DNA of 64,000 bases, taken from assembly GCA_021325275.1 (NCBI GenBank), contig JAJPHL010000055.1, positions 1 through 64,000 of the forward strand. Direction: 5' to 3'. How positions within the stretch are numbered: the first letter of the stretch is position 1; every line of letters starts with the position of its first letter. Origin of the DNA: Terriglobia bacterium (GTDB taxonomy: Bacteria; Acidobacteriota; Terriglobia; JAJPHL01). The notes beneath the pieces were generated by a model. The model saw nothing but the letters and a program-made list of their open reading frames with translations, made no database searches and was not told the origin of the DNA. The translations under genes were made by a program, and so were the position numbers. This document shows positions 1 to 64,000 of this stretch, one piece after another.

Positions 1-221
1 CCAAACCCGACCTCAACCCGCAACCGTGTCCCAATCACCACTCTCCGCCTTTGTTTCCATCAACCGCTACCGCGGGAGTCCCCTGTTTTGGACAGCAGTG
101 ACATTGTGCCGCCTGCTGCCGCAGGCTCGGGGCTGAGTTGTCCCACAGACTCTTAAGGGGTTTTGGAACACGGAATACACCGAAGAAAAACCAGACACGG
201 TAGGACACGGAAAACCGGCAG
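1..221. other. Non-coding stretch before the first gene
   Basis: No convincing gene is seen. A perfect 6-bp stem with a 4-base loop lies at 111-126 (GCCTGC tgcc GCAGGC). Bases about 174-216 hold imperfect short repeats of the ACACGGA type, one arm of the kind of intergenic repeat seen elsewhere in the window. The hairpin lies downstream of the leftward MFS gene and could end its transcription, but there is no clear T-run. Confidence 0.4.
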
Positions 222-1409
222 CTACACTTCCGAGCCCACAGGCGAAGCTAAGTTTTTCTCCTGAAATAGAAACGCGAATAGCAGCGCCGCGGAGACGCCG
301 GTGACGCTCAACGCGATGAACAGCGCGCCGTAGCCGCGAGCCACAATCAGTTGTCCGGCGGCGGTGGACACCGCCGCGTTGACCGCAAAAATCACCAAGA
401 GGTTGGCGGCCATGGCCGCCGGCCGCTGCTCGCTGGGGACGCCGCGCATCAATGCGGCCGAAAGGCCCGGCTCGCTCATCACCTGCAAGCTGATATACAC
501 GGTGTAAAACAGCGTAGCTTGAGGGACGGTATGCGCGCCCAACATCGCCAGCACACCGAGTGCCGCGAGCGCTTGCGTGCCGGCGACCGAGCGAATCAAT
601 CCGAAGCGCGCAATCACCAGCGACATCAATAATGTCGCGGCCGCTTGAGGAATCAAACTGAATGCATACGCGCCGCCGATCGCCGCCACCGATCCACCGA
701 TCTGATTGCGCAAGTAGGCGTTGAAAAACGGAATGAAGCCCGCGCAAAACGCGTACCACAAGGCGACGGCCGGCAGAAATCGCGCCAGGAAGCGCGGAAA
801 ATACAGGCGCGGCTGATTCGACGTGGCCGGCGACTCGGGAAATCGAATTCCCGCCAAAACCGCGGAGGCCGCAAACACCGGAACGGCGGCGCATACCAAC
901 GCCAGCGGCGTGGCGCCGGATAAATCACGTGCCGCCCCGGGCGCCACGGCGAGAATGAAGGCCGGCAATCGCCCGCCGATCAACCCGCCGAGCGATCCGA
1001 TGGCCATCGACAATCCGATGTTCAAGCTAAATCCCGTGGCGCCCAGCGAAAAAGCCGCAATCGAAGGAGTGTTCGTCACGTGCCAACCGCCGAGAAAGAA
1101 TCCGGTCAGCACGCTCGCGACACTCAGCGACAATCCCGACGTTTGCGCGCGCAGAACCAATGCCGCCGCGAGACCAAAAGCGGTCACCAGGCTTGTGAAG
1201 CGCAATCCGAAGCGGCGCGCCACGGCGGCCCAGGGAAACGTCGCGAGCGCGGCGCCCATGGTCATCAAGGCCGCCTGACGGCCCATGAAATCCTCTCGAA
1301 ATCCGCGGTCGGCGAGGTAGAGATTGAATAGCAGGACGTGGATGGTGACGCCGAAATTCACCAGCAGCGGAGCGGGAAGATAGCGGGCCAGTGAACCGTT
1401 GATGGTCAC
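222..1409 (-). CDS. MFS transporter
   Basis: A multi-pass inner-membrane protein of about 395 residues with the alternating hydrophobic segments of a 12-helix major facilitator permease; the substrate cannot be read from the sequence. The start is placed at GTG 1409, because it overlaps the stop of the upstream kinase gene (GTGA at 1406-1409) and gives a protein beginning VTINGSLARYLPAPLL. The frame stays open further upstream, but that part is arginine-rich and reads through the kinase gene. The tight coupling suggests the two proteins act together. It may be an exporter for a product handled by the kinase-like protein, though no biosynthetic gene lies next to it. Confidence 0.8.
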   Translation of the reverse strand: MTINGSLARYLPAPLLVNFGVTIHVLLFNLYLADRGFREDFMGRQAALMTMGAALATFPWAAVARRFGLRFTSLVTAFGLAAALVLRAQTSGLSLSVASVLTGFFLGGWHVTNTPSIAAFSLGATGFSLNIGLSMAIGSLGGLIGGRLPAFILAVAPGAARDLSGATPLALVCAAVPVFAASAVLAGIRFPESPATSNQPRLYFPRFLARFLPAVALWYAFCAGFIPFFNAYLRNQIGGSVAAIGGAYAFSLIPQAAATLLMSLVIARFGLIRSVAGTQALAALGVLAMLGAHTVPQATLFYTVYISLQVMSEPGLSAALMRGVPSEQRPAAMAANLLVIFAVNAAVSTAAGQLIVARGYGALFIALSVTGVSAALLFAFLFQEKNLASPVGSEV

Positions 1410-2398
1410 CGCCCAACCTCCAATTGAGCGACGCGCTCCAAGCCGTCCAAGGCTTCTTGCAAGGATGTATAGCGCATGTTGTAAGCGCCGCGGATGACGA
1501 GGTCGGCGATAGTCTGCTCGATTTCCCGCATCACGTGCGGCTCGTCGATGTGCTGATTGCGATCCACCCACAAGCGCCGATGCGCCTCGTCCGCGGAAAC
1601 GCGCTCAACTCCGGCTTCGATCTTGGACCGCCCGGAGCCGGATTGTCGCTCTAAAAAGACGATCGGACCTAACTGCGCTTCGGTGACCAGACGGCCGTGG
1701 AGCATTTCTTGCGTCGGGATCGCAAAAAACCTTTCGTTGCCCTCCTCGGACACGGGGAGTCCATTTAACTCAGGAAATAGCTCCCGCGTCGCGACGCGAA
1801 GACGCAGCCGGGAGGGATTTCCCAGCAGCTTTTGGTTTTCGCGGGAGCGCAGGACCCACACCAGATTGTCGCTCAGCATCCGATAGCCCGACTTGGCACA
1901 GAAGTACGCCAGAGTGCTCTTGCCGCTTCCCGAGTTTCCGGCGAGGCAGAAACCCCGGCCATCGCGAACGACGCAGGCCGCGTGGAACGGCGCGACCCAA
2001 TGGCGCTGGATGATCATGTAGACGAACGACTCCAGAAAATTCGTGCAGAAGTAAACTTGATCGTCGAGCATCGAGGGCGAAAAAAAACCAGCCGCCTCGC
2101 GCCGTTCGGCGTGACAAGTAAGAAAATTCTCCGTACCGCTCACCATCAGGAAAGTATCGCGCGAAGCGCGATACGCCAGTTTCGGCCATGGCGGCCCCGC
2201 GGTCGCTTCGTGATCGCAAACGATGCGCATGCGGATCGGCGGATATGGCGTCGCGCTCGGGGAAAAAATCCCAAAACTCGCGGCGGCGTGCGCCAGCAAG
2301 CGGGAGTCGTTGGTCTCGATCTCCAGGGGAAACCCGTGGGGATGAAACGTCGCATGCAGAGGGGTTTCGACGCTTCTCAACAGGGGATCGCGATTCAT
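1406..2398 (-). CDS. HprK-like P-loop kinase domain protein
   Basis: A 330-residue protein with a Walker A loop GNSGSGKST at residues 154-162, followed by LSDNLVWV around 176-183. This layout matches the C-terminal nucleotide-binding domain of HPr kinase/phosphorylase. The N-terminal 130 residues do not look like the usual HprK N-terminal domain, and no HPr gene is nearby, so classical carbon-catabolite control is unlikely. HprK-like proteins of this sort are known as accessory kinases in some peptide natural-product clusters, where they phosphorylate the peptide; no precursor is visible beside this one. It is coupled by a 4-base overlap to the MFS gene. The ATG at 2398 lacks a clear Shine-Dalgarno sequence. 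Confidence 0.65.
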   Translation of the reverse strand: MNRDPLLRSVETPLHATFHPHGFPLEIETNDSRLLAHAAASFGIFSPSATPYPPIRMRIVCDHEATAGPPWPKLAYRASRDTFLMVSGTENFLTCHAERREAAGFFSPSMLDDQVYFCTNFLESFVYMIIQRHWVAPFHAACVVRDGRGFCLAGNSGSGKSTLAYFCAKSGYRMLSDNLVWVLRSRENQKLLGNPSRLRLRVATRELFPELNGLPVSEEGNERFFAIPTQEMLHGRLVTEAQLGPIVFLERQSGSGRSKIEAGVERVSADEAHRRLWVDRNQHIDEPHVMREIEQTIADLVIRGAYNMRYTSLQEALDGLERVAQLEVGR

Positions 2399-2415
2399 GG
2401 TTGCTCAAAAGAATT

Positions 2416-2449
2416 CAACCACAAAGACACAAAGGACACAAAGAAAACC
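2416..2449 (+). repeat. Left inverted-repeat arm flanking a toxin-antitoxin cassette
   Basis: The arm is built on the ACACAAAG period and contains a 27-bp run (2418-2444) present as an exact reverse complement in the arm at 3583-3619. It begins 18 bases upstream of the HprK-like gene. The two arms enclose about 1.13 kb holding the DUF433/DUF5615 pair and a small gene. Confidence 0.8.
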
Positions 2450-2502
2450 AGCACCGGTAGCTAGCAAGGCTGTTTGTTGTATCCTTGAAAGTGGAGAGCA
2501 TC

Positions 2503-2760
2503 ATGGCGAGTCTCGACAGCATTGCCAAACGTGAAGGCGAGATCGACTGGACAGACTGTGAACTTGTCGAGCGCATCCCCGGAAAAGTATCGGGGCGGCC
2601 CTTGGTGCGTGGCACGAGAATTCTCGCTGACACGATTGTGCAGGACGCAGAGTTGGGCTCTTCCCTGGAAGAAATCCACGAGAATTATCCCGACTTGTCC
2701 ATGGCCGCTATTCAACGCCTCATCTCCTTCGCGCATTCTCAGCGACGGAACTCGCTGTGA
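2503..2760 (+). CDS. DUF433 family antitoxin
   Basis: An 85-residue protein with the DUF433 pattern: VERIPGKVSGRPLVRGTRI, then TIVQDAELGSSLEEIHENYP and a short helical C-terminus. DUF433 proteins are winged-helix antitoxins that neutralise a partner nuclease and usually repress their own operon. ATG 2503 is preferred because GGAGAG lies 6 bases upstream; an in-frame TTG at 2485 is possible. Its stop overlaps the GTG of the next gene (GTGA, 2757-2760), typical of such pairs. Confidence 0.8.
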   Translation: MASLDSIAKREGEIDWTDCELVERIPGKVSGRPLVRGTRILADTIVQDAELGSSLEEIHENYPDLSMAAIQRLISFAHSQRRNSL

Positions 2761-3119
2761 AGGTGTTGTTCGACCAGAATCTGCCGCACAAGCTAAGAAC
2801 GAGCCTCGGGTCCCACCACGAGATCGTGACGGCTGCGTACATGGGCTGGGGCGAACTCAAGAACGGTGAACTTCTGCAGACGGCGGAAGCCAACGGCATG
2901 GATGTCTTTGTGACAGGCGATGGAAGCCTTGAGTTTGAGCAAAACCTGAGCGGCCGGCTGTTGGCGATCGTCGCTCTATCGACAAACAACTGGCCAATCA
3001 TCAAGAACCACATAGCGCGGATTCGCGCCGCCATAGATGGCGCGAAACCTGGAACTTTTCAGGCCGTGGATTGCGGAAGATTTAGCAGGAAGCATTCGAA
3101 AGATGCTCCTCTCGAATAG
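2757..3119 (+). CDS. DUF5615 PIN-like toxin
   Basis: A 120-residue protein opening VKVLFDQNLPHKLRTSL with a later FVTGDGSLEFEQNL segment. These acidic positions match the metal-binding residues of the DUF5615/Mut7-C-type PIN-like fold, so it is probably an RNA-cleaving toxin. The GTG start overlaps the antitoxin stop by 4 bases. The pair stands alone and forms the core of a cassette enclosed by inverted repeat arms. The C-terminal 25 residues (…DCGRFSRKHSKDAPLE) are longer and more basic than the fold needs. Confidence 0.75.
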   Translation: MKVLFDQNLPHKLRTSLGSHHEIVTAAYMGWGELKNGELLQTAEANGMDVFVTGDGSLEFEQNLSGRLLAIVALSTNNWPIIKNHIARIRAAIDGAKPGTFQAVDCGRFSRKHSKDAPLE

Positions 3120-3200
3120 CAGCGCTGTCCAGAGATGCTGCGAGCAAAAATCACTCCGTTCCGCCTGTTCTCATTTCCCCGCCCCCGCATTTCCGTCTTC

Positions 3201-3419
3201 TTAGTTTTCCAGATGCCGGTTCCGGTTGAGCCAGTTCCGGTAGCAGTCCTCGGCAACGAATGCCGGCACGCCTACTGGGGCCCAGGCGCCGACATCGAGC
3301 AAAAAAGGCAAGTGGCGGCTTCTCCTGCTCTCAATGAGCGCTCGCGTAACTCTCGCCCACGATTCTTTGGTGACCGGGAGAGTCGCCAAGCGCCCTTCTA
3401 ACAGAGCGTACAACTCCAT
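3201..3419 (-). CDS. Small hypothetical protein
   Basis: A 72-residue frame with a good ribosome site (GAAGGAG, 8 bases before the ATG at 3419) and a plausible composition: an acidic/basic helix MELYALLEGRLATL, then a mixed C-terminus with four Trp. No family is recognised. It faces the toxin-antitoxin genes tail to tail inside the same inverted-repeat cassette and could be a remnant of another small accessory gene. A rightward open frame over the same bases is proline-rich and less convincing. Confidence 0.4.
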   Translation of the reverse strand: MELYALLEGRLATLPVTKESWARVTRALIESRRSRHLPFLLDVGAWAPVGVPAFVAEDCYRNWLNRNRHLEN

Positions 3420-3582
3420 AGCATTTGCTCCTTCAAAACAAATGTTAGCACAAGTGTTGTCCCTTCATTGTCCAAATGCGCTCGCGAGAAAAAGAAAATC
3501 AAGAAATCAATTTAACAGAAGGCACCGTACGGCGGTTTGAGCCTCCGTTAAGCCCGCGAGTTTCCCTACATTGGGCTGAGTG

Positions 3583-3619
3583 TTTTCCTTTGTGTCCTTT
3601 GTGTCTTTGTGGTTCAAAA
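3583..3619 (-). repeat. Right inverted-repeat arm flanking a toxin-antitoxin cassette
   Basis: Reverse complement of the arm at 2416-2449, with 27 identical bases in a row and near-identity for about 32. It ends 3 bases before the stop of the S9 peptidase gene, so the cassette sits between the ends of two flanking genes. Confidence 0.8.
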
Positions 3620-3622
3620 CGC

Positions 3623-6600
3623 CTACGGCTGATCGACCGCTTTCTGGAAGCGCTCTTTCTCCTGGTCGCGATCGATATACGGAATGCCGTTCTTCATCCA
3701 ATCCGGTTCCGGCGCGCCCTTGAGATAATGATCGAAGAATTGCTGCATGCGCACCGTGTAGTCTTTTTGATTCGGACGACGATCAAGGTGATGCGGCTCG
3801 CCGTTGTACACGAACAGATAGCATTCCTTCTGCAAGCGGCGCAGCGCCAGATAATATTCGATCCCCTGATACCACGGCACCGCGTCGTCCGCGTCGTTCG
3901 ACAAGATCATCAGCGGCGTCTGCACGCGATCCGCTTGAAAGATCGGCGAGTTCTGGATGAAACGCTCCGGATACTCCCAGATCGATCCGCCGATGCGGCT
4001 CTGCGTGTGCTCGTACTGGAATTGCCGAGGCAATCCCGTGCCCCAGCGGATGCCATCGTACGCGCTGATCATGTTGGAGACCGGCGCTCCCGCTTCCGCC
4101 GCTTTGAAACGCGTGGTTTGCGTCACCATGTAGGCGATCTGGTAGCCGCCCCAACTGTGTCCCTGAATGCCGATGTTCTTTTCGTCGACAAATCCGCGAT
4201 CCACTTGCGACTGGATCGCCGGCAGCACGCACTTCAACGCGCTCTGCCCCGGATATCCGGTGGTGTAGACGATGTCCGGCGTCAACACCAGATAGCCGTT
4301 CGACACGTAGTAGCTGATGTTGATGTTGTGGCCGGGGCGCGGGTCGACGAAATTGTTCAAGCCTTGCGACAGGCGCTCGTAAATGTAGACGATCATCGGA
4401 TATTTCTTGTGAGGATCGAAGTTTTCCGGTTTGTAGAGCACGCCTTCCAGCGCCACACCGTCGGTATTCTTGAAGCGGATCATCTCCGACGTTCCCCACA
4501 GCAATTGCGATTGCTGGGGATTCGCGTCGGTGACTTTCTTCAGGCTTTTGAACGACAAATCCGTTACGTTCAGGTTGGGATACTCGTTGAAGGTGCTTTC
4601 GGAAACCACCACGACGTCGGCTTTGCGTGCTTTCAAGAGCGTTCCGCCTCCGCCCGCTCCGCCGCGACCGGGAGCACCGGCCGCGCCATAATTCTTCGCG
4701 GCCATTATCAGTTTTTCAGGCCCCGCTCCTAGACTCAGGCGATAGTATCCGGTGTCGCGCGTCTCGGTGTTTTCGGCGCGCAGCAAGAGCGGATGCGACA
4801 CGTCGATTCCAGGCTCCGTGCCGCCTTCGTCGTCTTCACTCGGAAAATTCATCACGCGCAGGCGCAAATGCTCTTTGCGGCCGACGCCGGCCGTCAAGTT
4901 TTTCGCGGCGCTGCCGTCGGGTGCGATTTGCCAGATGTCGTAATAGTCGTAGATGAACGCCCACTTGCCGTCGGTGGAGAATCCCGCGCTGCCATAGGCG
5001 GGCGGCACTTCCGGCGTATCGTTTTCTTCGTTCCAAAACGCCACGGGAAGTTTTCCCGTAAGATTCGTGGTCTTGCCGCTGGGCACCTCGATGGAGTTCC
5101 AGTCTTTTCCATCGAAAATGATCCCGTAATGTCCGTCCGGGGACCACTGCACGCGTCCGCGCGTTTTCTTGGTCAGCGATTTCGCCGCGCCCGTGGTTCC
5201 GTCGATCAAGTAGAGGTCGCTGTAGCCGGAATCGTAGTCGGCCATGATGCGATAGTCGCGATCGTCGCTGCCGAACGCCCACGTGGCCTGGGCGTTGGGC
5301 GAAGCTTGCGCGATTTCCGGCGTACTGAGTTGCGCCGCTTTCTTCGTGGCCAGATCGAGCGCCGCCACATACACGCGATTGCGGTCCTGATTGGCGCGGA
5401 CCTTTTGGATCGGCTGAATGCGATCGTCTTTCCAGTGCCAGAGATCGGCGTGAACTTTGTCGTCGTTGTTGTTTCCGGCGGCCGGCGCGGCGGGCGCTTC
5501 CGCCGCAGTTTCCGAAGAGCTCGCCTCTTCGCGCGGGGGCGCCACCGTCAGGAGAATCCGCGAGCCGTCGCGCGTAAAAGCATTCGCGCCGCGATCGCTG
5601 AGCACAAACCCCGAGCGAATCCCTGGCGTCGATGCGCTGGCCAACTCCACCGGCGCGCCGCCCGCCTTACGATCCCAGCCGTAGAGCTTCCACTTCGGCG
5701 TCTTCGCTTCGGGATCGTCGTGCGTGCTCAAGAACGCGAACATGTTTTTCTGGTCGAAGCTGATCTTGCTGTACTTGCCTTTGCCCGAAAGCAGCGCCTT
5801 CGCGTCGCCGCCGCTCGCCGCCGTGGAATACACGCCGTTCGTCTCGTTTTTCCGCGAGGAGACCGCGTACGTCAGCGTCGCGGCGTCGCGGGTGAGCATG
5901 TATTCGGTGACGTCGTTGAAGGTCCGCTCGGCGCCGTCGGTGGTGTTGCGCAAGACGAGATCCGTGCCGTAGGTGTTACGGCCACGCGCACCGCCACTGG
6001 GGGCCGCGCCGCCGCGTCCACCGCGTCCTTGTGGCGCATCATCATCTTCGTCGCCCGCATCGTTGCCGACGCCTTCGGCACGGCCTTCCGCCGCGGCCGG
6101 CGCGGCTTCCTTTAGATACGCCAGGTATCCCGCGCCCACGCTCGGCACCTGGAAGTTTTTCACATTGGCGATGCGCGTGGCCTTGCCGTCGGCGAGACTC
6201 AGGATCACCATCGCGCTTTTCGGCATTTCGTCGGGACGTTTCTTGTCTTTCTTGGCCTGCTGCACGTCGGCGCGCGGCGGGAAGGTGGAGAAGACCACCC
6301 ACTTTCCGTCGCTCGAGAACGCGATGGTCACGCTACGCTGCTGCGCGGGACCTTCTTCCGATCCCGGATCGGCCGCCACCGGCTGCGGACGTTCGCCGGC
6401 CGGCTCCTGGAATTCCTGATTCGTGGCGAGGTTGCGCACCACGACTTGGCCGTCGCCCTCCTGGGGAAATAGACCATACGCGAGGAATTTTCCGTCGCGT
6501 GAAAGCGTGGGCGTGGTGATGGAGCGCCAGCTATCGTAGTCGTGATGATTCAGGGGCCGCTTGGATTGTTGCTGCGCGAGCGTGAGCCCGGCAATGGCGA

Positions 6601-6634
6601 TCAGGATGGGAAACAGGGTTCTGCGGAATTTCAT
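3623..6634 (-). CDS. Secreted S9 (prolyl oligopeptidase-like) peptidase
   Basis: About 1,003 residues. The chosen ATG at 6634 gives a signal peptide (MKFRRTLFPILIAIAGLTLA). A long WD40/PD40-like beta-propeller follows, then an alpha/beta-hydrolase domain with the nucleophile elbow GIQGHSWGGY, an acidic residue in SNDADDAVPW and a histidine in GEPHHLDRR, the expected Ser-Asp-His triad. It is probably a periplasmic or exported serine peptidase acting on peptides. Two low-complexity Gly/Arg/Ala-rich loops are inserted (around residues 200-225 and 660-675), a feature it shares with the M14 peptidase at 51 kb. It is transcribed alone. Upstream in-frame codons to 6676 lack signal-peptide character. 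Confidence 0.9.
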   Translation of the reverse strand: MKFRRTLFPILIAIAGLTLAQQQSKRPLNHHDYDSWRSITTPTLSRDGKFLAYGLFPQEGDGQVVVRNLATNQEFQEPAGERPQPVAADPGSEEGPAQQRSVTIAFSSDGKWVVFSTFPPRADVQQAKKDKKRPDEMPKSAMVILSLADGKATRIANVKNFQVPSVGAGYLAYLKEAAPAAAEGRAEGVGNDAGDEDDDAPQGRGGRGGAAPSGGARGRNTYGTDLVLRNTTDGAERTFNDVTEYMLTRDAATLTYAVSSRKNETNGVYSTAASGGDAKALLSGKGKYSKISFDQKNMFAFLSTHDDPEAKTPKWKLYGWDRKAGGAPVELASASTPGIRSGFVLSDRGANAFTRDGSRILLTVAPPREEASSSETAAEAPAAPAAGNNNDDKVHADLWHWKDDRIQPIQKVRANQDRNRVYVAALDLATKKAAQLSTPEIAQASPNAQATWAFGSDDRDYRIMADYDSGYSDLYLIDGTTGAAKSLTKKTRGRVQWSPDGHYGIIFDGKDWNSIEVPSGKTTNLTGKLPVAFWNEENDTPEVPPAYGSAGFSTDGKWAFIYDYYDIWQIAPDGSAAKNLTAGVGRKEHLRLRVMNFPSEDDEGGTEPGIDVSHPLLLRAENTETRDTGYYRLSLGAGPEKLIMAAKNYGAAGAPGRGGAGGGGTLLKARKADVVVVSESTFNEYPNLNVTDLSFKSLKKVTDANPQQSQLLWGTSEMIRFKNTDGVALEGVLYKPENFDPHKKYPMIVYIYERLSQGLNNFVDPRPGHNINISYYVSNGYLVLTPDIVYTTGYPGQSALKCVLPAIQSQVDRGFVDEKNIGIQGHSWGGYQIAYMVTQTTRFKAAEAGAPVSNMISAYDGIRWGTGLPRQFQYEHTQSRIGGSIWEYPERFIQNSPIFQADRVQTPLMILSNDADDAVPWYQGIEYYLALRRLQKECYLFVYNGEPHHLDRRPNQKDYTVRMQQFFDHYLKGAPEPDWMKNGIPYIDRDQEKERFQKAVDQP

Positions 6635-6733
6635 GGGATGGATTGTAGCAAGTCTGGCTGCGGGCAAGGGCCACAAAATGAGCCGCGACCTTTATGGAGC
6701 GGCGGAGCCCCCCAGTTGGATGAATGTCCAGGG

Positions 6734-6768
6734 CGAAAACACGAAACACCAACTTTCGCGTGTTTCCG
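6734..6768. repeat. Short inverted repeat of the ACACGAAA type
   Basis: Arms CGAAAACACGAAA (6734-6746) and TTTCGCGTGTTTCCG (6754-6768) are reverse complements apart from two positions, around a 7-base loop. It lies downstream of the leftward HlyD gene and upstream of the S9 gene, so it could act as a terminator hairpin. The remaining 6635-6825 shows no gene. Confidence 0.55.
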
Positions 6769-6825
6769 TTCAGACGTTCAACAACACGGGCGGTCCTCCG
6801 CTTCATTACTGTCGCGGCTCACTCG

Positions 6826-7521
6826 CTACTTTCCAACCACGAATGCTTCCACCTTCGACCCCAACGGGAGACTCGCGCCCGGCTCCAGCTCAATGAGGGG
6901 TTTCGCCATCCCGATCGCGATGACCTTGCCCGGGAATCGCTTGCCGGGGAACTCGGCGGCCGTGACGTACGCGCCTTGACCCACGTGCAGTTTCGACGCG
7001 TCGAGGCCCGCGAGGTCGACACGCACGCGGAGCACCGACGGGTCAGCCATCATCACAACGGGTCCGTCCGTCACGGCCTCGCCCACTTTGGCGGTGTGGC
7101 GCACGATGCCGTTGATGGGCGCGCGGACAAAATGATTCTCCCAGTCGAAGCGGGAATCGTCGAACAGAGCGCGCGCCTGCGCGAGATCGGCTTCCGCGGC
7201 TTTCTTGGCGGCCGGCGTTTGGGCGTCGCGCACTTTGTCGAGCGCCTTCTCGAGATTCGCGTTCAGCGCGGCACTCTGCGCCAGCGACTCGTCGAATTCC
7301 AGGATCGCGAGGAGTTGGCCTTTCCGTACGATCGCGCCTTCCGCCACGCGGACGAACTTCACCTTGCCGGGAACCGGCGCGGTCACCTGTACCTGGTCGG
7401 TGATGGGCTCGACCTTGCCCGACCCGGCCACTAGGCCGTCCCGGCCGTCGGCACCCGCCGCGGCTGCCATGGTCGCTACCACCGTTAGCGCCCAGAATGT
7501 GTTTTGAATGATGCGTCGCAT
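6826..7521 (-). CDS. HlyD-type periplasmic adaptor (membrane fusion) protein
   Basis: A 231-residue protein with a signal peptide (ALTVVATMAAAAGA), a biotinyl-lipoyl-like half (QVTAPVPGKVKFVRVAEGAI, residues about 45-65), an alpha-helical hairpin, the second lipoyl half (FVRAPINGIVRHTAKVGEAV) and a beta-barrel domain. This is the order of the adaptor subunits of RND, MacB-type or type I efflux systems, which bridge the inner-membrane pump and the outer-membrane channel. It is short for the family, and no transporter or TolC gene is adjacent, so its pump must be elsewhere. The TetR gene upstream runs the same way with 129 bases between them. Confidence 0.8.
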   Translation of the reverse strand: MRRIIQNTFWALTVVATMAAAAGADGRDGLVAGSGKVEPITDQVQVTAPVPGKVKFVRVAEGAIVRKGQLLAILEFDESLAQSAALNANLEKALDKVRDAQTPAAKKAAEADLAQARALFDDSRFDWENHFVRAPINGIVRHTAKVGEAVTDGPVVMMADPSVLRVRVDLAGLDASKLHVGQGAYVTAAEFPGKRFPGKVIAIGMAKPLIELEPGASLPLGSKVEAFVVGK

Positions 7522-7650
7522 TTTCGTTGCTCCTTTTTCTCCGGCTGTAAAGCCCGCCGGGCGGCATCCCCGACTTCCTCGTTCCCTTCATCCTATGCGA
7601 TTAACCGCGAAATCCTTATGAACAGTGTTAACCGATAGGCCAAAAAAAAG

Positions 7651-8301
7651 TTATACCCCCGCCTTCATCTGTCCTAACACTGGATTCGCCAGCAAGCCGT
7701 TCAGCATGGTGTCCACGTGAAAGCGAATCAACTGTCGCTGATCGACCCACGGAAACATGGTGTGCCCGATCAGCAGCGAAGTGATCCCGTGCAGGTTCGC
7801 CCAAATCGACTGGCTCGCGTACTCGACGTCCACCGCGCGGAAATGGCCCAGCCGGATGCACTCGGCCACGCTCATCCGCAGCGAGTTGAAGCACTGCATG
7901 CCGGCGCTGTTGTCGATCTCCTCTTGCGACGGCCGCTTTTCGGGATCGAAACGCAGCGGCGTCATGAACGCGGCGCGATAGTGGTCCGGATACTTCAGCC
8001 CGAATTCCACGTAGGAGTATCCAGCCTCGCGCAGGCCTTCCAGCGGATTTCCCTGCTCCAGATGCAGCGACCTCAGCGACTGGATCAGCATGGAAAACGT
8101 CTCCTGGCAGACTTGGCGGATCAGGTCGTCCTTGTCGCGGAAGTAAAGATAAATCGTGGTGGGTGAATATTCGATTTTCTCGGCGATGCGGCGCATCGAG
8201 AGGCTTTCGTACCCCTCCTTAATGAAAAGCTCGCGTGCCGCGTCGAGGATATCCTCGCGCAGTGCTACCTTTTCTCGCTCGCGACGTTCCCTGACGCCCA
8301 T
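7651..8301 (-). CDS. TetR family transcriptional regulator with WHG-type C-terminal domain
   Basis: 216 residues. The N-terminal helix-turn-helix is clear (ILDAARELFIKEGYESLSM, then RRIAEKIEYSPTTIYLYFRD). The C-terminal half contains IWANLHGITSLLIGH, the W-x2-HG signature that names the WHG ligand domain. ATG 8301 is taken because it directly precedes the usual short basic lead-in (MGVRERREREK). It precedes the HlyD adaptor gene in the same direction and plausibly represses it in response to a small molecule. Confidence 0.85.
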   Translation of the reverse strand: MGVRERREREKVALREDILDAARELFIKEGYESLSMRRIAEKIEYSPTTIYLYFRDKDDLIRQVCQETFSMLIQSLRSLHLEQGNPLEGLREAGYSYVEFGLKYPDHYRAAFMTPLRFDPEKRPSQEEIDNSAGMQCFNSLRMSVAECIRLGHFRAVDVEYASQSIWANLHGITSLLIGHTMFPWVDQRQLIRFHVDTMLNGLLANPVLGQMKAGV

Positions 8302-8355
8302 GCCTGTCAGAATACTTAACGATGTTAAGCATGTCAAGCGATAATTTGGATGGAT

Positions 8356-10497
8356 TTACGAATGCGTTGCAGCGTCCATGAAATACCGTTGACTGTTCAA
8401 CGCCTTCTTCCCCGACTTTGGACGCCGCGCGTACCTTCCGTCGACCTGCATGACACGCGCCTTGGCCGTGTCTTCGAGGTAAACGCGCACGATGTCGTCC
8501 ATCACGTGGCGGACCAGCGCGGGATCCTCCAGCGGAAACAGGATTTCCACGCGGCGGTCAAGATTACGAGGCATCAGATCGGCGCTGCCCAGGTACACTT
8601 CCGGCTTGCCGCCGTTGGCGAAATAATAAATTCGGCTGTGCTCGAGGAAACGCCCCACGATGCTGAACACCTCGACGTTCTCGCTGACGCCGGGCACACC
8701 CGGCCGCAAACAACAGATGCCGCGCACCAGCAGCGTGATCTTCACGCCCGCCTGCGACGCTTCGTAGAGCAGGCGAATGATCCGCGCGTCTTCGAGCGCG
8801 TTCATTTTGAAAATCAAGCGTGCGGCACCCCCATTACCTGCGCCCTTGCGCGCATGTTCGATCTCGCGGCGCACCAGCGCTTCGAATCGCTCGCGCAGAT
8901 TCACCGGCGACACCATCAGCTTGCGATAATCGTGTTTGGCGCTGTAGCCGGTGAGGTAGTTGAACAAATCGGTGGAGTCCTCGCCGAATTCCGGACGACA
9001 CGTCAGCAAGCCGAGATCGGTGTAGATCTGCGCAGTCACCGCGTTGTAATTGCCCGTCGCGGCATGGACGTAGCGGCGTAGCGCGTCGCCATCGTTGCGG
9101 ACCACTTGCAACAGTTTGCAATGCGTCTTCAACCCCACCAATCCGTACGCCACGTGGACGCCTTCGCGCTCCAGAGCTCGCGCCCACTCAATGTTCGACT
9201 CTTCGTCGAAGCGCGCCTTCAACTCGACCAGCACCGCCACTTGCTTGCCGTGATCGATGGCGTCGAGCAGCGCTTCCACCACCGGCGAGTTCCGGCCCAC
9301 GCGGTACAGCACCATCTTGATCGCCTGCACCTTGGGATCGCGGGCGGCGCGGCGCAAAAAGTCGACCACCACCTGGAACGATTCGTAGGGATGATGCAGC
9401 AAAACGTCTTTGCGCTGCAAAACGGAAAAAATATCTTCCTCTTCCTCGGCCTGTTCCTCCGAACTGCGCAGCAGGGACTTGGGAACCGCAGGCACAAACA
9501 CCGGATCCTTCAAATCCGGACGATTCAGCTTGTAAAGCTGGATCAAGCGCGCCAGTGAGAGCAGTCCCGGGCTGCGATACACCTGGCTCGAATCGATTTC
9601 AAGATTTGCCGTCAGGATTTGTAACAGCAACTCCGGCATTCCCGCATCCACTTCCAGGCGAACCACCGATCCAAAGCGGCGCGCGCGCACGCCTTCCTCG
9701 ATGGTTTCGAGCAAATCTTCCGCTTCCAGCTCTTTGATCGCCAGATCGGCGTCGCGGGTGATGTGAAACGGATGAACCTCGCGGACTTCCATGCCGAGAA
9801 AAAGCGCTGAGATGTTGGCGGCAATCACTTGCTCGATCCAAACGAAGACTTCGCGATGTCCGTTGTTGGCGCCGACCGGCACCAACTGCGGCAGCGTGTC
9901 GGGCACTTTCACGCGCGCGAAGCTTTCTTCGCCTTTGCCGTCTCCCGGAGGTTCGATCAAAACGGCGAGATTCAAACTGAGGTTCGAAATGTGCGGAAAG
10001 GGCCGGCCGGGATCGAAGGCTAACGGCGTCAGCACGGGGAAAATTGTGCTGGTGAAATACGCCGCCGCCGTTTCGCGCTGTCGTGCGTTCAACTCGGAAT
10101 AGTCGAGGATCGCGACGCCGTGTTTCTCGAGTGCCGGCAGCAAGCGCTTCGACAGGCACTGGTGAGCCTCGCGCAGCAGCGCTTCCACTTCGGCGCGCGC
10201 CGCCGCGAGGATCGCCGGAGGACGCATGCCGTCGGCCCCGGGCTTATCGACGCCGGCATCGAGTTGCGCGATCACGCCGGCGATGCGGACCATGAAAAAC
10301 TCGTCGAGGTTCGAGGCAAGGATCGAGAGGAATTTCACGCGCTCGAGCAAGGGATTCTGGGGATCGAGCGCTTCTTCCAGCACGCGCCGCTGAAACGCCA
10401 GCAGGCTCATTTCGCGATTCACATAGAGTTGCGGATCGGTGAGCTTGGGCCCGGGCGTCTCTTTCGGGTGTTTTCGGGGGGAAGACTTCTTAGCCAT
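8356..10497 (-). CDS. ppk1: Polyphosphate kinase 1
   Basis: 713 residues, the normal length of PPK1, which reversibly transfers the terminal phosphate of ATP to polyphosphate. The N domain opens LYVNREMSLLAFQRRVLEEA; the head domain carries FLSILASNLDEFFMVRIAGV. The catalytic half has LYRVGRNSPVVEALLDA, the phospho-histidine segment GLKTHCKLLQV (His459) and RRYVHAATGNYN (His478). ATG 10497 (MAKKSSPRKH) is preferred over upstream codons that do not fit the family. It is a stand-alone gene; the regulator on its left runs the same way. The 209 bases upstream (10498-10706) contain no gene. Confidence 0.95.
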   Translation of the reverse strand: MAKKSSPRKHPKETPGPKLTDPQLYVNREMSLLAFQRRVLEEALDPQNPLLERVKFLSILASNLDEFFMVRIAGVIAQLDAGVDKPGADGMRPPAILAAARAEVEALLREAHQCLSKRLLPALEKHGVAILDYSELNARQRETAAAYFTSTIFPVLTPLAFDPGRPFPHISNLSLNLAVLIEPPGDGKGEESFARVKVPDTLPQLVPVGANNGHREVFVWIEQVIAANISALFLGMEVREVHPFHITRDADLAIKELEAEDLLETIEEGVRARRFGSVVRLEVDAGMPELLLQILTANLEIDSSQVYRSPGLLSLARLIQLYKLNRPDLKDPVFVPAVPKSLLRSSEEQAEEEEDIFSVLQRKDVLLHHPYESFQVVVDFLRRAARDPKVQAIKMVLYRVGRNSPVVEALLDAIDHGKQVAVLVELKARFDEESNIEWARALEREGVHVAYGLVGLKTHCKLLQVVRNDGDALRRYVHAATGNYNAVTAQIYTDLGLLTCRPEFGEDSTDLFNYLTGYSAKHDYRKLMVSPVNLRERFEALVRREIEHARKGAGNGGAARLIFKMNALEDARIIRLLYEASQAGVKITLLVRGICCLRPGVPGVSENVEVFSIVGRFLEHSRIYYFANGGKPEVYLGSADLMPRNLDRRVEILFPLEDPALVRHVMDDIVRVYLEDTAKARVMQVDGRYARRPKSGKKALNSQRYFMDAATHS

Positions 10498-10706
10498 CCT
10501 GCTAAGCCTATAGCGAATCGCCGGCAAGGCTCAACGGCGCGGAGTCGCTTTCATGAAACCTTGACACGCCAGTTACCGGACGGTCCGGCCGCCGCGGAGT
10601 GTCTCGGGCTTACCAGCCAGGGCTGAGAAGCGAGCGAAGAAGCCGTGGTCAGTTCATCGAGAAACACGACCTCTGGATCGTTAATCAGCGCCGAAACCCG
10701 CAGCAC

Positions 10707-13700
10707 CTAAGGGGACTTCGCCGCCACTGGAGATCGATAGGTCGTATTGGGGCCTGGCGGATACCGGGTTATTGTGGCTGCTCCGGTTTCCAACAGGTAG
10801 TAATAACCCAGCGCGTCAAGTTGGGCGGCGAACGGCCCGGACAGTCCCGCGATGACAGTCGTGAGGTTCCCCGCCGAATCGATTCCGCGAATGAGTCCGC
10901 TCACCGATTCCGCAAACATCACGTTTCCGCTCGAATCGACCGTAATGCCTCTGGCTAAACCGATGGGTGATCCGGCGGCCGGGGCACCGTCGGCTGTTCG
11001 GCCAGTGGTTCCGTTGCCGGCGATGGTCGTCAGCGTCCCGTTGGGGGCGATTCTTTCCAGACAGCTTGCGGTATCGTCGCCGAAATAAACGGACCCGTCA
11101 GGCGCCACGGCCACGGCGATGGGTGAACCGAGATCCGCTTGGAGCGCGGGAACACCGCTGCCTCGGTTACAGGTGGACGACCGTTTTCCAGTTCCCGCAA
11201 TGGTAGTGAGCGTGTTCGACGATAAGTCGAACTTCAACACGCGTGCGCTGCCGTTCGCCGCGATGTAGAGGGCGTTGCGTTTTTCATCCAGCGCGATACC
11301 CCAAGGACCGCCGGCAGCGCCGCCGGCAACCAGAACCACACTCTTGCCATCGGCAATCGAAACGCGCACAATCTGCCCGCCATCGTTGACATAGAGCGTC
11401 AATCCCGCCGAATCCACGGCCAGGCCGGTGACGCTTGTGCTGTTTGTGACATACACCGTGGAGCTCGCTCCAAGCGGCGTGATCCGGTTTACCTTTTTGG
11501 CCGCTTGATCCGCCCAATAGACGTTGCCCGAGCCGTCCGCCGCCATGGCGCGCGCCCCGTCGACGGCCTGCCCGCCGACCGGCTGCGCGGCGAAACTGAG
11601 GACCGCACTCCCCTGCGATAGTGTGTTGCCCGCCAAGACATCCGCGTCGACGAAGCCTGCCGCGGGCGGCTGTGCGATATTCACGGTTACGCTGTCCAAT
11701 CCATATTGGTTGACGTCGGAAATACTCTGGACTGGATATACAGTCCACCCGATTCGCACACTCAACTGCGCGGGATCGGCTTTGCGGAATCCAGTGCCGA
11801 CGAGCGTAAGCGTCGCGGGTCCGCTGCTCGCGGTCCAGGAAGGTAGAGTCGCGGGCGTACAGCCGCCGACGATGCCGCATAGGCCCAGCGACACCGGAGT
11901 GGATGCGCCCGTCAGCGCGATGGTGCCCTGCGCCGTCATAAGCTGCGGAGCGGCTGCTTGCAGGTCGAGCGGCCAACTGAGCGGCGGCCCTCCGTTGGTC
12001 AACGCCAGCACAGCGGGGCCGAGCGGCAGAGTTGGGGGCAGATAAAACTGTATCGACTCTTGGGAAACGCTCACCATCGGAATCGACACTCGGCGAACGA
12101 CGTCGACGCTCTCGCTCCGCAATCTTCGGGCGGGCGGAAAATCGATCCACGCGGTCACGCCTCCCAGCGGGATCGCCGGTACGGACGACGTTGCCTGACT
12201 CAACCCTAGCCCCTGGCCTTGAAGCGTGATCAGCGAGCCCGGCGCGGCCACCGTTGGTCCCGACTGAATCACGGACGCGCCGGTGTAGGGCGGCGCAGAG
12301 GCACGCTGATCCGCAACCACCGGCACGTATCCCACTTCGAGTCCCGCGGGCGGCGTGACCACAAGCGCCGGATCCAATGATGCCAGCGACCCGGAAGAGG
12401 GAGGGCTCATATATGTCAGGTCCGGCGTCCAATGGCTGTGCATGGATGCCACAAAAGTCTGAATGCGTTGTTGGTCGGCGGTGCTCAAATTCATCCGCTG
12501 GATGGCCGGCTGATCGACAAAGCGATACCAGAAATAGGTGACCGTGCTGCCATCGGCCAAATTCGCATAAAAAGGACCCGCGGCCGGACCGGGATTGACC
12601 CAGCAACTGGAATTCGCCGTCGGAACGGTTAGCGGGCTGCCGGTCTTGGCAAGCGGAAACGTTTGCGATTGCAAGGAAAGGCTCGCGGGTACGTCGCTCG
12701 CCAATATCGGCGTCAGCGCTTTCGATCCGGGAGTTTGTTTGTAATACTCCGGCAGCGCTCCGGCAGGGAAGGTTGCGGTCGGCGTCCACTGGAGTGTCAC
12801 CGCACAGCCGTTTACGCTAGCTGCGCTGTTGGTTGCCTTCACGATGGAATCCAGCGCCAAAGGAGCAGTCTCATTGTCGCCCTGGACCTGCAGTGCGATG
12901 CCGGCGCCTGGATCCTTCGTGCATTGCGGGGTTGTCGACCCGGCACTCTGAAACTGCGCGGGAACCGGCGAGCCTCCATTAACCCAAGTCTTGAGCGCTG
13001 CGTACAGCGCCTGATCGGAATAATAATGAATGTCCTGTTGCAGGACCGTTTGACTGTGCGAGTCCACGGGAAAATGCATCGCGGGATACCGCGAGTAGAC
13101 CGTTTGGTCGGGGCCGACGGCGCGGAAGCGGGGGAAAAATCCGTATTCCGCGGCAATGCCGCTGAGGAGTGCATCGAGGGTATCGAGCCCGCGCCCGACA
13201 TCGGTGGGATAGGTGCGTGAAAGATCGCTCCAATAATCCGGCAGCCAGATCACCGCGGGTCCCTTAAAGTTGGCGCTATTCAGAAAGAGTGTCCAGGTCT
13301 GATCGCCGGTCGGCGTTCCGTTATTCGATCGCGCTCCAAACAACGGCAGCGCCATGTAGCCGTAACCCAGCAAATTTCCGTTGGTGGTAACCAGAACCGG
13401 GGAATCGATCGGCATCAGCAACCGGTTGGAAAGCTGAGCGATGCCCATCTGGCCGCACGGGATCGATCCGCCGGAAACGGCAAAACCAAAGCCTTCGCCG
13501 CTCTGGCCGCCCGAGTAACAAGTACCCGTTCCCACGACATGGATCTTCGGATTTCCCGTCGGAAACGATGAGCCCCCCCAGATGCCAACGCCGCCTTCGA
13601 TGGTTTCAAAGTAAGCGGAGAGGTTTCCGGTGCCGGTGTAGAACTGGTCGCGCGCGGTTGTACCCGGCGGACAAAGAATCTGCGGGAACGTATAGTTGTC

Positions 13701-13943
13701 GGGTATGAACCAAGTTCCGACGAAGCCCAACCGGACATCGGCCAACGGCTTGTCCAGAAGCGGCCAACTTGACGTATACCAAGTGGCCCCGAGCCCGTAG
13801 CCGGGGAACGTCGTTTGGACATTCGAATAGATGTAACCGGTACCGCCCGTGAACAAGTATTCCGGGTTCTGCTGGGCGGCCAGAGAGCAGGCCCAGAACC
13901 AGAATGTCAGCGCGAGGATCGCACGGTTCCTTCGTTCCTTCAT
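10707..13943 (-). CDS. Large secreted protein: unknown N-terminal half, IPT-like and NHL-repeat C-terminal half
   Basis: 1,078 residues beginning with a signal peptide (AILALTFWFWACSLAA). Residues about 25-560 are not recognised: they are Gly/Pro/Tyr/Trp-rich and include several cysteines spaced like disulphides (ILCPPG, GTCYSGG, IPCGQMG). From about 560 there are immunoglobulin-like segments (SVIQSGPTVAAPGSLITLQG) resembling the TIGR03437/IPT style. From about 790 there are NHL beta-propeller blades (GNVYWADQAAKKVNRI, NVMFAESVSGLIRGI). It is probably an exported or surface protein of the Acidobacteria type. The function cannot be named. Confidence 0.75.
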   Translation of the reverse strand: MKERRNRAILALTFWFWACSLAAQQNPEYLFTGGTGYIYSNVQTTFPGYGLGATWYTSSWPLLDKPLADVRLGFVGTWFIPDNYTFPQILCPPGTTARDQFYTGTGNLSAYFETIEGGVGIWGGSSFPTGNPKIHVVGTGTCYSGGQSGEGFGFAVSGGSIPCGQMGIAQLSNRLLMPIDSPVLVTTNGNLLGYGYMALPLFGARSNNGTPTGDQTWTLFLNSANFKGPAVIWLPDYWSDLSRTYPTDVGRGLDTLDALLSGIAAEYGFFPRFRAVGPDQTVYSRYPAMHFPVDSHSQTVLQQDIHYYSDQALYAALKTWVNGGSPVPAQFQSAGSTTPQCTKDPGAGIALQVQGDNETAPLALDSIVKATNSAASVNGCAVTLQWTPTATFPAGALPEYYKQTPGSKALTPILASDVPASLSLQSQTFPLAKTGSPLTVPTANSSCWVNPGPAAGPFYANLADGSTVTYFWYRFVDQPAIQRMNLSTADQQRIQTFVASMHSHWTPDLTYMSPPSSGSLASLDPALVVTPPAGLEVGYVPVVADQRASAPPYTGASVIQSGPTVAAPGSLITLQGQGLGLSQATSSVPAIPLGGVTAWIDFPPARRLRSESVDVVRRVSIPMVSVSQESIQFYLPPTLPLGPAVLALTNGGPPLSWPLDLQAAAPQLMTAQGTIALTGASTPVSLGLCGIVGGCTPATLPSWTASSGPATLTLVGTGFRKADPAQLSVRIGWTVYPVQSISDVNQYGLDSVTVNIAQPPAAGFVDADVLAGNTLSQGSAVLSFAAQPVGGQAVDGARAMAADGSGNVYWADQAAKKVNRITPLGASSTVYVTNSTSVTGLAVDSAGLTLYVNDGGQIVRVSIADGKSVVLVAGGAAGGPWGIALDEKRNALYIAANGSARVLKFDLSSNTLTTIAGTGKRSSTCNRGSGVPALQADLGSPIAVAVAPDGSVYFGDDTASCLERIAPNGTLTTIAGNGTTGRTADGAPAAGSPIGLARGITVDSSGNVMFAESVSGLIRGIDSAGNLTTVIAGLSGPFAAQLDALGYYYLLETGAATITRYPPGPNTTYRSPVAAKSP

Positions 13944-14086
13944 GCGTTGCGACGGCAGCGGCGATCACGCGCAAGCCGATTCCTTGAAGGCGCCGCCACG
14001 TTGTCTCGCGGGATCATACCACGGCGGTGCGGCGACGATAGAAGTAAGCCACTGCGCACGTCATGAAGATGTTTGGTTCCGCGAAT

Positions 14087-14120
14087 GGCCGCCGAGCGGC
14101 CGATGCGTGATCATCGCATC
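14087..14120. terminator. Two adjacent hairpins after the sensor kinase operon
   Basis: GGCCGC cga GCGGCC (14087-14101) is followed directly by GATGCG tgatcat CGCATC (14102-14120). Both stems are perfect and start 12 bases past the stop of the leftward hybrid kinase gene. There is no T-run, so intrinsic termination is only likely, not shown. The rest of 13944-14131 shows no gene. Confidence 0.45.
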
Positions 14121-14131
14121 AACTTCCGTCT

Positions 14132-16087
14132 TCAACTTCCGTCCAAGACGTCGCGCAGCTTCTGCAACAAAGACGCCGCAGAGAACGGTTTTTCGACGAA
14201 GACGATGCTTTCGTCAAGTACACCGCGCCGAATGAGCATGTCATCGGCGTAGCCGGACATGAACAAGAATCTCATGTCGGGACGGATAACATGCAATCTC
14301 TTGGCCAAGTCTGGCCCGCTCATTCCCGGCATCACCACGTCTGTAAGCACCGCGTGGATCACGTTCGGATGGTCCGTTGCGATGCGAATGGCTTCAGTGG
14401 GACCTTCCGCATCCAAAACGGTGTAACCCGCCCGGTTCAGAAGCTTGTACGCAAGCGAGCGTACCGCTTCGGCATCTTCTACAACGAGGATTGTCTCCGT
14501 GCCGGATGGTAGCGCTTGCGGAGCGTGCCGCTGACGAACCGGCTGAGCGGGCGCATGCAATCGCGGCAGATAAATCTTGAACGTGGTTCCTTGCCCCAAA
14601 TCGCTGTACACCCAGATCGTGCCGCCACTTTGGCGCACAATGCCGTATACGGTGGCCAAGCCCAAACCAGTTCCGTGACCCAGCGCCTTTGTCGTAAAGA
14701 ATGGTTCGAAGATACGCGCTATAGTTGCAGCAGTCATGCCGCTGCCGGTGTCGGCGACCGACAACATAATGTATTCGCCAGGGGCAATTTCACTATGTTG
14801 CCTGGTGTAAACTTCATCGAGAACGACATTCGAAGTGCGAATCGTCAGCGTGCCGCCTTGCGGCATGGCGTCATGCGCGTTGACCGCCAAGTTCATCACA
14901 ACTTGTTCGATTTGTCCCGGATCGACAAAGGTTGTCCACAATTGCGGCTCGGTATCGATTGCGATCATCACATCCTCCCCGATGAGTCTCTGCAGCAGAT
15001 CGCGCATCCCCGCGATCACACTGTTGAGGTCGACGGGCTTGGGTTGGCGGACTTGCTTACGGCTGAACGCAAGAAGTTGTTTGACGATGCCGGCGATGCG
15101 CTGCCCCGCGTTCATGATGGCGTCCAATCCCTCGGCGGTGGCTGCGGCATCGTCCAAGGTCTCTTTCATCAGTTCCGCTTCTCCGAGCACGACCCCGATC
15201 AGATTGTTGATGTCATGCGCCACGCCGCCGGCGAGTTGTCCGAGGGATTCCATTTTCTGCGCCTGCACCAACTGCGCTTGCAGGTTGTTCCGTTCCGTCA
15301 TGTCGTTCGCCAGCACAAGTCGCGACCGGCGTCCGCGAAACTCGATGTGATTACCGGAAATCTCAACCTCTAAGATCGCGCCGCTCTTGGTTTGATGTTT
15401 CACAATCCCAGCGCTCGCCGGCACCACCTTTTGGTCGCGCTGTTGTTCGAGTCGCGCCAGAAACGCGGGAACATCTTCGGGTGGCCGGATATCCCGCGCG
15501 GTCATCCTCAAGAACTCCTCGCGCGAATAACCGTACCGCTGAATCGCCGCGTCGTTCACGGCCACAAATGCCAGCGTCTCGAGGTCGAACACCCACATCG
15601 GATTCGGGTTGCTGTCGAAGAGCAACCGGTATTCCTCTTCGCTTTCGCGCAAAGCCGATTCCGCCCGTTTTCGGAGGGCGCGCAAGGATTTCGCGGCGAG
15701 CGCCGCTTCCACCGATGCCGGTAGTCGCGCCATCCGGTCCTTCAGCACGTAATCCATGGCCCCACGTTTGATGCACTCGGCGGCAGCCTCGTCGCCAACG
15801 CTGCCGCTGACGACGATCAGAGGAATGTCTTTTTCCATGCGATGGAGCGCTTCGAGCACATCCATGGCTGTGGAGCCGAGCAGATTGTAATCGCAAATAA
15901 TTACGTCGTACTCCCCACGCGAAATCTGGGCGTTAAAGCCGTCGATGCTATCGACGCTATCAGCATCAAGCGCGAAACCTGCCTTGCTCAAACTATGCGA
16001 GATCAGCTTAACGTCCTTGGGATTGTCCTCGACAAACAGGAGTTGGAGCCGCTTGCTTTCGGAGGAACGAGTAGCGTTGTCGTTCAT
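14132..16087 (-). CDS. Hybrid sensor histidine kinase (REC-PAS-HisKA-HATPase-REC)
   Basis: 651 residues, no membrane segment. The N-terminal receiver domain has Asp66 (VIICDYNLLG) and a Lys in VLKDRM. A PAS domain spans about 150-265. The HisKA box is LAGGVAHDINNLIG with His291, followed by an ATPase domain (NLAVNAHDAMPQGG, ADTGSGM, GTGLGLATVYG). The C-terminal receiver has Asp583 in TDVVMPGMSG and Lys in VEKPFS. Receivers at both ends imply a phosphorelay in which the kinase takes input from another kinase and passes phosphate on. It is the last gene of a three-gene signalling operon, 15 bases after the response regulator. Confidence 0.9.
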   Translation of the reverse strand: MNDNATRSSESKRLQLLFVEDNPKDVKLISHSLSKAGFALDADSVDSIDGFNAQISRGEYDVIICDYNLLGSTAMDVLEALHRMEKDIPLIVVSGSVGDEAAAECIKRGAMDYVLKDRMARLPASVEAALAAKSLRALRKRAESALRESEEEYRLLFDSNPNPMWVFDLETLAFVAVNDAAIQRYGYSREEFLRMTARDIRPPEDVPAFLARLEQQRDQKVVPASAGIVKHQTKSGAILEVEISGNHIEFRGRRSRLVLANDMTERNNLQAQLVQAQKMESLGQLAGGVAHDINNLIGVVLGEAELMKETLDDAAATAEGLDAIMNAGQRIAGIVKQLLAFSRKQVRQPKPVDLNSVIAGMRDLLQRLIGEDVMIAIDTEPQLWTTFVDPGQIEQVVMNLAVNAHDAMPQGGTLTIRTSNVVLDEVYTRQHSEIAPGEYIMLSVADTGSGMTAATIARIFEPFFTTKALGHGTGLGLATVYGIVRQSGGTIWVYSDLGQGTTFKIYLPRLHAPAQPVRQRHAPQALPSGTETILVVEDAEAVRSLAYKLLNRAGYTVLDAEGPTEAIRIATDHPNVIHAVLTDVVMPGMSGPDLAKRLHVIRPDMRFLFMSGYADDMLIRRGVLDESIVFVEKPFSAASLLQKLRDVLDGS

Positions 16088-16102
16088 AAACTTGGCCCCG
16101 GG

Positions 16103-16564
16103 CTACGAACCCCTTACGGGCGCGGCGGGCAGCGGCGGATGATTGACCACCAGCCAGAAGAGACCGACCTGATCCACGATCTGGCGAAATTGTTCAAAGT
16201 CCACCGGCTTTTGAATATAAGCGTTGGCGCCCAAATTGTAGCCTTCCACCAAGTCCCGTTCTTCCTTCGAGGCGGTGAGAATCACCACTGGAATACTTTT
16301 GGTGCGGGGATCCGATTTTACTTTCTTGAGCACCGACAGTCCATCGATGCCGGGCAGTTTGAGATCAAGCAGGACCAGCCGCGGCTGCCGCTCGATGGCG
16401 CGATCCGCGTGGGCGCCCTCGCAGAAAAGGAAGTCCAGCGCCTCCTGCCCATCTCGCGCAACCTCCACGTGCTTAGCTAAATTCCGGCCGCCCAGGGCAT
16501 GAAGCGTCAACTTCAGATCTTTGGGATTATCTTCCACCAAAAGAATATCTGCGGGTTCACTCAT
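16103..16564 (-). CDS. Single-domain response regulator (Rcp-like)
   Basis: 153 residues forming one receiver domain: acidic pair in LLVEDNPKD, phosphorylated Asp67 in VLLDLKLPG, Thr in VVILTASKEE and Lys119 in YIQKPVDFEQF. There is no output domain. The short C-terminal extension resembles the Rcp1-type regulators that pair with phytochrome-like and PAS kinases. Its ATG overlaps the stop of the upstream kinase by one base (TAATG), so the two are translated together and are the likely cognate pair. Confidence 0.9.
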   Translation of the reverse strand: MSEPADILLVEDNPKDLKLTLHALGGRNLAKHVEVARDGQEALDFLFCEGAHADRAIERQPRLVLLDLKLPGIDGLSVLKKVKSDPRTKSIPVVILTASKEERDLVEGYNLGANAYIQKPVDFEQFRQIVDQVGLFWLVVNHPPLPAAPVRGS

Positions 16565-18513
16565 TAACCGGCCTCCCGCCCAAATTCTGTAGGCGTCAGA
16601 CGCGACGTCTCAGCGCCCGGCGTTCCCAAGGTGAAATAAAACGCGGCGCCGCGATCCAACTCGGCCTCGGCCCACACCCGTCCGCCATGCTTATGGATGA
16701 TTCGCTGAATGGTGGCCAACCCAACGCCGGTGCCCTCGAAGTCTTCCTGCCGATGCAGCCGTTGGAAAACTCCAAACAGCTTGGTGGCGTTCTTCATGTT
16801 GAAACCGACGCCGTTGTCCTTCACGAAGAACTGGCGCTCCCCGTTGCGAACGATGGCTCCCAATTCGATCACGGCATGCTCCCGAGGACGCGTGAACTTC
16901 ACGGCGTTGGAGAGCAGATTCATGAGCACCTGCTTCATCAGGCCTGGGTCGCACTCCACAAAGGGCAACTTTTCGATCTTCCACTCGATTGCTCGACGCG
17001 CTTCGGTGCGCTGCAATTCCGTGACTACTTCCTGGGCCACGGCACTCAATCCGGTGATCTGAAGAACTAATTCCTTCCGGCCGACGCGCGCGAGATTCAA
17101 AAGGTCGTCCACCAATCGGCCCATTTCGCGCGTGCTGGCGCGAATGTCACGAAGAAATCCCTGCGCGTCCGCCGATAGATTAGTGCCGGCCTCCTCTTCC
17201 AACAGTTTTGAGAAGCCGTCGATGTGCCGGAGAGGAGCGCGGAGATCGTGCGAAACGGAGTAAGTGAACGCTTCTAATTCTTTATTGGCCGCTTCCAGTT
17301 CCGCGCGCCGCCTTTCTAAGTCCGCATTCAAGCGGCGCACTCCTTCCTCGACCCGTTTTCGTTCCGTGACGTCGCGAATCGCGCTGGATACCAGCACACC
17401 GTCCTCGGTTTCCAAAGGACTGAGGCTGATCTCAACCGGAAACTCGCTGCCGTCCTTGCGCAAGCCGTATAGTTCCAAGCTTGCTCCCATCGGTCGAACG
17501 CGCGGCTCGTGAAAGAATCCGGAGCGATGCCCCGGGTGGCGCGCGCGAAAGCGCTGCGGGATCAGGATCTCGATATCCCGGCCCAGCAATTCATCGCGCT
17601 GATGTCCGAAGAGCTTTTCGACCTGGGCGTTGACCAGAACGATTCTTCCTTGTGGGTTCACGACCACAACGGCGTCAGGGGCGGCCTCCAGAAGCGCGCG
17701 AAACTTCTGTTCCGCCCGCTTACGCTCGGTGATGTCGCGTATGGCGCTGGACACCAATACGCCTTCATCGGTTCGGATGGGACTCAAACTGATTTCGACG
17801 GGAAATTCGCTGCCGTCCTTGCGCAGTCCATAAAGCTCCAGGCTGGCTCCCATCGGGCGAACGCGCGGCTCGTGAAAGAATCCGGTGCGGTGGCCGGGAT
17901 GGCGGCCTCGAAAACGTTCCGGTATCAGGGCCTCGATTTCGCTGCCCAACAACTCTTCCCGCGGATAACCGAAAAGCTTCTCCACTTGCGCGTTGGCGAA
18001 TACGATTTTGCCTTCCGGATTGACCACCACCATGGCGTCCGGAGCGGCCTCCAGAAGTCCCCGGAACTTTTGCTCCGCCGCACGCAATTCCTCGGTCAGG
18101 TGCGTCTCGCCGGAAATGTCCTTCGAGATGATCAGCCAGCCGAGCGGTTGCCCGGCGGGATCATGCCGCGGCGTTACGACGACGCGCGCCATGAAGCGTT
18201 CCCCGTTACGCCGGATTCTGGTGATGGTTCCCTCCCACTTGCCATCTTGCAAAGCGCGGCGCTCGATCTCCTGCGGTTTGCCGGCCTTAACGTCCTCGGG
18301 TGGATGTAGAACTCTGGAGTCGGCTCGTCCGATGACTTCATCGCGTTCGTATCCGTACAGTCGGCGGGCCCCTTCGTTCCAAAGAACAATATGCCCGTTC
18401 GTATCGGTGCCGATGATCGAATATTCCGTGGAGGATTCGAGTATTCCGGACAGGAATTCCAGGGCGTGCGCCGGATCGCTTGCAACGCCGCCGTTGATTT
18501 GTGTGGGAGACAT
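16564..18513 (-). CDS. Cytoplasmic PAS sensor histidine kinase with a duplicated PAS module
   Basis: 649 residues with three PAS domains (about 20-140, 147-267, 268-388), a coiled-coil link ([20 protein letters not shown]), a HisKA box [16 protein letters not shown] with His422, and an ATPase domain ([31 protein letters not shown]). The second and third PAS domains are a near-perfect internal duplication of 121 residues each. It is the first gene of the operon with the receiver protein and the hybrid kinase, so it is the probable signal input. The signal is unknown. Confidence 0.9.
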
Positions 18514-18677
18514 CGCCCACCTTTCTATCTCCCATGCTAGATGGAAATCGCACCGGCTCGGAAAAATCTATCAGCCAATCCGAAAGGCTTCCGCTTTCGG
18601 GAAACATCTGATAAATGCGCGGGGACATCTTGAGTGCCTTTCGGATATATCTCCGACAGGTTTCCGCCCCGCTAGTC
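18514..18677. other. Upstream region of the sensor kinase operon with a hairpin
   Basis: Non-coding. A perfect 7-bp stem with a 7-base loop, CCGAAAG...CTTTCGG, lies at 18580-18600, 67 bases upstream of the kinase ATG. It could be an operator or a 5'-leader structure of this operon. A leftward open frame crosses the region and the repeat beyond, but it has no family features and overlaps the kinase gene. Confidence 0.4.
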
Positions 18678-18754
18678 TTTTTGAGAACAAGGTGAAAGAT
18701 CATCGGAAGTGCGCGACGCACTTTTCGAAGCCCCCGGCACAAGCTCCATGAACT
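18678..18754 (+). repeat. Left 77-bp direct repeat bounding the restriction-modification island
   Basis: It matches 22539-22615 in the same orientation at about 90 percent identity by eye, with one single-base insertion and one deletion cancelling out. Inside is the stem AAGTGC-gcgac-GCACTT. The two copies enclose the controller, endonuclease and methyltransferase genes. No integrase or transposase is present between them. Confidence 0.85.
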
Positions 18755-18851
18755 TGCCGAAGCTTTTCCCAGTGAGAGTGGAAAGCGACCCCTGCTGAAA
18801 ATGGCGGGACCGTCCGACTTCCATACGCGGCTCTCCGCCGCAAACATAGCG

Positions 18852-18880
18852 GTCTAATAGTCGATGTTGGACTATTAGAA
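18852..18880 (+). promoter_or_regulatory. Candidate C-box operator of the restriction-modification controller
   Basis: GTCTAATAGTC (18852-18862) and GACTATTAGAA (18870-18880) each resemble the GACT-N3-AGTC half-operator bound by restriction-modification controller proteins. Together they form a perfect 9-bp dyad, CTAATAGTC/GACTATTAG, around 7 bases. The site lies 28 bases upstream of the controller start, where autoregulation would act on the controller-endonuclease transcript. Confidence 0.65.
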
Positions 18881-18908
18881 ATCCGACTCTACGCTAGGGC
18901 GAGTGCCC

Positions 18909-19160
18909 ATGTACAAGTCGATTCACTCAAAAGAGTACCGCGCGGTCTTGCGCCTCCTACGGAGAGCGCGCGAAGCCGCCGGTGTGACTCAGGCTGAGTT
19001 TGCAAGACGATTAGGGCAGAGCCAGTCGTTTGTCAGTAAGTGTGAAAGAGGCGAACGCCGCTTAGACATCGTTGAGTTGAGGCAATTTTGCTTGGTACTG
19101 AAAATCAGCTTTACGGGCTTTGTCCGGAAAGTCGACGAGGAACTGGGTGCGGGCCGATGA
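18909..19160 (+). CDS. XRE-family controller (C) protein of the restriction-modification system
   Basis: 83 residues, essentially one helix-turn-helix of the XRE/Cro type: LRRAREAAGVTQAEFARRLG and SQSFVSKCERGERRLDIVEL. Size and position match C proteins, which delay endonuclease expression until the genome is methylated. ATG 18909 is chosen; an in-frame GTG two codons earlier is possible. The stop overlaps the endonuclease ATG (ATGA, 19157-19160), the usual C-R arrangement. A dyad of C-box type lies just upstream. Confidence 0.8.
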   Translation: MYKSIHSKEYRAVLRLLRRAREAAGVTQAEFARRLGQSQSFVSKCERGERRLDIVELRQFCLVLKISFTGFVRKVDEELGAGR

Positions 19161-20050
19161 ATGGCGGTTTACCGGTCGTACCGGCCCCGACTGATAGATT
19201 CACTGAACTGGCAAGGCGATACAGTGGTGCGATGCCGGAAGCGTTCATTGCCGTGCTGTGCCCATTACTCATCCCTATTGAAAGCCTGAATAAGGAAATC
19301 ATCAGGATTCCGGGACAGAGCCATTATCGCGCTTCGTTTTCGGTCAGGATAACTGACGAAAGCAGGGGAGTTCTCCAACGAGGCCGAACTGGAAAGTTCG
19401 TCCCGGCCAACTACGCAGGCGCCGGTGGTCTCTGGCGAGAGATCGCCAAGGGGCGAATCATTGATGTCGACGGAGCTACAAGCATTGCAGGTGGGGAGGT
19501 CTATGCCGGCGGGCGAAAGCGGGACCTTGAACACGCACTGACAGAATTGCAGCCGACTGACTTTCTAGAGATTGACCAGTTTGGCGCCTCCGCAAAGGTT
19601 CTGAGCGGGCTGACGGAATACTATTTAGTCGAGATTGCTAAGGCCAGCGGCTATTCTGTCAGGCGCATGCCTGAAGACACCGCGCGACACCTGGGAACGT
19701 ATTACAACTACGATTTCGAATTCGAGCGTGCGGGAGAGCGGCGTAAAATCGAAGTGAAATCCATATGGGGGACAGATACCCGCTTCGCTCGGTTGATCCA
19801 CAGCCGCGGACCAGGGTATCCCACAAGCAGCTGTAAGTTTGAAACACAAGACATATTCGCAGTAAGCCTTTTTTTGAGGACAGGCAATATCAGAGACTTC
19901 GCATTCGCGCGATCGGTCCCGAGAGACATCAGACCGTATGGGCTGCCGCGTGCCCAGAGATTTCCGGACCATGTAAACCAGAATCCTCGTTGCGAAGTAG
20001 GCGATGGGACTTGGTTTGCGACGATAGACGAAGTGTGGAGTCTCGAGTAA
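19157..20050 (+). CDS. Probable type II restriction endonuclease
   Basis: 297 residues with no strong named family. YYNYDFEFERAGERRKIEVK places Asp186 and Glu199-Val-Lys201 in the PD-(D/E)xK arrangement of restriction enzymes. It is translationally coupled to the controller gene and ends 3 bases before the tail of the methyltransferase gene, so the three form one system. ATG 19157 is preferred because of the ATGA overlap; codons upstream belong to the controller frame. The recognition sequence cannot be deduced. Base composition looks less GC-rich than in the flanking genes, consistent with acquisition (not computed). Confidence 0.7.
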   Translation: MNGGLPVVPAPTDRFTELARRYSGAMPEAFIAVLCPLLIPIESLNKEIIRIPGQSHYRASFSVRITDESRGVLQRGRTGKFVPANYAGAGGLWREIAKGRIIDVDGATSIAGGEVYAGGRKRDLEHALTELQPTDFLEIDQFGASAKVLSGLTEYYLVEIAKASGYSVRRMPEDTARHLGTYYNYDFEFERAGERRKIEVKSIWGTDTRFARLIHSRGPGYPTSSCKFETQDIFAVSLFLRTGNIRDFAFARSVPRDIRPYGLPRAQRFPDHVNQNPRCEVGDGTWFATIDEVWSLE

Positions 20051-20053
20051 TCG

Positions 20054-22294
20054 TCAGGCTTTCCACTCACTTGTTAGCCGATCGATCCGTTCGCACAATT
20101 CTCGGTCGAGTTGCTGCGCTTTCTCGCGGAGTTGCATCATCTTCTTGCAGCACTCCTCCATGTCTGCGAGGTAGCACTTTTCTATTGGAAGGACAACATC
20201 AAGGAGGCACGATTCCTCAACCGCAGGGTACGCGATGCCAACATTGTTTCTGAGGACTTGAGCGTTTACGAAATCAGATTGGAGCAGCCGCGCGAGGATG
20301 ATCGGCTCGATTGACGTGCACCTCAGGACTGCGAAGCCCGTCGAGCAGACAGCGCCATCCAACTGGTTAGGGACGATGCCCACCGCCTTACGCTCAGGCC
20401 GCACGGTCGAAACAAGGACATCGCCCGCCCTAACGAGCTTCCTAGCGCGACTGGGTGGGTCAGGGGTCCCCATCTCTTTTCCTCTAACCATGCAATCATG
20501 TGGGCTAACGTCGCCGATCTCGATGTACTGGAACGTCGGTCTCCCTGACTGACGAGGGTCAACTCTGTCATTTGCAAGTATCGCAACATCCCGAACGCGC
20601 AGGCACGCCTGGCCGCACATTTCAAGCTTTCGCTGAATGGCGATAGGAAGGCTCGCGTGAAATGTGGCGTCCCATCTTGACTCATTGGGAGCAAGGTCGA
20701 AGAGTCTGCCGATGCGGAGCGGCGCTTCACCATGGATCTCCCGAAGCAGCACCGGCAGGTCTCCGGGGCCTATGGAAACCTTGTGCCGCTGGGAGCCCCT
20801 TGTTTCCACATCGAAGCCTACGTTTCCACAGATGCCGAAATATACGGTATCTCGCCGCGTTCCTTTGTTTTCCGTTTTCTGCAGGTGGAGGACTGACGTC
20901 TTAGTGTTCGTACCGGCAACTCCGAACGTTACAGACGGAAGGGACACCACGCTTCGAAGACGAATGGAGCTTGAGATACCGCGGCGAAGGTCGGCGAAGA
21001 GACCCCTATTAGTAAGAACACTATCGGGAACGATCGCAACGAGTATTCCATTCGGTGCCAACCAATCGATGTACCGTTCAAGGAATAATAACTCAGAATC
21101 GACGCTCTGCACTGGCCGTCCAGCCCACTCCCTGGTCAACTTGTAACCGTCAAGATCCAGGGCACCGAATTCAGCGCCGAATGGCGGATTCGTCAGGATG
21201 ATTTTCGCTGTTCCCGCAAGGGCATTGGTCAGTCGGGCGTCTGGTCCAACACGGACCAGTGAATTCGCGAGGTGAAGGTTCGCTGCCGGAACGCCGAAGA
21301 GAGCCAGATTCGTCAACGCGAGCCTGATCATTCGCTCGCTCTTGTCGATTCCGACAAGCACTGTCGCCATCATCGATTCGATCCACGATGATAGTGCGGC
21401 CTCGCCGTGGCGATCTCGAACCTGCGGCTGCAGCACACGAAGCATTTCAGACAGGAAGGAACCCACGCCGCACGAAGGATCTAGCACGATGCCAGCGCTC
21501 GTACACGCAGCTGGGTTGATCAAGGCATCGAGATCCGAGGGGTCGAGGGATTGAAGGGCAAGACGCACCATGAAACTCACAACTTCGGGAGGGGTCAGGT
21601 ACTGCCCCAACTCCTTCTCGTCAGAGAACGAGTCCGCCAAAAACTGGCCGAAAGTGTCGTTGAGAACATCGACGCCTTTGGCACCACGGATTTGACCGAC
21701 TAGGTCAGGTGAGGACAACTGTCCAAAACAGTCGATGACCTCCTGGGCAAAGCGGTCCTCCGAGTCCTTGAGACGTAGTTGAAAGTCTTCAGGCTGAAGC
21801 TCGTGAGACAGAGAGGTTGGAAGATGCGACCGAATGGTCTCTGCAATAAAGTTACGCAGTCCGGCCGCTGGCCGTCCATCGCCCACTATTCTGTCGCAAA
21901 TCCCTGTCCCACCTCCATCGATTGACATTACGTGCGCGAAGAGCAGCTTACCTAATTCATCAATCGCCTCGTGCCGAGACGAAAGGCGACCGCTTCGGTG
22001 TAGAATCTCTCTCATTTCTTGGAGTACTACCTGGAGGGCTTCCCGAATCCCATGTGCATCGCGACTGGGAAAGTCGAATAATGCCGTCTGAAGGGCGATG
22101 CCTCGGCGTAGGCGCTCATTCGCGAGTGCGCGAATTCTTCCTTCCATGTCGGCGCGCGGGGCCGCTTGGCCCGACGCCCAACGTAGAAGTGTAGGGGACG
22201 AGACCCCAAGCTCGTTTGCCAGGCCCTCCATTGAACCGTGGCCGCTCTCGATCAGAGATCGCGTTAGGGTGGAGATCGGGGTATCGTAATCCAT
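20054..22294 (-). CDS. N-6 adenine DNA methyltransferase with N-terminal HTH and C-terminal target-recognition domain
   Basis: 746 residues. Residues 20-60 form a helix-turn-helix-like segment (GLANELGVSSPTLLRWASGQ). The catalytic domain is of the HsdM N6 type, with GQYLTPPEVVSF (230-241), the AdoMet loop LDPSCGVGSFL (271-281) and the catalytic TNPPFG (368-373). The last 200 residues resemble one half of a type I specificity subunit (EIGDVSPHDCMV, RAGDVLVSTVRPERK, then a C-terminal coiled coil), so modification and recognition are in one chain. It converges on the endonuclease gene and should protect the host at the same sites. Confidence 0.85.
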   Translation of the reverse strand: MDYDTPISTLTRSLIESGHGSMEGLANELGVSSPTLLRWASGQAAPRADMEGRIRALANERLRRGIALQTALFDFPSRDAHGIREALQVVLQEMREILHRSGRLSSRHEAIDELGKLLFAHVMSIDGGGTGICDRIVGDGRPAAGLRNFIAETIRSHLPTSLSHELQPEDFQLRLKDSEDRFAQEVIDCFGQLSSPDLVGQIRGAKGVDVLNDTFGQFLADSFSDEKELGQYLTPPEVVSFMVRLALQSLDPSDLDALINPAACTSAGIVLDPSCGVGSFLSEMLRVLQPQVRDRHGEAALSSWIESMMATVLVGIDKSERMIRLALTNLALFGVPAANLHLANSLVRVGPDARLTNALAGTAKIILTNPPFGAEFGALDLDGYKLTREWAGRPVQSVDSELLFLERYIDWLAPNGILVAIVPDSVLTNRGLFADLRRGISSSIRLRSVVSLPSVTFGVAGTNTKTSVLHLQKTENKGTRRDTVYFGICGNVGFDVETRGSQRHKVSIGPGDLPVLLREIHGEAPLRIGRLFDLAPNESRWDATFHASLPIAIQRKLEMCGQACLRVRDVAILANDRVDPRQSGRPTFQYIEIGDVSPHDCMVRGKEMGTPDPPSRARKLVRAGDVLVSTVRPERKAVGIVPNQLDGAVCSTGFAVLRCTSIEPIILARLLQSDFVNAQVLRNNVGIAYPAVEESCLLDVVLPIEKCYLADMEECCKKMMQLREKAQQLDRELCERIDRLTSEWKA

Positions 22295-22538
22295 GAATGC
22301 ACCAAGTGTGACCTCAAACTTATCACACGCTACTTCTCAATCGTACACCTTGACCATGAGCAGCTACTCCTGTTGCGGGAAATTGGGAGGAATACGGTCG
22401 CATGGAGGGGCAGGATTTATGTTGGACCAACGCTCTAGCCGGTGACCTCGACTCCATCAGCTTCTTGCGGAGAGCCGGATCCCATACCTCACGAAAAGTT
22501 CGTCCGAGCCTGTGGACAGCCTTAGACCCGCGTAGCCG
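22295..22538. other. Upstream region of the methyltransferase gene
   Basis: No gene is supported. It holds the methyltransferase control region with a 6-bp dyad close to the start codon. Rightward and leftward open frames exist but lack family features, codon character and ribosome sites. The stretch together with the repeat at 22539 forms the right edge of the island. Confidence 0.4.
22306..22328 (-). promoter_or_regulatory. Candidate operator of the methyltransferase gene
   Basis: GTGTGA-N11-TCACAC is a perfect 6-bp dyad whose inner edge lies 11 bases upstream of the methyltransferase ATG at 22294. A repressor bound here would block initiation or ribosome access. The N-terminal helix-turn-helix of the enzyme is a natural candidate for self-repression; this link is inferred. 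Confidence 0.45.
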
Positions 22539-22615
22539 TTTTTCAAAACAAGCTGTAAGGATCATCGGAAGTGCACGACGCACTTTTCGAAGCCCCGGCA
22601 CAAGCTTCATGAACT
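22539..22615 (+). repeat. Right 77-bp direct repeat bounding the restriction-modification island
   Basis: Partner of 18678-18754, same orientation, with the central stem AAGTGC-acgac-GCACTT. Its last 9 bases include the final codons and stop of the SnoaL-like gene, so the repeat abuts a gene end, as expected for an insertion junction. Confidence 0.85.
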
Positions 22616-23080
22616 CGGCTTAGCCGCTTCCGCGGCATGAAACGAAACGACGCGCCAACCACCTTCGCCGCGTATGTAGACCTTCGTGAACCGCCAATCA
22701 TCCTCCACCTCGCGTCCGCCGATTGTGCGCCTACGCTGCAATCTCCCACTGACAACAGCCGCGGAACCGTAGGTGCGAATGTGAAGGTCGGAAGTCTCGT
22801 ATCGCGAAAACTTCATGCGGCCTGACCGTGCGAACGAAAGTGCCTCGGCTTTGCTCATCACCGGCATGAGCGGGACGGCCACTTCTAAGTCATCGGCCCA
22901 TAAATGTTCCAAAGCATCCGCATTTCCCTGCAGGTGGGCTTCGTTCCAAACTTTTTCCAAGCGCGCGAGTTCTTCCCGATCTGCCGAAGGACCGGATCCA
23001 TTGGACGGCGGCGCTTTCTGGCCAGACGCGACACCCGAGGCAAGCAATATCAGGAACCAGGCAGCATAAAGCCGATGCAT
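22607..23080 (-). CDS. Secreted SnoaL/DUF4440-like (NTF2-fold) protein
   Basis: 157 residues with a signal peptide (LYAAWFLILLASGVASG). A compact NTF2-like fold follows: EELARLEKVWNEAHLQGNAD, ALEHLWADDLEV and a C-terminal RFTKVYIRGEGGWRVVSFHA. This pattern belongs to the DUF4440/SnoaL-like group of small ligand-binding or unknown enzymes. It is not in an operon. Its stop codon sits inside the right direct repeat of the neighbouring island, and before insertion it may have lain directly upstream of the sensor kinase gene at 18513. The 242 bases to the next gene show nothing. Confidence 0.75.
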   Translation of the reverse strand: MHRLYAAWFLILLASGVASGQKAPPSNGSGPSADREELARLEKVWNEAHLQGNADALEHLWADDLEVAVPLMPVMSKAEALSFARSGRMKFSRYETSDLHIRTYGSAAVVSGRLQRRRTIGGREVEDDWRFTKVYIRGEGGWRVVSFHAAEAAKPSS

Positions 23081-23322
23081 ATGGGCTTGAGTATAACATC
23101 CGCAAAACGCTTGCCAAGCGACATGCCATCGATACGAATCGGCGAAAAGATGATGTTTTTCCCGATTACTCGCCGTGCTGCTTGAAAAGCACGTAGAGGC
23201 CGGCTGTCGATCATCGGCTTGACACGGTAGCGGGCGATTCGAGTTCAGTAGGTGAGACTGTCCTTCCTGGCTCCGCCCGACACAACGCGGGAAATCAGAG
23301 TAAACTGATTGCGGGGGGAGCA

Positions 23323-26300
23323 GTGAGAACAGTCCGGTTCGCCCTTTTCGCCATCGCTATTCTGCTGAGCGGGGCGCTCGCCTGGGGACAAGGTGTGATT
23401 ACCACCGTCGCCGGGGGAAATCCTTGGGTGTTCACCGGCAACAGGGGTCCCGCCATCAACGCGCCGCTGGGAATCCTCACCGGCATCGCGGTCGACTCAC
23501 TAGGAACCATTTACGCCGCGGACAATAGCAACTCCCTGGTCGTAAAGATCACCCGCGACGGAGCGTTGACCATCGTCGGCGGCGGCGGGCAAGCCGACCC
23601 GTACAGCAGCAATGTCCCGGCCACCAGCCTGCCGATGGCCCCAAACGGAGTGGCGGTGGATGCGACCGGCAACATTTACGTCGCCGATAATTTTGGCCTC
23701 ATCCGCAAGATCAGTACAGCCGGAATCGTTACGACGGTGGCAGGCAATGGAACTTCCGCCTTTTCCGGCGACGGCGGCCCGGCCACTAGCGCATCGTTGA
23801 ACTCTCCGGCGGGCGTGGCGCTCGATAACGCCGGCAACATCTACATCGCCGACGCAAACAACAATCGCATTCGCAAGATCAATCCGTCGGGAATCATCTC
23901 GACGGTCGCAGGTAATGGAACCTCCGCCTTCTCCGGCGACGGCGGACCGGCCGGCAGCGCGTCGTTGAACAATCCGACCGGCGTCGCGGTAGATCCGGCA
24001 GGTAACGTCTATATCGCCGATGCCTACAACAACCGGGTGCGCAAGGTTAGCGCGGGCATCATCACCACCGTCGCAGGCGGCGGGCAGGGCGGCGATGGCG
24101 GTCCCGCCGCGAGCGCGTTGATCAATTTTGTGCGAGGTGTAACCGTAGACGCTTCCGGCAATCTCTATATCGCCGCCGTTAACGACAGCAATGTTCGCAA
24201 AGTCAACGCCGGTACGATTTCAACGGTGGCCGGCAACGGAACGGCCGCCTATTCCGGTGACGGCGGTCTAGCTACGGCAGCCTCGCTCTATTATCCCTAC
24301 GGCGTGGCACTCGATAGCTCGGGAAACATCTACGTCGCCGACAGCAACTATTCGAGCGGTTACATTCGCCAGGTCAGTCTGACAACCGGCAACATCACCA
24401 CGCTGGCCGGCAACGGTGGATACAAGTTCGCGGGCGATCTCGGCCCGGCCACCGGCGCTACCCTCAATCATCCGGGCGGCGTGACTGTCGATGCGTCGGG
24501 CAACGTCTATATCTCCGACTCCTATAACAATCGCATCCGTAAAGTCGGTTCGTCCGGCATCATCACTACGATCGCCGGAAATGGACTTCCGAATTTCTCC
24601 ACGGGCGACCCGGCCACGAGCGCATCGCTGCAACAGCCCGCCGGCGTGGCCGTGGATGCCGGAGGAAACCTCTACGTCGCCGACCGCGGCAACCATCGCG
24701 TGCGGCGCGTTACCAACGGAAGCATTTTTACGGCGGCGGGAGGCGGGACAGGCGGCGACGGCGTTTCAGCCACCACGGCCGCCTTGAATTCTCCCACGGC
24801 GGTGGCCATCGACGCGGCGGGAAATCTCTACATCGCCGATCAATACGCGTGCCGGATTCGCAAAGTGACCAACGGAATCATCTCGACCGTCGCCGGAACC
24901 GGTGACTACGGCTCATCCGGCGATGGTGGTCCCGCGATCAACGCGAAACTATCGAATCCCTCAGGGGTCGCCGTGGATAGTTCGGGCAATATCTACATCA
25001 GCGATTACGGCAACAATCGCATCCGCAAGGTCAGCCCGGCCGGCACAATCACGGCGTTTGCAGGCAACGGAACGTCAGGCTATTCCGGCGATGGCAGCCC
25101 AGCCGTGAACGCGATGCTGAGCAATCCTCAGGGCGTTGCGGTGGACGTATCGGGCAACGTCTTGATCGCCGACGGCAACGGCGTCGTCCGAAAGGTGACT
25201 CCCGCGGGAATCATCAGCACGGTGGCGGGCGGGGCGCCGTGTTGTTCCCCGGGCGACGGCGGTTTGGCCAAGAATGCGTGGTTGAGTTCCCCATCGGCGG
25301 TGGCAATCGACGCCACCGGAAATATCTTCATCGCCGATTCGGACACGGATCTGGTGCGCGAGGTGTTGGCCGCCGCGCCTTCACTGGCCGTCTCGCCGAC
25401 GACGTTGGGTCTGGCGGCCACTTCTGGATCGCCGGGCGGCACGCAGCAAATCACGGTGGTCAGCAATGCATTGGGCGTGGCTTGGACGGGACAAGCGCAA
25501 AGCACCGGCGCATGGCTCTCTGTTTCACCGTCCGGAACCGCTCCGGGTGCGGCCGACGTGAGCGCCGATGCGTCGAATTTGGGGCCCGGAACCTATCAGG
25601 GCACCGTGACGATCAAAGCGCCTCTGGCTGTTCCCTCATCGCAAACGGTTTCGGTTCAACTCGTGGTTTCCGCGGTGATGCCGGCGCGACTCACCTTACA
25701 GCCCTCGTCATTCAATTTCCAGACGCCGGCGGGCGCGGCCGGCGTTCAGGTCCAGACCTTGCAAGTCGGCAACGCTGGAAGTGGTATTTTGCAATGGACC
25801 GCATTCGCCACCACCACCTCGGGCGGAAGCTGGCTCACGATTTCCGTGCCTTCCGGCTCGGCTTCCTCCGCGTCGCCCTCAATGATCCAAATCACGGCGG
25901 GTTCCGGCTCGCTCGCTGCCGGAACTTATTCGGGCCAAGTGACGGTGCGCAGCCAAACCACCGGCGAGACCAACAACATTCCGGTGACGCTGCTGATCTC
26001 GTCGGGAACGCGAACGCTGTTGCTGAGCCAGACGGCACTCCTGTTCACCGGCGTGCAGGGAGGAACGATCGTACCTCCGCAAAACTTCTCCGTTTTGAAC
26101 ACCGGTCAAGGCGTGTTGAATTGGAACGCGGTCAACGTGATCTATTCCGGCGGAAACTGGTTGAGCTCTTCGCCCGGCACGGGAAGTACCGATGCGGCGT
26201 CGCTTCAGATCCCGCAAATCACCGTGGGCGCGAATACCACTGGGATGACTGCCGGAGATTATACCGGCATCGTCAGCGTGAGTGGCTCGTCGGCGAACAA

Positions 26301-27744
26301 CTCTCCGCAGATTGTTACCGTAAAACTGCACGTGCTGCCTCCCGGCAGCAATCCGGGAGTTTTGGTGAGACCGACCGGACTCGTCTTTGCCGCGGCGGCC
26401 GGAACCTCGTCGCCGCCCCCCCAGACCGTGACGGTGGCGACGGCCGCCTCCGGCGCCAACGACTTCACCGCGGGTTCCTTGACGCGCACGGGCGGCAACT
26501 GGCTGAACGTGTCGTCAAGGGGTGAGTTCTCCATCGGCCAGCCGGGATCTCTAGTGGTCCAGCCAGTCCTGGGAAACTTGTCTCCCGGCGTGTATCAGGG
26601 AACGGTGGCCCTTTTGTTCGCCGATGGCAGCGCGCAAACCGTTGGCGTCACGTTTTTGGTCATCGGCGCAGCAGGCACTGGGAGCAGCCTGTCGCCGGAA
26701 GACACCGGGTGCGTACCGCAAAAGCTGTTTGCCGCGGACCGCAGTGTGGGCAGCAGTTTTTCTTCACCCGTCGGCTATCCGCGGACTCTGGAGGTCTATG
26801 TAGCGGACAACTGCGGCAACCCGTCAGGCAACGGGACGGTGATTGCGTCGTTCTCGAACGGCGATCCTCCGATTGTGCTGGTCAGTCTTCTCAATGGAAT
26901 CTACACCGCGACGTGGCAGCCGGGAACGGCCGCGGCTCAAGTGGTAATTACAGAAACCGCGAGTTCACCGGGCCTGGCGTCCGCGGTGCTGCAAGTTTCC
27001 GGTCAAGCGCCGGACAGTCCCTCGGCTCCCGCGATCAGCGCCGGAGGAGTGGTGAATGGCGCGAGCTTCGCGGGCGGCGCGCCGCTGGCGCCGGGCGGCA
27101 TCATCTCTTTGTTCGGGAAGAACCTGGCTGCGGGATCCGCCTCGGCCAGCCAATTGCCGTTGACAACGGCACTCGGCGGACTCAGTGCGAGCGTGGGCGG
27201 TGAAGACATGCCGTTGTTCTATTCAAGCAGCGGCCAGATCAACGCGCAACTGCCGGTCGACTTGCCGACAAACAGCAAATTGCAAGTGATCGTCAGGACC
27301 ACGGCGCAAGGTGCGGCGTCCATTGCCACCGTCCCTGAGACGATCAACGTGGGAAGCGCCGCGCCCGGTATTTTCACGGTGCTCTCTTCCGGCAAGGGAG
27401 ACGGAGTGATTCTGCACGCCGACAACACGCTTATCAACGCGGCCAATCCCGCCAAGGGTGGCGAGGAAGTGGTGATCTACTGCACCGGCTTGGGACCAAC
27501 CACTCCGTCATTCCCAAGCGGCACTCCGGCTACGGCGCCGAACGACACGGTGAACCCGGTGACCGTTACCATCGGCGGCCAGAACGCCGTCGTCGTGTAC
27601 AAAGGGCTTACGGCGGAATTGGTCGGACTCTATCAAATCAATGCGTATATTCCTGCGGGATTGTCGGGGAGCCAGCCGATTCAAGTCACAGTCGGACAGG
27701 GGAACTCAAGTCCCGCCGGCGTGACGATTTCCGTAGTGCCGTAG
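23323..27744 (+). CDS. Giant secreted NHL-repeat protein with BACON-like and TIGR03437 domains
   Basis: 1,473 residues. GTG 23323 has an excellent ribosome site (GGGGGGAG) and leads into a signal peptide (FALFAIAILLSGALAWG). About twelve NHL propeller blades follow (to residue about 685), several nearly identical, with a recurring VAGNGTSAFSGDGGPA and IYIADANNNRIRKI pattern. Next come three or four BACON-like beta domains (NWLSSSPGTGS, GTYSGQVTVRSQTTGE). The C-terminal 230 residues are the TIGR03437 domain (VVNGASFAGGAPLAPGGIIS to YQINAYIPAG). The family is an exported Solibacter speciality of unknown role; binding of carbohydrate or protein at the cell surface is a guess. Confidence 0.9.
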   Translation: MRTVRFALFAIAILLSGALAWGQGVITTVAGGNPWVFTGNRGPAINAPLGILTGIAVDSLGTIYAADNSNSLVVKITRDGALTIVGGGGQADPYSSNVPATSLPMAPNGVAVDATGNIYVADNFGLIRKISTAGIVTTVAGNGTSAFSGDGGPATSASLNSPAGVALDNAGNIYIADANNNRIRKINPSGIISTVAGNGTSAFSGDGGPAGSASLNNPTGVAVDPAGNVYIADAYNNRVRKVSAGIITTVAGGGQGGDGGPAASALINFVRGVTVDASGNLYIAAVNDSNVRKVNAGTISTVAGNGTAAYSGDGGLATAASLYYPYGVALDSSGNIYVADSNYSSGYIRQVSLTTGNITTLAGNGGYKFAGDLGPATGATLNHPGGVTVDASGNVYISDSYNNRIRKVGSSGIITTIAGNGLPNFSTGDPATSASLQQPAGVAVDAGGNLYVADRGNHRVRRVTNGSIFTAAGGGTGGDGVSATTAALNSPTAVAIDAAGNLYIADQYACRIRKVTNGIISTVAGTGDYGSSGDGGPAINAKLSNPSGVAVDSSGNIYISDYGNNRIRKVSPAGTITAFAGNGTSGYSGDGSPAVNAMLSNPQGVAVDVSGNVLIADGNGVVRKVTPAGIISTVAGGAPCCSPGDGGLAKNAWLSSPSAVAIDATGNIFIADSDTDLVREVLAAAPSLAVSPTTLGLAATSGSPGGTQQITVVSNALGVAWTGQAQSTGAWLSVSPSGTAPGAADVSADASNLGPGTYQGTVTIKAPLAVPSSQTVSVQLVVSAVMPARLTLQPSSFNFQTPAGAAGVQVQTLQVGNAGSGILQWTAFATTTSGGSWLTISVPSGSASSASPSMIQITAGSGSLAAGTYSGQVTVRSQTTGETNNIPVTLLISSGTRTLLLSQTALLFTGVQGGTIVPPQNFSVLNTGQGVLNWNAVNVIYSGGNWLSSSPGTGSTDAASLQIPQITVGANTTGMTAGDYTGIVSVSGSSANNSPQIVTVKLHVLPPGSNPGVLVRPTGLVFAAAAGTSSPPPQTVTVATAASGANDFTAGSLTRTGGNWLNVSSRGEFSIGQPGSLVVQPVLGNLSPGVYQGTVALLFADGSAQTVGVTFLVIGAAGTGSSLSPEDTGCVPQKLFAADRSVGSSFSSPVGYPRTLEVYVADNCGNPSGNGTVIASFSNGDPPIVLVSLLNGIYTATWQPGTAAAQVVITETASSPGLASAVLQVSGQAPDSPSAPAISAGGVVNGASFAGGAPLAPGGIISLFGKNLAAGSASASQLPLTTALGGLSASVGGEDMPLFYSSSGQINAQLPVDLPTNSKLQVIVRTTAQGAASIATVPETINVGSAAPGIFTVLSSGKGDGVILHADNTLINAANPAKGGEEVVIYCTGLGPTTPSFPSGTPATAPNDTVNPVTVTIGGQNAVVVYKGLTAELVGLYQINAYIPAGLSGSQPIQVTVGQGNSSPAGVTISVVP

Positions 27745-27752
27745 GCTCGCGG

Positions 27753-28667
27753 CTATGGTGTGCCGTTGCCGGTGGTCCGCCCGGCGCTTGGGTCGGATGA
27801 ATTAGCCGCGTTGAGATCGAGGTGAATGCCGCGCAAATCCGGCGCGTAACAATTGCCGTCGCGATTGTAGGTGGCCGCGCATGCGCCGCGCGCGAACTCC
27901 GGGCGTCGCGGCGACTGCGCGAATTGCCACACGGCAGCAAACGGCACGCCGCTCTCGGCGGGATCGCGCGGTTCCAGTACGCAACCCTTTGACGCCGAGC
28001 AAGCGTCGTTGGCAACCCAAAAGACGATGAGCCGCCCTTCGGCATGCGCGCGGATATCCACCGCGGTGACCACGTTCTCGTCGTCGCGCGCGGGAATGCC
28101 CGAGCAATAGACGCCGGCGCGATAATGCGCGGACGTCACAGCGTCGGCGAAAGCGTGAATGTAGGCGTGTTGCGCGGCGCTCATGCGTCCGCCTTCCTCG
28201 AGGTCGAGGAAAATCACCGCATTTTCCGGAAATCCTTCTTTACGCGCGGCGGCGACAGCGGCGGCGCCATCCTGCGTGCCCAGCTTCGCGGCGTCGCGAC
28301 GCAACGCCGCGGACGATCGCGCGTTGTACAGCAGAAGAAATCCGAAGCCCGCGGATTCGATTGTCGCGCGCTTGCCGGTCCAAGTATTGAAACGTTCGCC
28401 CGGCGGAAGTCCCAGCCAGTATCCAGTGAACGCGAAGTGTTTGCGCAGCGCGGGGAGTTTGTCGTCGCCGGGATAGATGTTTCTGTCGAAGCCGATATAA
28501 GCGCCGGCCTGAGCGTCGAGAACGGAAGGCAAAAGGCAAAAGGCAAAAGTCAAAAGGCAAAAATACGAAAGCAGAAAAACGAGCGTTCGTACCTTCCTTT
28601 TGCCTTTTGACTTTTGCCTTTTGCCTTTTGCCTTCTGCGGTGCCCGCACCCTATCCCCAAAGTTCAT
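27753..28667 (-). CDS. Secreted DUF1906 (glycoside hydrolase-like) protein with repeat-derived signal peptide
   Basis: 304 residues. After cleavage near DAQA the mature part reads YIGFDRNIYPGDDKLPALRK, GFGFLLLYNARS, AVIFLDLEEGG and YRAGVYCSGIPARD, the (beta/alpha)-barrel pattern of DUF1906/Rv2525c-like glycoside hydrolase-like domains. The ATG at 28667 overlaps the end of the DUF1501 gene by 17 bases. No other ATG, GTG or TTG in frame leaves a signal peptide. Residues 12-47 are encoded by a heptamer inverted repeat: one arm gives a lysine-rich n-region (KAKGKRQKSKGKR), the complementary arm gives the hydrophobic core (CLLTFAFCLLP). Enzymatic activity is not established for the family. Confidence 0.7.
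   Translation of the reverse strand: MNFGDRVRAPQKAKGKRQKSKGKRKVRTLVFLLSYFCLLTFAFCLLPSVLDAQAGAYIGFDRNIYPGDDKLPALRKHFAFTGYWLGLPPGERFNTWTGKRATIESAGFGFLLLYNARSSAALRRDAAKLGTQDGAAAVAAARKEGFPENAVIFLDLEEGGRMSAAQHAYIHAFADAVTSAHYRAGVYCSGIPARDDENVVTAVDIRAHAEGRLIVFWVANDACSASKGCVLEPRDPAESGVPFAAVWQFAQSPRRPEFARGACAATYNRDGNCYAPDLRGIHLDLNAANSSDPSAGRTTGNGTP
28524..28641. repeat. Inverted repeat with AAAGGCA heptamer arms
   Basis: Left arm (28524-28562) and right arm (28594-28637) share at least 37 bases as reverse complements, built from tandem AAAAGGC units with one GTC variant at the mirrored place. The inner loop is itself closed by TACGAA/TTCGTA (28564-28569 and 28586-28591). The whole would fold into one long hairpin. 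It lies within the 5' coding part of the DUF1906 gene. Confidence 0.85.
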
Positions 28668-30108
28668 TGATCGGCTGATACACGCCTTCGCTCGCGAACG
28701 GCACGTACTCGAAGCCGCGCCCGAACGGATCGTCGTAACGGATCGTGGTGTAGTTGATGCCCAGCGCCGAGTAGATCGTCGCCTCGATGTCTTCCGGTTT
28801 GATGATGCGTTGCGCCGACCATCCGTAGTTGATCGTGTTGGCGCCCAGCGCGTCGGTCGCGCCGATCACCGTGCCGCCCTTGATGCCGCCGCCGGCCATC
28901 AGCACGGTTTGCTGCACGTAGTGGTCGCGGCCCTTCGCGCCGGTCAGTTGTCCCGTGGTGCGTCCGAACTCGCCGGCGCATACGATCAGCGTTTCGTCCA
29001 GGATTCCCGCGTTTTGCAAATCGTCCATCAGCGCGGAGAGTCCGTTGTCGAACGTGATTCCCAAACAATTCGTGCTCAGCGGATTCAGGTTGGTCGCGCG
29101 ATCGGTGTTATCTTGGGTGCCGTAAATGCCGACGTGCATATCCCAGCCGCCTACGCTGATCTCGACGTAGCGCGTTCCTTGATTGGCCGCCAGAACTTGC
29201 CCGGCTACCAGACACGCGTTGCCGAAGGCCGTACTGCCATACTTTTGCGAATTCGCCGCGCTGTACTGGAACGCCGTATTCACCACGGGATTGTATTCCA
29301 GCTGCGTCGCCGCCGTGTAGAAGTTGCCCATGTCCTGCATCGGCGTTCCGTACGGCGAGTTGTTGCGGAGCGCGCCATCCACCGTCAACAATTCGCTGTA
29401 ACGCTGGTTCGACACCGTTTGCCCGCTGACGTTAGTGGTATTGGCGATGCCCGTGGTGTTGGCGTTGCCGTTTCCCGCTTCCGAAATTTTGAACGGCGCG
29501 TACGTCGCCGCGAAGTAGCCGTTGCCCACTTGCGACGCCGCGTTGTTGGCGTTCAAGGAAAGGAACGTCGGGAAGACTTGCCCGGGTTGCCTTTCCGGAT
29601 TCTTCTCGATCGCCACCACGCTTCCGATATTCGGCGCAATGTTGCCGAGCGCGGCCGCGGGATTGCGTCCAATTTGCGTCCAGGTTTGCGCCAGCGTGTG
29701 CACCAGCGCCCACGCTTGCATCGACCGCACCAGCGCGATGTTGTTCAAGCGCTGCGAAAGTTTCGGCATCAGCCCCACCGGCCAATTGATGCCGTTGAAC
29801 ATCGTGGGATTGAAGCTCGTCGGCGTGGTGCCGTTGATCACCTTCAAGTCGAACAGGTCGGTGTGGCTCGGCGCGCCGGCCATCAAAACGAAGACCACGT
29901 TTTTGGCGGTGTTCTTCAGCGTCACCGGTTGCGTGACGATTTTCACGCCGCCGCTGGCATGCACAAACGGACCCAGGCAACCCATGGTGACGCCTGCGCC
30001 GGCCAGTTCGAAGAACGTGCGGCGAGAAATGTGCGGCCGCTCGAAGCAGTTCTTGTGCGGATGCGGGAACCGCTCGACGAAACGATCGAATTTTTCTTGT
30101 TGGTTCAT
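28651..30108 (-). CDS. Tat-exported DUF1501 protein
   Basis: 485 residues. ATG 30108 has a strong ribosome site (AAGGAG, 7 bases away). The N-terminus holds a twin-arginine motif (HISRRTFFELAGAG) before a hydrophobic stretch. The body has the DUF1501 features: FVLMAGAPSHTDLFDLK, ALVRSMQAW, VVCAGEFGRTTG-like VCAGEFGRTTGQLTG and DHYVQQTVLMAGGGIKGG. DUF1501 proteins are sulfatase-like and are almost always encoded beside a DUF1549/DUF1553 protein, as here, with 23 bases between the two. Their role is unresolved; degradation of complex extracellular material has been proposed. Confidence 0.88.
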   Translation of the reverse strand: MNQQEKFDRFVERFPHPHKNCFERPHISRRTFFELAGAGVTMGCLGPFVHASGGVKIVTQPVTLKNTAKNVVFVLMAGAPSHTDLFDLKVINGTTPTSFNPTMFNGINWPVGLMPKLSQRLNNIALVRSMQAWALVHTLAQTWTQIGRNPAAALGNIAPNIGSVVAIEKNPERQPGQVFPTFLSLNANNAASQVGNGYFAATYAPFKISEAGNGNANTTGIANTTNVSGQTVSNQRYSELLTVDGALRNNSPYGTPMQDMGNFYTAATQLEYNPVVNTAFQYSAANSQKYGSTAFGNACLVAGQVLAANQGTRYVEISVGGWDMHVGIYGTQDNTDRATNLNPLSTNCLGITFDNGLSALMDDLQNAGILDETLIVCAGEFGRTTGQLTGAKGRDHYVQQTVLMAGGGIKGGTVIGATDALGANTINYGWSAQRIIKPEDIEATIYSALGINYTTIRYDDPFGRGFEYVPFASEGVYQPINELWG

Positions 30109-30131
30109 GGCGATCTCCTTGTCGAGCGTCC

Positions 30132-32138
30132 CTAGTAATTGAAAATGAAATCGACCTTGTTGTACAGCGTCCACAGCAAGTTCACGGCTTCGGTGTTGTG
30201 ATTCGTGTTCAGATTCGCCGCCGCCAGATTCATTTCCGTGGTTGACGGATAGCGCGACAACACCGTGAGATACAAATTCGTGATCAACTGCGAGTTCGGC
30301 AGCGTCATGTTCTGCTGCAACAAGCTCGCCGTGGTACCCGATCCCGTGGCCGCCACGCGCCCCATCACGACGCTTGAGTTCATCAAGTCGAGCGCTTGCG
30401 TCGCGGAGGAATCGCCGGAACGGAAAACGTTCAAGCGGTTGCCGCGCAGGAAATCGTCGAGGAACGATGCTTCCCCGCCCGTTCCGTTGGTATCCGGATA
30501 CTGCATCGCGTAGGCGAAGGGACCAAGCGCGTACGGCTGGCCGTTGTTCAAGGTGTACGAGCTGGGAATGTTGCTGGTTTGCACGATCGCATCGCGTATT
30601 TCCTCGGCCGTCAAGCGGCGCACAAGTTTCCGCGCGAAAAGCGGCTCCCACGCCTCGTTCCAAGTGCCGTTGTAGCGCGACGACAATTGATACGTTTGCG
30701 AATTTGTGATTTCCCGCATGAGCGCCCGCAGGTCGTAGCCGCTGTCGATGAAGTCCCGCGCCAGCGCGTTCAACAATTGCGGATTGCTCGGCTGCAAGGT
30801 CCACGGCGACGGCGGCGGATTGTACGGGTCGAGTCTGGCGAGATCGAAGGTATCGGGCGGATCGACAATGCCCATGCTGAACAACTCGGCCCAAATGTAA
30901 TTCACCGTGGCGCGAGCGAATTGGAAATCGCCGGTGACCATTTGGCTCATCGCCGTGCGGTAATCCATGCCCGCGGGCGGCGCCGTGTTGGTGAAGAAAT
31001 AGTTCGGCGCGATCGTCGCGGCGTTGTTCGGCGTCGCCGAAGGCTGGCGCGCCGGACGATTGCCGGTGGTGGTGTTGAGCGAGTAGCTTCCCGTTGTCGC
31101 GCTCGACACGTACATGGGCGTCTCGTTGTTGACCGGCGTGCTCTCACCGCCCCAAGTGGTCCGCGCCATGAACGCCGCAAATCCCCACGCTTGATAGCGC
31201 TGTTGCTGGCCGCCCCACAAACTGATCGACGTCAAGTGGCCGGCCCCGTTGTGGCACAGCAGGCAATTCACGTACTGGATTCCCAGGAACGTGTCGGCCA
31301 CGTCGGCGGCCATTTGATCGTAGGTATCCTGCCGGGGAATTCCCGCGCCGTTTTGCACGCCGCCCAGCAACCAATTCAGCTCACCCTTGGTGAAGTTTGA
31401 TTCGCTCGCGGCGGTAGCGTTCGCGCTGGCCTGGGAGATGATGTCCGCGGCCATTTGATTGTACGGCGTGTTATTGGTGAGATTCGTCTTGATGAAATTG
31501 TAGAAGGCGTTGCGTCCCTGATTCCCGCGCTGGGTGCCTTGCGACGTGGTCGTCGTATTCAGGTACATGTCGCCGAAGTACATGGTCCACTTGTCCACCC
31601 ATTGCGGCGACGCCAGCAATGTATCGATGTAGATCGCGCGCTTGTCCGGCCTCTGGTCGCTCAGGAACAACGCCAACGCCTGTGTAGTAGGAACGCGGCC
31701 GGTGAGATCGAGCGTTACGCGGCGGAAAAACTCCTGATCCGTCGTGGGCGGCGCGGGGGCGACGCCGGCTTGCGCCAGGGCCTGGAAAATGTTGCGGTCG
31801 ATGGTGCCCATGTTCGACGTGTCCACCGTATTGCTGGTGTTTCCGCCGTTCGGCGCGAAGCTGGCTGCGGTCTTTGTCGATCCCTGAGCCGATCCCGATG
31901 AATCCGCTTGCGCCATCCGCATGCGCGTCACTTGCTCGGTCAACCGGCTCCGCACACCGGCCATCGTCAGCGACTTCTGGCGCTGCGCTTCGGTGAAGTA
32001 GCTGCACTCGGCGTGCTCAGTGACTGTCGCGCCGCTGTGCAATCCGTCGGTTGTCTTTTGCGCGTATGCCGCCGGTGAACTGGCGACGAGAAAAAGTGCA
32101 GGTATCGCGAGGGAAAAAGCGGCGCGTTGACAAGACAT
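30132..32138 (-). CDS. Secreted DUF1549/DUF1553-type protein with a c-type haem motif
   Basis: 668 residues with a Sec signal peptide ending near PAAYAQ. The DUF1549 part is clear (FFRRVTLDLTGRVPTTQALA, then YIDTLLASPQWVDKWTMYFG), followed by a DUF1553-like C-terminal half (DFIDSGYDLRALMREITNSQ, RRLTAEEIRDAI). A single CxxCH motif (CLLCH, residues 292-296) would bind haem covalently in the periplasm. It heads the operon with the DUF1501 gene. The upstream 268 bases (32139-32406) are non-coding and should hold promoters for this gene and the divergent TIGR03437 gene. Confidence 0.85.
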   Translation of the reverse strand: MSCQRAAFSLAIPALFLVASSPAAYAQKTTDGLHSGATVTEHAECSYFTEAQRQKSLTMAGVRSRLTEQVTRMRMAQADSSGSAQGSTKTAASFAPNGGNTSNTVDTSNMGTIDRNIFQALAQAGVAPAPPTTDQEFFRRVTLDLTGRVPTTQALALFLSDQRPDKRAIYIDTLLASPQWVDKWTMYFGDMYLNTTTTSQGTQRGNQGRNAFYNFIKTNLTNNTPYNQMAADIISQASANATAASESNFTKGELNWLLGGVQNGAGIPRQDTYDQMAADVADTFLGIQYVNCLLCHNGAGHLTSISLWGGQQQRYQAWGFAAFMARTTWGGESTPVNNETPMYVSSATTGSYSLNTTTGNRPARQPSATPNNAATIAPNYFFTNTAPPAGMDYRTAMSQMVTGDFQFARATVNYIWAELFSMGIVDPPDTFDLARLDPYNPPPSPWTLQPSNPQLLNALARDFIDSGYDLRALMREITNSQTYQLSSRYNGTWNEAWEPLFARKLVRRLTAEEIRDAIVQTSNIPSSYTLNNGQPYALGPFAYAMQYPDTNGTGGEASFLDDFLRGNRLNVFRSGDSSATQALDLMNSSVVMGRVAATGSGTTASLLQQNMTLPNSQLITNLYLTVLSRYPSTTEMNLAAANLNTNHNTEAVNLLWTLYNKVDFIFNY

Positions 32139-32406
32139 GTGTTTCTACTCCCGGAAAATAGAACTTGATCTTTCCGAACTCACGCCCAAACGTGCTGTCT
32201 TACGCTTTCTGTGTTACCTGTTTGCCTCGGTCAGGTCACAAAACTTCATGAAACCCTTCGCCGCATAAGACGCATGAAGTTGAACCTAAGTTTCCCTCGA
32301 AAACCATTGAAAAAGCAACCGGTACTTTGGTCCGGACCCGTCGGTACTGAGGTTTGCGCGTACACCTAGGCAAGCTTCGTATCGTCAGACTACAATGGAG
32401 GCGCCG

Positions 32407-34311
32407 ATGCCGGTTCGAATCAGGTCCGCGAAAGTCCAACCACGTCTCGTTGCAGTGCTGTCTCTTCTTCTGTTTGGCCTCAGTGCGCACGCGCAGCTTC
32501 CCGGCAACGGATCGCTGAACGGCAAATACTGGTTCCGCTACGTTCAAATCACCACGGACTCCACGGGGAATCTCAGCCAGGCGATGAGCCTGCTGGGATC
32601 GCTGACGTTCAACGGCTCCGGGACCTTCAGCTATTCCGCCAGTCAAACGGTGGGCGCATCGACAACCGGATCGGTCACTGGCAGCGGAACGTATTCGGTG
32701 GCGTCCAATGGATTTGTCACGCTGACGCAGCCGCAAGGCACGCTCCCGATGAACGGACGCGTGGGAATCGAGATGCTCCTGGCCTCGACCACGGAGGGCA
32801 ACACCAACACCTTTGATCTGCTAGTGGCGATTCCCGCTCCTACGTCGCCGGTGGCGGCGACGCTGTTGAACGGCACGTATCAAATCGGTACGCTCGAATT
32901 TCCCAGCGCCAGCACGGCGAACGCTCGCAGCACGCAATTCAATGTTGCGGCTAACGGCGCGGGCAGTTTGGGCAGCCCGACGGTGGCGGGGCACGCTAAC
33001 AATATCAACGGCGGCGCGTCGACGTTTTCCGCGATCGCCAACGCGACGTATACGTTGAATTCCGACGGCAGCGGGACCATGGTTTTTCCGCTGGGCGGCG
33101 GCGCAACGATCGCCACGCAACTCGTTTCCGGCACCAAGAACATCTATGTTTCGGCCGACGGCAAATTCGTCCTGGGCGGATCCACAGCCGCGGGCGGCCA
33201 CGACATTTTGTTCGGCATGAGCGCGCTAACTTCCACGACCATCGACAGCACCTATCTCAGCGGACTCTTCTTCGAAAGTGGACTGGCGTGGGTTTCGACG
33301 AGCAGCGCTGGTTTTGATTCTTATACGGGATCGGCAAACTCGGGCGGCGCGGGCACGGTGTTGTTCCACCAGCGCTATCACTCCGCTGCGGGCGGCACGC
33401 TGGATTTCACGGGATCGGAGGCGTATTCGCTGCTGCCCGATGGCACCGGCGGCTACGGCGTCGATCGAATCGCCGTGGGTGCGGGCGGAATGAATCCGGG
33501 ACAAGCGTTTCTGGCCGCCGGAACCGGCATCGCAACCTCGGTGAATTACGAATTGAACATTGCGGGACTCGCGCCCGGTTTCAACGGCAACACGCCGTTC
33601 ATTTCTCCCGCCGGTGTCGTAAATGCAGCCAGCCTCACGCCGGTGGGGAGTCCCGTGGCGCCGGGAGAATACGTCAGTTTGTTCGGCGTGGGATTAGCGC
33701 CATCTCAGGGACAAGCATCGTCGTTTCCGATTCCGACCACGCTCAGCGGCGTCACCGTGAGCGTGACGGGCGCGAACGGAACGGTCCTCGCGCCGTTGAA
33801 TTTTGTCAGCGGCGGGCAAATCAATTTGCTCGTGCCGTATGAACTCACCGGACCGACGGCAACGTTTCAAGTGAAGGCCGCGGGCGTGACGTCGAATTCC
33901 GTCTCGGTGCCGTTGGCCGCAACCGCACCGGGAATTTTCACGCAAAACTCTTCGGGCGGCGGCTACGGAATTTTCCTGCACGCCAATTTCAACCTGATTA
34001 CCGGCGCCAGCCCCGCGGCGCGCGGCGAAACGATTTTGTGTTTCCTCACCGGACTCGGCGCGGTGACGCCTCCGGTGGCCGACGGCGCGCAGGCGCCAAG
34101 CAAAACGTTGTCCAACGCGACGGCCACCATGAGTGTCTACTTCAACGGCACCAGCGGCGTGATTTCCTACCAAGGACTCGCGCCCGGTTTCGCTGGACTC
34201 TATCAAGTGAACGTGACGGTGCCGGCATCGATCACGCCGGGACCTTCCGTGCCCGTAGCGATCGCGACGAATGTCGCGTATCTCGATCAGGTGACGATTC
34301 CCGTAAATTAA
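32407..34311 (+). CDS. Secreted TIGR03437-domain protein
   Basis: 634 residues. ATG 32407 is chosen because GGAG lies 6 bases upstream; an in-frame ATG at 32395 has none. A signal peptide (LVAVLSLLLFGLSAHA) precedes about 390 residues of Ser/Thr/Gly-rich beta repeats with no named family (SLTFNGSGTFSYSAS, NATYTLNSDGSGTMVF). The C-terminal 220 residues are the TIGR03437 domain (GVVNAASLTPVGSPVAPGEY, SGGQINLLVPYEL, FAGLYQVNVTVPASI). It is an exported protein of unknown role. Its stop overlaps the stop of the convergent esterase gene by 4 bases. Confidence 0.85.
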   Translation: MPVRIRSAKVQPRLVAVLSLLLFGLSAHAQLPGNGSLNGKYWFRYVQITTDSTGNLSQAMSLLGSLTFNGSGTFSYSASQTVGASTTGSVTGSGTYSVASNGFVTLTQPQGTLPMNGRVGIEMLLASTTEGNTNTFDLLVAIPAPTSPVAATLLNGTYQIGTLEFPSASTANARSTQFNVAANGAGSLGSPTVAGHANNINGGASTFSAIANATYTLNSDGSGTMVFPLGGGATIATQLVSGTKNIYVSADGKFVLGGSTAAGGHDILFGMSALTSTTIDSTYLSGLFFESGLAWVSTSSAGFDSYTGSANSGGAGTVLFHQRYHSAAGGTLDFTGSEAYSLLPDGTGGYGVDRIAVGAGGMNPGQAFLAAGTGIATSVNYELNIAGLAPGFNGNTPFISPAGVVNAASLTPVGSPVAPGEYVSLFGVGLAPSQGQASSFPIPTTLSGVTVSVTGANGTVLAPLNFVSGGQINLLVPYELTGPTATFQVKAAGVTSNSVSVPLAATAPGIFTQNSSGGGYGIFLHANFNLITGASPAARGETILCFLTGLGAVTPPVADGAQAPSKTLSNATATMSVYFNGTSGVISYQGLAPGFAGLYQVNVTVPASITPGPSVPVAIATNVAYLDQVTIPVN

Positions 34312-35231
34312 TTCGGAAAAAGAAACTTCAGCGCATCGGGCAATCGTTTTGCCCACCACGATTCGGAATGCATGCCGCCTTCTTGCACCACGACCTTTAG
34401 ATGGCGATCGTCGAGGCCCGCTTTCCGAAGAATCTCCGCAAGCCTGGCGACGTCTTCCACCGGCTCGCCACGCGACGTTCCCACTCCGATGAAAATGCGG
34501 CGCGGCCATTCCCGCACCGTCGCGGCGTCTTTCAACAAGTGATAGTCGGAGGCATACACCGAAGGACTCTCGATCAGCAATCCGGCGAACGCGCCGGGCT
34601 GCGCGATGGCCGCATAGATCGCCGCTCCCGCACCGTACGACGATCCGCCGAGCACGCGATTTCCCGCTCCGCCGCGCACGCGATAATGGTCCTCGATAAA
34701 CGGAACTACTTCGCTCATCAAAAATTGCGGATACTTCTTCCCCTGCGGATCGGGAATGGCGGGTGAAAACGTAGAGTCGGGATACGGCAGATACTCGTTG
34801 GCGCGCTGGCGGCTGTCGCCCGAATCGATGCCCACCACGATGATCGGCGGAATCGCGCGCGCGGCGACCAACTGCTCCACCGTTTCGTCGACCCGCCATT
34901 CTTCGCCGCGCGACGAAGTGCAAACGTCGAAGAGGTTTTGTCCGTCGTTGAGATAAAGCACAGGAAAGCGTTGTCGCGCGTTCATCGGGAGGCGATAGCC
35001 CGGCGGGAGCAACACGCGCAGCATGCGCGTGTTGCCGAATACTTTGCTGTCAAACTTCACGATGTCCAGCGATCCGGTGACGGTGGATTCGCAGGATTGC
35101 GCGCCGCTCCATAAGGGAAGCGCGACGCCCAGGCAGGTGACCCACAGAGCGCACAGAGAACTCAGAGAACACAGAGAGAATCTCCGTTCATTTTTGCCTT
35201 TTGCCTCTTGCCCTTTGCCTTTTGCCTTCAC
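34308..35231 (-). CDS. Secreted esterase (Fes/EstD-type alpha/beta hydrolase) with repeat-derived signal peptide
   Basis: About 307 residues. The catalytic domain is a PF00756-type esterase: FPVLYLNDGQNLFD, nucleophile elbow VLGGSSYGAGAA, and a C-terminal His in EGGMHSESWW. Substrates in the family range from enterochelin to acyl esters. The frame is open to an ATG at 35330, only 7 bases from the divergent gene. The GTG at 35231 is preferred since it gives a textbook signal peptide and leaves room for promoters. The lysine-rich start (KAKGKGQEAKGKNERR) and hydrophobic core (FSLCSLSSLCALW) are both encoded by intergenic repeat sequence. Confidence 0.75.
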   Translation of the reverse strand: MKAKGKGQEAKGKNERRFSLCSLSSLCALWVTCLGVALPLWSGAQSCESTVTGSLDIVKFDSKVFGNTRMLRVLLPPGYRLPMNARQRFPVLYLNDGQNLFDVCTSSRGEEWRVDETVEQLVAARAIPPIIVVGIDSGDSRQRANEYLPYPDSTFSPAIPDPQGKKYPQFLMSEVVPFIEDHYRVRGGAGNRVLGGSSYGAGAAIYAAIAQPGAFAGLLIESPSVYASDYHLLKDAATVREWPRRIFIGVGTSRGEPVEDVARLAEILRKAGLDDRHLKVVVQEGGMHSESWWAKRLPDALKFLFPN

Positions 35232-35270
35232 GGTTTTGTTTTTCTCTGTGCGCTCTGCGCGCTCTGTGAT
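35142..35270. repeat. Composite inverted repeat with CACAGAG arms and a heptamer centre
   Basis: The outer arms are CACAGAGCGCACAGAG-like at 35142-35180 and its inverted counterpart CTCTGTGCGCTCTG-like at 35239-35270. Between them lies a single arm of the TTTTGCC heptamer repeat (35190-35228), as in the element at 28524. It overlaps the start of the esterase gene and fills most of the space to the divergent oxidoreductase gene. Confidence 0.75.
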
Positions 35271-35337
35271 GTCCGTGTCAAATTTCTCCGTGGTCACGCG
35301 CCGCCAGTGGTGCATCGGGCAATGATACACTCCCCGA

Positions 35338-36354
35338 ATGCGTCTTGGACTGAACTTCGGCTATTGGGGCTCGTCGAAAGTGGATCAAGTGGCGCTGGCG
35401 CAGGAAGCCGAGCGCCTGGGTTATCACTCGCTGTGGACCGCCGAGGCATACGGTTCCGATTGCATCACGCCGCTCACGTGGCTGGCCGCCAAGACGTCGC
35501 GCATTCACGTGGGAACCGCGATCATGCAGATGCCCGCGCGCACGCCCGCAATGACCGCGATGACCGCCGCCACGCTCGACCTGCTGTCGGGCGGACGCGT
35601 GTTGCTCGGCTTGGGAGTGAGCGGTCCGCAAGTGGTCGAAGGATGGCACGGCGTGCCGTACGGCAAGCCGCTGGTGCGCACGCGCGAGTACGTGGAAATC
35701 ATCCGCACGATTTTGAAACGCGAAAAACCGCTGGAGCATCACGGCGAGCACTACGACATTCCCGTGCGCGGCGGCACCGGCTTGGGCAAGCCGCTCAAGC
35801 TGATTGTGCATCCCTTGCGCGATCGCATTCCGATTTACTTGGCGGCGATTGGTCCCAAGAACGTCGCGCTGGCGGCGGAGATCGCCGACGGCTGGCTGCC
35901 GATTTTCTTTTCGCCGCGCCACATGCACGTATATCGCGAATGGCTCGACGAAGGATTCGCGCGGGCCGGCGGTCCGAAAGATTTCGACATCGCGCCGGGC
36001 GTGATTGTCAACGTGGGGCCGAGCGCGGAAGAGTGTCGCAACACGGTGAAGCCGCACCTGGCGTTGTACGTCGGCGGAATGGGCGCCCGCGACAAGAATT
36101 TCTACTTCAATCTTGTCTGCCGATACGGATACGAGGACGCGGCGAACAAGATTCAGGAACTTTATCTCGCGGGACGCAAAGCCGAAGCGATCGCCGCCGT
36201 ACCCGATGCGCTGGTTGACGACGTCGCGCTGTGCGGGCCAAAGGAACGCATCGCCGATCGGTTGCCGGCGTGGCAAAATTCCGGAATCACTACATTGATG
36301 TGTCACGCCGGTGATTTCGAAGCGGTGAGAGTCATGGCTGAACTCGTGGCGTAA
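35338..36354 (+). CDS. LLM-class (luciferase-like) F420-dependent oxidoreductase
   Basis: 338 residues with the bacterial luciferase-like TIM barrel: [46 protein letters not shown] and [20 protein letters not shown]. This set matches the F420-dependent rather than FMN-dependent branch (compare methylene-H4MPT reductase-like and Mycobacterium oxidoreductases). The physiological substrate is not readable. It is divergent from the esterase gene and is followed by a long inverted repeat, so it is probably a single-gene transcript. Confidence 0.88.
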
Positions 36355-36457
36355 GAACAAAAGTAACCGCGGATGGACGCAGATGAACGCAGATAAAAAC
36401 AGGATGCCGCGGTTTTATCTGCGTTCATCTGCGTCCATCTGCGGTTGCTTTTGTTCG
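36355..36457. repeat. Inverted repeat with GCAGATGAAC arms
   Basis: Arms at 36355-36400 and 36411-36457 are reverse complements over about 46 bases with two or three mismatches, built on an imperfect 10-base period (GGACGCAGAT, GAACGCAGAT), around a 10-base loop. It sits one base past the stop of the F420-type gene and 26 bases before the next start. Folded as RNA it could stop transcription in either direction. Confidence 0.85.
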
Positions 36458-36483
36458 AATCCTCGTGGTACGTTGCCGAAATC

Positions 36484-37464
36484 ATGCGCGCATGGAGAGT
36501 TCATCAACTAGGCGAACCGGAAACTATGCAGTTGGACGAGATACCGGCGCCCGAACCGGGGCCGGGGCAGGTGCGAATCCGCAATCGCGCCGCGGCGCTG
36601 AATTTCTTCGACATCCTACAGTGTCAAGGCAAGTATCAAGTGAAACCGCCGCTGCCGTTCACACCGGGCGCGGAAGTTTCCGGTGTCATCGACGCGTTGG
36701 GCGAGGGCGTCACGGGACTGAGCGCCGGCGATCGCGTGCAGGCGATGTCGCCGTGGGGTGGATTCGCGGAGTACTCGCTGGCGCTGGCCGCCAGTGTCTT
36801 CCGCATTCCCGATGAGATGGCCTTTCCGCAAGCCGCGGCCATGCCGATCGTTTATCAAACGTCGTATTTCGCTCTGAAGCATCGTGCGATGTTGCGTGCC
36901 GGCGAGTGGCTTTTGGTGCACGCCGCCGCGGGCGGCGTGGGCTTGGCCGCCGTGCAAATCGGCAAAGCGATGGGCGCGAAAATCATCGCCACCGCCGGCA
37001 GCGACGACAAACTGGCGTTCTGCAAGTCGCAAGGCGCCGACCACGCCATCGGTTACCGCGACGAAAGTTGGGTCGACCGCGTGAAGGAAATCACTGGCGG
37101 TCACGGCGCGGACGTGATCTACGATCCAGTGGGCGGCGACATCACGGGACTATCGACGAAATGCATCGCCTGGGAAGGCCGCCTGCTGATCATTGGCTTC
37201 GCCGGCGGCACGATTCCCAAGATCGAAGCGAATCGCGTGTTACTAAAAAACATTTCCATCGTGGGACTGCACTGGGGCGAGTATCGCAAGCACGCGCCGC
37301 AAATGGTCATCGACGCGCAACAGGATTTGTTCGCGATGTTCCGCGCCGGGCAGATCGCGCCGGTGGTGTCGCGCGAAGTTCCGCTCGACCAAGTGGTCCC
37401 CGCGCTGCGCGAATTGGCATCGCGCAAGACGCACGGGAAACTCGTACTGACGATGGGAGTATAA
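36484..37464 (+). CDS. NADPH:quinone oxidoreductase family (zinc-less MDR) protein
   Basis: 326 residues. The GroES-like domain has AAALNFFDILQCQGKYQVKP and PFTPGAEVSGVIDALGEGV. The Rossmann domain carries VHAAAGGVGLAAVQIGKAMG, the AxxGxxG nucleotide-binding loop of quinone oxidoreductases. Zinc ligands of true alcohol dehydrogenases are absent. It probably reduces quinones or enones with NADPH. ATG 36484 is chosen as it gives the family N-terminus (MRAWRVHQLGEPE); an earlier start at 36445 would read through the repeat arm. It is followed 7 bases later by a PIN toxin-antitoxin pair. Confidence 0.9.
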   Translation: MRAWRVHQLGEPETMQLDEIPAPEPGPGQVRIRNRAAALNFFDILQCQGKYQVKPPLPFTPGAEVSGVIDALGEGVTGLSAGDRVQAMSPWGGFAEYSLALAASVFRIPDEMAFPQAAAMPIVYQTSYFALKHRAMLRAGEWLLVHAAAGGVGLAAVQIGKAMGAKIIATAGSDDKLAFCKSQGADHAIGYRDESWVDRVKEITGGHGADVIYDPVGGDITGLSTKCIAWEGRLLIIGFAGGTIPKIEANRVLLKNISIVGLHWGEYRKHAPQMVIDAQQDLFAMFRAGQIAPVVSREVPLDQVVPALRELASRKTHGKLVLTMGV

Positions 37465-37471
37465 TCGCGAT

Positions 37472-37681
37472 ATGGCTTCCAAGAAGCGAACTAAGGGTTC
37501 GAGCGCCGTTGCGGAGGGGCCCGACTACACCTTGCCGGAGGGCGCGCCAGAGTGGATGAAAATTGCGTTTGAGGGCGCGCAACGACTCCGTCGTCTAGGA
37601 ATCAAGCTGCCGAGCGATATGGCTGAAAACCACGACTTCTACGCTCATGGGCGGAAGAATGCGCGACCGCGTCTTCGCTGA
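37472..37681 (+). CDS. Probable antitoxin partner of a PIN-domain toxin
   Basis: 69 residues, lysine/arginine-rich at both ends, with an amphipathic centre (PEWMKIAFEGAQRLRRLGIK). No DNA-binding family is recognised. It overlaps the PIN gene by 35 bases, and this arrangement is the main support for an antitoxin role. The mid-helix ahead of ENHDFYAHGR would suit toxin binding. Confidence 0.55.
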   Translation: MASKKRTKGSSAVAEGPDYTLPEGAPEWMKIAFEGAQRLRRLGIKLPSDMAENHDFYAHGRKNARPRLR

Positions 37682-38066
37682 CAGCTTCTTCTGGATCGCC
37701 CTGCTGAACTCAAGCGATCAGCACCACGACGTCTCCATGGACGCCGCGCACGAGTTTTCCGGATCGGCCTACTGGACCACCGAGTGGATTCTCTTGGAAG
37801 TCGGTGATGCTTGTTGCCATTCTGCCTCTCTGCGTGACCTCGCGACGGATTTTATCCGGTCTAGTTTCGTCGGTGGAATGACAGTCGTTATGGCTACACC
37901 AGAGCTATGGCAGAGATCGCTAGCCCTCTACGAGCGCCACTCCGACAAACAGTGGAGTCTCACCGATTGCCTCTCGTTCATCGTGATGCGCGACAACGGC
38001 ATCACCAAGGCCCTCACCGGCGATCGCCACTTCGTGCAGGCGGGCTTTGACGCGTTGATTCAGTAG
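37647..38066 (+). CDS. PIN-domain toxin (VapC-like ribonuclease)
   Basis: 139 residues with the PIN layout: first acidic residue in VFADSFFWIALLN, Glu in TTEWILLEVGDA, then Asp in SLTDCLSFIVMRDNGI and a final acidic residue in ALTGDRHFVQAGF. This set binds the metal of VapC-type RNases. ATG 37647 is used; an in-frame ATG at 37659 is possible. The gene overlaps its putative antitoxin and ends 2 bases before the convergent M56 gene. Confidence 0.82.
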   Translation: MGGRMRDRVFADSFFWIALLNSSDQHHDVSMDAAHEFSGSAYWTTEWILLEVGDACCHSASLRDLATDFIRSSFVGGMTVVMATPELWQRSLALYERHSDKQWSLTDCLSFIVMRDNGITKALTGDRHFVQAGFDALIQ

Positions 38067-38067
38067 C

Positions 38068-40521
38068 TCAATTCTCCGACGGTTTTTCAACACGCTCGAT
38101 TACGTACGTCTCCACGGGACCCTTGCGCGACTCCAGTTTCAGCCCGAGCGTTCGTTGCAACGTTGTGAAAAGGTCCGGCGACGAAGGATCGGGCGCGGCC
38201 TCGCGTCCCGATGCTACTCCCATCGACACCGGCGCCATCGGATCACTCCAGCCGGGGATCGTGATGTCGAAGTTTCCTTTGATTCCGGTGGCGTCCACCA
38301 CCGCGCGATCGGTCCACGTGGTCAATTCTTCGGCAAGGTCTTGCATGTTGAGCATGTTGCCGGTCAAGCCATTCGCGCGGCCGCCGTGGAGTCCGTGACA
38401 CGCGCGGCTCTCGGAACAGTCGCGCTCGGCGGCCGGCGTGAGTTTCGCATCGCCTTTCGCTGCGACCAGCGCGTAGATGGGCATTTCCTTCGTCTCGTGA
38501 CGCATCCTGAGTTGGAAGCGATCGGCTAAAATGTCGCGCAACATTCGGCGCATGCGCTCTCCGCGCGGCAAATCGTCCGGCAAGGAGCCTTTCGCGTCGA
38601 TATAGTAGCGCTGCTTGTCGAGCCACTCCGGTCCGCCGCTGACGAATCCCTTCAGCATCGGAACTTGATACGCGATTTCGATCAGAAATCGCAACGTGAC
38701 GTTCTCCGCGTGTAGCCGGCCGCCCTTGAGCACCTCGACGCCCAATCGGAACGGGGGCGTTTCGTGACTCTCTTTGATCGATGCGACATCGAACGACGGC
38801 TGCTGTGGGTCGCTGTCATCGCCCGACGGCTTTTCGGCGCGCTCGACGATCAGCATCTCCACAGGACCCTTGCGCGATTCCAGCTTCAATCCGAGTTGTT
38901 CGCGCATCGCCGCAAAAACGTTTGGTCCTTCAAGGCTCCCTGGCGGCACGTCGGGGCGTTCAGCCCCGCGGCCTTGAAAATCGTCGGGCGTCCAATCTAG
39001 TTTGATGTTGTAGTTTCCTTTCAGGCCTGTGTTGTCGGTGACCACGCGACCCATCACGAACGCCAGCATATCGGCGAGTTGTTTGATTCCCACACGCTCG
39101 CCGTACAGATGACTGCGATTCTGCATGTTGAATCCGCCGCAGGGATGATCGCGTAACTGCTCACCGCAATCTTCGTCGCCGGCCATGGGCATTTTCGGCC
39201 CGCCCTTGTCCACCGTGATCGCGTACAGCGACATTTCCCGCGTCTCGCGGCGAATCGCCAGTCCGAAGCGATCTGCCAGCAACGTTTGCAACATTTCGTA
39301 GACTTCGCTGCGTCGCGCGGTGGAGGGTCCTTTGGCCAGAATGTCGAATCTCTCGGAGTCGAGCCAAGTCGGTCCGCCAGTGAGTTGGTATTCCTGAATT
39401 TGATACGCTTCGATGATCAACATGCGCAGCGGAACGTTGGTGGCTCTGAAGGTTCCGTGCATCGGCGGTGGAAATCCCATGCCACGGTCACCCGATTTGT
39501 TGACCTTCACCGTTGCCACTTCGAAACGCAAGCCCGATCCCGGCACGTGCGCTTGCGCGCGGAGACGCGGCCCATCGATCATGCCGATCGCGATGGGCAC
39601 GGCGATCGCCGCGACGCCGGCCACCGCGAGCAGAAGTTTGCGGCCGACGCTCAAGTTGCGCGCTACGCCGCGGCTCATGATGCGCTCGATGCGTTGTTTC
39701 AAGTCGGCATCCGCGACACCCGCAACGAAGGCGGTTTCGGATCGCAAGTACAATCGGCAAACGTTCAAGATGCTTTCCGCATAGACTTCCGGCTGCGTTC
39801 CCTGCCGAATCACCTCTTCGTCGCACGCGCGTTCGCGCTCCTCGACCATTCGCGCGCCGAGCCACCAGACCAGCGGATGAAACCAGAACGCCGCCTCCAC
39901 AAACATGTGGATCGCCGAGGCCAAATTGTCGCGGCGGCGTACGTGGCATAGTTCATGCGCGACGACGGCCTGAAGTTGCGTCGCCGTCAAGCGATGGGAG
40001 ATTCCCGGCGGCAGCACCAGCACGGGCCGCCAAACGCCGAAGACTCCCGGCTCAAGAAAGTCGTTCGATGACCGCACGGGAATCTCTATTCGAAGATCGA
40101 CTGGACGCGCGGCTTTCAGAGCCACGCGGATACGCCGCCACTGCATCGTCCAACGCCCCGCGGCCAACAGCGCTCCGCACAGCCAAACGCCGAGGAGGAC
40201 TTCGCCAACCGGCAACGGTTCGCTCACGGGCGATTCAACAACGCGTTCGACCTCAGGCGGCGAGAACGGCCGGCTCACTTCGTTGATTGCAACGGCAACG
40301 GCTTCGCGCGCGGCCGGTGCTTCGGGGCGCCATTCGATCTGGCGTCCCGCCGCCACCAGCAGCGAAAACGGGACCAAAAACTTCAGCGATGCCGCGAACC
40401 ACAAGCGATAGCGAACGCGCGCATGATTTTTGCGCGTCAGCAGCACCAGCAACGCGGCGAATGCCGCGAAGATCGTAGATTGCCAAAGATGATAGGCGAG
40501 CATCGTCAGCGCCGGGGTCAT
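38068..40521 (-). CDS. M56 (BlaR1-like) membrane protease fused to two TIGR03435 domains
   Basis: 817 residues. The N-terminal 320 residues are a peptidase M56 sensor-protease with several membrane helices and the zinc motif HELCH (His189, Glu190, His193), then WFHPLVWWLGARMVEERERACD. Two copies of the TIGR03435 domain follow in the exterior part (about 335-565 and 585-815), each with a SFDVASIK/FEVATVK-like opening and an ADRFxLxxRxETKEM-like centre. BlaR1 proteins normally carry a penicillin-binding sensor here, so the TIGR03435 pair probably replaces it as ligand sensor. The gene overlaps the BlaI-type repressor by 4 bases, the classic sensor-repressor pair. Confidence 0.85.
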   Translation of the reverse strand: MTPALTMLAYHLWQSTIFAAFAALLVLLTRKNHARVRYRLWFAASLKFLVPFSLLVAAGRQIEWRPEAPAAREAVAVAINEVSRPFSPPEVERVVESPVSEPLPVGEVLLGVWLCGALLAAGRWTMQWRRIRVALKAARPVDLRIEIPVRSSNDFLEPGVFGVWRPVLVLPPGISHRLTATQLQAVVAHELCHVRRRDNLASAIHMFVEAAFWFHPLVWWLGARMVEERERACDEEVIRQGTQPEVYAESILNVCRLYLRSETAFVAGVADADLKQRIERIMSRGVARNLSVGRKLLLAVAGVAAIAVPIAIGMIDGPRLRAQAHVPGSGLRFEVATVKVNKSGDRGMGFPPPMHGTFRATNVPLRMLIIEAYQIQEYQLTGGPTWLDSERFDILAKGPSTARRSEVYEMLQTLLADRFGLAIRRETREMSLYAITVDKGGPKMPMAGDEDCGEQLRDHPCGGFNMQNRSHLYGERVGIKQLADMLAFVMGRVVTDNTGLKGNYNIKLDWTPDDFQGRGAERPDVPPGSLEGPNVFAAMREQLGLKLESRKGPVEMLIVERAEKPSGDDSDPQQPSFDVASIKESHETPPFRLGVEVLKGGRLHAENVTLRFLIEIAYQVPMLKGFVSGGPEWLDKQRYYIDAKGSLPDDLPRGERMRRMLRDILADRFQLRMRHETKEMPIYALVAAKGDAKLTPAAERDCSESRACHGLHGGRANGLTGNMLNMQDLAEELTTWTDRAVVDATGIKGNFDITIPGWSDPMAPVSMGVASGREAAPDPSSPDLFTTLQRTLGLKLESRKGPVETYVIERVEKPSEN

Positions 40522-40904
40522 GATGTCTTCTCCTTGCGCGCCAGTTTCTTCAAAGCCTTTTCCGCCTCGCGCACGTCATCCAGCGTGATTTTGCCGGACT
40601 CCACGAAATGCGCCATCACCGGTTGCGTGCGCCCGCCGAACAGCGCCAGGAATTCGTCGATCAACCGGCCTTGCGCGGCGCCGCGCGACACGGCCGCCTC
40701 GAAAATGTCGGCGTTGCCGATTTTCTTGACGCGGCGCACCGCCTTCTTCGCTTCCAGGCGGTAGATGGTGGTTTGAATCGTGGTGTAGGCGGGACGGCCG
40801 CGGCCGGGAAAAGCCTGTTGGATTTCGCGGATAGCGGAGGCGCCGCGATCCCACAGCGCCTCCATGATTTGCAGTTCCAGCTTGCTCAGTTTGGGGTTGG
40901 GCAT
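40518..40904 (-). CDS. BlaI/MecI/CopY family transcriptional repressor
   Basis: 128 residues. The winged helix is clear: LSKLELQIMEALWDRGASAI, AYTTIQTTIYRLEAKKAVRR; a C-terminal dimer helix follows. BlaI proteins repress their operon until the M56 partner triggers their cleavage. The ATGA overlap with that partner (40518-40521) supports this. The system here probably answers to a cell-envelope or extracellular cue rather than beta-lactams. Confidence 0.9.
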   Translation of the reverse strand: MPNPKLSKLELQIMEALWDRGASAIREIQQAFPGRGRPAYTTIQTTIYRLEAKKAVRRVKKIGNADIFEAAVSRGAAQGRLIDEFLALFGGRTQPVMAHFVESGKITLDDVREAEKALKKLARKEKTS

Positions 40905-40908
40905 CTGC

Positions 40909-40951
40909 CTACTACATCCGTTTGAGATACTACTATCACGGTATGCTGTAG
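40909..40951 (-). promoter_or_regulatory. Candidate operator region of the BlaI/M56 operon
   Basis: Just upstream of the repressor start are CTACTACAT (40909-40917), ATACTACTAT (40925-40934) and ATGCTGTAG (40943-40951). ACTACA/TGTAGT elements are the half-sites known for BlaI/MecI repressors. The spacing here is irregular, so this is only a candidate. Confidence 0.35.
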
Positions 40952-41007
40952 GTCAAGACGCCCGCCGGTCAAAGTTTGTGACGCGGCCCGTTTTAGTGAC
41001 AGCCGGC

Positions 41008-42012
41008 TTACGCGCCCTTGTGCGTGGCCAGGTACCACGTGTTGCCCCAGGGATCCTTCACCGTGCCGTTGCGATCGCCGTAGGGCTGATCCATCAACGG
41101 ATGAAGCGAAGTGCAGCCGGCCTTTAGCGCGCGATCGTACGCGGCGTCGCAATCTTCCACGTACATGTAGAGCATCGTGGGAAGAGGTTGATACGGGCCG
41201 CGCGCTTCGCTCGCTTCCACCGACGACGTGCCGATCCACGCCATGCCATGCACCAGCGTGCCGTCGGGATTCTTGTGCGGCGTCTCCACCTTGGCGCCGA
41301 ACGCGCGCGCCAGAAAGTCCATGAATTTCTCGGCGTCGACAGCGTGAAAATACACCTGCAGTTGCGGCACGCCCGGCCAGTGAAAACTTGGGCCCTTCAC
41401 CGTGGCGATGTACCAAATGTTGCCGGCCATGTCTTTCACGGCGCATCCGCGCTCGCCGTACTCGTGATCGGTGGGCGGATAGATCGACGTGCCGCCGGCG
41501 TCGAGCGCGCGCTGATACGTGGCGTCGACGTCGGGTACGTGGTAATGCAACGCGGCGAGTTGGTCGCTGAGAGGAAACTGAGGGCCTCCGCCCAACATGA
41601 TCATCGAATCGCCCAAGCGCGCTTCGGCGTGCATGCCGCTGGGAAGCCCCGTGACGAGGAGTTTTTCCTCCGCGCCGAACGCTTGCTTGATGAACTGGTA
41701 GACTTCGGGTCCGCGCTTGCCGATGATGTACGGCGTGACGGTCAAGAACCCTTCGCGAATGTAGGATGCTTCTTTGACGGCGGTAGCTGTGGCTTCCATG
41801 GTTGTGTGTTCTCCTTTTTCGATGAATTCGGTGTTGATCAATTCAAGCCGCAGGCGATCGCGGAACTGTTCGCGCGGCAGATCGCGCAGATCGCCGGCCA
41901 AGCTCGCGAGCGCGGCGAGCGCGCCCGTGCGCTTGCCCGGTCCCGCCGCCTTGCCGGACAGCAGGCGATCGACCGCGGCGTCGAGTTGCGCGGACAATGT
42001 CGGCTCAGTCAT
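41008..42012 (-). CDS. Two-domain VOC (glyoxalase-like) protein with an N-terminal sigma-factor-linked extension
   Basis: 334 residues. Residues about 80-195 and 210-330 are two VOC domains (FLTVTPYIIGKRGPEVYQFI, DMAGNIWYIATVKG; YMYVEDCDAAYDRALKAG, DPWGNTWYLATHKG), of the PhnB/glyoxalase type. Residues 1-70 are different: an Ala/Leu/Arg-rich helix (LAALASLAGDLRDLPREQF) resembling the short helical partner domains encoded after ECF sigma genes. The ATG overlaps the sigma gene by 8 bases. A second ATG at 41799 with GGAGAA 11 bases before it could give the VOC part alone. Enzymatic activity is unknown; an environmental sensor for the sigma factor is possible. Confidence 0.75.
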   Translation of the reverse strand: MTEPTLSAQLDAAVDRLLSGKAAGPGKRTGALAALASLAGDLRDLPREQFRDRLRLELINTEFIEKGEHTTMEATATAVKEASYIREGFLTVTPYIIGKRGPEVYQFIKQAFGAEEKLLVTGLPSGMHAEARLGDSMIMLGGGPQFPLSDQLAALHYHVPDVDATYQRALDAGGTSIYPPTDHEYGERGCAVKDMAGNIWYIATVKGPSFHWPGVPQLQVYFHAVDAEKFMDFLARAFGAKVETPHKNPDGTLVHGMAWIGTSSVEASEARGPYQPLPTMLYMYVEDCDAAYDRALKAGCTSLHPLMDQPYGDRNGTVKDPWGNTWYLATHKGA

Positions 42013-42532
42013 GCGATTCCCTCATGCGCTTTCGCAAATTCTCGAGAGCCCGCAACTGCAATTGCTTTACGGCTCCCTCGCTCTTGTTCAAGTCGTGCGC
42101 GATTTCTTTGATGCTTTGCTCTTTCACGAAGCGTCCCACGATCACCTGACGCTGCTCGGCCGGCAACCGTCGCACTTCGCGAAACAGCCGCGCACGTTCA
42201 TCCGCCGCTTCGAGCTCGTCCGGCGGGATCTCCGACGGTTCTTCCTCGATCGGCTGCTGTCGACCGGCCGCTTTCCAGTGATCGACCACGGCGTTCGCCG
42301 CGATTCGCATCAGCCACGCGCCAAACGGCACACCGCGTTGTTCAAATTGCGGAAGCCGCTGGAGCGCGCGATGAAAAACGTCGGAGGTCAGGTCCTCGGC
42401 CAAATGGCGGTCGCGCACACGTCGAGCGACGAACGCATACACGCGATCGAAGTGGCGATCGTACAAGTCGGCGAAACGCGACGGATCGCGCTGCGCCTCC
42501 TCTACGGCTTGCTGTTCTTCGAGATCCACCAT
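42005..42532 (-). CDS. ECF-type RNA polymerase sigma factor
   Basis: 175 residues. Region 2 reads FADLYDRHFDRVYAFVARRV and LAEDLTSDVFHRALQRLPQF with the promoter-melting segment GAWLMRIAANAVVDHWKA. Region 4 reads LPAEQRQVIVGRFVKEQSIK and SEGAVKQLQLRALENLRKRM, a helix-turn-helix for -35 recognition. No transmembrane anti-sigma gene is adjacent. Instead it overlaps the VOC-domain gene, whose N-terminal helix may serve that role. Its ATG is at 42532. Confidence 0.92.
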   Translation of the reverse strand: MVDLEEQQAVEEAQRDPSRFADLYDRHFDRVYAFVARRVRDRHLAEDLTSDVFHRALQRLPQFEQRGVPFGAWLMRIAANAVVDHWKAAGRQQPIEEEPSEIPPDELEAADERARLFREVRRLPAEQRQVIVGRFVKEQSIKEIAHDLNKSEGAVKQLQLRALENLRKRMRESHD

Positions 42533-42588
42533 TCACAAGGGTAAACTGCGGCGGGTGGAAAAAGTTATGGGTGCGGGATAGATTTTCT

Positions 42589-43341
42589 TTAATTCGCGGA
42601 AGGCTTCGACGCGCTCACGATCACCAGCATCGGGATCGGCCCTTTGCGCGCTTCGAGTTTCAGTCCCAGTTGCTCTTGGATCGCGGTGAACAGCGACGGT
42701 CCGTCGCTCGACGGACCCGGTTCGTTGGACGACGGAACGCCCGGCCCTAAGGCCTTCGGCTGAAAACGCTCCGGCGTCCACTGCATTTGAACATTGTAGT
42801 TGGCGGTAAGTCCCGTGCGATCGGTGACGGGGTGATCGAGCACGCTTGAGAGAATCTCGGCAAGGTCTTTCGCCGTGCCATGCCCGTTGATGCGGCCGCC
42901 GCCCCAACGGAATCCATTTTTCTCCTGCGATTCCGGCATCTTCGAACCGCCCTTCGCGACAACCAATTCGTAAACGGCGCCTTCCTTCGATTCCTCACGG
43001 ACTTCAAGTTTGAAGCGATCGGCAAGCAGCTTGCGCAACATCAAGCGGTATTGTTCGCGCGTGGCATCCTGCTCCGACTTCGCGGCGATGTCGAAAGTAT
43101 CGTCGTCGAGCCACTTCGGACCGCCGCTGAGTTGGTACTCCTGAAGGTGATATGCCACGAGGATCAGCGTACTGAGCGGGACATTTTGCGCGGTGACCTC
43201 GCGTCCCGGCGGCGGCAGGTTGATGCTTCGGCCGCGCTGCCCCGGTTGCGACGGTTTGACCGATGCAACCTCGAAGGATGGTGTGGTCTGCGCGGCGGCT
43301 GCGACGGCGGAGAACAGCACGACGAGGAACAGTCTTCTCAT
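42589..43341 (-). CDS. Secreted TIGR03435-domain protein
   Basis: 250 residues: a signal peptide (RLFLVVLFSAVAAAAQ) and a single TIGR03435 domain (FEVASVKPSQPGQRG, YHLQEYQLSGGPKWLDDDTF, LADRFKLEVREESKEG, LGLKLEARKGPIPMLVI). The family is abundant in Solibacter-type genomes and has no assigned function. It is the same domain that occurs twice in the M56 protease at 38-40 kb, so the free protein could share that ligand. It runs the same way as the sigma gene, 57 bases away. Confidence 0.88.
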   Translation of the reverse strand: MRRLFLVVLFSAVAAAAQTTPSFEVASVKPSQPGQRGRSINLPPPGREVTAQNVPLSTLILVAYHLQEYQLSGGPKWLDDDTFDIAAKSEQDATREQYRLMLRKLLADRFKLEVREESKEGAVYELVVAKGGSKMPESQEKNGFRWGGGRINGHGTAKDLAEILSSVLDHPVTDRTGLTANYNVQMQWTPERFQPKALGPGVPSSNEPGPSSDGPSLFTAIQEQLGLKLEARKGPIPMLVIVSASKPSAN

Positions 43342-43424
43342 GGCCTTTGGACGTAAGCGGGAGCCTTCTAGTTAGGTTTCACCGGCAACCGGCGCCGGCA
43401 ACCAGCAACTTGAGATCGCCGGCG

Positions 43425-44558
43425 CTAACCCGCGATCTCGATAATTGTCGCCGTGGCCATGCCGAAGCCGATGCACATGGTTTGCAAACCGTATCGACCG
43501 CCGGTGCGCTCGAGAATATTCACCAGTTTGGTCATCAGGATCGCGCCCGTTGCGCCGAGCGGATGTCCGTGTGCGATCGCGCCGCCCTGCATGTTCACGC
43601 GATTCATGTCCGGCTTCAGTTCGGCGGCCCAGGCGAGCGGCACGCTGGCGAACGCTTCGTTCACTTCGAACGCGTGAATGTCGTTGACGGTGAGTCCCGC
43701 GCGTGACAACGCTTGACGCGTCGCGGCAATGGGACCATCGAGCATCAGTACGGGATCGCTCCCCACCGCCACGCGGGTAATCACGCGGGCGCGCCGGCGC
43801 AACCCCAGCTCCTTGATTTTTTCGGCACTGGCAAGCAGCACGGCCGCCGCGCCGTCTGAAATCTGGCTCGAGTTGGCGGCCGTGATCACGCCGTCGGGTT
43901 TGAACGCGGGTTTCAGCGAGGCCATTTTCGCGGGGTCGAGACTTTCGCGGATTCCTTCGTCGTACTGCAATCCCTCGGTCGCGAACAATTCGCGCGACGT
44001 GTAACACGATTTTTTTGCCGCCGCGGCCAGGGTGTGGCTGCGCACGGAGAACTCGTCGAGTTGCGCGCGCGACAAATGATATTTCGCGGCCAGCATTTCC
44101 GCCGATTGTCCTTGATGCACGATCTCGTACGGAAATTGCACCGTGAATTCCGGCGTGAATCCCGCGTCGCTTCCCATCGGCACGCGGCTCATCGACTCCA
44201 CGCCGCAGGCGATGGCCATCTCGGCGTCGCCCGAAGCGATCAGTTGTGCAACGCTGTTCACCGCCTGCTGGCTCGATCCGCAGAAGCGTTGAATCTGCAA
44301 TCCCGGAACCGAAATCGGAAACCCCGCTTGCAGCGCGGCGAGTCGCGCGATGTTTTGCCCTTGCTCGCCGACCGGCACTACAACGCCGGCGACCACATCT
44401 TCCACTTGCGACTTCTCAATTTTCGCGCGCGACACCAATTCGTTGAGCGTGCGCGCCAGCAAGTGAACGGGATGAACATGATGCAGCGCGCCGTCGGCTT
44501 TCCCGCGTCCGATCGGCGTACGCACCGCTTCCACAATATAAACGTCGCGTCCGGTCAT
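43425..44558 (-). CDS. Thiolase (acetyl-CoA acyltransferase)
   Basis: 377 residues with the three thiolase signatures: nucleophilic Cys93 in IQRFCGSSQQAVN, the His in GGAIAHGHPLGATGA and the second Cys in TMCIGFGMA. It joins or cleaves beta-ketoacyl-CoA, in fatty-acid oxidation or acetoacetyl-CoA synthesis; the direction cannot be told. ATG 44558 is chosen over the GTG one codon upstream. Only 24 bases separate it from the divergent thioesterase start, and no ribosome site is visible, so a leaderless message is likely. Confidence 0.92.
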   Translation of the reverse strand: MTGRDVYIVEAVRTPIGRGKADGALHHVHPVHLLARTLNELVSRAKIEKSQVEDVVAGVVVPVGEQGQNIARLAALQAGFPISVPGLQIQRFCGSSQQAVNSVAQLIASGDAEMAIACGVESMSRVPMGSDAGFTPEFTVQFPYEIVHQGQSAEMLAAKYHLSRAQLDEFSVRSHTLAAAAKKSCYTSRELFATEGLQYDEGIRESLDPAKMASLKPAFKPDGVITAANSSQISDGAAAVLLASAEKIKELGLRRRARVITRVAVGSDPVLMLDGPIAATRQALSRAGLTVNDIHAFEVNEAFASVPLAWAAELKPDMNRVNMQGGAIAHGHPLGATGAILMTKLVNILERTGGRYGLQTMCIGFGMATATIIEIAG

Positions 44559-44582
44559 CACAGATATACTGACATTTTCCCC

Positions 44583-45026
44583 ATGTCCGTTTCAACGTCT
44601 GAATCAGGGCCCGCGCGAAAACCATTCATCTGGCACAGCCGCGTTCGTTTCGTCGACACCGATGCCTCGCGGCGCATTCACTACACCGCGATGTTTCGCC
44701 ACTTCGAAGCGGCAGAGCACGAGTTCCTGCGTCACATCAACTGCGGGTACGGACAAATCACTACGCGCGACGTGGCCTTTCCGCGGGTCCACGTGGAAGT
44801 GGATTTTCAGTCGGCGACAAACTACGACGATTTGCTCGAGATCGAAGTGTGGATCGCGCGAATCGGCGGCAGTTCGTTTACGTTGGCATTTCGCGCCAGC
44901 GTGGAGGGCCGGCAGGCTGCCAGCGGAAAGATCGTTGTGGCGGCGATGAGTCCGGCTACGAAAAAATCCGTGCCGCTCCCGCCGGGTCTCGCGGATTCGA
45001 TCCGTCCGTACCTGCGCGAAGGCTAA
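44583..45026 (+). CDS. Acyl-CoA thioesterase (YbgC/4HBT hotdog family)
   Basis: 147 residues. VRFVDTDASRRIHYTAMFRH is the hotdog signature with the catalytic Asp, followed by FEAAEHEFLRHIN and a beta-sheet half (VEVDFQSATNYDDLLEIEVW, SFTLAFRASVEG). It hydrolyses acyl-CoA esters in the cytoplasm, and the divergent thiolase suggests linked acyl-CoA metabolism. A TATACT box at 44565-44570 lies 12 bases before the ATG, leaving almost no leader. Its last 4 bases overlap the stop of the convergent barrel gene. Confidence 0.88.
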   Translation: MSVSTSESGPARKPFIWHSRVRFVDTDASRRIHYTAMFRHFEAAEHEFLRHINCGYGQITTRDVAFPRVHVEVDFQSATNYDDLLEIEVWIARIGGSSFTLAFRASVEGRQAASGKIVVAAMSPATKKSVPLPPGLADSIRPYLREG

Positions 45027-45709
45027 AAAATCTTGCTGATCTCGAGCGTAATCGTTTGCTTCCCGACCTTGGCGTTGTTCGGCACGCTATACCCAGCGTA
45101 AATCCCAAACTTCTTCGGCAGGTTCAGATTTACACCGGACGTTGAATATCCCATCGAGTGCGTTCCCGAATACCAGTCGGTGATCAAGCTGACGGTGTTA
45201 TTCAGCGGATGCTCGATGCCGGCGATCGCGTGAACGGTGTTGCGTCCAAACAATTGCGCGCTGCCGCCGGAGATTCCCGCGGTCAAGCGCGTCTTGATTT
45301 TCGGCAACCGGCCGCTGAAGTGGCTGTACAACCATTCGCCCGCGCCCTTGCCTTGCAGTGAAGCGAGTGCTTGACCACCGAGCGTCCACTTGAATTCTTG
45401 GTCCTTGAATGATTTCGCGGCGAGGGGAATGATCGAGCGAAAGCCCAGTGCGCCCGAGATATTACCCGACGCCGGGTCCGACGTGTTGTACAAGTTCACG
45501 TCGATCTCGGTGTGGTGACCGATGCCCGCCGCGAAATAATCGGTGGCTGCCCAGTAGCGGCCGGGCTGCCAGCTTCGGAATTGCGATTCGTGCTCCACGT
45601 AATACGTGTGTGGATCGGTGATGTCGGCGGACGGCACGTTGAAAATGGTTTGCTGCGCGTGCGCGGACAGGCCCGCCGCCAAGGAAGCCAAAAGGAAAAT
45701 GGTTCGCAT
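45023..45709 (-). CDS. Small predicted outer-membrane beta-barrel, fourth gene of the TfuA-YcaO operon
   Basis: 228 residues: a signal peptide (MRTIFLLASLAAGLSAHA) and a chain of alternating polar/aromatic beta-strands (WAATDYFAAGIGHHTEIDVN, GALGFRSIIPLAA, TVSLITDWYSGTHSMGYSTS), ending EISKIF with a terminal Phe as in many barrel proteins. No named family is recognised. ATG 45709 follows the TfuA stop with only 2 bases between, so it belongs to the peptide operon. It could be a porin, a receptor or an export channel for the product. Codons upstream of 45709 lie in another frame of tfuA and are not coding. Confidence 0.7.
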   Translation of the reverse strand: MRTIFLLASLAAGLSAHAQQTIFNVPSADITDPHTYYVEHESQFRSWQPGRYWAATDYFAAGIGHHTEIDVNLYNTSDPASGNISGALGFRSIIPLAAKSFKDQEFKWTLGGQALASLQGKGAGEWLYSHFSGRLPKIKTRLTAGISGGSAQLFGRNTVHAIAGIEHPLNNTVSLITDWYSGTHSMGYSTSGVNLNLPKKFGIYAGYSVPNNAKVGKQTITLEISKIF

Positions 45710-45711
45710 CT

Positions 45712-46434
45712 CTATTTCGACCGCGCTTGCTCCCACATCACCGGCCGCTCTAAGAAGTATGTCACGCGCTTCGGCTCCAGCCCGGCCGAAAGGTCGCGCT
45801 GCATCGTTTGAAGCATCGCAATGGCGTCCTCGCGTTTGCGACTCACCGCGCCTCGCGGGAGCCAATCGCGAAACGCCGCGAGTTCGCGGGCGTTCGCACC
45901 GCGCCCGGCGGCGATTTCCAATACCCCCGAATAATTCCGAGCGGGATAAAACAACGTCTTGGCGATTTCCCGCAATTCCTCGGAGGTTCGCGATGAAATC
46001 ACGCGATCCGCGGCCGCGCGATCCAGCGTCGCACGAATATTCACCATCGCTTCCGACGCCGCACGATACGCAAACTCCTCGGAAGCGTGCTCCACCGCGA
46101 CTTCGTCATCGTCCTCCAGCAAGCCGTCGCGATAGGCCTCGAAAATCGCGCCGACGCCCTGCATGCCGAACACACGCAATTCGGCCGCGCGCAGCGCACC
46201 CATGCTGGCGCTGCCGTAGACGTGAATGCCCTCGCTCATCGCCCACAGGATTTCCTTGTGCCACACCGACGGCACCCGCTCGAAGTATCCATCGATGATT
46301 CCGATGGCCTGCGGCCGCTGCTCGGCCGCGCGATAAACGTCGCCTTCGGCGGCGGGCGGAAGATATGCCGCGTCAAGATACGCAGCCGCATCGGTGGCGG
46401 AGATCGTGGGGCCTGTGAAAATGATCGCGTTCAT
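45712..46434 (-). CDS. tfuA: TfuA-like protein, partner of YcaO
   Basis: 240 residues. IGIIDGYFERVPSVWHKEIL and VYGSASMGALRAAEL (residues 72-86) are the hallmarks of the TfuA core domain. TfuA proteins accompany YcaO enzymes that exchange a backbone carbonyl oxygen for sulphur: in archaeal methyl-coenzyme M reductase thioglycine formation, and in thioamide-containing peptides. Trifolitoxin biosynthesis gave the family its name. The ATG overlaps the YcaO stop (ATGA, 46431-46434) with AAGGGG as ribosome site inside ycaO. Together they form the modifying pair of this operon. Confidence 0.9.
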   Translation of the reverse strand: MNAIIFTGPTISATDAAAYLDAAYLPPAAEGDVYRAAEQRPQAIGIIDGYFERVPSVWHKEILWAMSEGIHVYGSASMGALRAAELRVFGMQGVGAIFEAYRDGLLEDDDEVAVEHASEEFAYRAASEAMVNIRATLDRAAADRVISSRTSEELREIAKTLFYPARNYSGVLEIAAGRGANARELAAFRDWLPRGAVSRKREDAIAMLQTMQRDLSAGLEPKRVTYFLERPVMWEQARSK

Positions 46435-47645
46435 GCAGACCCCTTGCTCGCGAGAACCGCACGCGCGCGCGCGCCGGGCATGAATTGCGGCGTGACGGCG
46501 GTCTCGAGACCCGGCGCGATGACCCGCGCGACGGGGATTCCGAATTCACGCCGCGTCAAATCGACAACGATGACTTGTTCAACTCCCGCGCCGCGCACGC
46601 GCTCGATCGACCACGCAAGGTCCTCATCGATCGATGCGCCATCGAAATTCGGGGCATTGCGGAAATCGCGCGTGGCATCCGCCGCGAGCCGCGCACGCAG
46701 TTTGGCCAACCCGTCGCGATCCGTGATGCCGCGATAGTTCTCGCGCTTGGCGTCGTCGCGTGCCCCGGCGATCATCGTCAGCCGGCTTTGCGCGCATTCG
46801 GTGAGCGCGCGCGACAGGGCCACGGCCCGCGCCGGATGGCAGCCGTGACCGGTCGCGTGCGCTTCGTGGCGCAACACGCCCTCGCGTTCCGGCAGGATCA
46901 AGCAAGTGAACGCCGCGATCCCCACATCGCTGGTGATTTCCCAAACGCCCACGGCGATTCCCGCGCGCGCAAATTTGTCGAGCAGCTCGCGGCAACCTGG
47001 TTCATCCACGGTATCCGGATTGACGCGCGTTTCATCAAGCGCCCCGCGCAGCATCCACATTGTCATCGCGTCGCGCTCGACAAGTTCGCACAGTCCATGC
47101 GCGATCGCTTCCGGGAGATTATTCCCCGACGCCAGACCATTCGATCCGCAGGGGAAACAACCGGCTCCGGGCAGCGGTTGCGTCGCGTCCATGTGCACCA
47201 GTTCGAATGGCACGAACACACTTTGATCCGCCGCGAGCAAATCGCGCCCTTCACACCACAAAATCCGCTGCATGGGATGGAAGCGCGATCCTTTTACCGA
47301 CGGCAATTGCGCCGGATCAGCCACGCGGGTGGAGTATCGCAAATCCAAATAGGATGCCAGGCGTAGCGGAAACGTCGCGCCTTCCGCGTGAAAAAGCTCG
47401 ACCGATTCCATCAACCCGGACGCGCGCGCGGCATCGAGCGTCGCGCCCTTGCCTTGTGAAACGGAAATCGACCGCGAGTTGGGCCGGCACACCATGGTCA
47501 CGGGAATGCCGATGGAATCGAGACCGGTGACGTTGGCGATGCGCGTGATGCCCATCACCGGCGCGAGACCTTTCACCCACGCGACAGTTTCATCGGGCGT
47601 GCGCGAACGATGCGTGCCGTTACGATAGAGCTTTTGTGCGGGCAA
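46431..47645 (-). CDS. ycaO: YcaO-domain peptide-modifying enzyme
   Basis: 404 residues covering the whole YcaO fold, which uses ATP to activate a peptide amide for attack by a thiol, hydroxyl or sulphide. ATP/Mg ligands are visible in SGLMESVELFHAE (Glu80, Glu83), LPEAIAHGLCELVERDA (Glu179, Glu187, Glu190, Arg191) and LTECAQSR (Glu283, Arg288). The C-terminus (ARAVLASKGSA) lacks the PxPxP tail of azoline-forming YcaOs, which fits the TfuA-dependent thioamide class. There is no fused leader-binding domain. The start is TTG 47645, 15 bases after the precursor stop, without a clear ribosome site, so coupling to the precursor is likely. Confidence 0.92.
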   Translation of the reverse strand: MPAQKLYRNGTHRSRTPDETVAWVKGLAPVMGITRIANVTGLDSIGIPVTMVCRPNSRSISVSQGKGATLDAARASGLMESVELFHAEGATFPLRLASYLDLRYSTRVADPAQLPSVKGSRFHPMQRILWCEGRDLLAADQSVFVPFELVHMDATQPLPGAGCFPCGSNGLASGNNLPEAIAHGLCELVERDAMTMWMLRGALDETRVNPDTVDEPGCRELLDKFARAGIAVGVWEITSDVGIAAFTCLILPEREGVLRHEAHATGHGCHPARAVALSRALTECAQSRLTMIAGARDDAKRENYRGITDRDGLAKLRARLAADATRDFRNAPNFDGASIDEDLAWSIERVRGAGVEQVIVVDLTRREFGIPVARVIAPGLETAVTPQFMPGARARAVLASKGSA

Positions 47646-47660
47646 GCGGCTGGCCGGAAG

Positions 47661-47948
47661 TTAGCACATGAACCAGTGCGCCAGAACGCACGTGCAGATG
47701 TCCCAGAAGACGGTCGGCATCAGTTCGGTGATTTGCACCGAAATGTTGTGCGGTAGCGGAACCGCCGGAGCCGGGACGGGCGTCGGTGCGATCAATTGCG
47801 CGAGTTTGGTCTTCGCGTCGGGGGCCATCTTGTATTGCTGCAAGACCTCGTTGGGGATGCCGTAGAGGTTGCCGTCGGGACCGACCACAAGAATTGCCGT
47901 AGTGGGATTGTCGGTTTGCAGCGGCCCGTGGTTATGAGTCTGACTCAT
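47661..47948 (-). CDS. Candidate RiPP precursor peptide
   Basis: 95 residues, first gene of the operon. The ATG at 47948 has a strong ribosome site (GGGAGG, 4-5 bases away). Residues 1-15 are polar. Residues 17-52 form a leader-like block (TAILVVGPDGNLYGIPNEVL, then QQYKMAPDAKTKLAQLI). Residues 54-67 are a Pro/Ala linker. Residues 68-95 are a hydrophobic, cysteine-containing tail with Cys85, Cys87 and a terminal Cys95 (FWDICTCVLAHWFMC). This leader-linker-core layout beside YcaO/TfuA supports a modified peptide. No GG cleavage motif, protease or ABC exporter is seen. A small structural protein modified in place is the alternative. Confidence 0.8.
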   Translation of the reverse strand: MSQTHNHGPLQTDNPTTAILVVGPDGNLYGIPNEVLQQYKMAPDAKTKLAQLIAPTPVPAPAVPLPHNISVQITELMPTVFWDICTCVLAHWFMC

Positions 47949-48019
47949 AAGCCTCCCTTAAAGTCGGAACACAGCGAGATTTCAGCACACGACGCGAATT
48001 CCATCGCGGCTGTGACGAC

Positions 48020-48049
48020 ATCATTGTCTAGGGAAAGCGACAGTGTCAA
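48020..48049 (-). promoter_or_regulatory. Sigma-70-like promoter of the TfuA-YcaO operon
   Basis: On the minus strand a perfect -35 box TTGACA (48049-48044) is followed after 18 bases by AATGAT (48025-48020), a 4/6 match to the -10 consensus. Transcription would start near 48013, giving a leader of about 65 bases before the precursor ATG. It lies between the kinase stop and the precursor, so the operon need not depend on kinase transcription. Confidence 0.6.
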
Positions 48050-48067
48050 GCCCATTCCTGGCAAATG

Positions 48068-50875
48068 TTACGGACCAATACTCTTCAACCGGGCCCGCGC
48101 GTCTTGGTACATCGGCAGTCCGGCGTCCGCGCCCGATCCCAGATCGAGAAACGCCTTCAGTTGCTCGCGCGCGTGCACCGGGTCGCCAACTTTCTGATAC
48201 GCCACGCCGGCGCGATAGTGCAGTGTGGCGAGGCGATAGTACGCGGGATCCTCGGGCAGCCACGCGCGCTCGTTGCCACGCGCCAGTACTTGCGCGTAGG
48301 CGCGCGCGGCATCTTTGTCGCGGCCCACACTCGTATAGATGTCGCCGAGAACTTCCAGCGCCCACGTGGAATTCTGGTCGCGCAGCGCTTGTTCGGCTGC
48401 CGTGGCGGCTTCCGTCTGCTTGCCGTCGGCCAAGTCGATCTCCGCCTGCACCATCGAGCGAAACGATTGTAGTTTGGCGTCGGAATTCTTTTCCGCCAAC
48501 GCGCTGAGCGCGTCGAGAATCTTGCCCGCTTCTATTTGGTGGCCAGACGTGGCGTACCATTTTCCCAACAGGAACAACATCGCCGGGTCGTGACCGGTGA
48601 CATTGCCCGCAGTGAGCGCCTTCGCAGCCGGCGGGTCTATTTCCGCAAGCAGGATTTTGTTCTTGAATGCCAAATAATCGTTGCCGATTTTTTCCGCCGC
48701 CGCGATGCCGGTGCGCAATTCCGCGCGACCTTCTTCATAGCGCCCTTGCGCCAAGTCCAAGTCGGCGCGTGCGGCGCGTCCGAACGCTTCTTTCTCGCCG
48801 CCCGCGTGAATCATCTCGTCCATGAGAGTGCGCGCTTCCTGAAATTTCCCAAGCGACACCAGAACGTCGGAATAATAGCCGAGCACGTTGCTGCCCGCCG
48901 TCGAATCGGGCACGATCTTGCGCAACTCCGTGATCATCGAGTACGCCGCGTTGGAATCGCCGCTGTAAAGCGCGAAGCGCACCAGGTTAATTCGAATGGG
49001 GACGAAACTGGGCGCCATGGCGGCGGCCTTGCGCATCGCTTCCTGGCCGAGCGCGACGTCGCCGCGATCCAAATACGACGTCGACAGATTCAGCAGCGGC
49101 GCGGGATCCAGTGGTGTGAGTTCGGAAAGCGCTTGATAGTAGCCGATGGCCGCGTCGGTGTCGCCCGCGAACAAACTGTAGTCGCCGAGAATCTTCAGGC
49201 GCTCTTTTCCGGTAACCTTCGAGAGCATCTGCGTGGCTTGATACAAATTTTGCTTGCCGCGTTCGCGATCGCGAATGCTGTACGACAATCCCACGTACGC
49301 TTGCGCCATGGCGAACTTGGGATCGAGTTGCAGCGCTTTCTGGAACTGCGCGCGCGCGTCGTCAAAACGTCCGGCGGCGAGATAGTCCTTGCCGATGGTG
49401 AAATCGCTGATCGCTTCCAGCGACCCGGTGGTCACTTGCGCCAGCGGCGCCGATGTTTCCTTCATTTCCGCCGGCAATTCGCCGAGTTTCTGGCGCAGTT
49501 CGCGGACCATCGTATCGAGCGCGGGCGGCACTTCATCCGGTTGCTGCACTTGCGTTTGATTGCTCATCAGCGTCTTGCCGTTCGCGCCCACCGCGCGCAC
49601 CGCGAGCAAATAGCTCGACCCCAGGCGGCCGATCGCGCCCAGCACCAGCGCTTGCAATCCCTCGCGCTTGCAAATCTCCAGTCCCAACGTTTCGCCGATC
49701 GGCGATCGCGGCGGTTTTTCCGCGCGCCGCAGCGCTTCGGCCACGCGCATCGGCGGATACACCATCACCACGTGCGATTGCCCCAACGAGGCGCTGACGA
49801 GCTCGCGCAAACTCTGGTCGAAGAGCGCGTCGCCGGTGGAATTTTCGAAATCGCCTACCAGCACCACGGTGCTTTTCGCGCTTTGCCGCGCGTGCCACCA
49901 GCGATAGCCGAACCAGCCGCCGGCCGCGAGCATCACGAGCACCGCGGCAATGCTCATCACCCACGGCAGCGGTCCGCGAACCGCGTCGATAGAAGCCTGC
50001 GTGATGATCGTCGACACGCTCGAACGCGGACGCTCCGGCGGCGCGATCGCTTGCAGCGCGCTTTCCAACTCGCGCGCCGATTGATAGCGGTCCTTGGGAT
50101 CTTTCTCGAGACAGCGCCCCAGAATCGGCTGAAATTCCGCGGGCAATTCCACGGTCGGCGGATCGCTGCGCACGATCAACGCCATGGTTTCCACTTTCGT
50201 CTCGGCGTTGAAAGCGCGCCGGCCCGAAAGCATTTCGTAGAGCACCACGCCGAAACTGAAAACGTCGGACCGCGCGTCGGCAGCTTGTCCTTTTACCTGC
50301 TCGGGAGCCATGTAGCCGACCGTTCCCAGCACCGATCCTTCTTCGGTGCCGCCCGTGGTGAATCCGCTGACCGCTTGAAGGCGCGTGTCGAGCTTGGCGA
50401 GACCGAAGTCGAGAATCTTTACCGAACCTTGATCGGTAATGAAAATGTTTTCCGGCTTCAGGTCGCGGTGAGTGATTCCTTTGTCGTGCGCCGCGGCTAA
50501 ACCGCGTGCCACTTGCCGGGCCCAGTCGGCGGCGGTCGGCGCGGCAATCGTGCTCCCCCGATCGCACATGTCGAGCGCCTCGCGCAGCGTGCCGCCTTCC
50601 AGCAACTCCGTGACGATATATGGCAGTCCTTCGTGGAAGCCGATGTCGTAAATAGAAACAATGTTCGCATGATTCAGCATCCCGACCATGCGGGCTTCGC
50701 GTTCGAAGCGCTTGATGCGTTCGGGATCGCTGGGCGACGCGCCGGAGAGAAACTTGATGGCCACTTCGCGGCCCAATCGCGAGTCGCGAGCGCGGTAGAC
50801 CTCGCCCATGCCGCCTTTTCCCAGCAGGGCCAAGATTTCGTAAGGTCCGATGCGAGTCTGCGGCGAGAGCTCCAC
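48068..50875 (-). CDS. Membrane Ser/Thr protein kinase with a C-terminal TPR-like sensor
   Basis: 935 residues. The kinase domain (14-280) is complete: LLGKGGMGEVYRAR, Lys41 in VAIKFL, HRDLKPEN (136-143) and DFG (156-158), with GTVGYMAPEQ in the activation segment. A transmembrane helix at about 304-326 places the remaining 600 residues outside the cytoplasm. That part contains repeated 34-residue TPR-like helices (FDDARAQFQKALQLDPKFAM and others). Such kinases are numerous in Acidobacteria and phosphorylate unknown targets. It lies upstream of, and parallel to, the peptide operon, with a separate promoter between them; a regulatory link is only possible. Confidence 0.9.
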   Translation of the reverse strand: MELSPQTRIGPYEILALLGKGGMGEVYRARDSRLGREVAIKFLSGASPSDPERIKRFEREARMVGMLNHANIVSIYDIGFHEGLPYIVTELLEGGTLREALDMCDRGSTIAAPTAADWARQVARGLAAAHDKGITHRDLKPENIFITDQGSVKILDFGLAKLDTRLQAVSGFTTGGTEEGSVLGTVGYMAPEQVKGQAADARSDVFSFGVVLYEMLSGRRAFNAETKVETMALIVRSDPPTVELPAEFQPILGRCLEKDPKDRYQSARELESALQAIAPPERPRSSVSTIITQASIDAVRGPLPWVMSIAAVLVMLAAGGWFGYRWWHARQSAKSTVVLVGDFENSTGDALFDQSLRELVSASLGQSHVVMVYPPMRVAEALRRAEKPPRSPIGETLGLEICKREGLQALVLGAIGRLGSSYLLAVRAVGANGKTLMSNQTQVQQPDEVPPALDTMVRELRQKLGELPAEMKETSAPLAQVTTGSLEAISDFTIGKDYLAAGRFDDARAQFQKALQLDPKFAMAQAYVGLSYSIRDRERGKQNLYQATQMLSKVTGKERLKILGDYSLFAGDTDAAIGYYQALSELTPLDPAPLLNLSTSYLDRGDVALGQEAMRKAAAMAPSFVPIRINLVRFALYSGDSNAAYSMITELRKIVPDSTAGSNVLGYYSDVLVSLGKFQEARTLMDEMIHAGGEKEAFGRAARADLDLAQGRYEEGRAELRTGIAAAEKIGNDYLAFKNKILLAEIDPPAAKALTAGNVTGHDPAMLFLLGKWYATSGHQIEAGKILDALSALAEKNSDAKLQSFRSMVQAEIDLADGKQTEAATAAEQALRDQNSTWALEVLGDIYTSVGRDKDAARAYAQVLARGNERAWLPEDPAYYRLATLHYRAGVAYQKVGDPVHAREQLKAFLDLGSGADAGLPMYQDARARLKSIGP

Positions 50876-50891
50876 TTCGAGAAATTATACA

Positions 50892-50958
50892 GTCAGAACC
50901 GTCCGCGGTAGCAGACGGGTAAGCCTGGTGGCCCCTCCGCTGCCGCGATGGTTCTGAC
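50892..50958. promoter_or_regulatory. Large imperfect palindrome between divergent kinase and peptidase genes
   Basis: Arms GTCAGAACCGTCCGCGGTAG (from 50892) and the reverse complement of GTCAGAACCATCGCGGCAGC (50939-50958) match except for two substitutions and one extra base, around a 26-base loop. It occupies the centre of the 152-base gap between two divergent starts, so it may be a shared operator or a bidirectional structure. Confidence 0.45.
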
Positions 50959-51027
50959 GGCAGCGGCGTGCACCCGCACAAAAAAGGCGACCATGCATCC
51001 GGCACCGGGGACTAGAATAGGTACCTT

Positions 51028-53856
51028 ATGCGATCGCTTACACTCGTTTTCGCTCTCGTTGGCCTTCTTTTCGCATGCGCGCTGAGCGCGCAGCCCGCGT
51101 ATCAATCGTCGCAACCAATGGACGAGGAATTCGCCAAGCTCGTGAAGGAGTGGACCACCAAGCCGGAATTCATTTCGCCGCTGGTGGATCACTTGCCGAA
51201 ATCGTCGACGGTGCCGTCGCCGAAAGACGTGATCGGCCACTATGTCGGCGAGCCGAAGAAGCTCGACTACTACGAGGATCTCTTGAAGTATTACCGCGCG
51301 CTGGCTGCGAAGTCGTCGCGCGTGAAGATTCTCGACATCGGGCAAAGCGACGAGCATCGTCCGCAGATCGTGGTGTTCGTCTCATCGGACGACAACATCA
51401 AGAATCTGGAAACCTATCGCGGATATCTGGCGCAACTCGCCGATCCGCGCAAACTCAGCGAGACCGAAGCGAGGGAAATAATTGGAAAGGCCAAGCCGAT
51501 TTATCACCTGATGTCGGGGTTGCACTCGGGCGAAACGGGACCTTCGGAAATGCTGATGGAACTGGCCTATCGCTTGGTCACCGAGGATTCGCCGCTCATC
51601 CAGAGCATTCGCGATCGCGTGATTGTGTCGATCACGCCGGCGGCCGATCCCGACGGCCGCGATCGCTACGTCGATTGGTATTACCGCTATAAGATCGACG
51701 AAAAAACCGAACAGGACAGCATGGGCGGTCCGCCGTACTGGGGAAAATACATTTTTCACGACGACAACCGCGACATCAACTACTCGCAGATTCCCATGCA
51801 GAATCTGCTGAAGTGGTATTTGCAATGGCATCCGCCGATCATGCACGACCTGCATGAGTCGGTGCCGTTCATGTACGTTTTCAGCGGACAAGCGCCACAG
51901 AACACCGCGCTCGATCCGATCCTGTACGGCGAACTGCCGTGGTTCGCAAATTTCGACATGGCGCAAATGATCAAGTACGGCATGCCGGGCGTGTGGACCC
52001 ACGCGTTCGTCGACATGTGGTCGCCGGGATATTTGGGTTTCATGTCCTCGAATCACAACGGCATGATGCGCATGTACGAAACGTTCGGCAACGGCGGGGC
52101 GAACACGATGCATCGACGCGTTGACGGCGGACCCGAGGGCGGCCGCGGCGGCGCGGGCGGCGGCGATGCCGGCGGCGGCGCTGGTCGCGGCGGGCAGACG
52201 ACACGCGAATGGTACCGGCCCGTCCCGCCGTATCGCGAAGTCGATTGGTCGATGCGCAACAACACCAACTACATGCAGACGGGCGTGCTGAGCGGACTGG
52301 AGCTCACATCGCAATTTCCGGAAGTGGTGCTCGACAATTTTTATCGCAAGTCGCGCAATTCGATTGAGGCGGGGAAAACGGAAACGCCGCACGGCTACGT
52401 TTTCCCGATTGGCCAAGACCAGCAGGATTTGACGCGCGTGGCGTGGGTCGTGAACATTCTGCGTTTCCAGGGAATCGAAGTGGGCCGCGCGAAGAATGAA
52501 GTGAAACTGAAGGAAGGTACATATCCGGCGGGATCGCTCATCATCAAACGCGATCAGCCGTACGGGCGCTTGGCGCGAATCCTGCTCGAGAAACAGAATT
52601 ATCCCGACCCGCAATTGCGCACCTACGACGATTCCGCGTGGACCATGGGCTTGATGGCGCACGTGAAAGTTGTCGAGGTCGCCGATCCCGAAGTGCTGAA
52701 CGTGCCCGTGGACGCGGTGGAAAAATACGAACCGCGCGGCACAGTGGAAAGCGGATCGGCGGGTGCGGCGGTGCTCGACAACGGGTCTCCTTCCATGATT
52801 ACCCTGCGCTACCGCATGAAGGACACGCCGATGAAGATCGCCGAGGCGGCGTTTGAATCGGGCGGGAAGAAAATTCCCGCGGGATCGTTCATCGTCCGCG
52901 CGTCCGCGGCCGCGAAACTGAAATCGGTCGCCGAGCCGCTGGGGCTTTCTGCGGTATCGTTAGCCTCCGCGCCGGACGTAAAGATGCACGACGCCGATTT
53001 GCCGAAACTCGCCGTGTTCAGTTCGTGGGGAAATACGCAAGAGGTCGGATGGGTGCGTCACGCGTTCGATCAATTCGAAGTGCCGTTCGATTTGATCTTC
53101 AAGGAGCAGATCAAGCAAGGCAATCTGCGCGCGAAGTACGACGTGATCGTAATTCCACATCAGCGCGGCGGCAAGGGTTTGGTGTTCGACATCGAGCCGC
53201 GCAAAGATGCGCAAGGAAATCCGAAGCCGCTCGCCTACACCAAGACCGACAAATTCAAATTCCTCGGCGATTACGGATCGTCGGAAGACATCACCGGCGG
53301 AATGGGCTTGGAAGGCGTGATGGAATTCCAGAAATTCGTGGCGCAAGGCGGATTGCTCGTCACGCTCGGGCAAGCCAGCACGTTCCCAGCGGACTTCGGA
53401 ATCACGCATCGTGTAACGGCGTCGACGACGTCGGCGCAATTCTACGCGCCGGGTCCGGTGATCCAAGCGGACATCGTGCGCGCCACGCACCCGGTGTTCT
53501 ACGGCTACACCGAGCACACCACGAACGTGCGTTGGGCCAGCGGTCCGCTGTTAAACGTGCCGCAGCAAGACGGCGGCCAAGTGTTGATGCGCTTCCCCGG
53601 CGGCGACGCCGCGGTGCTGAGCGGATTGATGCGCGGCGCCAACGAAATCCGCGGACGCGCCGCGATTCTCGACGTGCCGGAAGGCAAGGGCCACGTGCTG
53701 TTGTTCGCCACGAACCCGTGCTATCGCTGGCAGAACTACGGCGAGTTCCGCATGTTGTTCAACGCCGTGCTGAACTTCAACGATCTGCCGGCGACGCCGC
53801 CCGCCCCCGCGGGTCGCGGCGGCGCGGTGGAATCGGACGACGACGCGCACAACTGA
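51028..53856 (+). CDS. Secreted M14 family zinc carboxypeptidase-like protein
   Basis: 942 residues with a signal peptide (LTLVFALVGLLFACALSA). The peptidase domain holds the zinc ligands His and Glu in YHLMSGLHSGETGPSEML and a His in IMHDLHESVPF, plus TPAADPDGRDRY with the conserved substrate-contact region. A Gly/Arg-rich insertion (about residues 368-393) interrupts the middle, and the tail ends in an acidic PAGRGGAVESDDDAHN stretch. The C-terminal third resembles a glutamine amidotransferase-like/beta-sandwich region of unknown role. It probably trims peptides in the periplasm. It runs alone, divergent from the TPR kinase. Confidence 0.88.
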   Translation: MRSLTLVFALVGLLFACALSAQPAYQSSQPMDEEFAKLVKEWTTKPEFISPLVDHLPKSSTVPSPKDVIGHYVGEPKKLDYYEDLLKYYRALAAKSSRVKILDIGQSDEHRPQIVVFVSSDDNIKNLETYRGYLAQLADPRKLSETEAREIIGKAKPIYHLMSGLHSGETGPSEMLMELAYRLVTEDSPLIQSIRDRVIVSITPAADPDGRDRYVDWYYRYKIDEKTEQDSMGGPPYWGKYIFHDDNRDINYSQIPMQNLLKWYLQWHPPIMHDLHESVPFMYVFSGQAPQNTALDPILYGELPWFANFDMAQMIKYGMPGVWTHAFVDMWSPGYLGFMSSNHNGMMRMYETFGNGGANTMHRRVDGGPEGGRGGAGGGDAGGGAGRGGQTTREWYRPVPPYREVDWSMRNNTNYMQTGVLSGLELTSQFPEVVLDNFYRKSRNSIEAGKTETPHGYVFPIGQDQQDLTRVAWVVNILRFQGIEVGRAKNEVKLKEGTYPAGSLIIKRDQPYGRLARILLEKQNYPDPQLRTYDDSAWTMGLMAHVKVVEVADPEVLNVPVDAVEKYEPRGTVESGSAGAAVLDNGSPSMITLRYRMKDTPMKIAEAAFESGGKKIPAGSFIVRASAAAKLKSVAEPLGLSAVSLASAPDVKMHDADLPKLAVFSSWGNTQEVGWVRHAFDQFEVPFDLIFKEQIKQGNLRAKYDVIVIPHQRGGKGLVFDIEPRKDAQGNPKPLAYTKTDKFKFLGDYGSSEDITGGMGLEGVMEFQKFVAQGGLLVTLGQASTFPADFGITHRVTASTTSAQFYAPGPVIQADIVRATHPVFYGYTEHTTNVRWASGPLLNVPQQDGGQVLMRFPGGDAAVLSGLMRGANEIRGRAAILDVPEGKGHVLLFATNPCYRWQNYGEFRMLFNAVLNFNDLPATPPAPAGRGGAVESDDDAHN

Positions 53857-53870
53857 GGTAATCTGAAGAC

Positions 53871-54077
53871 ATGCAGGTCACCTTGCCTCTCGACCAGCTA
53901 ACGGATCAGGAAAAGCTCGCGCTCATGGAGCAGCTATGGGAGGACTTGGCTCGAACGCCGGAGGCCATCGAGTCTCCCGCGTGGCACAAAGAGGTGCTCG
54001 ACGAGCGCAGCGCCAACCAATCTCGTTATTTGGATTGGGAAGACGCCAAGAATCGAATCCGGCAAAAGCGGCAGTGA
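53871..54077 (+). CDS. Orphan addiction-module antitoxin (TIGR02574-type)
   Basis: 68 residues: LDQLTDQEKLALMEQLWEDL and the C-terminal SPAWHKEVLDERSANQ are typical of the putative addiction module component family, the antitoxins of ParE/RelE-like toxins. It starts 14 bases after the M14 gene. Its TGA overlaps a GTG of what should be the toxin gene (GTGA, 54074-54077), but that frame keeps only a toxin-like start before running into the neighbouring gene. Confidence 0.82.
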   Translation: MQVTLPLDQLTDQEKLALMEQLWEDLARTPEAIESPAWHKEVLDERSANQSRYLDWEDAKNRIRQKRQ

Positions 54078-54175
54078 GAATTGAGTTGCACGCTTGCGTA
54101 AGACTCAAATCACAAACTTCTCCACCCACCGCCCCACGGCGGCGAGCCCCGACTGCACCAGCCCGCCGGGGCTAG
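54074..54175 (+). pseudogene. Truncated ParE/RelE-like toxin remnant
   Basis: The frame overlapping the antitoxin stop begins VRIELHA, matching the usual start of ParE-type toxins (MRIEFHPE-like). After about seven codons it loses all similarity and enters sequence antisense to the zinc-ribbon gene. The toxin has apparently been deleted, leaving the antitoxin without a partner. Confidence 0.5.
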
Positions 54176-54811
54176 ACCCGCGCCGGCCATCGTCGTCATG
54201 AAATGCGGCGAAGACCCGGTCGGCGTCCAGCGTGGCCATCGCCAGGTTGGCCGGCAACATCGGATCTACCGGCTTTGACGCGGCCTGCTGAAGCTCAGCA
54301 ATCAACCGCTGGGGCTGCTGCATGTCCAACATCGCCACGGGGGAATGGCAGAAGGAGCAGATGGAATTACGCTCCAAATCGATCGGCGCTCCGCAATTGG
54401 AGCAGTCGATGACCCGGACGTTTTGGCGCAATTCATTGATCTGATCCGGCGAAAGAGGATGAATGAAACTCTTTTCCTTGAGGAAATCGAAAAAGGAGAT
54501 GAACTTGCCGCCCTCGGCATCGCACCGCCAGTACGTGAAGCGCATGCTCCGCGCCATGTCATGCGCCAACGACAACGCCCTCCGCATCGCGGACAAGATA
54601 GCGCTTCGTTCCAAACCGGCCGCCGCGTCTGCGAGTTGTCGCCGATCAGCTTCATCAATTTCAGCGTGGCCGACGGCGCCAAGTGCAGACTCTCGAACTG
54701 ATCGAACCAGAACGCTTGGCAGGCGGTGCAACAATCGATGGACACTTGCGATCCCATCACGCCGTCCAGCGTCAGCGCATTCATCTCCGTTCTGCAGTTC
54801 GGGCAGGTCAC
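54105..54811 (-). pseudogene. Zinc-ribbon (zf-TFIIB-type) protein gene with a frameshift
   Basis: Two overlapping frames make one protein. The first (from ATG 54811) gives MTCPNCRTEMNALTLDG, then CCTACQAFWFDQFESLHLAP and ALSCPRCGG. The second continues ALSLAHDMARSMRFTYWRCD, FFDFLKEKSF and VIDCSNCGAPIDLE...CSFCH. They join if one base is added in the GGAGGGC run near 54576-54580. The reconstructed protein is about 235 residues with three CxxC zinc ribbons and no membrane segment. The role is unknown. The shift is either a real mutation or a read error in a G-run. Confidence 0.7.
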
Positions 54812-54858
54812 CTGGATTCCTCGGAATGAGAATAGCAGATCGCCGTTATACTCGCTTC

Positions 54859-55509
54859 ATGCGCCGCCGCGAATTCCTGGAAATCTCCGTCAGCGCCGTT
54901 GGCGGCGCGCTGATTTATTCGCTTGATCGGCGGCCCACACTCCTCGGCGCGCAAACATTGCGCGTGCCGTTGCGATTCTTCACTGCGAGCGAAGCGAAGA
55001 TCGTTGCGGCCGCGGCAGCGCGCATTTTTCCCTCCGACGATGCCGGTCCCGGCGCGAACGAAGCCGGCGTGGTCATCTATATCGATCGCCAACTCGCCGG
55101 ACCTTACGGGCGCGATCGCTGGCGGTACACGCAAGAACCGTTCGAAGCGGGACTTCCTGAACTCGGTTACCAAGGGCGAGAAACGCCGCGGCAGATCTAT
55201 CGCGCGGGACTGGCGAAACTCGCGGGATTCGACGCGCTCGACGCCGCGGCGCAAGACGCGGCGCTGCGCGCCATCGAGTTGACGCCGTTTTTCGCTCTGC
55301 TGCGCACGCACACCATCGAAGGAATGTTCTGCGATCCCATGCATGGCGGCAACGCCGGGATGGTCGGCTGGCAGCTCATCGGATTTCCCGGGCCGTCGAT
55401 GAGCTTCGACGATGAGGTCGAAAAATACTACGGGCGCGCGTTCCGTCCCAAGCCGCAAAGTTTGGAGCAAATCTCGGGAGAGCGCGTGAAGCCAAGCGAA
55501 GAATCATGA
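54859..55509 (+). CDS. Gluconate 2-dehydrogenase subunit 3-like protein
   Basis: 216 residues with a twin-arginine start (MRRREFLEISVSAVGGALIY). The body (FFTASEAKIVAAAAARIFPS, AGVVIYIDRQLAG, CDPMHGGNAGMVGWQLIGFP) is the small subunit 3 pattern of membrane-bound gluconate/sugar dehydrogenases. This subunit chaperones Tat export of the FAD subunit. It is fused by a 4-base overlap to the GMC gene. The usual third, cytochrome c subunit is not present, so electrons must pass to another carrier. Confidence 0.85.
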   Translation: MRRREFLEISVSAVGGALIYSLDRRPTLLGAQTLRVPLRFFTASEAKIVAAAAARIFPSDDAGPGANEAGVVIYIDRQLAGPYGRDRWRYTQEPFEAGLPELGYQGRETPRQIYRAGLAKLAGFDALDAAAQDAALRAIELTPFFALLRTHTIEGMFCDPMHGGNAGMVGWQLIGFPGPSMSFDDEVEKYYGRAFRPKPQSLEQISGERVKPSEES

Positions 55510-57254
55510 AGACGCTGCGCCACACCGACGCCGTGATCGTGGGAGGCGGATGGACCGGCCTCCTGATGGCCAAGGAACTCACCGCGCGCACGCCGTTGTC
55601 GGTTGTGGTGCTCGAACGCGGGGCTTCTAGACGCAAAGGCGAATATTCGGCGTCGATGGACGAGCTTGATTACTACATTCGTCTGCGAATGATGCAGGAC
55701 CCCTCGCAGGAAACCGTGACGCTGCGCCACTCGCGCGACGATCGCGCGCTGCCGTTGCGACAACACGGTGCGTTCTTGCCCGGCACCGGTACCGGCGGCG
55801 CGGGCGAACATTGGAGCGGCATCGCGTATCGCTATCTTCCTGACGTATTCGAGTTGCTCACGCGAACGCGCGAGAAGTACGGCGTGAAACGTATGCCCGA
55901 AGATCATTCCATCGAAGACTGGGGCGTGACGTACAACGAGCTCGAGCCTTACTACGTGCGCGCCGAGCGTCTGATGGGAATTTCCGGACGCGCCGGCAAT
56001 TTGAATGGTCGCGCGATCGCGGGCGGAAATCCGTTCGAGGGTCCGCGCTCGGTGGATTTTCCGAATCCGCCGACCAAGATTCCCTATCTCGCGGCGATGT
56101 TTCGCGACGCCGCATCGTCGCTTGGCTATCATCCTTACGCGCTGCCCGCCGCAACGATTTCGCAGGCGTACACGAATCCCGACGGCATCGCGCGCCCGGC
56201 GTGTACCTATTGCGGGTATTGCGAACGCTTCGGCTGCATGATCGGCGCGAAGGCGCAGCCGTCGAATACGCTGCTGCCGCTGATCGCGCGTCAAAAAAGC
56301 GTCTCGCTGAAAAACGACTGCTGGGTGCAAAAGATTGTCCACAAAGACGGCCGCGCTCGCGGCGTTGTCTATCGCGACTCGAAGGGCGCGGAATTCTTTC
56401 AGCCGGCCGACATGGTTTTTCTCGCGTCTTGGACGTTAAACAACACGCGTCTCTTGCTGCTTTCGCAAATCGGCGAGGCCTACGATCCCGCGACGGGACG
56501 CGGCAGCGTGGGCCGCAATCTCACGCATCAGGTAGCGGCGCCGGCGGTGACCGGATTTTTCGAGAAGCCGCTGAACCGTTTTATGGGCGCGGGATCGGCG
56601 GGCGTGGCCATCGCCGATTTCGACGGCGACGTTTTCGATCACACGGGCCTTCCGTTCCTGCGCGGCGGTACGCTCTATTCGGTCTGCTACGGATTCAAAC
56701 CGATGACCAACTTCGGCGTCACGCCGCCGAGCGTGAAAGCGCGCTGGGGCCCGGAATGGAAACGCGCGGCGCTCGATTGGTACGATCGCACCGGGCGCAT
56801 CCAACTTTACGGCGAGCACTTGGCGTATCGCGGCAACTTCATGGACCTCGATCCTGTTTACAAAGACGCGTTCGGCCAGCCGCTGCTGCGACTGACGCTC
56901 GATTGGCGCGACAACGAGCGGCGCATGGCGGAGTTTCTCACCGCCAAGGCCGTGGAAATCGCGCGCGCTATGGGAGCGCGCCAGACGATTCCGTTCGCGG
57001 GACTCAAACACTACGACGGCACACGCTATCAAGGAACGCATCTGCAAGGCGGCGCAATCATGGGCGCGTCGCCCGAGCGATCGGCCGTAAACACGCATAT
57101 GCAAAGCTGGCGCATGCCGAACCTTTTTGTACTCGGGGCTTCCGCGTTCCCGCAGAATCCATCGGGAAATCCCACGCTGACGGCAGTGGCGCTGACCTAT
57201 CGCGCAGCCGACGCGATTGTGGAGCGATACGTGAAGCGGCCTCAATTGTTGTAA
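55506..57254 (+). CDS. GMC family FAD oxidoreductase (gluconate/sugar dehydrogenase large subunit type)
   Basis: 582 residues. FAD binding is shown by DAVIVGGGWTGLLMAKEL and a GTGTGGAGEHWSG loop; the C-terminal ASAFPQNPSGNPTLTAVAL contains the conserved Asn-Pro of GMC enzymes. Residues about 237-250 carry clustered cysteines (CTYCGYCERFGCMIGAK), placed like the cluster-binding cysteines of bacterial FAD-dependent sugar dehydrogenases. It lacks its own signal peptide and would be exported with subunit 3. The substrate is probably a sugar, polyol or sugar acid. Confidence 0.88.
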   Translation: MKTLRHTDAVIVGGGWTGLLMAKELTARTPLSVVVLERGASRRKGEYSASMDELDYYIRLRMMQDPSQETVTLRHSRDDRALPLRQHGAFLPGTGTGGAGEHWSGIAYRYLPDVFELLTRTREKYGVKRMPEDHSIEDWGVTYNELEPYYVRAERLMGISGRAGNLNGRAIAGGNPFEGPRSVDFPNPPTKIPYLAAMFRDAASSLGYHPYALPAATISQAYTNPDGIARPACTYCGYCERFGCMIGAKAQPSNTLLPLIARQKSVSLKNDCWVQKIVHKDGRARGVVYRDSKGAEFFQPADMVFLASWTLNNTRLLLLSQIGEAYDPATGRGSVGRNLTHQVAAPAVTGFFEKPLNRFMGAGSAGVAIADFDGDVFDHTGLPFLRGGTLYSVCYGFKPMTNFGVTPPSVKARWGPEWKRAALDWYDRTGRIQLYGEHLAYRGNFMDLDPVYKDAFGQPLLRLTLDWRDNERRMAEFLTAKAVEIARAMGARQTIPFAGLKHYDGTRYQGTHLQGGAIMGASPERSAVNTHMQSWRMPNLFVLGASAFPQNPSGNPTLTAVALTYRAADAIVERYVKRPQLL

Positions 57255-57264
57255 ACCGGGATTG

Positions 57265-58038
57265 CTATGACGCGAACTTAGCCCACGGCGCTTCGCCCGA
57301 CTGCCACAAGCTCTCGAGACGCCGCACGTCGCGCAACGTGTCCATGCACTGCCAGAAATCTTCGTGGCGATAAGCGAACAACTTGCCCGCCTCGGTGATG
57401 CGCTCCATCGGGTCGCGTTCGAAAATCGAGTTGTCGCCGGGAATGTAGTCGAGCACGCCAGGCTCGAGCACAAAGAAACCGCCGTTGATCCAACCTTCGC
57501 CGATCTGCGGTTTTTCGACGAACTCGCGGACGCGTTCGTTTTGCAAATTCAACCCGCCGAAGCGCGCCGGAAAGCGCACCGCCGTTACGGTGGCGAGTCC
57601 GCCGTTTTTGCGATGAAAATCGAGCAACGCGCGAATGTTGACGTTGGCCACGCCGTCTCCGTAGGTCATCATGAACGTTTCGTTGCCGAGAAACGGCGCG
57701 GCGCGGCGAATGCGACCCCCGGTTTCGGTGGCGTTGCCGGTGTCGACGAGATGCACTTTCCAGTCTTCCGTTGAATTCGAATGCACTTCCACTTCGCCGG
57801 TAGCTAGGTTCGTGGTGATGCTGCAGTTGTTATGGTAGTAGTCGAGAAAATATCGCTTGATCATCTCGCCTTTGTAACCGAGCGCGACCACAAACTCCTT
57901 ATGGCCGAAGGCGGCGAAGATTTTCATGATGTGCCAGATGATGGGACGGCCGCCGATTTCCACCATGGGCTTCGGCTTGAGCACGGTCTCTTCTTGTAGT
58001 CTCGTGCCTAAACCGCCGGCGAGAATCAGAACTTTCAT
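57265..58038 (-). CDS. rfbF: Glucose-1-phosphate cytidylyltransferase
   Basis: 257 residues. The nucleotide-binding start MKVLILAGGLGTRLQEET, MVEIGGRPIIWHIMKIF, VALGYKGEMIKRYFLDYY and FMMTYGDGVANVN fit the cytidylyltransferases that make CDP-glucose, the entry to CDP-3,6-dideoxyhexoses of lipopolysaccharide. ATG 58038 gives the exact family N-terminus. It is the last gene of a leftward run SDR - propeller - SDR - rfbF, although no CDP-glucose dehydratase is present here. Confidence 0.92.
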   Translation of the reverse strand: MKVLILAGGLGTRLQEETVLKPKPMVEIGGRPIIWHIMKIFAAFGHKEFVVALGYKGEMIKRYFLDYYHNNCSITTNLATGEVEVHSNSTEDWKVHLVDTGNATETGGRIRRAAPFLGNETFMMTYGDGVANVNIRALLDFHRKNGGLATVTAVRFPARFGGLNLQNERVREFVEKPQIGEGWINGGFFVLEPGVLDYIPGDNSIFERDPMERITEAGKLFAYRHEDFWQCMDTLRDVRRLESLWQSGEAPWAKFAS

Positions 58039-58048
58039 ACGTGGGCCC

Positions 58049-58795
58049 CTATCGTTGAGTCTCGGCGACAAGTTTGTCGAGATCGTCGGCGACGGAAATG
58101 AATTTCCCAGACAGCGAATCATACTTGCCGGATGCCAGTTTCACACAAAGGTCGGCGGCGAGTTCCGGCCCCACCGCGTTCTTGGCAAACATCGGCCCGA
58201 ACCACGGCATCCATTTTGCGGCTTCCGGGGACTTCAAGAATGCCTCGGACATTGCGGTGTGTACGGGGCCCGGCGACACGGCGAAGAAACTCACGCCGTG
58301 ATCTTTGGTTTCGGTGGCGAGCAATTCGATCATTTTGTTTAGCGCGGCCTTGCTGATGATGTAGCTCGAGAAGTAAGGCGTGTTGAGATTCGCCGCGCCG
58401 CTCGACATATTGATGATGCGCCCGCGTCTCCGCGCGATCATGCCGGGAAGCACGGCGTGCGTACACAACATCGGCCCACGAACGTTCACCTCTTGCGTGC
58501 GCCACCAAACCACGGGATCGCTCTGTTCAACCGGACCCACAGGGCCGCCGTCGCCGGCGTTATTTACGAGAACATCGAGTGGTCCAATTGCATTGAAAGC
58601 TTGAGAAATTGCGGCTGCGTCGAGAACGTCGAGCGTCACGGCTCGCGCGCGGCTGCCAATCAACGCGACTGTTTCCGCCAATTCGCTCGCGGATCGCGCG
58701 AGCACAACGACGTCGGCACCGGCGGCGGCGAAAGTTTGCGCGATCACGCGTCCGATACCGCGTCCTCCTCCGGTAACTGCAACGGTCTGTCCCAT
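58049..58795 (-). CDS. SDR family oxidoreductase
   Basis: 248 residues with the classical short-chain dehydrogenase motifs: NAD(P) loop TGGGRGIGR, NNAG in LDVLVNNAGDGG, catalytic Ser in INMSSGAAN and Tyr-x3-Lys in SSYIISKAAL. ATG 58795 lies one base after the stop of the upstream propeller gene, so they are co-transcribed. The substrate is unknown. rfbF starts 10 bases further on. Confidence 0.88.
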   Translation of the reverse strand: MGQTVAVTGGGRGIGRVIAQTFAAAGADVVVLARSASELAETVALIGSRARAVTLDVLDAAAISQAFNAIGPLDVLVNNAGDGGPVGPVEQSDPVVWWRTQEVNVRGPMLCTHAVLPGMIARRRGRIINMSSGAANLNTPYFSSYIISKAALNKMIELLATETKDHGVSFFAVSPGPVHTAMSEAFLKSPEAAKWMPWFGPMFAKNAVGPELAADLCVKLASGKYDSLSGKFISVADDLDKLVAETQR

Positions 58796-58796
58796 G

Positions 58797-59807
58797 CTAT
58801 TTCCAATCCGCCACGAAAATATTGAACTCGTAGCGCTCCTTGGCGTTGCGATTTGAGACAAAAACCAGCTTCTTGCCGTCGGCGGAAAACATCGGGAACG
58901 AATTGAAATCGCCGGCGGAAGTGAGCTGCTCAAGACCGGTGCCGTCAGGATTGATCAGGAACAAGTCGAAGTAGCGCGTGTCGCATTTGTTCTTGTTCGA
59001 GGAGAAAATGATCTTCTTTCCGTCGGCGGTGAATGCGGGCGCGAAGCTGGCGCATCCGTAATTGGTAATCTGCCGGGCGTTTTTTCCATCGGAGTCGGCG
59101 ACCCACAACTCCATCTTCATCGGCGCGACGAGTTCCTGCGCGAGCTTTTCCTTATAGTCCTTTTGATCTTCGGGCGTGGTGGGATAGTGCGCGCGCCACA
59201 CGATTTTCTTTCCGTCGGGCGAGAGTGTCCCGCCCCCATCGTAGCCCAACTTGTTAGTGATCTGCTTCAGATGGCCGCCGTCTATGTCGGCGGTCCAAAG
59301 ATCGAGATCGCCGCCGCGCAGCGACGTGAAAACCACTTTCTTCGTTTTCCAGTTGATTGTTGCCTCGGCGTCGTAGCCCGTCGCGGGGAGAAACTTGTTC
59401 GTAATTTTCCCGGCGAGATCGGAAACATAGATGTCGTACGTGGAATAAACCGGCCACAAGTAACCTTTGCTGCGATCGGGCTCCGGCGGGCAGTCCGCGC
59501 CGCCTTCGTGCGTCGAACCGTACAAAACATGCTGACCGTCGGGGAGGAAAAACGCGCAAGTTGTCCGTCCTTTGCCGCTCGAAAGCATGTGCTGATCGGA
59601 GCCGTCCGAGTTCATCACGTAAATCTGATCGCACTTCCCGCCATCGCGCGTGGCTTGGAACACGATCTTCGATCCGTCTGGTGAAAAATACGCCTCAGCG
59701 TTCGCGCCGCCGAAGGTGAGTTGTTTTACGGCGGAAAAATGCGTTTCGCTTTGCGCGGAAGCGAGCGTGGCCATTGCAGCGAGCAAAAGAACAAGGCGCA
59801 GTCTCAT
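58797..59807 (-). CDS. Secreted TolB-like (PD40) beta-propeller protein
   Basis: 336 residues with a signal peptide (LRLVLLLAAMATLASA). PD40/WD40-like blades repeat the pattern YFSPDGSKIVFQATRDGG, TLSPDGKKIVWRA, AFTADGKKIIFSSNKN and MFSADGKKLVFVSNRN, as in TolB propellers. It is probably periplasmic and binds protein or polysaccharide. ATG 59807 gives the signal peptide; an antisense-like extension upstream runs through the neighbouring SDR gene and is rejected. It sits between two SDR genes in one operon. Confidence 0.85.
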   Translation of the reverse strand: MRLRLVLLLAAMATLASAQSETHFSAVKQLTFGGANAEAYFSPDGSKIVFQATRDGGKCDQIYVMNSDGSDQHMLSSGKGRTTCAFFLPDGQHVLYGSTHEGGADCPPEPDRSKGYLWPVYSTYDIYVSDLAGKITNKFLPATGYDAEATINWKTKKVVFTSLRGGDLDLWTADIDGGHLKQITNKLGYDGGGTLSPDGKKIVWRAHYPTTPEDQKDYKEKLAQELVAPMKMELWVADSDGKNARQITNYGCASFAPAFTADGKKIIFSSNKNKCDTRYFDLFLINPDGTGLEQLTSAGDFNSFPMFSADGKKLVFVSNRNAKERYEFNIFVADWK

Positions 59808-59821
59808 AAGGGATGATTGTA

Positions 59822-60595
59822 TTACTTCTTCGCGACCATCGCGCGCATCGCGCCTGTGGTGATTCCGCCATCCACCAGTAACGTTTGACCCGTCACGTAG
59901 GCGCTGGCGTCCGACGCGAGGAAAACGATCGCGCCTTCGAGATCGGGCATTTGGCCGGGTCGTTTTAGCGGAATGCGTTCCTTCAGATATTCCACCCACT
60001 CGGCGTCTTCGTACATCACTTTGTTCTGCTCGGTGCGAAACCATCCTGGGGCGAGACAATTCACCGTGATTCCATGAGGTCCCCAATCGTCGGCGAGACT
60101 CATGGTGAGTTGCTTCACGCCGCCGCGGCTCGCGCAATATGGACCCAGCCCTGCGTAACCGAAGACGCTGGTCACGGAACCGATGTTGATGATGCGGCCG
60201 TATCCACGCGGGATCATGCGGCGCGCCGCTTCTTGCGCCATGAAAAACGTGCCGCGCAAATTCGTTTCCAGCACCAGGTTGTAGTCGTCCCACGTGATAT
60301 CGACCGCCGGCTTGCGCACGTTGCATCCCGCGTTGTTCACGAGAATGTCGAAGTGCCCCGCGGCTTCGGAGCACGCGCGGATACTGGCGTGATCGCGCAC
60401 ATCGAGAACAACGGGCGTGATGCGCCGGCCCATCGCGCGGATCTCGGCGCAGAATGCATCGAGCGACGCGAGCGTTCGGCTCGTGACGACGAGGTCCGCG
60501 CCGGCCTGCGCCAAGGCGCGCGAAAAAGTTTGTCCCAGGCCGCGACTCGCGCCCGTGACGAGCGCGGTCTTGCCGGTGAGGTCGAAAGAGGCCAT
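59822..60595 (-). CDS. SDR family oxidoreductase with Arg in place of the catalytic Lys
   Basis: 257 residues, close to gluconate 5-dehydrogenase/3-oxoacyl reductase-type SDRs: TGASRGLGQ loop, LVNNAG, Ser140 in INIGSVTS, and a C-terminal ASDASAYVTGQTLLVDGG. The active-site motif reads YCASRGG, so Tyr153 is present but the lysine four residues later is arginine (codon CGC). Activity may be altered or lost. First gene of the leftward operon ending with rfbF. Confidence 0.88.
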   Translation of the reverse strand: MASFDLTGKTALVTGASRGLGQTFSRALAQAGADLVVTSRTLASLDAFCAEIRAMGRRITPVVLDVRDHASIRACSEAAGHFDILVNNAGCNVRKPAVDITWDDYNLVLETNLRGTFFMAQEAARRMIPRGYGRIINIGSVTSVFGYAGLGPYCASRGGVKQLTMSLADDWGPHGITVNCLAPGWFRTEQNKVMYEDAEWVEYLKERIPLKRPGQMPDLEGAIVFLASDASAYVTGQTLLVDGGITTGAMRAMVAKK

Positions 60596-60629
60596 ACGGT
60601 TTACGCTACACTAGTTGAGCCCGCCCGCC

Positions 60630-61346
60630 ATGGAGATCCTCAGCTTTTTGCGCGCGCTGTTCATCATCGATCCGCTGATTTATCTCTATACATTTGCGTG
60701 CGGCGCTGTATCGTTCGCCGGATCGTTCTTCGATTCCACGGGGCGATTTCAACACGGATGCGCGCGCGTCTGGTCAAAACTGATTCTGGGAACGAGCGGT
60801 ATTCGCGTGACGGCGCTGGGCCTGGAGAACGTCGACACGTCGAAGCCGCACGTTTTCTGCTCGAATCACTTGAGCCTGATGGACACGCCTGTGGTGCTGA
60901 TTCACGTTCCCGTGCAATTCCGCATCATGGCGAAAAAAGGATTGTTCGGGTTGCCTTTTCTCGGCTGGTGGCTGAAGCGATCGGGACACATGCCCGTCGA
61001 TCGCTCCAGTCCCAAGGCAGCGATGCACAGCTTACAGATCGCCGCGGCGCGCGTGCGCGAGGGAGCGTCGGTGGTATTCTTTCCAGAGGGGACGCGCAGC
61101 CGCTCGGGCGTCACCGGGGAATTCAAACGCGGCGCGGCGCTGTTGGCGATTCAAGCGGGCGTGCCGCTGCTGCCGGTGGCGATCAAAGGCACGCGCGAAT
61201 GTCTGCAACCTGACTCACTGCACGTGCGCCCGGGACGCGTTACGGTGCGATTCGGACGGCCGATCCCAACTTCCGGCCTCACGCATCGCGACGCCGGCCG
61301 CCTCATTGAAGAGACTCGCAACGCCGTACTTGAGATGATGAAATGA
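60630..61346 (+). CDS. plsC: 1-acyl-sn-glycerol-3-phosphate acyltransferase
   Basis: 238 residues. The acyltransferase blocks are all present: NHLSLMD (NHx4D), KKGLFGLPFLGWWLKRSGHM, FFPEGTRSRSG and VPLLPVAIKGTRE. A hydrophobic N-terminal segment (FLRALFIIDPLIYLYTF) anchors it to the inner membrane. It adds the second acyl chain to make phosphatidic acid. ATG 60630 is preferred to the TTG five codons upstream. It overlaps the next gene by 4 bases (ATGA). Confidence 0.92.
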   Translation: MEILSFLRALFIIDPLIYLYTFACGAVSFAGSFFDSTGRFQHGCARVWSKLILGTSGIRVTALGLENVDTSKPHVFCSNHLSLMDTPVVLIHVPVQFRIMAKKGLFGLPFLGWWLKRSGHMPVDRSSPKAAMHSLQIAAARVREGASVVFFPEGTRSRSGVTGEFKRGAALLAIQAGVPLLPVAIKGTRECLQPDSLHVRPGRVTVRFGRPIPTSGLTHRDAGRLIEETRNAVLEMMK

Positions 61347-62050
61347 AACGACCGCTCATCGGCATCACTTGTCGACTGGAACCAAAGCCGCAGTACAACA
61401 CCGCGTGGCATTATCTCCAGCGCGAGTACTCCGAGGCCGTGTGGAATGCAGGTGGATTGCCGGTGCTCGTGCCGTTGATCGCGGAGGAAGCGTACACGCG
61501 CGAGTTGATGACGCACCTTGACGGTGTCTTGCTCTCGGGCAGTTCGAGCGATGTCGATCCCGCGCGATACGGCGAATCCAAGCAAGTGGAATGCGGACCC
61601 ACGCACGCGGAACGCGACGCCGTCGATTTGTCGATGATTCACTTGGCGCTCGAAACGCACAAGCCACTGCTGGGAATTTGTTTCGGCGTGCAGGCGATGA
61701 ACGTGGCGCTTGGAGGCACATTGATCCAGCACCTCACGGTCCCGTTAAAACATGACGATCGCGAGATTCGCCACAACGTCGATGTCGAAGCGGGATCGGT
61801 GCTCGAAAAGCTGGGCGGCGGAAGAAAATTCCTCGTGAACACCAGCCATCATCAAGCGCTTGATCGCGTGCCCGCTGGATTGCGCGTCACGGCGCGATCG
61901 TCCACCGACGGCGTGATCGAAGCGGTCGAGACCACCGACGCCGGACGGTTTCTCGTCGGCGTGCAGTGGCATCCGGAGCGCATCTATAAGGAAGAGCATT
62001 TGTCGCGGGCATTATTCGAAGAACTTGTCAGACAGGCTAGGCGTTCATAG
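61343..62050 (+). CDS. Class I glutamine amidotransferase-like (PuuD/peptidase C26) hydrolase
   Basis: 235 residues with Cys113 in LLGICFGVQAMNVALGGTL, His210 in GVQWHPE and the preceding VLLSGSSSDVDPARYGE. This is the gamma-glutamyl-gamma-aminobutyrate hydrolase pattern, cytoplasmic enzymes that split gamma-glutamyl amides. No polyamine genes are nearby, so the true substrate is open. It is translated together with plsC and followed 7 bases later by an SDR gene, suggesting one rightward operon of four genes. Confidence 0.9.
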   Translation: MKRPLIGITCRLEPKPQYNTAWHYLQREYSEAVWNAGGLPVLVPLIAEEAYTRELMTHLDGVLLSGSSSDVDPARYGESKQVECGPTHAERDAVDLSMIHLALETHKPLLGICFGVQAMNVALGGTLIQHLTVPLKHDDREIRHNVDVEAGSVLEKLGGGRKFLVNTSHHQALDRVPAGLRVTARSSTDGVIEAVETTDAGRFLVGVQWHPERIYKEEHLSRALFEELVRQARRS

Positions 62051-62057
62051 GTCCAAC

Positions 62058-62825
62058 ATGATTCCCAACATCTCTCTCGAAGGCAAAGTGGCAGTCGTCA
62101 CCGGCGGATCGCGCGGCATCGGCGCGGCCATCGTGAAACTTTTCTGGAAGGCCGGCGCCAGCGTCGTCTTCAGCTATCGCAAGGATCGCGCGTCGGCGGC
62201 GCGCGTGGTCGCGGAGTGCGACGCCGAGCACGTTTGCTCCGTGAAGGCCGACGTGTCGCGCATGAAAGACGCCGAGGCGCTCATCGGCGGCGCGATCGAG
62301 CGATTCGGGCGTCTCGATATTCTCGTGGCTAACGCGGGAATCTGGAACGCCGCCGACGCGCCCATCGATCGCATGACGGAACGGCAGTGGGATCAAATGA
62401 TCGACACCAACTTGAAGGGCGTGTACACCGTCACGCATCAAGCCGTGAAGCAGATGAAGAAACAGAAATCGGGACGCGTGATTTGTATTTCCTCGACGGC
62501 GGGCCAGCGCGGCGAAGCGTTTCATTCTCACTACGCGGCGTCGAAGGGCGGAATCATCAGCTTCGTCAAAGGACTTTCCACCGAACTCGCGAGCGATGGA
62601 ATTTTGGTGAACTGTGTCGCGCCGGGATGGGTGGATACGGACATGGCGCGGCCGGCGCTTGAAGATCCCGACGTGGGCGCGAAGATTTCCGCGGTGATTC
62701 CGCTCGGTCGCGTGGGCACGGCGGACGAAATCGCGGGGCCGGTGCTGTTTCTCGCAGGCGAGCACTCCACGTTCATCACCGGCGAAATTCTCAACGTGAA
62801 CGGCGGCGCCGTACTCGTTGGATAG
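62058..62825 (+). CDS. SDR family oxidoreductase (FabG-like)
   Basis: 255 residues with every SDR motif intact: TGGSRGIGAAI, LVANAGIW, ICISSTAGQRG and the active-site YAASKGG, then the C-terminal AGEHSTFITGEILNVNGGAV. It is close to 3-oxoacyl reductase-like enzymes. ATG 62058 gives the standard N-terminus (ISLEGKVAVVTGGS). It is the third gene of the plsC operon. In contrast to the SDR at 59.8-60.6 kb it keeps the catalytic lysine. Confidence 0.9.
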   Translation: MIPNISLEGKVAVVTGGSRGIGAAIVKLFWKAGASVVFSYRKDRASAARVVAECDAEHVCSVKADVSRMKDAEALIGGAIERFGRLDILVANAGIWNAADAPIDRMTERQWDQMIDTNLKGVYTVTHQAVKQMKKQKSGRVICISSTAGQRGEAFHSHYAASKGGIISFVKGLSTELASDGILVNCVAPGWVDTDMARPALEDPDVGAKISAVIPLGRVGTADEIAGPVLFLAGEHSTFITGEILNVNGGAVLVG

Positions 62826-62844
62826 AGCCAGTCGGATAACGCAA

Positions 62845-63813
62845 ATGGTCAACTGGGCCGTTGTCGGCGTCGGCGACATCACAACGAAACGCGTGCTTCC
62901 CGCCATCGCGGAGGAACCGCGCAGCCGCGTGCAAGCGATTGTCACGCGGAACCCCGAGCAAACGCGCGCCGTGTGCGAATACTTCGGCGCGAAGCATGTA
63001 TGCACGACGCTTGAAGAAGCGCTGGCCGATCAAGAAGTGAACGCCGTGTACGTGGCGTCGCCGGTTTTCCTGCATTTTCCGCAGACCATGGCGGCGCTCG
63101 CCGCGAACAAACACGTCCTGTGCGAAAAGCCCACGGCGCTCAATCTCGATGAAGCGAAAACGATGCTCTTGACCGCGCAAGCGAGCGGCGTACATTACGG
63201 CGTGGCGTTTTATCGACGCTTGTTTCCGGTTCTCTCTCGCGCCCGCGAGTTGCTGCGTCAAGGCGTGATCGGCCAGCCGACGCTCGTCTGGGTCACGTGT
63301 CATGGCTGGTTCAACGACGAAGTCGTGAGCCATCGCGCGTGGCTTTTCGATCCCGTAAAATCGGGCGGCGGGCCGCTGATGGATGTGGGCAGCCATCGCA
63401 TCGACGTGCTGAATTATCTTTTTGGCACGCCGCGCTTGGTGTCCGCGGCCATGTCGCGGCAAACGCATCAGACGCCGGGCTTCAAAGTGGAAGACAACGC
63501 CACTTTGACTATTGAATATAACGGTGAGTTCGGGCCGCTACGCGCGATTGTCGACGTGCGATGGAATTCGCAGGTAGCCGGCGACGATTTCAAGGTTTTT
63601 GGAACGCACGGCGACATGGATCTCACGCCGCTGAACAGCGGTCTGATCCAATGGCCCGGCGGCAAGGAATCGCATCCGGCGGATGTGAATTTTCACGCGC
63701 CGCTACTGAAGCACTTCGCCGACGTTCTCGAAGACGGCGCGCCGCTCATCTGTTCCGGGGAAGCGGCGCTGGCCACTGATCGCATTTTGAACGAAGCATA
63801 TCGCAGAGACTAA
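62845..63813 (+). CDS. Gfo/Idh/MocA family oxidoreductase
   Basis: 322 residues. The Rossmann start NWAVVGVGDITTKRVLPAI, the motif HVLCEKPTALNLDEAK and the C-terminal-domain signature SGGGPLMDVGSHRIDVLNYL identify an NAD(P)-dependent sugar or inositol-type dehydrogenase. ATG 62845 is chosen; an in-frame TTG at 62818 overlaps the previous gene. It ends the rightward operon, followed by an inverted repeat. Confidence 0.9.
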   Translation: MVNWAVVGVGDITTKRVLPAIAEEPRSRVQAIVTRNPEQTRAVCEYFGAKHVCTTLEEALADQEVNAVYVASPVFLHFPQTMAALAANKHVLCEKPTALNLDEAKTMLLTAQASGVHYGVAFYRRLFPVLSRARELLRQGVIGQPTLVWVTCHGWFNDEVVSHRAWLFDPVKSGGGPLMDVGSHRIDVLNYLFGTPRLVSAAMSRQTHQTPGFKVEDNATLTIEYNGEFGPLRAIVDVRWNSQVAGDDFKVFGTHGDMDLTPLNSGLIQWPGGKESHPADVNFHAPLLKHFADVLEDGAPLICSGEAALATDRILNEAYRRD

Positions 63814-63820
63814 GAATTTC

Positions 63821-63920
63821 AAAACAGAGCACACAGAGAACTCAGAGAGCACAGAGAAATGCAAAAACCTTGGGCTTTGTTTTTCTCTGTGTGCTCCGTG
63901 TCCTCTGTGTGCTCGGTGTT
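63821..63920. repeat. Inverted repeat with CACAGAG arms
   Basis: Arms at 63821-63866 (ACAGAGCACACAGAG period) and 63875-63920 (CTCTGTGTGCTC period) are imperfect reverse complements around a short loop. It sits between two converging genes, where it could stop transcription from both sides, and belongs to the same class as the arms at 35142-35270. Confidence 0.75.
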
Positions 63921-64000
63921 AGATTGCCAGCACTCGGGCGACTTCCTCGACAACCAACTGCACATCTTGCTCTGTGGTTTGCCAGCTTGACGCGCTCACG
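63919..64000 (-). CDS. C-terminal end of a probable PLP-dependent decarboxylase/aminotransferase (cut by window edge)
   Basis: Only the last 26 codons are visible, reading VSASSWQTTEQDV and ending EVARVLAI before TAA at 63921-63919. The S-x-SSW-x-TTEEDV pattern closes many group II pyridoxal-dependent decarboxylases and related class V-like enzymes. The identification rests on this short tail alone. Confidence 0.5.
   Translation of the reverse strand, partial: VSASSWQTTEQDVQLVVEEVARVLAI

Follow-up and report, generated by a model that had tools for sequence, protein, structure and literature searches.

How did a complete type II restriction-modification (RM) unit come to lie between two long direct repeats, next to the end of an unrelated gene? 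The question is raised by a locus in a 64,000-nucleotide stretch of the genome of a Terriglobia bacterium, referred to as the window in the following. An initial annotation had described two repeat copies of about 90% identity in the same orientation, lying directly outside a controller-endonuclease-methyltransferase set and each containing an AAGTGC/GCACTT stem. The stem is indeed present in both copies and the copies frame the set with no other genes between them, but the repeat is longer than first described, growing from 77 bp to 87 and 89 bp with an overall identity of 88%. The features of the locus are as follows.

16564..18513, minus strand: PAS-domain sensor histidine kinase gene, the left neighbour (open reading frame and domain match)
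18668..18754, plus strand: left direct-repeat copy, 87 bp, core 18695-18734, aligning with 22527-22615
18705..18730, no strand: hairpin core GGAAGTGCGCGACGCACTTTTCGAAG of the left repeat copy
18853..18879, no strand: perfect inverted repeat TCTAATAGTC-N7-GACTATTAGA, ending about 24 bp upstream of the XRE gene
18903..19160, plus strand: XRE/HTH_3 regulator, controller-like, 85 aa (Pfam HTH_3, 44 bits)
19157..20050, plus strand: putative restriction endonuclease, 297 aa, without a Pfam, NCBIfam or PADLOC model
20054..22294, minus strand: N6-adenine DNA methyltransferase, M-S fusion, 746 aa (N6_Mtase 209-486, S-subunit-like 565-731)
22527..22615, plus strand: right direct-repeat copy, 89 bp, core 22557-22596
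22567..22592, no strand: hairpin core GGAAGTGCACGACGCACTTTTCGAAG of the right repeat copy, one loop base different from the left
22607..23080, minus strand: DUF4440/SnoaL-like gene, the right neighbour, whose 3' end abuts the insert

The repeat pair and its surroundings

Both copies lie on the same strand; their alignment has 90 columns, four of them single-base indels, and an identity of 87.8%. Identity to the left copy is 90% for the 77-bp stretch 22539-22615 of the right copy, and the two copies are 95% identical in the 40-bp core (18695-18734 / 22557-22596). Local alignment of flank against flank scored 113, and shuffled flanks reached 24 at most. The space between the copies is taken up by the XRE, endonuclease and methyltransferase genes with their promoter regions and by nothing else. 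No transposase or recombinase was found between them in the gene list or among the domain matches, as the initial annotation had noted, and a flanking insertion sequence with transposase and inverted ends around the RM unit was likewise not found. A tRNA or other known RNA was not detected within the repeat, and the hairpin of the left copy folds no better than its shuffles (z -0.13).

On the right side the repeat does overlap a gene end, as had been claimed: its final 9 bp (22607-22615) supply the stop of the DUF4440 gene and the two codons before it. In G594, a member of the class, the orthologous gene stops at this same point, two codons earlier. This places one breakpoint at the gene end, with the reservation that homology would fade there anyway. 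We also considered the repeat as a conserved 3' flank of the DUF4440 gene, and rejected this as two orthologues in the class end near the same codon with no repeat downstream. A match that holds the DUF4440 gene and the repeat together was not found in any other of 399 genomes of the class; note that the relatives compared comprise no other member of the family and one order-mate. Beside the insert, positions 23323-27744 of the window encode a 1473-aa protein in which NHL repeats with a period of about 165 bp form a long array.

Copy number and genomic background

The initial annotation had proposed a search of the genome and its relatives for the repeat. In the 6.86-Mb genome (75 contigs) exactly two copies were found, and with up to three mismatches allowed the 26-base hairpin core still returned those two sites only; neither degenerate copies elsewhere in the genome nor an extra copy near the integrase-like genes of other contigs were detected. 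None of 100 relatives contains the repeat, the best match being 19 bp long and at chance level. The repeat is thus not scattered among unrelated genes. Searches of plasmids and phages gave chance-level matches only, and a search of viral contigs gave no match.

As a background, 1.24 Mb of the same genome were scanned for pairs of direct repeats with a minimum length of 50 bp, a minimum identity of 85% and a spacing of 0.5-10 kb. Six pairs qualified, the one framing the RM unit included. Three of the other five belong to dispersed families of 25-34 copies, one, resembling the ends of transporter genes, has five copies, and the last has two copies of 50 bp that lie inside or beside open reading frames. 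In a cruder control, 9 of 1000 random flank pairs of this genome reached a score of at least 113, presumably reflecting paralogous genes and dispersed repeats. As random flanks can reach this score, low copy number and framing of the unit count as much as the score itself. The 1.24 Mb also hold more than 30 copies of a dispersed hairpin repeat (ACCGCCGATGAACGCAGATRAACGCCGAT...), for example at G000:C51:38689-39610 and C55:201982-202810 (L075, L099).

The three genes of the unit

The XRE regulator, which shows weak matches to PADLOC control-protein models, overlaps with its gene end the start of the endonuclease gene (19157-19160). The inverted repeat upstream of it is the sole match to its pattern in the window, was found in 0 of 100 shuffles, is distinct from the 88-bp repeat, and is probably the operator of the regulator. 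Two features of controller-type type II RM systems are thus present here, namely a small HTH regulator whose gene overlaps that of the endonuclease, and an upstream palindrome as its likely operator.

The endonuclease sequence had no match in Pfam, NCBIfam, PADLOC or the sequences of the PDB. Across seven homologues, residues D186, E199 and K201 are invariant in the context DF...E-x-KS-x-WGT, a pattern compatible with the active site of PD-(D/E)XK nucleases. It is on account of this pattern, and because the homologues adjoin the same type of methyltransferase wherever the contig extends that far, that we refer to the 297-aa protein as an endonuclease. The methyltransferase, encoded convergently with it, has an HTH-like N-terminus and a single specificity domain resembling type I S subunits. 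A methyltransferase that carries one fused recognition domain works as a dimer and has an interrupted palindrome as its target, examples being M.DrdI (GAC-N6-GTC), M.XmnI and M.XcmI (review table in PMC3874165), and M.AhdI represents a split form of such enzymes (PMC2878638). By analogy, the M-S fusion of the window may be expected to act as a dimer on an interrupted palindrome as well.

The GC content of the three genes is 0.54-0.56, and their GC3 of 0.57-0.62 compares with a mean of 0.706 (s.d. 0.058) for the host open reading frames in the window. Note that the GC3 of the DUF4440 neighbour (0.605) is likewise low, at the level of the RM genes, so that composition alone is weak evidence of foreign origin. 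The distribution of the endonuclease is the second line of evidence. Among 395 further genomes of the phylum it is absent, and it was not found on plasmids and phages; homologues of 58-65% identity occur in a Verrucomicrobia MAG, in Citromicrobium, in a Prolixibacteraceae MAG, in Clostridium clostridioforme and in two viral contigs, that is, in Verrucomicrobia, Alphaproteobacteria, Bacteroidota and Bacillota in addition to the viral sequences. Wherever the contig covers that side, the methyltransferase adjoins the endonuclease in convergent order. We read this scattered occurrence of a conserved gene pair as a sign of horizontal spread.

Related units on other vehicles

The unit of Citromicrobium sp. 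JLT1363 (L058/L161), with an endonuclease 62% identical over the alignment and a methyltransferase 35% identical to those of the window, belongs to an island of about 10 kb (G478:C17:77611-87952), in which it is the first cargo past a tRNA-Thr gene. This island combines a phage-type integrase, an XRE gene and the RM unit, and closes with a 126-bp direct repeat, 94% identical, made up of the 3' end of the tRNA and the sequence next to it. In the closest family member of this Citromicrobium, the contig breaks off at the tRNA. In the Prolixibacteraceae MAG (L059:8767-12283; endonuclease 60% identical), the convergent genes lie between attC-like sites of the form RYYYAAC...GTTRRRY with long imperfect stems, and the unit is probably an integron-type cassette. 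On a viral contig (L062:1-7030), a related unit sits between the genes for the terminase large subunit and the portal protein. Long direct repeats at the ends of the unit were not found in L057, L060 and L062, and the 88-bp repeat is absent from the RM units of 58-65% identity found elsewhere. Since related units on other vehicles lack it, the repeat is not intrinsic to the RM unit but marks its insertion in this genome.

Origin of the repeat-framed insert

Taken together, we hold it to be probable, if with some reserve, that a horizontally acquired type II RM unit was inserted here once and long ago, leaving repeats of about 88 bp, either as a case of the long-target-duplication class or through an equivalent crossover with a circular donor. 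Insertion of RM units with long and variable target duplications, in the order of 100 bp, is described in the cited accounts (PMC3874152; PMC3031569; PMC4978471), and the class is credited there to Nobusato 2000 and Furuta 2010, as reviewed in PMC3874152. The complete unit would have entered between the DUF4440 and sensor-kinase genes and left a direct repeat of about 88 bp on either side; by the alternative route, a circular donor carrying one repeat would have been integrated in a single crossover. The copies would then have drifted to 88% identity. Their simultaneous origin by duplication is an assumption on our part, as they differ by about 12%, indels included, and they may instead represent an intergenic pair that was already in place before the RM unit. 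Once established, the XRE protein would bind the palindrome at 18853-18879 and time the expression of the endonuclease, the M-S fusion would methylate an interrupted palindrome as a dimer, and the endonuclease would cut the same site when unmethylated. Loss of the unit would be countered by post-segregational killing, so that the insert would be kept despite its possible deletion by recombination between the repeats.

Several other explanations have to be weighed against such an insertion. In the first of them, the cassette has no integrase of its own: the repeats would be its attL and attR sites, a tyrosine recombinase supplied in trans would act upon their palindromic core, and integration would have taken place at the 3' end of the DUF4440 gene. 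The position of the right copy at a gene end would fit, and recombinase-like genes are available on other contigs. Moreover, the related unit in Citromicrobium lies in an integrase island between its 126-bp, 94% identical tRNA-Thr repeats, which indicates that repeats of such length can be att sites. On the other hand, a recombinase would presumably require identical sequence for its crossover at the palindrome centre, and there one base distinguishes the copies (GCGAC and ACGAC), a difference that later mutation could explain; there is neither a third copy in the genome nor a tRNA at the repeats, and the related RM units do not carry them. No integrase gene lies between the repeats according to the gene and domain list and an inspection by eye of the open reading frames of the window, and integrase-like matches are confined to other contigs. 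We therefore regard this explanation as rather unlikely, and its specific form, a minimal 3.9-kb RM cassette without a recombinase that is moved in and out in trans at an 88-bp site, which contains a palindrome and lies where a protein gene has its 3' end, and that carries an unmodelled endonuclease family, as quite improbable. Of the mobile cassette suggested initially, the acquired insert framed by a two-copy repeat remains, while no positive evidence was found for movement in trans, and the repeat, missing from related units on other vehicles, is not an intrinsic cassette end. It is also unlikely that the copies are two independent insertions of a low-copy MITE- or REP-like hairpin element that either enclose the RM unit in the manner of a composite or served an incoming RM fragment for recombination. 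Both do contain a hairpin core and have a low GC content of 0.52-0.53, and other dispersed hairpin repeats occur in the genome, but an element of this type is at odds with two copies and no degenerate ones, and with flanks that do not form an inverted repeat, their score in inverted orientation being 22 and in the range of shuffles.

A function of the repeat within the RM locus, as a bidirectional terminator or insulator or as a regulator site at both ends, appears very unlikely. Each of the two outermost genes does have a copy upstream of its start, and the hairpin is accompanied by a short run of T; however, the hairpin was not called in a terminator scan, the likely operator is the other palindrome at 18853-18879, copies on the same strand have opposite orientations with respect to the two promoters, and related RM units do without such a repeat. 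An integron gene cassette with attC sites, finally, can hardly be entertained. RM systems on integrons are known (PMC3874152), and the related Prolixibacteraceae unit lies between attC-like sites, but the genome yielded no integrase_gron match above the cut-off. The window repeats themselves were rejected as attC sites, as they are without RYYYAAC and GTTRRRY ends and their single-stranded fold is no better than that of shuffles.

Comparison with known systems

The locus illustrates well a type of event that is already known; it does not represent a new kind of mobile element. With the long-target-duplication insertions it shares direct repeats in the order of 100 bp around a type II RM unit that is complete, the absence of a recombinase or transposase inside, and an intergenic or gene-end target. 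It differs in that the published cases, to the extent that the cited accounts present them, compare genomes with and without the insert, whereas here there is one genome and the identity of the copies has fallen to 88%. The Citromicrobium island is alike in its related endonuclease and methyltransferase, its XRE gene and its long imperfect direct repeats, and unlike in its size of about 10 kb, its phage-type integrase and the derivation of its repeats from a tRNA gene. What the window adds is a well-bounded, repeat-framed RM insertion in a lineage without close sequenced relatives. It also adds to the vehicles on which one rare RM unit is found across phyla, at least three in number: a tRNA island, an attC-like array and a phage structural operon. 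Such changes of vehicle support the view of the RM unit as a persistent selfish piece of DNA.

At the level of the enzymes, the combination of an N6-adenine methyltransferase bearing a single S-type recognition domain with a separate endonuclease is that of the M.DrdI, M.XmnI and M.XcmI systems, and a controller protein is shared with the AhdI system. In contrast to all of these, the endonuclease of the window falls into no family model searched, and the methyltransferase has its HTH-like N-terminus. The endonuclease family is new to the model libraries that were searched and could be catalogued. In its C. clostridioforme representative, a gene for an HhH-GPD DNA glycosylase-like protein is located directly upstream of the endonuclease (L060:8298-8963).

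Follow-up and report, generated by a model that had tools for sequence, protein, structure and literature searches.

In Yersinia, a YPAL/RU-2 MITE forms part of one predicted signal peptide, that of YPO1552, as described in silico (Delihas 2007; PMC2759123, PMC2229807), and homologues of YPO1552 likewise have signal peptides (PMC2759123). Rickettsia palindromic elements (RPE; Ogata 2000) are summarized in a review as lying in frame inside conserved protein genes (PMC2229807), and the abstract of a study of Beggiatoaceae reports abundant, intergenic TAACTGA heptanucleotide repeats (PMC4679880). Among open-licence papers, we found nothing beyond Delihas 2007 that reports palindromes built of heptamers in Acidobacteria, or signal-peptide repeats that work in any frame. 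Here we describe a gene with a repeat-built signal peptide in a 64,000-nucleotide stretch of a Terriglobia bacterium contig (JAJPHL010000055.1; hereafter the window). On the sequence evidence, we consider it likely (probability roughly 0.75) that a palindromic heptamer element landed in the 5' end of the gene for an already-exported protein, and that the resulting leader still works.

The gene (27753-28667, reverse strand) encodes a PF08924 protein (Rv2525c_GlyHyd-like, formerly DUF1906; E = 1.2e-11, 45.6 bits against a Pfam gathering cut-off of 27.2). Its open reading frame translates as MNFGDRVRAPQKAKGKRQKSKGKRKVRTLVFLLSYFCLLTFAFCLLPSVLDAQA, followed by the predicted cleavage point and GAYIGFDRN. 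Positions 28525-28635 hold AAAAGGC heptamers arranged as a perfect inverted repeat; its 38-nt arms are 100% complementary and 35 nt apart, and one variant AAAAGTC unit sits at the matching place in each arm (28525-28562 and 28598-28635). As the gene reads on the reverse strand, the A-arm (AAAAGGC units, 28598-28635) encodes a Lys/Arg-rich n-region, QKAKGKRQKSKGK; the loop (28563-28597) encodes RKVRTLVFLLSY, with which the n-region ends and the hydrophobic core begins (LVFLLSY); and the T-arm (GCCTTTT units, 28525-28562) encodes the remaining core, FCLLTFAFCLLP. The c-region DAQA (28506-28517, reverse strand), with Ala-Ala at -3/-1, is host-gene sequence and not repeat, and the predicted mature protein begins at 28505. 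The leader has the n, h and c regions of a Sec signal peptide, with an n-region charge of up to +11, a best 12-mer KD value of 2.38 and the junction DAQA/GAYIGFDRN; signal-peptide calls here rest on charge, hydropathy and the -3/-1 rules. We infer that the repeat is translated and that the protein would be exported by Sec and cleaved. An earlier note on this DNA had proposed that one arm encodes the n-region and the complementary arm the hydrophobic core. This proved right, and the arrangement recurs in 8 genes of this genome and in 11 of other Acidobacteriota.

Immediately upstream and co-directional is a DUF1501 gene (PF07394; 28651-30108, reverse strand), whose TAG stop at 28653-28651 lies about 15 nt before the hairpin; upstream of it, Pfam identifies a DUF1549/DUF1553 gene (30132-32138, reverse strand). 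The window gene can start at an ATG at 28667, which overlaps the DUF1501 gene, or at an in-frame GTG at 28649, which lies one base past the DUF1501 stop with GGGGA just upstream. Because the GTG is an equally good start, the overlap with the preceding gene that the earlier note had claimed is plausible through the ATG but uncertain, since the GTG would avoid it. A basic n-region results from either start. Past the A-arm, the only canonical in-frame starts are TTG codons within the T-arm, and a protein begun there would lack an n-region.

The repeat belongs to a dispersed family. The 6.86-Mb genome has its relatives in Acidobacteriota, class Terriglobia, to judge from the genomes in which orthologues occur. 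In it, GCAAAAGGCAAAAG occurs 182 times, compared with once for the reversed control, and the hairpin order GGCAAAA..TTTTGCC yields 64 matches per strand, compared with 2 for the opposite order. Retrieval from this genome yielded about 25 hairpins, together with some twelve single arms or long arrays, an enumeration that may miss degenerate copies. The retrieved copies have a common arm consensus, GAAGGCAAAAGGCAAAAGGCAAAAGTCAAAAGGCAAAAG, and variable loops; element ends are sharp, with no evident target-site duplication. Many copies with one consensus, found in frame within genes of conserved families, place the window repeat among dispersed coding palindromic elements of the RPE/YPAL kind. Its distribution is patchy: the hairpin is present in 2 of 61 genomes in a set of relatives and in 14 of 396 drawn from across the phylum, with this genome included in both counts. 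A REP element driven by a RAYT was rejected, as the five Y1_Tnp genes of this genome were located and no heptamer array flanks or lies near any of them. The termini of five contigs (L100, L114, L115, L124 and L125) fall within or next to long tandem arrays of AAAAGGC, which means that the true array lengths and number of copies are higher than counted here. At L103 (1478-1905), a 23S rRNA intervening-sequence-protein gene (PF05635) sits between two arms separated by about 400 nt, resembling cargo between inverted arms.

Most copies are intergenic and occupy short gaps, often 30 to 60 nt behind a stop codon and also between convergent genes. This placement, together with a very stable stem (-73.6 kcal/mol for the window hairpin, compared with -29.9 for shuffles; z = -12), is what would be expected if the main role were at the RNA level, as a 3'-end stabilizer, attenuator or bidirectional terminator, with coding use a tolerated side effect. 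We regard this as somewhat unlikely to be the main explanation: a simple scan of 27700-29200 for intrinsic terminators (a G+C-rich stem followed by a U run) returned 0 sites, Rfam gave no family at gathering score and only sub-threshold generic hairpin matches, and copies also lie in divergent gaps. An RNA-level role is nonetheless compatible with a signal-peptide reading, and both may hold. A hairpin of -74 kcal/mol near the start could reduce translation of the window gene.

The heptamer has an unusual coding property. As seven is not a multiple of three, a tandem array encodes the same heptapeptide in all frames: KRQKAKG for AAAAGGC and AFCLLPF for GCCTTTT. The palindrome always presents the A-arm first, and both strands therefore read basic and then hydrophobic. 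The AAAAGTC variant introduces a TGA into one frame per strand. Among the 114 frames of 19 natural hairpins, 66 (58%) were stop-free, and in 42 a hydrophobic 12-mer came after a basic stretch; this signature appeared in 0.3% of shuffled-hairpin frames and in 3 of 114 frames when the arms were swapped. Fixed limits on per-unit charge and hydropathy were satisfied by 16 of 2,340 heptamer classes (8 complementary pairs).

We compared the window protein and two proteins with similar leaders encoded elsewhere in this genome, one LolA-like and one with a TPM domain, with their orthologues. A hydrophobic 12-mer above a fixed threshold was present just before the mature domain in 42 of 44 distinct orthologues of the window protein, and such a 12-mer was found in 16 of 23 for the LolA-like and 22 of 24 for the TPM-domain protein. 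Over the 250 nt upstream, at most one heptamer was present in any orthologue of the three families (44, 23 and 24, respectively). The comparison of DUF1906 orthologues proposed beforehand thus gave the anticipated picture, in which the mature domain aligns and the leader is replaced, and the other two families gave the same one. Because the orthologues mostly carry an ordinary hydrophobic leader and none carries the repeat, the three proteins were exported already. The suggestion that a non-coding repeat became an export signal holds insofar as the repeat forms the n and h regions, but the leader-bearing, repeat-free orthologues indicate that export predates it; the repeat would have invaded or replaced the n/h part of a pre-existing signal peptide and would not be the origin of export.

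In two DUF1906 orthologues (L081 and L065), CTCTGTG-type repeats extend through the leader region (VLCVLRALCALCVKFL and RLCALCGSCILML, respectively), which may be an analogous development involving another repeat. The window also contains a second palindrome family, CACAGAG..CTCTGTG, at 35143-35268 and 63832-63976, and the first of these encloses one T-arm of the AAAAGGC family. At L154 (1500-1850), CACAGAG and AAAAGGC arms alternate in a composite repeat, in which the segment ATATACCGCACTGxCCGGCGATTGTTACCACCGAGATCACAGAG is duplicated.

The LolA_like gene, which follows a permease gene at L121, provides a view of the ancestral start. Among the syntenic orthologues, 21 had a start that could be scored, and all of these begin at an ATG with an identical overlap of the permease stop (stop at +5), and in this genome the ATG keeps that position and context (aggcattggaatATGaat). 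Here the hairpin separates codon 6 from the c-region LAQDAR, giving MNEANA, the repeat and then LLLSGSRCLAQDAR, compared with MNRLIALALLAAPLMAQNAR in an orthologue. Since the conserved ATG is followed by the hairpin, the start is upstream of the repeat and the frame is real. The leader exceeds those of the orthologues by about 30 residues, close to the length of the hairpin. This added length bears on whether the n and h regions arose by tandem-repeat slippage or replacement within existing signal peptides instead of by insertion of a mobile element. The long tandem arrays, a leader built from a single arm (L123) and the lack of a clear target-site duplication are in keeping with slippage, but AAAAGTC variants matched between arms and an arm consensus common to many loci point to copying of a unit, as does a leader lengthened by about one hairpin. 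We consider slippage unlikely, and infer that the window site arose by insertion and not by gradual replacement.

Reading frames across all retrieved copies identified eight genes in this genome with a repeat-built leader, including the window gene. The others encode a weakly caspase-like protein (L095), a TPM-domain protein (L097), a GH116 protein (L110), a pectinesterase (L156), two neighbouring products at L121 (the LolA_like protein and one that is barrel-like by inspection, with no Pfam match) and the single-arm case at L123. Eleven further fusions were found in other Acidobacteriota. Four encode proteins with a lipobox after the repeat: a solute-binding protein (L210, LTAC), a cytochrome c (L211, SAAC), an FG-GAP protein (L224, PLGC) and the product of L216 (FAAC). 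The remaining repeat-built leaders belong to VWA (L213), FG-GAP (L215) and ThuA (L222) proteins and to the products of L130, L137, L150 and L227. In the fused genes, the cleavage-site residues or lipobox Cys fall outside the repeat, and at L110, L121, L123, L156, L137, L210, L213 and L224 the start lies on or beside the preceding stop (TAATG, TGATG, ATGA or GTGA).

The fusions counted are all in proteins of exported type. Among genes that start no more than about 40 nt from a copy, those for cytosolic or membrane proteins have their start past the hairpin, in many cases directly after its TGA. Such neighbours include T2SSE ATPase, biotin carboxylase, M24 peptidase, TruB, TldD and FtsX genes and, by inspection, IspD, TsaD, ABC ATPase, Icd, QueF, PriA and others. 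Secreted neighbours are either fused to the repeat or have their own leader downstream (L104, L099, L138 and L217). In a table assembled by hand from reading frames, Pfam matches and N-termini, 19 exported-type proteins were fused and 4 were not, compared with 0 and 17 for non-exported proteins (Fisher p = 7e-8); restricting the fusions to those with independent export evidence gave 12 and 4 versus 0 and 17 (p = 5e-6), and counting MurQ as a cytosolic fusion in this stricter set gave p = 5e-5, all values that are only indicative because the table is handmade and the copies are not independent draws. The MurQ-like SIS gene (L101, 841-1716, reverse strand) has canonical starts that precede a single K-rich arm, which gives a basic N-terminal extension with no hydrophobic core; it may represent a K-rich arm without export.

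It is very doubtful that the open frame is an accident of a stop-poor, intergenic REP-like repeat, with the gene decaying or the window protein starting downstream without a signal peptide. In favour of this view, a majority of natural-hairpin frames are stop-free and the element is mainly intergenic and close behind stop codons. Against it, the only later in-frame starts are T-arm TTG codons that come too late for an n-region, and many more fusions combine a coupled start with a proper c-region or lipobox. We rejected a downstream start lacking a signal peptide because nearly all orthologues have a hydrophobic leader and the conserved ATG of the LolA_like sibling precedes its hairpin.

The sequences themselves show the repeat and the family to which it belongs, its coding property in all frames, its recurrence in leaders, orthologues that lack it and, in the sibling, an ancestral start codon that has been kept. 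In the proposed sequence of events, a copy of AAAAGGC(n)-loop-GCCTTTT(n) would insert past the start codon and ahead of the signal-peptidase site. Translation would then run through the hairpin, the A-arm yielding a strongly basic n-region and the loop and T-arm a hydrophobic core, and with the host c-region DAQA retained the protein would still be exported by Sec and cleaved. Signal peptides would be a safe harbour, in which most open-frame insertions leave a workable signal, because the heptapeptide is frame independent, its complement is hydrophobic and the arms read n then h on both strands. The element may persist because the signal peptide is the one protein site where its presence is neutral for function or even of benefit. 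We give about even odds to the broader proposal that this mobile palindrome is a portable signal-peptide module, independent of frame and strand, that has recurrently rewritten export signals, including those of lipoproteins, across Acidobacteriota.

The element offers a natural example of non-coding repeats entering proteins: thanks to its unit length and complementarity, a signal peptide can accept it almost wherever it lands with the frame open. The old idea that nearly any basic-plus-hydrophobic sequence is tolerated in a signal peptide can be put to the test with it. If signal peptides as safe harbours drive its spread, repeat sequence, codon structure and insertion-site survival are joined in one measurable system. 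On the practical side, annotation pipelines may miscall starts at repeats of the AAAAGGC type.

Compared with known systems, the heptamer element resembles YPAL/RU-2 in that a repeat forms part of the signal peptide of a protein whose homologues have signal peptides. However, YPAL/RU-2 involves one main locus, one frame and a hydrophobic cluster of a 168-bp unit, and has no heptamer, no frame independence, no division of n and h regions between two complementary arms and no recurrence across many conserved secreted proteins. RPE, as reviewed, occur as in-frame inserts in genes for proteins of many kinds, whereas the heptamer element occupies the signal peptide and provides the parts that make it work. 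REP/BIME sequences with RAYT transposases, as outlined in PMC3733652, are likewise short, dispersed, intergenic palindromes, but the heptamer element differs in its heptamer-built stem and in having arrays that flank none of the five Y1_Tnp genes. The Beggiatoaceae TAACTGA repeats are direct repeats that the abstract does not describe as coding (PMC4679880), whereas the AAAAGGC element is a palindrome. The heptamer case is of the same kind as the Delihas and RPE cases; it differs in its frame independence, its recurrence in conserved secreted enzymes and lipoproteins, and the division of the signal peptide between two arms.

Follow-up and report, generated by a model that had tools for sequence, protein, structure and literature searches.

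A palindromic heptamer-repeat element within the predicted signal peptide of an acidobacterial esterase, and its recurrence at the starts of other secreted-type genes

The window analyzed here is the 64,000-nucleotide stretch formed by positions 1 to 64,000 of the forward strand of contig JAJPHL010000055.1 from a Terriglobia bacterium (assembly GCA_021325275.1). On its minus strand lies an esterase open frame (34308..35330, from GTG 35330 to the stop) that matches the Pfam profile PF00756 over its full length (profile positions 1–250 of 251, E=2.2 × 10–25), divergent from a plus-strand open frame for a luciferase-like monooxygenase (Pfam match to PF00296; 35338..36354). Directly 3' of the stop codon of the latter is a hairpin of a third family (GGATGGACGCAGATGAACGCAGAT, 36355–36456, with arms of 44 nt that are 95% complementary). 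Translated from ATG 35315, the esterase reads MHHWRRV (35295..35315), then TTEKFDTDITERAERTEKNKTVKAKGKGQEAKGKNERRFSLCSLSSLCALWV, then TCLGVALPLWSGAQ (35097..35138), and then the predicted mature enzyme from SCESTVTG (34311..35096; supported by the Pfam match and relatives). MHHWRRV and TCLGVALPLWSGAQ are unique sequences flanking a block of repeats, and, going by the translation and the start positions in relatives, they are respectively the probable leftover n-region and the probable leftover h- and c-regions of an older signal peptide. The predicted N-terminus displays the Sec layout of a positive n-region, hydrophobic h-region, and c-region, with a 12-residue window of mean hydropathy 2.2 and a net charge of +6 ahead of it. 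ATG 35315 is the likely start as it fits the relatives, and would give an unusual n-region of about 45 residues, many of them acidic; an in-frame GTG inside the repeats (35229..35231), immediately 5' of KAKGKG, would give a neater signal peptide and room for divergent promoters, the 22 nt between ATG 35315 and the luciferase-like ATG 35338 being tight for two. No sigma-70-like promoter was found in 35000–35450, and a codon-based gene caller placed the esterase start at GTG 35060.

The block of repeats is a composite palindromic element (35139..35297 on the minus strand, ends approximate) with outer inverted ends of the form GTGACC-AC[AG]GAG. In the coding direction it comprises a 5' CACAGAG-type arm translated as TERAERTE (35244..35292), a GGCAAAA array (35191..35229) translated as KAKGKGQEAKGK (35228–35193), and a 3' CTCTGTG-type arm (35143..35181) translated as FSLCSLSSLCALW, with the residues RFSLCSLSSLCALW of the esterase frame spanning 35183–35142; the CACAGAG-type arms are hence outermost and the GGCAAAA array is nested within. 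The element is about 156–159 nt long, with the in-frame insert read as 156 nt or 52 codons, and its RNA has a folding energy of –58.5 kcal/mol (z=–5.1 against 200 shuffles). It carries terminal inverted repeats, as do MITEs, and an ACC at each end, which may be part of the palindrome rather than a target-site duplication. An earlier note on this DNA had derived the esterase N-terminus from one heptamer arm followed by a CACAGAG arm read antisense, and the residues, frame, and coordinates it gave are correct; the sequence anatomy also agrees with its view that repeat DNA forms part of the n- and h-regions of a plausible signal peptide. The repeats within its boundaries (35142–35270) are real, but the extent is too small, missing the 5' CACAGAG arm, and the signal peptide that it called repeat-derived is so only in part, MHHWRRV and TCLGVALPLWSGAQ being unique. 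Likewise, its description of two unrelated repeat families is right only in part: the same composite (B-arm / A-array / B-arm) recurs at G000:C49:119681-119813, with 78% identity to that in the esterase.

This element belongs to an abundant family. The pattern GGCAAAAGGCAAAAG, with at most one mismatch, occurs 147 times in forward and 142 times in reverse orientation in the genome, against 1+1 for a reversed-pattern control, and a BLAST search with the esterase element and its flanks recovers 77 matches in its own genome. In the usual GGCAAAA copy, a variable loop separates two hairpin arms, each about 40 nt or five heptamers long; judged by eye, the majority of copies start 6–30 nt 3' of a stop codon and some lie between convergent genes. 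CACAGAG hairpins are placed likewise, e.g., the copy at 63832–63909 of the window, which belongs to the same family as the outer arms in the esterase and begins 19 nt past a stop. Elsewhere, a divergent spacer (L158 3174-3399) holds two adjacent CACAGAG/GGCAAAA composites, and long pure GGCAAAA arrays sit at contig ends (L142, L156, L157, L163, L171, L172; on C12, C42, C47, C56, C75, C7), several of them preceded by AAATCAAAAATCAAAA; the assembly seems to break at these long arrays. GGCAAAA element copies were detected in seven of the 61 genomes searched, the present one included. Among 12 loci examined from the six others, there was no clear two-arm signal-peptide insertion; L202 and L204 each show a single hydrophobic stretch, which may be ordinary.

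The heptamers have distinctive coding properties. No frame of GGCAAAA or CACAGAG repeats, on either strand, contains a stop, and because of this an open frame through them is by itself no evidence of coding. GGCAAAA repeats read as GKRQKAK with a charge of +4 in every frame, and their complement as FCLLPFA with a mean hydropathy of 2.27; of all 16384 heptamers, 29 are stop-free and at least equal to GGCAAAA in charge and hydrophobicity. Since one strand reads as charged and the other as hydrophobic, a hairpin mimics an n-region plus an h-region in any frame. Such a hairpin ahead of any gene can resemble a signal peptide, and it is relatives that provide the evidence.

A genome-wide scan for signal peptides overlapping these repeats, as the earlier note had suggested, yielded nine genes with a GGCAAAA element within the apparent signal peptide, including the esterase. 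A second case, which the note had placed within 7 kb, proved genuine: it is a minus-strand Rv2525c-like gene (PF08924 match and relatives; 27753..28667) with a GGCAAAA hairpin in its signal peptide (28525..28638). The remaining seven code for a caspase/C13-like protein with matches under the curated cut-offs (L137), a TPM protein (L140), a GH116 enzyme (L152), a pectinesterase (L170), a LolA-like protein and one without a family (both on L168), and a protein with no family above cut-off that has one hydrophobic arm only (L194). Measured in seven tandem cases, the start codon overlaps or abuts the stop of the upstream gene in five and lies 12 and 25 nt past it in the other two. The LolA-like gene is the clearest candidate for an insertion: relatives with 58–65% identity have a matching ATG overlapping the end of the upstream gene and no insert, one of them (L212) reading MNRLMLALLTAAPLIAQ up to the marked cleavage site and then DARSIVDE, while the gene of this genome reads MNEANA, the insert RQKAKGKRQKLQVRNRCVSTVLLPFAFCLLPFA, LLLSGSRCLAQ, and, past the cleavage site, DARTIIEE. 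The relatives of the TPM and Rv2525c-like genes also have, by eye, repeat-free signal peptides. Upstream repeats are present in two of 29 LolA-like, one of 30 TPM, and one of 30 Rv2525c-like loci, with the own genome's locus counted in each; the second LolA-like case, among the 28 loci besides its own, is a short related array. At L168 3213-6912, a row of genes for an FtsX-like permease, a LolA-like protein, and an unknown product contains three GGCAAAA hairpins, of which two lie within signal peptides.

The position of the element relative to genes appears to go with the class of the product. Of 40 element/gene pairs, 30 were used (left out were five lacking GGCAAAA and five at over 130 nt from the gene), and the element lies inside 9 of the 11 secreted-type genes and 1 of the remaining 19 (p=3.5 × 10–5). 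The association persists when the six best-supported of the nine secreted cases are kept (p=6 × 10–4), or just those with signal peptides in relatives (4/6 vs 1/19, p=0.0055), the classes having been set by hand after the data were seen, such that these p values describe rather than confirm. The secreted class of the nine is based on the signal peptides of relatives for four, on family knowledge for two, namely the GH116 and pectinesterase genes, which we take to be secreted, and on sequence alone for three (L137, L168 3213-3317, L194); L168 3213-3317 was retained with the element inside its frame, though the caller's gene start is 247 nt away. Running counter to the trend, L146 and L158 are secreted cases in which the element lies outside, and the sole non-secreted gene with the element inside is a MurNAc-6-P etherase (L143 2335-3231), whose GTG start overlaps the upstream stop and whose N-terminus bears one charged GGCAAAA arm; a single charged arm may be bearable for a cytosolic protein, as here. 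A membrane transporter (L162), with a frame open through the element and no nearby ATG, was counted as outside. In the scanned stretches the coding copies occur at 5' gene ends only, apart from a possible 3' overlap at L154 and a called gene overlapped at its 3' end at L167.

For the esterase, comparison draws on relatives that are 37–53% identical, and hence distant: this genome is the only one of its genus and family among those searched, and a search of its order added a single genome, whose esterase matches are weak. Related esterases (L273, L274, L276–L282) have short repeat-free signal peptides ahead of the same C.STV.G.L motif, e.g., MWRTGLTLFAFFGAIWGQA before ACVPTVTG in L279, MLRAVLMLTLCGAVYGQA before PCTPTVTG in L278, and MPFVCLRRCIALLSLLFPLAVNPQVKP before SCHSTVVG in L273, with cleavage sites marked by us at these junctions. 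With the insert removed, the window esterase would read MHHWRRV-TCLGVALPLWSGAQ-SCESTVTG, similar in length to the signal peptides of its relatives, and the cysteine of SCESTV would be residue 23 compared to 20–29 (by eye) in L273, L274, L278, and L279. A simple signal-peptide rule is passed by 17 of 85 esterase rows, the window's own included, of which 16 are labelled so in the tree (L073, L097, and L289 are borderline, and L073 was taken out of the labelled group by hand). In this 85-row tree the window esterase falls in an 11-row set (93/82), all 10 other members of which have signal peptides, nested within a 21-row set (98/93) with 14 such rows; its pairing with L047 is weak (92/51), and most related esterases outside its clade are without a signal peptide. 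Of 90 related esterase loci in other genomes, one (L072) has repeats within 250 nt upstream; there, a GGGAAAA array (~1320-1367) lies right after the upstream stop and is open into the esterase gene, with no clear start codon. Because members of its clade have signal peptides free of repeats ahead of this motif, the secretion of the window esterase is most simply ancestral, with the repeat a later addition.

These comparisons bear on the earlier proposal of a recurring route to new secreted proteins. Recurrence is supported, with nine genes, and the making of new secreted proteins is not: where the note had looked to orthologous N-termini, the esterase, Rv2525c-like, TPM, and LolA-like relatives turn out to have ordinary, repeat-free signal peptides. 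It had also named orthologues sharing the signal sequence without repeat character as an argument against its idea; a repeat-free ancestral signal peptide is indeed what the relatives point to, and the repeat is an apparent later insertion. On this evidence the element appears to remodel existing signal peptides and, in the esterase, to have made no new secreted protein.

Given the anatomy of the sequence, its recurrence, the repeat-free signal peptides in relatives, and the frame property of the heptamers, we propose, with a probability of about 0.74, that the esterase underwent an in-frame insertion of the element into an existing Sec signal peptide with export probably kept, and that about nine such insertions in this genome were filtered by secretion; the insertion event, the retained export, and selection as the filter are what we infer here. 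The repetitive, non-autonomous, palindromic element, with GGCAAAA arms that in the esterase are nested in CACAGAG arms, would most likely enter DNA close to the ends of genes or in the spacers between them; if another gene begins immediately afterwards, its first codons would receive the insertion. In the esterase, the insertion point would be 7–8 codons past the ATG, inside the old Sec-type signal peptide, with the GGCAAAA array extending the n-region, the CTCTGTG arm supplying part of the h-region, and the old sequence the rest; the old h/c-region and cleavage site would stay in place, allowing export probably to be kept. Insertions at gene starts could survive because the heptamers are stop-free and a GGCAAAA-first hairpin reads charged and then hydrophobic, and would do so mainly in secreted proteins, as a signal peptide would tolerate such a segment and a cytosolic N-terminus would not. 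It is quite unlikely, in our estimate, that the GGCAAAA hairpin goes further and acts as a portable, frame-indifferent signal-peptide module that repeatedly rebuilds signal peptides, the family being retained since it is harmless or restores export; sense-antisense coding would then provide the n-region from one arm and the h-region from the other, whatever the insertion frame.

The element might instead have been intergenic DNA of the spacer separating the two divergent genes, which itself gave the esterase its start at GTG 35231 and most of its signal peptide, the old start being lost. This GTG sits right before KAKGKG and would open a well-formed signal peptide, L137 and L140 have an ATG at the equivalent place before AAGGC, and the short distance from ATG 35315 to the divergent ATG also speaks for it; but the join of MHHWRRV to TCLGVALPLWSGAQ gives a signal peptide of normal length, as in relatives, and the tandem cases mostly start at the upstream stop, outside the element, leaving a start within it somewhat doubtful. 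That the repeat is an untranslated spacer, open by chance and followed by a cytosolic esterase from GTG 35060, is improbable: stop-free repeats would give such a frame anyway, the codon-based caller chose this start, and many related esterases lack a signal peptide, but the nearest clade of the window esterase is secreted, SCESTVTG lies upstream of 35060 and is conserved in relatives immediately after their signal peptides, and the arrangement is repeated before eight more secreted-type genes, with the element outside 18 of the 19 others.

A different possibility is that the hairpins are maintained for a function past stop codons, in RNA or in termination, signal-peptide coding being a by-product of tight packing. 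The placement of most copies shortly past an upstream stop or between convergent genes and their strong RNA folding are in keeping with this, but the esterase copy, lying between divergent genes, follows no stop, and no T-tract terminator-like site was found around it. We regard this as rather unlikely, and it is compatible with insertion for the coding cases.

In-frame palindromic insertion is already known. The Rickettsia palindromic elements (RPE) were reportedly described by Ogata and colleagues in 2000. RPE enter unrelated genes in frame (PMC10969869; PMC2996958), reportedly assorted metabolic ones, typically in non-structured segments (PMC2996958). The present element resembles RPE in consisting of palindromes of about 100–150 bp repeated in many copies in the genome, stop-free, and translated within proteins after in-frame insertion into unrelated genes, and relatives without the element exist for the LolA-like, TPM, Rv2525c-like, and, distantly, esterase genes. 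Unlike RPE, it does not occupy assorted protein positions in the stretches scanned: the two-arm insertions are confined to signal peptides. Its unit, moreover, is a heptamer repeat with a frame-independent reading. REP/BIME consist of inverted units in pairs, about 40 nt each, that lie mostly outside genes, shortly past stop codons. The present copies share these features with them and with MITE-type palindromes (review PMC10969869), but have heptamer-repeat arms and, in some cases, lie within coding sequence. The enterobacterial RU-2 occurs in Yersinia YPO1552, whose relatives have unrelated signal peptides (Delihas, 2007, PMC2759123); that account works out one signal-peptide locus of another sequence family, whereas here there are about nine in one genome, and for the LolA-like gene the position speaks for insertion. 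PARCEL, described in PMC2996958, is also palindromic DNA with coding potential, but consists of tandem 25-residue amphipathic repeats rather than signal-peptide insertions. No description of this repeat family, its letters, or its peptides was found in the open-access literature, the scope of that search. What appears new is the crowding of such insertions into the signal peptides of a single genome, with a coding explanation that holds in any frame; a bias of in-frame palindromes to one part of proteins with so simple a reason would itself be new. The case shows how repeats can come to lie harmlessly within genes, accounts for predicted proteins whose N-termini are oddly K-rich plus F/L-rich, cautions that gene starts are blurred by stop-free hairpins in annotation, and offers a testable model of signal-peptide tolerance. 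Finally, a LolA-like relative from a genome of another family (G052; L230, upstream of 2202 on the minus strand) has the h-region FAFSLLPFPFA, which corresponds to a CCCTTTT-type repeat and is a possible independent parallel.

Follow-up and report, generated by a model that had tools for sequence, protein, structure and literature searches.

The operon studied here, in a 64,000-nucleotide stretch of Acidobacteriota DNA (the window), is a TfuA-YcaO operon with its own precursor. Among related loci we observed homologous enzymes, a conserved leader followed by variable C-termini, and signalling genes as recurrent neighbours. All four genes of the operon (the 95-aa ORF, YcaO, TfuA, and a barrel protein) lie on the minus strand with intergenic gaps of 15, −4, and 2 nt, and the ORF coordinates agree with the positions, strand, and spacing of the initial annotation (Table 1).

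Table 1. Features of the operon and its surroundings in the window.
Feature	Position	Strand	Evidence
Apparent precursor peptide gene, 95 aa	47661..47948	(-)	GGGAGG three bases 5' of ATG; rank 1/1134 with leader HMMs
Leader domain, residues 18-53 (ILVVGPDGNLYGIPNEVLQQYKM...)	47790..47897	(-)	Predicted beta-hairpin + two helices (AlphaFold2); conserved motif
Variable C-terminal part, presumed core (...TVFWDICTCVLAHWFMC), residues 54-95	47664..47789	(-)	Low pLDDT; core assignment presumptive
YcaO enzyme, 404 aa, TTG start	46431..47645	(-)	PF02624, E 7.6e-84; 282 bits vs cut-off 25.7
TfuA, 240 aa, 4-nt overlap with ycaO	45712..46434	(-)	PF07812, E 2.8e-48; 163 bits vs cut-off 30
Outer-membrane beta-barrel-like protein 3' of tfuA	45023..45709	(-)	Modest model; weak porin matches
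Ser/Thr kinase, hydrophobic segment + TPR region, 935 aa	48068..50875	(-)	PF00069 + TPR; possible functional partner
Peptidase_M14 gene, past the kinase	51028-53856		Domain match in window

The TTGACA-N18-AATGAT site of the initial annotation is present at 48049-48020, but such sites occur at chance level (1 found in 3.4 kb versus 0.9 expected in shuffles), so it carries no weight and was discarded as evidence. The barrel gene was correctly placed 3' of tfuA and is probably co-transcribed with the operon; it is not a conserved component, since homologues were found in 8 of 60 relatives and, among 80 related loci, none at E below 2.9. None of the eight barrel-bearing relatives is among the five TfuA-bearing genomes, G004 being the only one of the eight named as covered by the TfuA search. 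The predicted structure has 12 strands after a weak N-terminal strand (mean pLDDT 59.6) and matches porins weakly, OmpG among them (E = 6.5e-4). We therefore rejected this protein, with its porin-like fold of modest confidence, as part of the system.

The precursor and its leader family

The 95-aa ORF looks like a genuine precursor. Leader HMMs built without the window ranked it first of the window's 1134 ORFs (three leave-out versions: E = 0.047, 0.46, and 0.0023), and phmmer searches with the window peptide returned as top match an ORF just 3' of tfuA in locus L020 (E = 3.3e-4), followed by ORFs just before ycaO (E = 0.016 to 0.68). The similarity between precursors is thus weak pair by pair, yet specific in position. 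A leader search of 13611 ORFs recovered 34 at E < 0.1 before ycaO and one elsewhere (3' of tfuA, L020); its seeds were picked by position, so that phmmer and the leave-window-out HMMs are the fair tests. Used as a lone query against 60 relatives, the window peptide had no match at E ≤ 0.01 and was found only in its own genome.

The leader, with a motif of about [ILV]xRGxDGxLYx[IV] (ILVVGPDGNLYGI in the window), was found beside ycaO-tfuA in 36 of 85 ycaO-bearing loci, window counted, from six named phyla. Its C-termini are variable or repeated, with tandem repeats in L023, L025, L039, L045, and L046. That the operon has its own precursor, as initially proposed, was therefore borne out by a related short gene beside ycaO-tfuA in many relatives, the very recurrence on which that proposal had been made to depend. 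Pfam and NCBIfam hold no model that covers the leader, and the window peptide did not match TIGR03798 (Nif11) or TIGR03793 (NHLP) at E up to 1. No precursor was recognised in 31 of the 85 ycaO loci, in some because the upstream sequence is short; this count includes L029, where another search shows a precursor, and excludes L094, scored as precursor-bearing by hand with no family matched. The C[YFK][LVI][LVI][ND][LI] pattern used in the precursor count was picked after the sequences had been seen.

AlphaFold2 (21-row alignment) predicted a hairpin and two helices for the leader, with block means of 95, 92, and 88 pLDDT over residues 21-50; this fold had no PDB match at E < 0.001. Residues 67-95 had pLDDT under 50, with a low-confidence helix at 81-93. 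The C-terminal part of the window peptide is unlike those of the 20 aligned relatives, in keeping with the earlier description of an unusual core. Two features by which RiPPs are recognised were thus found: a conserved leader with a variable core, in the alignments and predicted fold, and a short precursor gene kept beside the enzymes, in the locus counts and HMM ranking.

The 95-aa protein might instead be an accessory or activator, with another cellular protein, like McrA or ribosomal protein uL16, as the true substrate. This would fit the predicted folded N-terminal domain, and an archaeal TfuA-YcaO pair modifies a large protein according to the accessible text of PMC5589413. Against it stand the variable C-termini and tandem repeats of the relatives, the presence upstream of ycaO, in both L024 and L031, of Nif11 RiPP precursors that exceed the TIGR03798 cut-off, and the absence of McrA (PF02249) from the window's own genome (0 matches, 97.6% complete; two control methanogens positive), and we consider it very unlikely.

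The enzymes and their probable chemistry

Both enzymes, encoded by overlapping genes, exceed their Pfam cut-offs. The nearest solved structure to YcaO is archaeal MJ1094 (6pe3; E = 5.9e-33), with the acidic motifs retained in the alignment, and TfuA matches the TfuA domain protein 6xp8 (E = 5.8e-40); the E..E, E..ERD, and RALTE stretches are retained in comparison with these solved relatives. Both enzymes are thus homologous to those of the archaeal McrA thioglycine system, from which the window differs in having its own small precursor and no McrA in the genome. The best NCBIfam matches were to McrA thioamidation models, below the equivalog cut-offs (YcaO, 228.7 versus 365 bits; TfuA, 226.7 bits to NF033432, slightly below 235.2). 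TfuA is present in 5 of 396 genomes of the phylum, own genome counted, and this genome holds five ThiS-family matches over cut-off. From these similarities, the operon probably replaces backbone oxygen by sulfur in the short peptide that it encodes.

YcaO enzymes also form azolines and amidines, and three Cys lie in the final 13 residues of the peptide, so that formation of either group on this C-terminus, in place of thioamidation, would be conceivable. The TfuA partner and the McrA thioamidation models as best matches argue against it. So does the domain content of the surroundings: in the 17 window ORFs scanned (34.3-57.3 kb), neither SagB nor an E1-like or ocin-ThiF domain, the YcaO neighbours by which TOMM or linear azole-containing peptide loci are recognised, was found, whereas the genome's second YcaO adjoins SagB and an NHLP precursor. 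We judge this chemistry improbable; thioamidation remains the preferred reading.

Signalling genes beside the operons

A gene for a kinase-TPR protein lies 119 nt upstream of the precursor on the same strand, with the promoter-like site in between, and has a hydrophobic segment from residue 305. Both this kinase and the frequency of signalling neighbours at such operons had been overlooked in the initial annotation. YcaO-linked kinases from other genomes were closer matches to the C-terminal region of the window kinase than were 15 kinases of its own genome. Of 60 other genomes in the class, however, at least 23 hold relatives of this region, reaching 153 bits among the matches scored (up to 21 candidates per genome), against 122 for the YcaO-linked L031; G046 is the sole known carrier of TfuA among these genomes. 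The idea of a specialised sensor in the window kinase was rejected on these grounds.

Across the related loci, the signalling genes encode either Ser/Thr kinases or class III cyclases, and most of these proteins also contain AAA or TPR regions. Of the 66 loci that could be scored, 48 have such a gene next to the operon and 18 have none nearby; a strict count, limited to unambiguous kinase or cyclase domains, gives 41 of 59. Among the leader-family loci, 34 of 36 were scorable; in 32 of them a signalling-type gene lies no more than 1.3 kb away, and in 26 its kinase or cyclase domain is clear. The loci are the best 80 of 360 TfuA matches and not a random sample; the tree left out 3 of 85 loci without full-length genes, and 16 of its 82 rows were unscorable because their flanks were too short. 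On this quick tree, which has long rows (L094, L095, L056, L076, and others), presence of the signalling gene changed 12 times over all loci. Its arrangement changed 16 times with seven unclear rows dropped and 18 times by side and strand alone, or 9 and 7 times when restricted to positive rows.

The expected chance of such a neighbour within 1.3 kb is about a few percent, by arithmetic from genome-wide counts rather than from matched random loci. AAA_16 matches numbered 18-113 per genome in 17 genomes, with no more than 117 candidates scored, so that the counts are lower bounds for 16 of them; several expected rates were therefore tested. With sister isolates joined, 19 of 36 merged units were all-positive (p = 7e-16, 2e-10, and 1e-5 at expected rates of 5, 10, and 20%), as were 17 of 34 under strict domains (p = 8e-14, 4e-9, and 9e-5).

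Four Chloroflexota and two Verrucomicrobiota loci form a clade with the window at 99% support. Each of the seven has a leader-type ORF, that of L009 reaching no better than E = 0.21, and a signalling-type gene adjoining the operon, clear by domain in five. In L024 the order is Nif11 precursor, kinase-TPR, YcaO (4-nt overlap), and TfuA, placing the kinase inside the operon, and L014 has the same order; L094 has kinase, short ORF, YcaO, and TfuA on one strand. Plasmid stretches of Azospirillum and Indioceanicola each carry a leader-type ORF (E = 6e-23 and 0.006) with a cyclase upstream. In the Paracoccus plasmid stretch, which has no leader match below E = 2, an annotated TPR protein (cyclase hit) is divergent from ycaO, and the S. 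meliloti pSymB stretch has TfuA with no recognisable YcaO or signalling gene.

The own genome contains 45 Pkinase matches in 6.86 Mb, so that the adjacency in the window alone could be chance, at about 2%. An ordinary thioamidated RiPP for export or internal use, with the kinase a chance neighbour or mere pathway regulator, would agree with this number of kinases, with the 119-nt gap, with the 18 loci that have no signalling neighbour, and with a kinase C-terminal type that is common in the class; it accounts poorly for the repeated occurrence of signalling genes across the tree, on both sides of the operons and in both orientations, with outputs of the kinase or the cyclase type, and for the kinases inside the L014 and L024 operons. 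We regard this explanation as possible, if rather unlikely. The leader recurs next to ycaO and tfuA in several phyla, often with large signalling proteins encoded nearby, which suggests a signalling function for these peptides.

Our working model, which we hold to be evenly balanced between right and wrong, is a TfuA-YcaO RiPP with direct leader recognition, C-terminal thioamides, and a peptide tied to the neighbouring kinase-TPR protein. Recognition of the folded leader would fall to YcaO and TfuA themselves, no gene for a separate leader-binding protein lying next to theirs, and in the C-terminal part at least one backbone amide would become a thioamide. In this reaction YcaO would activate the amide with ATP, the sulfide coming from thiocarboxylated ThiS by way of TfuA. 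Once mature, the peptide may be a ligand of the kinase TPR region or an output under kinase control; the thioamide, its site, the recognition step, and this signalling role are inferred. Bolder, and in our estimate unlikely, is the proposal of a thioamide-peptide receptor system: multi-phylum signalling modules, probably spread horizontally, in which the thioamidated peptide is the ligand that switches an adjacent STAND- or TPR-type protein, either a Ser/Thr kinase or a class III cyclase. In RRNPP systems, a short peptide gene adjoins a TPR-containing signalling protein; in the present loci the peptide presumably undergoes enzymatic modification, its partner is a kinase or cyclase, and neither homology nor membership is claimed.

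Relation to known systems

TfuA-related clusters were catalogued by Malit et al. (2021; PMC8120280) as 613 gene cluster families with 797 precursor families, Acidobacteria among them, and the window operon belongs to the same broad class. The initial argument that the pathway is distinct for want of an E1-like partner, dehydrogenase, exporter, or protease is unsupported. The accessible text of the Malit et al. study names no cross-phylum DGxLY leader and no kinase/cyclase-TPR linkage. As described in the accessible text of PMC6511847, thiovarsolins and other actinobacterial TfuA-YcaO RiPPs share with the window the precursor-YcaO-TfuA core, with no specific protease noted, and have repeating cores like those of some relatives of the window precursor. 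The 17 window ORFs scanned gave no heme oxygenase-like, ATP-grasp, amidinotransferase, or MFS match, which sets the window apart from these systems, as does the frequency of signalling neighbours at operons of its kind; the comparison is one of gene content.

The literature searched, mostly outside subscription journals and in the text accessible, held no description of the peptide-kinase/cyclase pairing as a system. The nearest accounts were PMC8939145, where ATP-grasp branch 6 includes YcaO and TfuA loci that also list adenylate cyclases and TPR proteins of unclear role are reported at other graspetide loci, and PMC10352776, which reports TPR genes from two RiPP clusters of Bacteroidales and mentions pheromone-bound regulators. 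In the former, as far as its accessible text goes, the cyclases appear in a list of enzymes from complex clusters that contain ATP-grasp ligases, and they are not connected with signalling; no such ligase matched here.

According to the accessible text of PMC8120280, the thioamidated RiPPs of TfuA-YcaO type known by 2021 were all actinobacterial, though most clusters lie elsewhere. The common, apparently folded leader offers a handle to find and express precursors across phyla. The signalling link is the surprising part of the finding, and the recurrent pairing with a kinase or cyclase gives these peptides a testable role, in which they may inform, or be controlled by, the signalling protein.

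The operon and its enzymes

The genes of the operon were found in the order, and with the gaps, described in the initial annotation (see table). The promoter-like TTGACA-N18-AATGAT, also reported there, is present upstream of them, but such sites arise by chance at the same rate. The YcaO and TfuA proteins matched PF02624 and PF07812 far above the Pfam cut-offs, and their nearest solved structures were MJ1094 (6pe3) and the TfuA domain protein 6xp8, respectively. The top NCBIfam models for both were those of archaeal McrA thioamidation, with scores below the equivalog cut-offs; searches of the own genome gave no McrA match and five ThiS family matches. TfuA acts with thiocarboxylated ThiS, as set out with a citation of Liu et al. 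2021 in a passage of PMC8939145. Thioamide chemistry at this operon is probable: the leader would be bound by YcaO and TfuA, and the C-terminal part of the peptide would be thioamidated.

Coordinates of features in the window and in the compared TfuA-YcaO and YcaO loci (L-numbers)
Feature	Position	Strand	Remarks
95-aa ORF, ycaO, tfuA, outer-membrane beta-barrel-like gene, in that order	window 47948 to 45023	minus	gaps 15, -4, 2 nt
Kinase with hydrophobic segment and TPR region	window 48068-50875		119 nt from precursor
942-aa protein with Peptidase_M14 match	window 51028-53856		divergent from kinase; possible but unlinked protease
Peptidase_M56 (BlaR1-like) protein with DUF3738, sigma-70-like factor, another DUF3738 protein	window 38068-43341		clustered
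Nif11 precursor	L024 1177-1413		followed by kinase-TPR, ycaO, tfuA
Kinase-TPR	L024 1451-3703		
ycaO start (GTG)	L024 3700		overlaps kinase stop
Second YcaO cluster of the own genome (contig C51)	L097 2350-8539		306-aa NHLP-leader precursor with repeats, SagD-like YcaO, SagB dehydrogenase
TfuA gene, Sinorhizobium meliloti pSymB	L100 4989-5726		no recognisable YcaO in 10.6-kb stretch; flanking ORFs, by eye, like a helix-turn-helix protein and a response regulator

A leader family beside ycaO and tfuA

For comparison, the best 80 of 360 TfuA relatives were taken from named genomes, and four more loci came from a survey of 396 genomes from the window's phylum, of which 5 (own genome counted) had TfuA, giving 85 loci with ycaO, window included. 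Searched alone with phmmer, the 95-aa peptide had as its top match an ORF directly behind tfuA in L020 (E = 3.3e-4), followed by ORFs directly before ycaO in L060, L010, L038, L062, L021, and L076 (E = 0.016 to 0.68). The pre-ycaO position, our own definition restricted by length and side, held 6 of the 10 best non-self matches versus 450 of 13301 ORFs, a background that takes in four loci added after the search (P = 3e-7). Three of the remaining four (L020, L029, L028) also adjoin ycaO-tfuA and were excluded by the length or side limits.

At E < 0.1, the final set of the leader HMM comprised 34 ORFs before ycaO and one elsewhere (L020). Its seeds were ORFs chosen by pre-ycaO position, so the fair test is the window ORF under HMMs built without the window. 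Under all three leave-out models the 95-aa ORF ranked first among 1134 window ORFs, with E values of 0.047 (without the window), 0.46 (without the window and Azospirillum), and 0.0023 (without the window's clade). Conservation of a short gene next to ycaO-tfuA in relatives, proposed as a check in the initial annotation, is thus borne out by phmmer and leave-out HMMs, and precursor and enzymes very probably belong together. The searches used recognised no precursor in 31 of the 85 loci.

The leader (residues 18-53) carries a motif approximating [ILV]xRGxDGxLYx[IV], seen in named Acidobacteriota, Chloroflexota, Verrucomicrobiota, Balneolota, Gemmatimonadota, and Pseudomonadota; Myxococcota and one unplaced delta-proteobacterium have a related form that is weaker. 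This family occurs in 36 of the 85 loci, 24 of them from Pseudomonadota, mostly Azospirillum. Searches of Pfam and NCBIfam gave no family for the leader above cut-off, and no solved fold matches it at E < 0.001. In the AlphaFold2 model, residues 18-53 form a hairpin plus two helices; confidence averages 95, 92, and 88 in blocks across residues 21-50 and is below 50 over residues 67-95. The C-termini vary. Azospirillum peptides carry DHEAGRFSITPGA or similar sequences there, those of Kiloniellales have DHASARVFVDPG or D(Y/H)xAGRMxIEA units in tandem, the L039 peptide has three FASSW units, and the window peptide has FWDICTCVLAHWFMC. Thiovarsolins, a proven TfuA-YcaO product, have cores that repeat, according to PMC6511847.

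A second precursor set comes mostly from myxobacteria, with some alphaproteobacterial members, and has the C-terminal pattern C[YFK][LVI][LVI][ND][LI], which was chosen after the fact. Of 13611 ORFs, 16 show it, and 14 of these lie in pre-ycaO position (L016, L017, L021, L028, L032, L033, L037, L038, L042, L050, L061, L062, L063, L081). The constancy of this end is unusual for the core of an antibiotic. Nif11-type precursors above the TIGR03798 cut-off were found in L024 and L031, both labelled acidobacterial; that of L014 is assigned to this type through similarity to L024. Additionally, seven alphaproteobacterial loci (L013, L040, L057, L068, L069, L072, L083) share an uncharacterised protein of ~450 aa behind tfuA (GTRFRLFPQ... 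near its start), and six of them also have a second protein of ~190-290 aa.

Kinase and cyclase neighbours

All-against-all comparison revealed a large signalling protein (Ser/Thr kinase or class III cyclase) adjoining the operon in many loci. Pfam calls on nine of these neighbours gave AAA_16 with a cyclase (L004, L020, L027, L054, L060), AAA_16 with a kinase (L032, L038), or a kinase with TPR (L076, L094). Of 66 scorable loci, the window among them, 48 have such a gene within 1.3 kb of ycaO-tfuA and the other 18 lack one near the pair; the strict count is 41 of 59, dropping seven loci that lack a clear kinase or cyclase match (L009, L011, L016, L025, L045, L046, L070). The L009 gene had no domain call and that of L011 only TPR, and both run off their contigs. 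Among leader-family loci, 32 of 34 scorable have the neighbour (26 strict). Chance would predict a few percent, by arithmetic on genome counts, some of them lower bounds, and 19 of 36 merged units were all-positive (P = 1e-5 even at an expected 20%). The gene occurs on either side of the operon and in either orientation, and its output may be kinase or cyclase; the YcaO+TfuA tree requires at least 12 changes of its presence and 16-18 of arrangement.

The window's order of kinase, precursor, ycaO, and tfuA equals that of L094, where kinase, short ORF, ycaO, and tfuA share a single strand. The window falls into a clade (99% support, quick tree) with four loci of Chloroflexota and two of Verrucomicrobiota (L009, L011); in the former, AAA-cyclase reading frames overlap that of tfuA, and the latter have convergent genes matching the L094 kinase. 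With 45 kinase matches in 6.86 Mb of genome, the window kinase may sit here by chance, and its C-terminal region is of a type common in the class (24 of 61 genomes, own included), hence no sign of specialisation. Weighed together, a functional link between operon and signalling gene at this locus is an evenly balanced prospect. Genome position is what suggests a tie between peptide product and kinase, and a ligand role for the peptide seems rather unlikely. The second YcaO cluster of this genome likewise has a Ser/Thr kinase gene beside it, in convergent orientation and with a 4-nt overlap.

TfuA-related clusters have been catalogued widely, as PMC8120280 describes, and some loci listed in PMC8939145 contain adenylate cyclases along with YcaO, TfuA, and ATP-grasp enzymes. 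We found no published description of the TfuA-YcaO and kinase/cyclase pairing as a system in mainly open-access literature, supplements aside. The operon is a new variant of TfuA-YcaO, with its own leader family, a minimal gene set, and a signalling neighbour.
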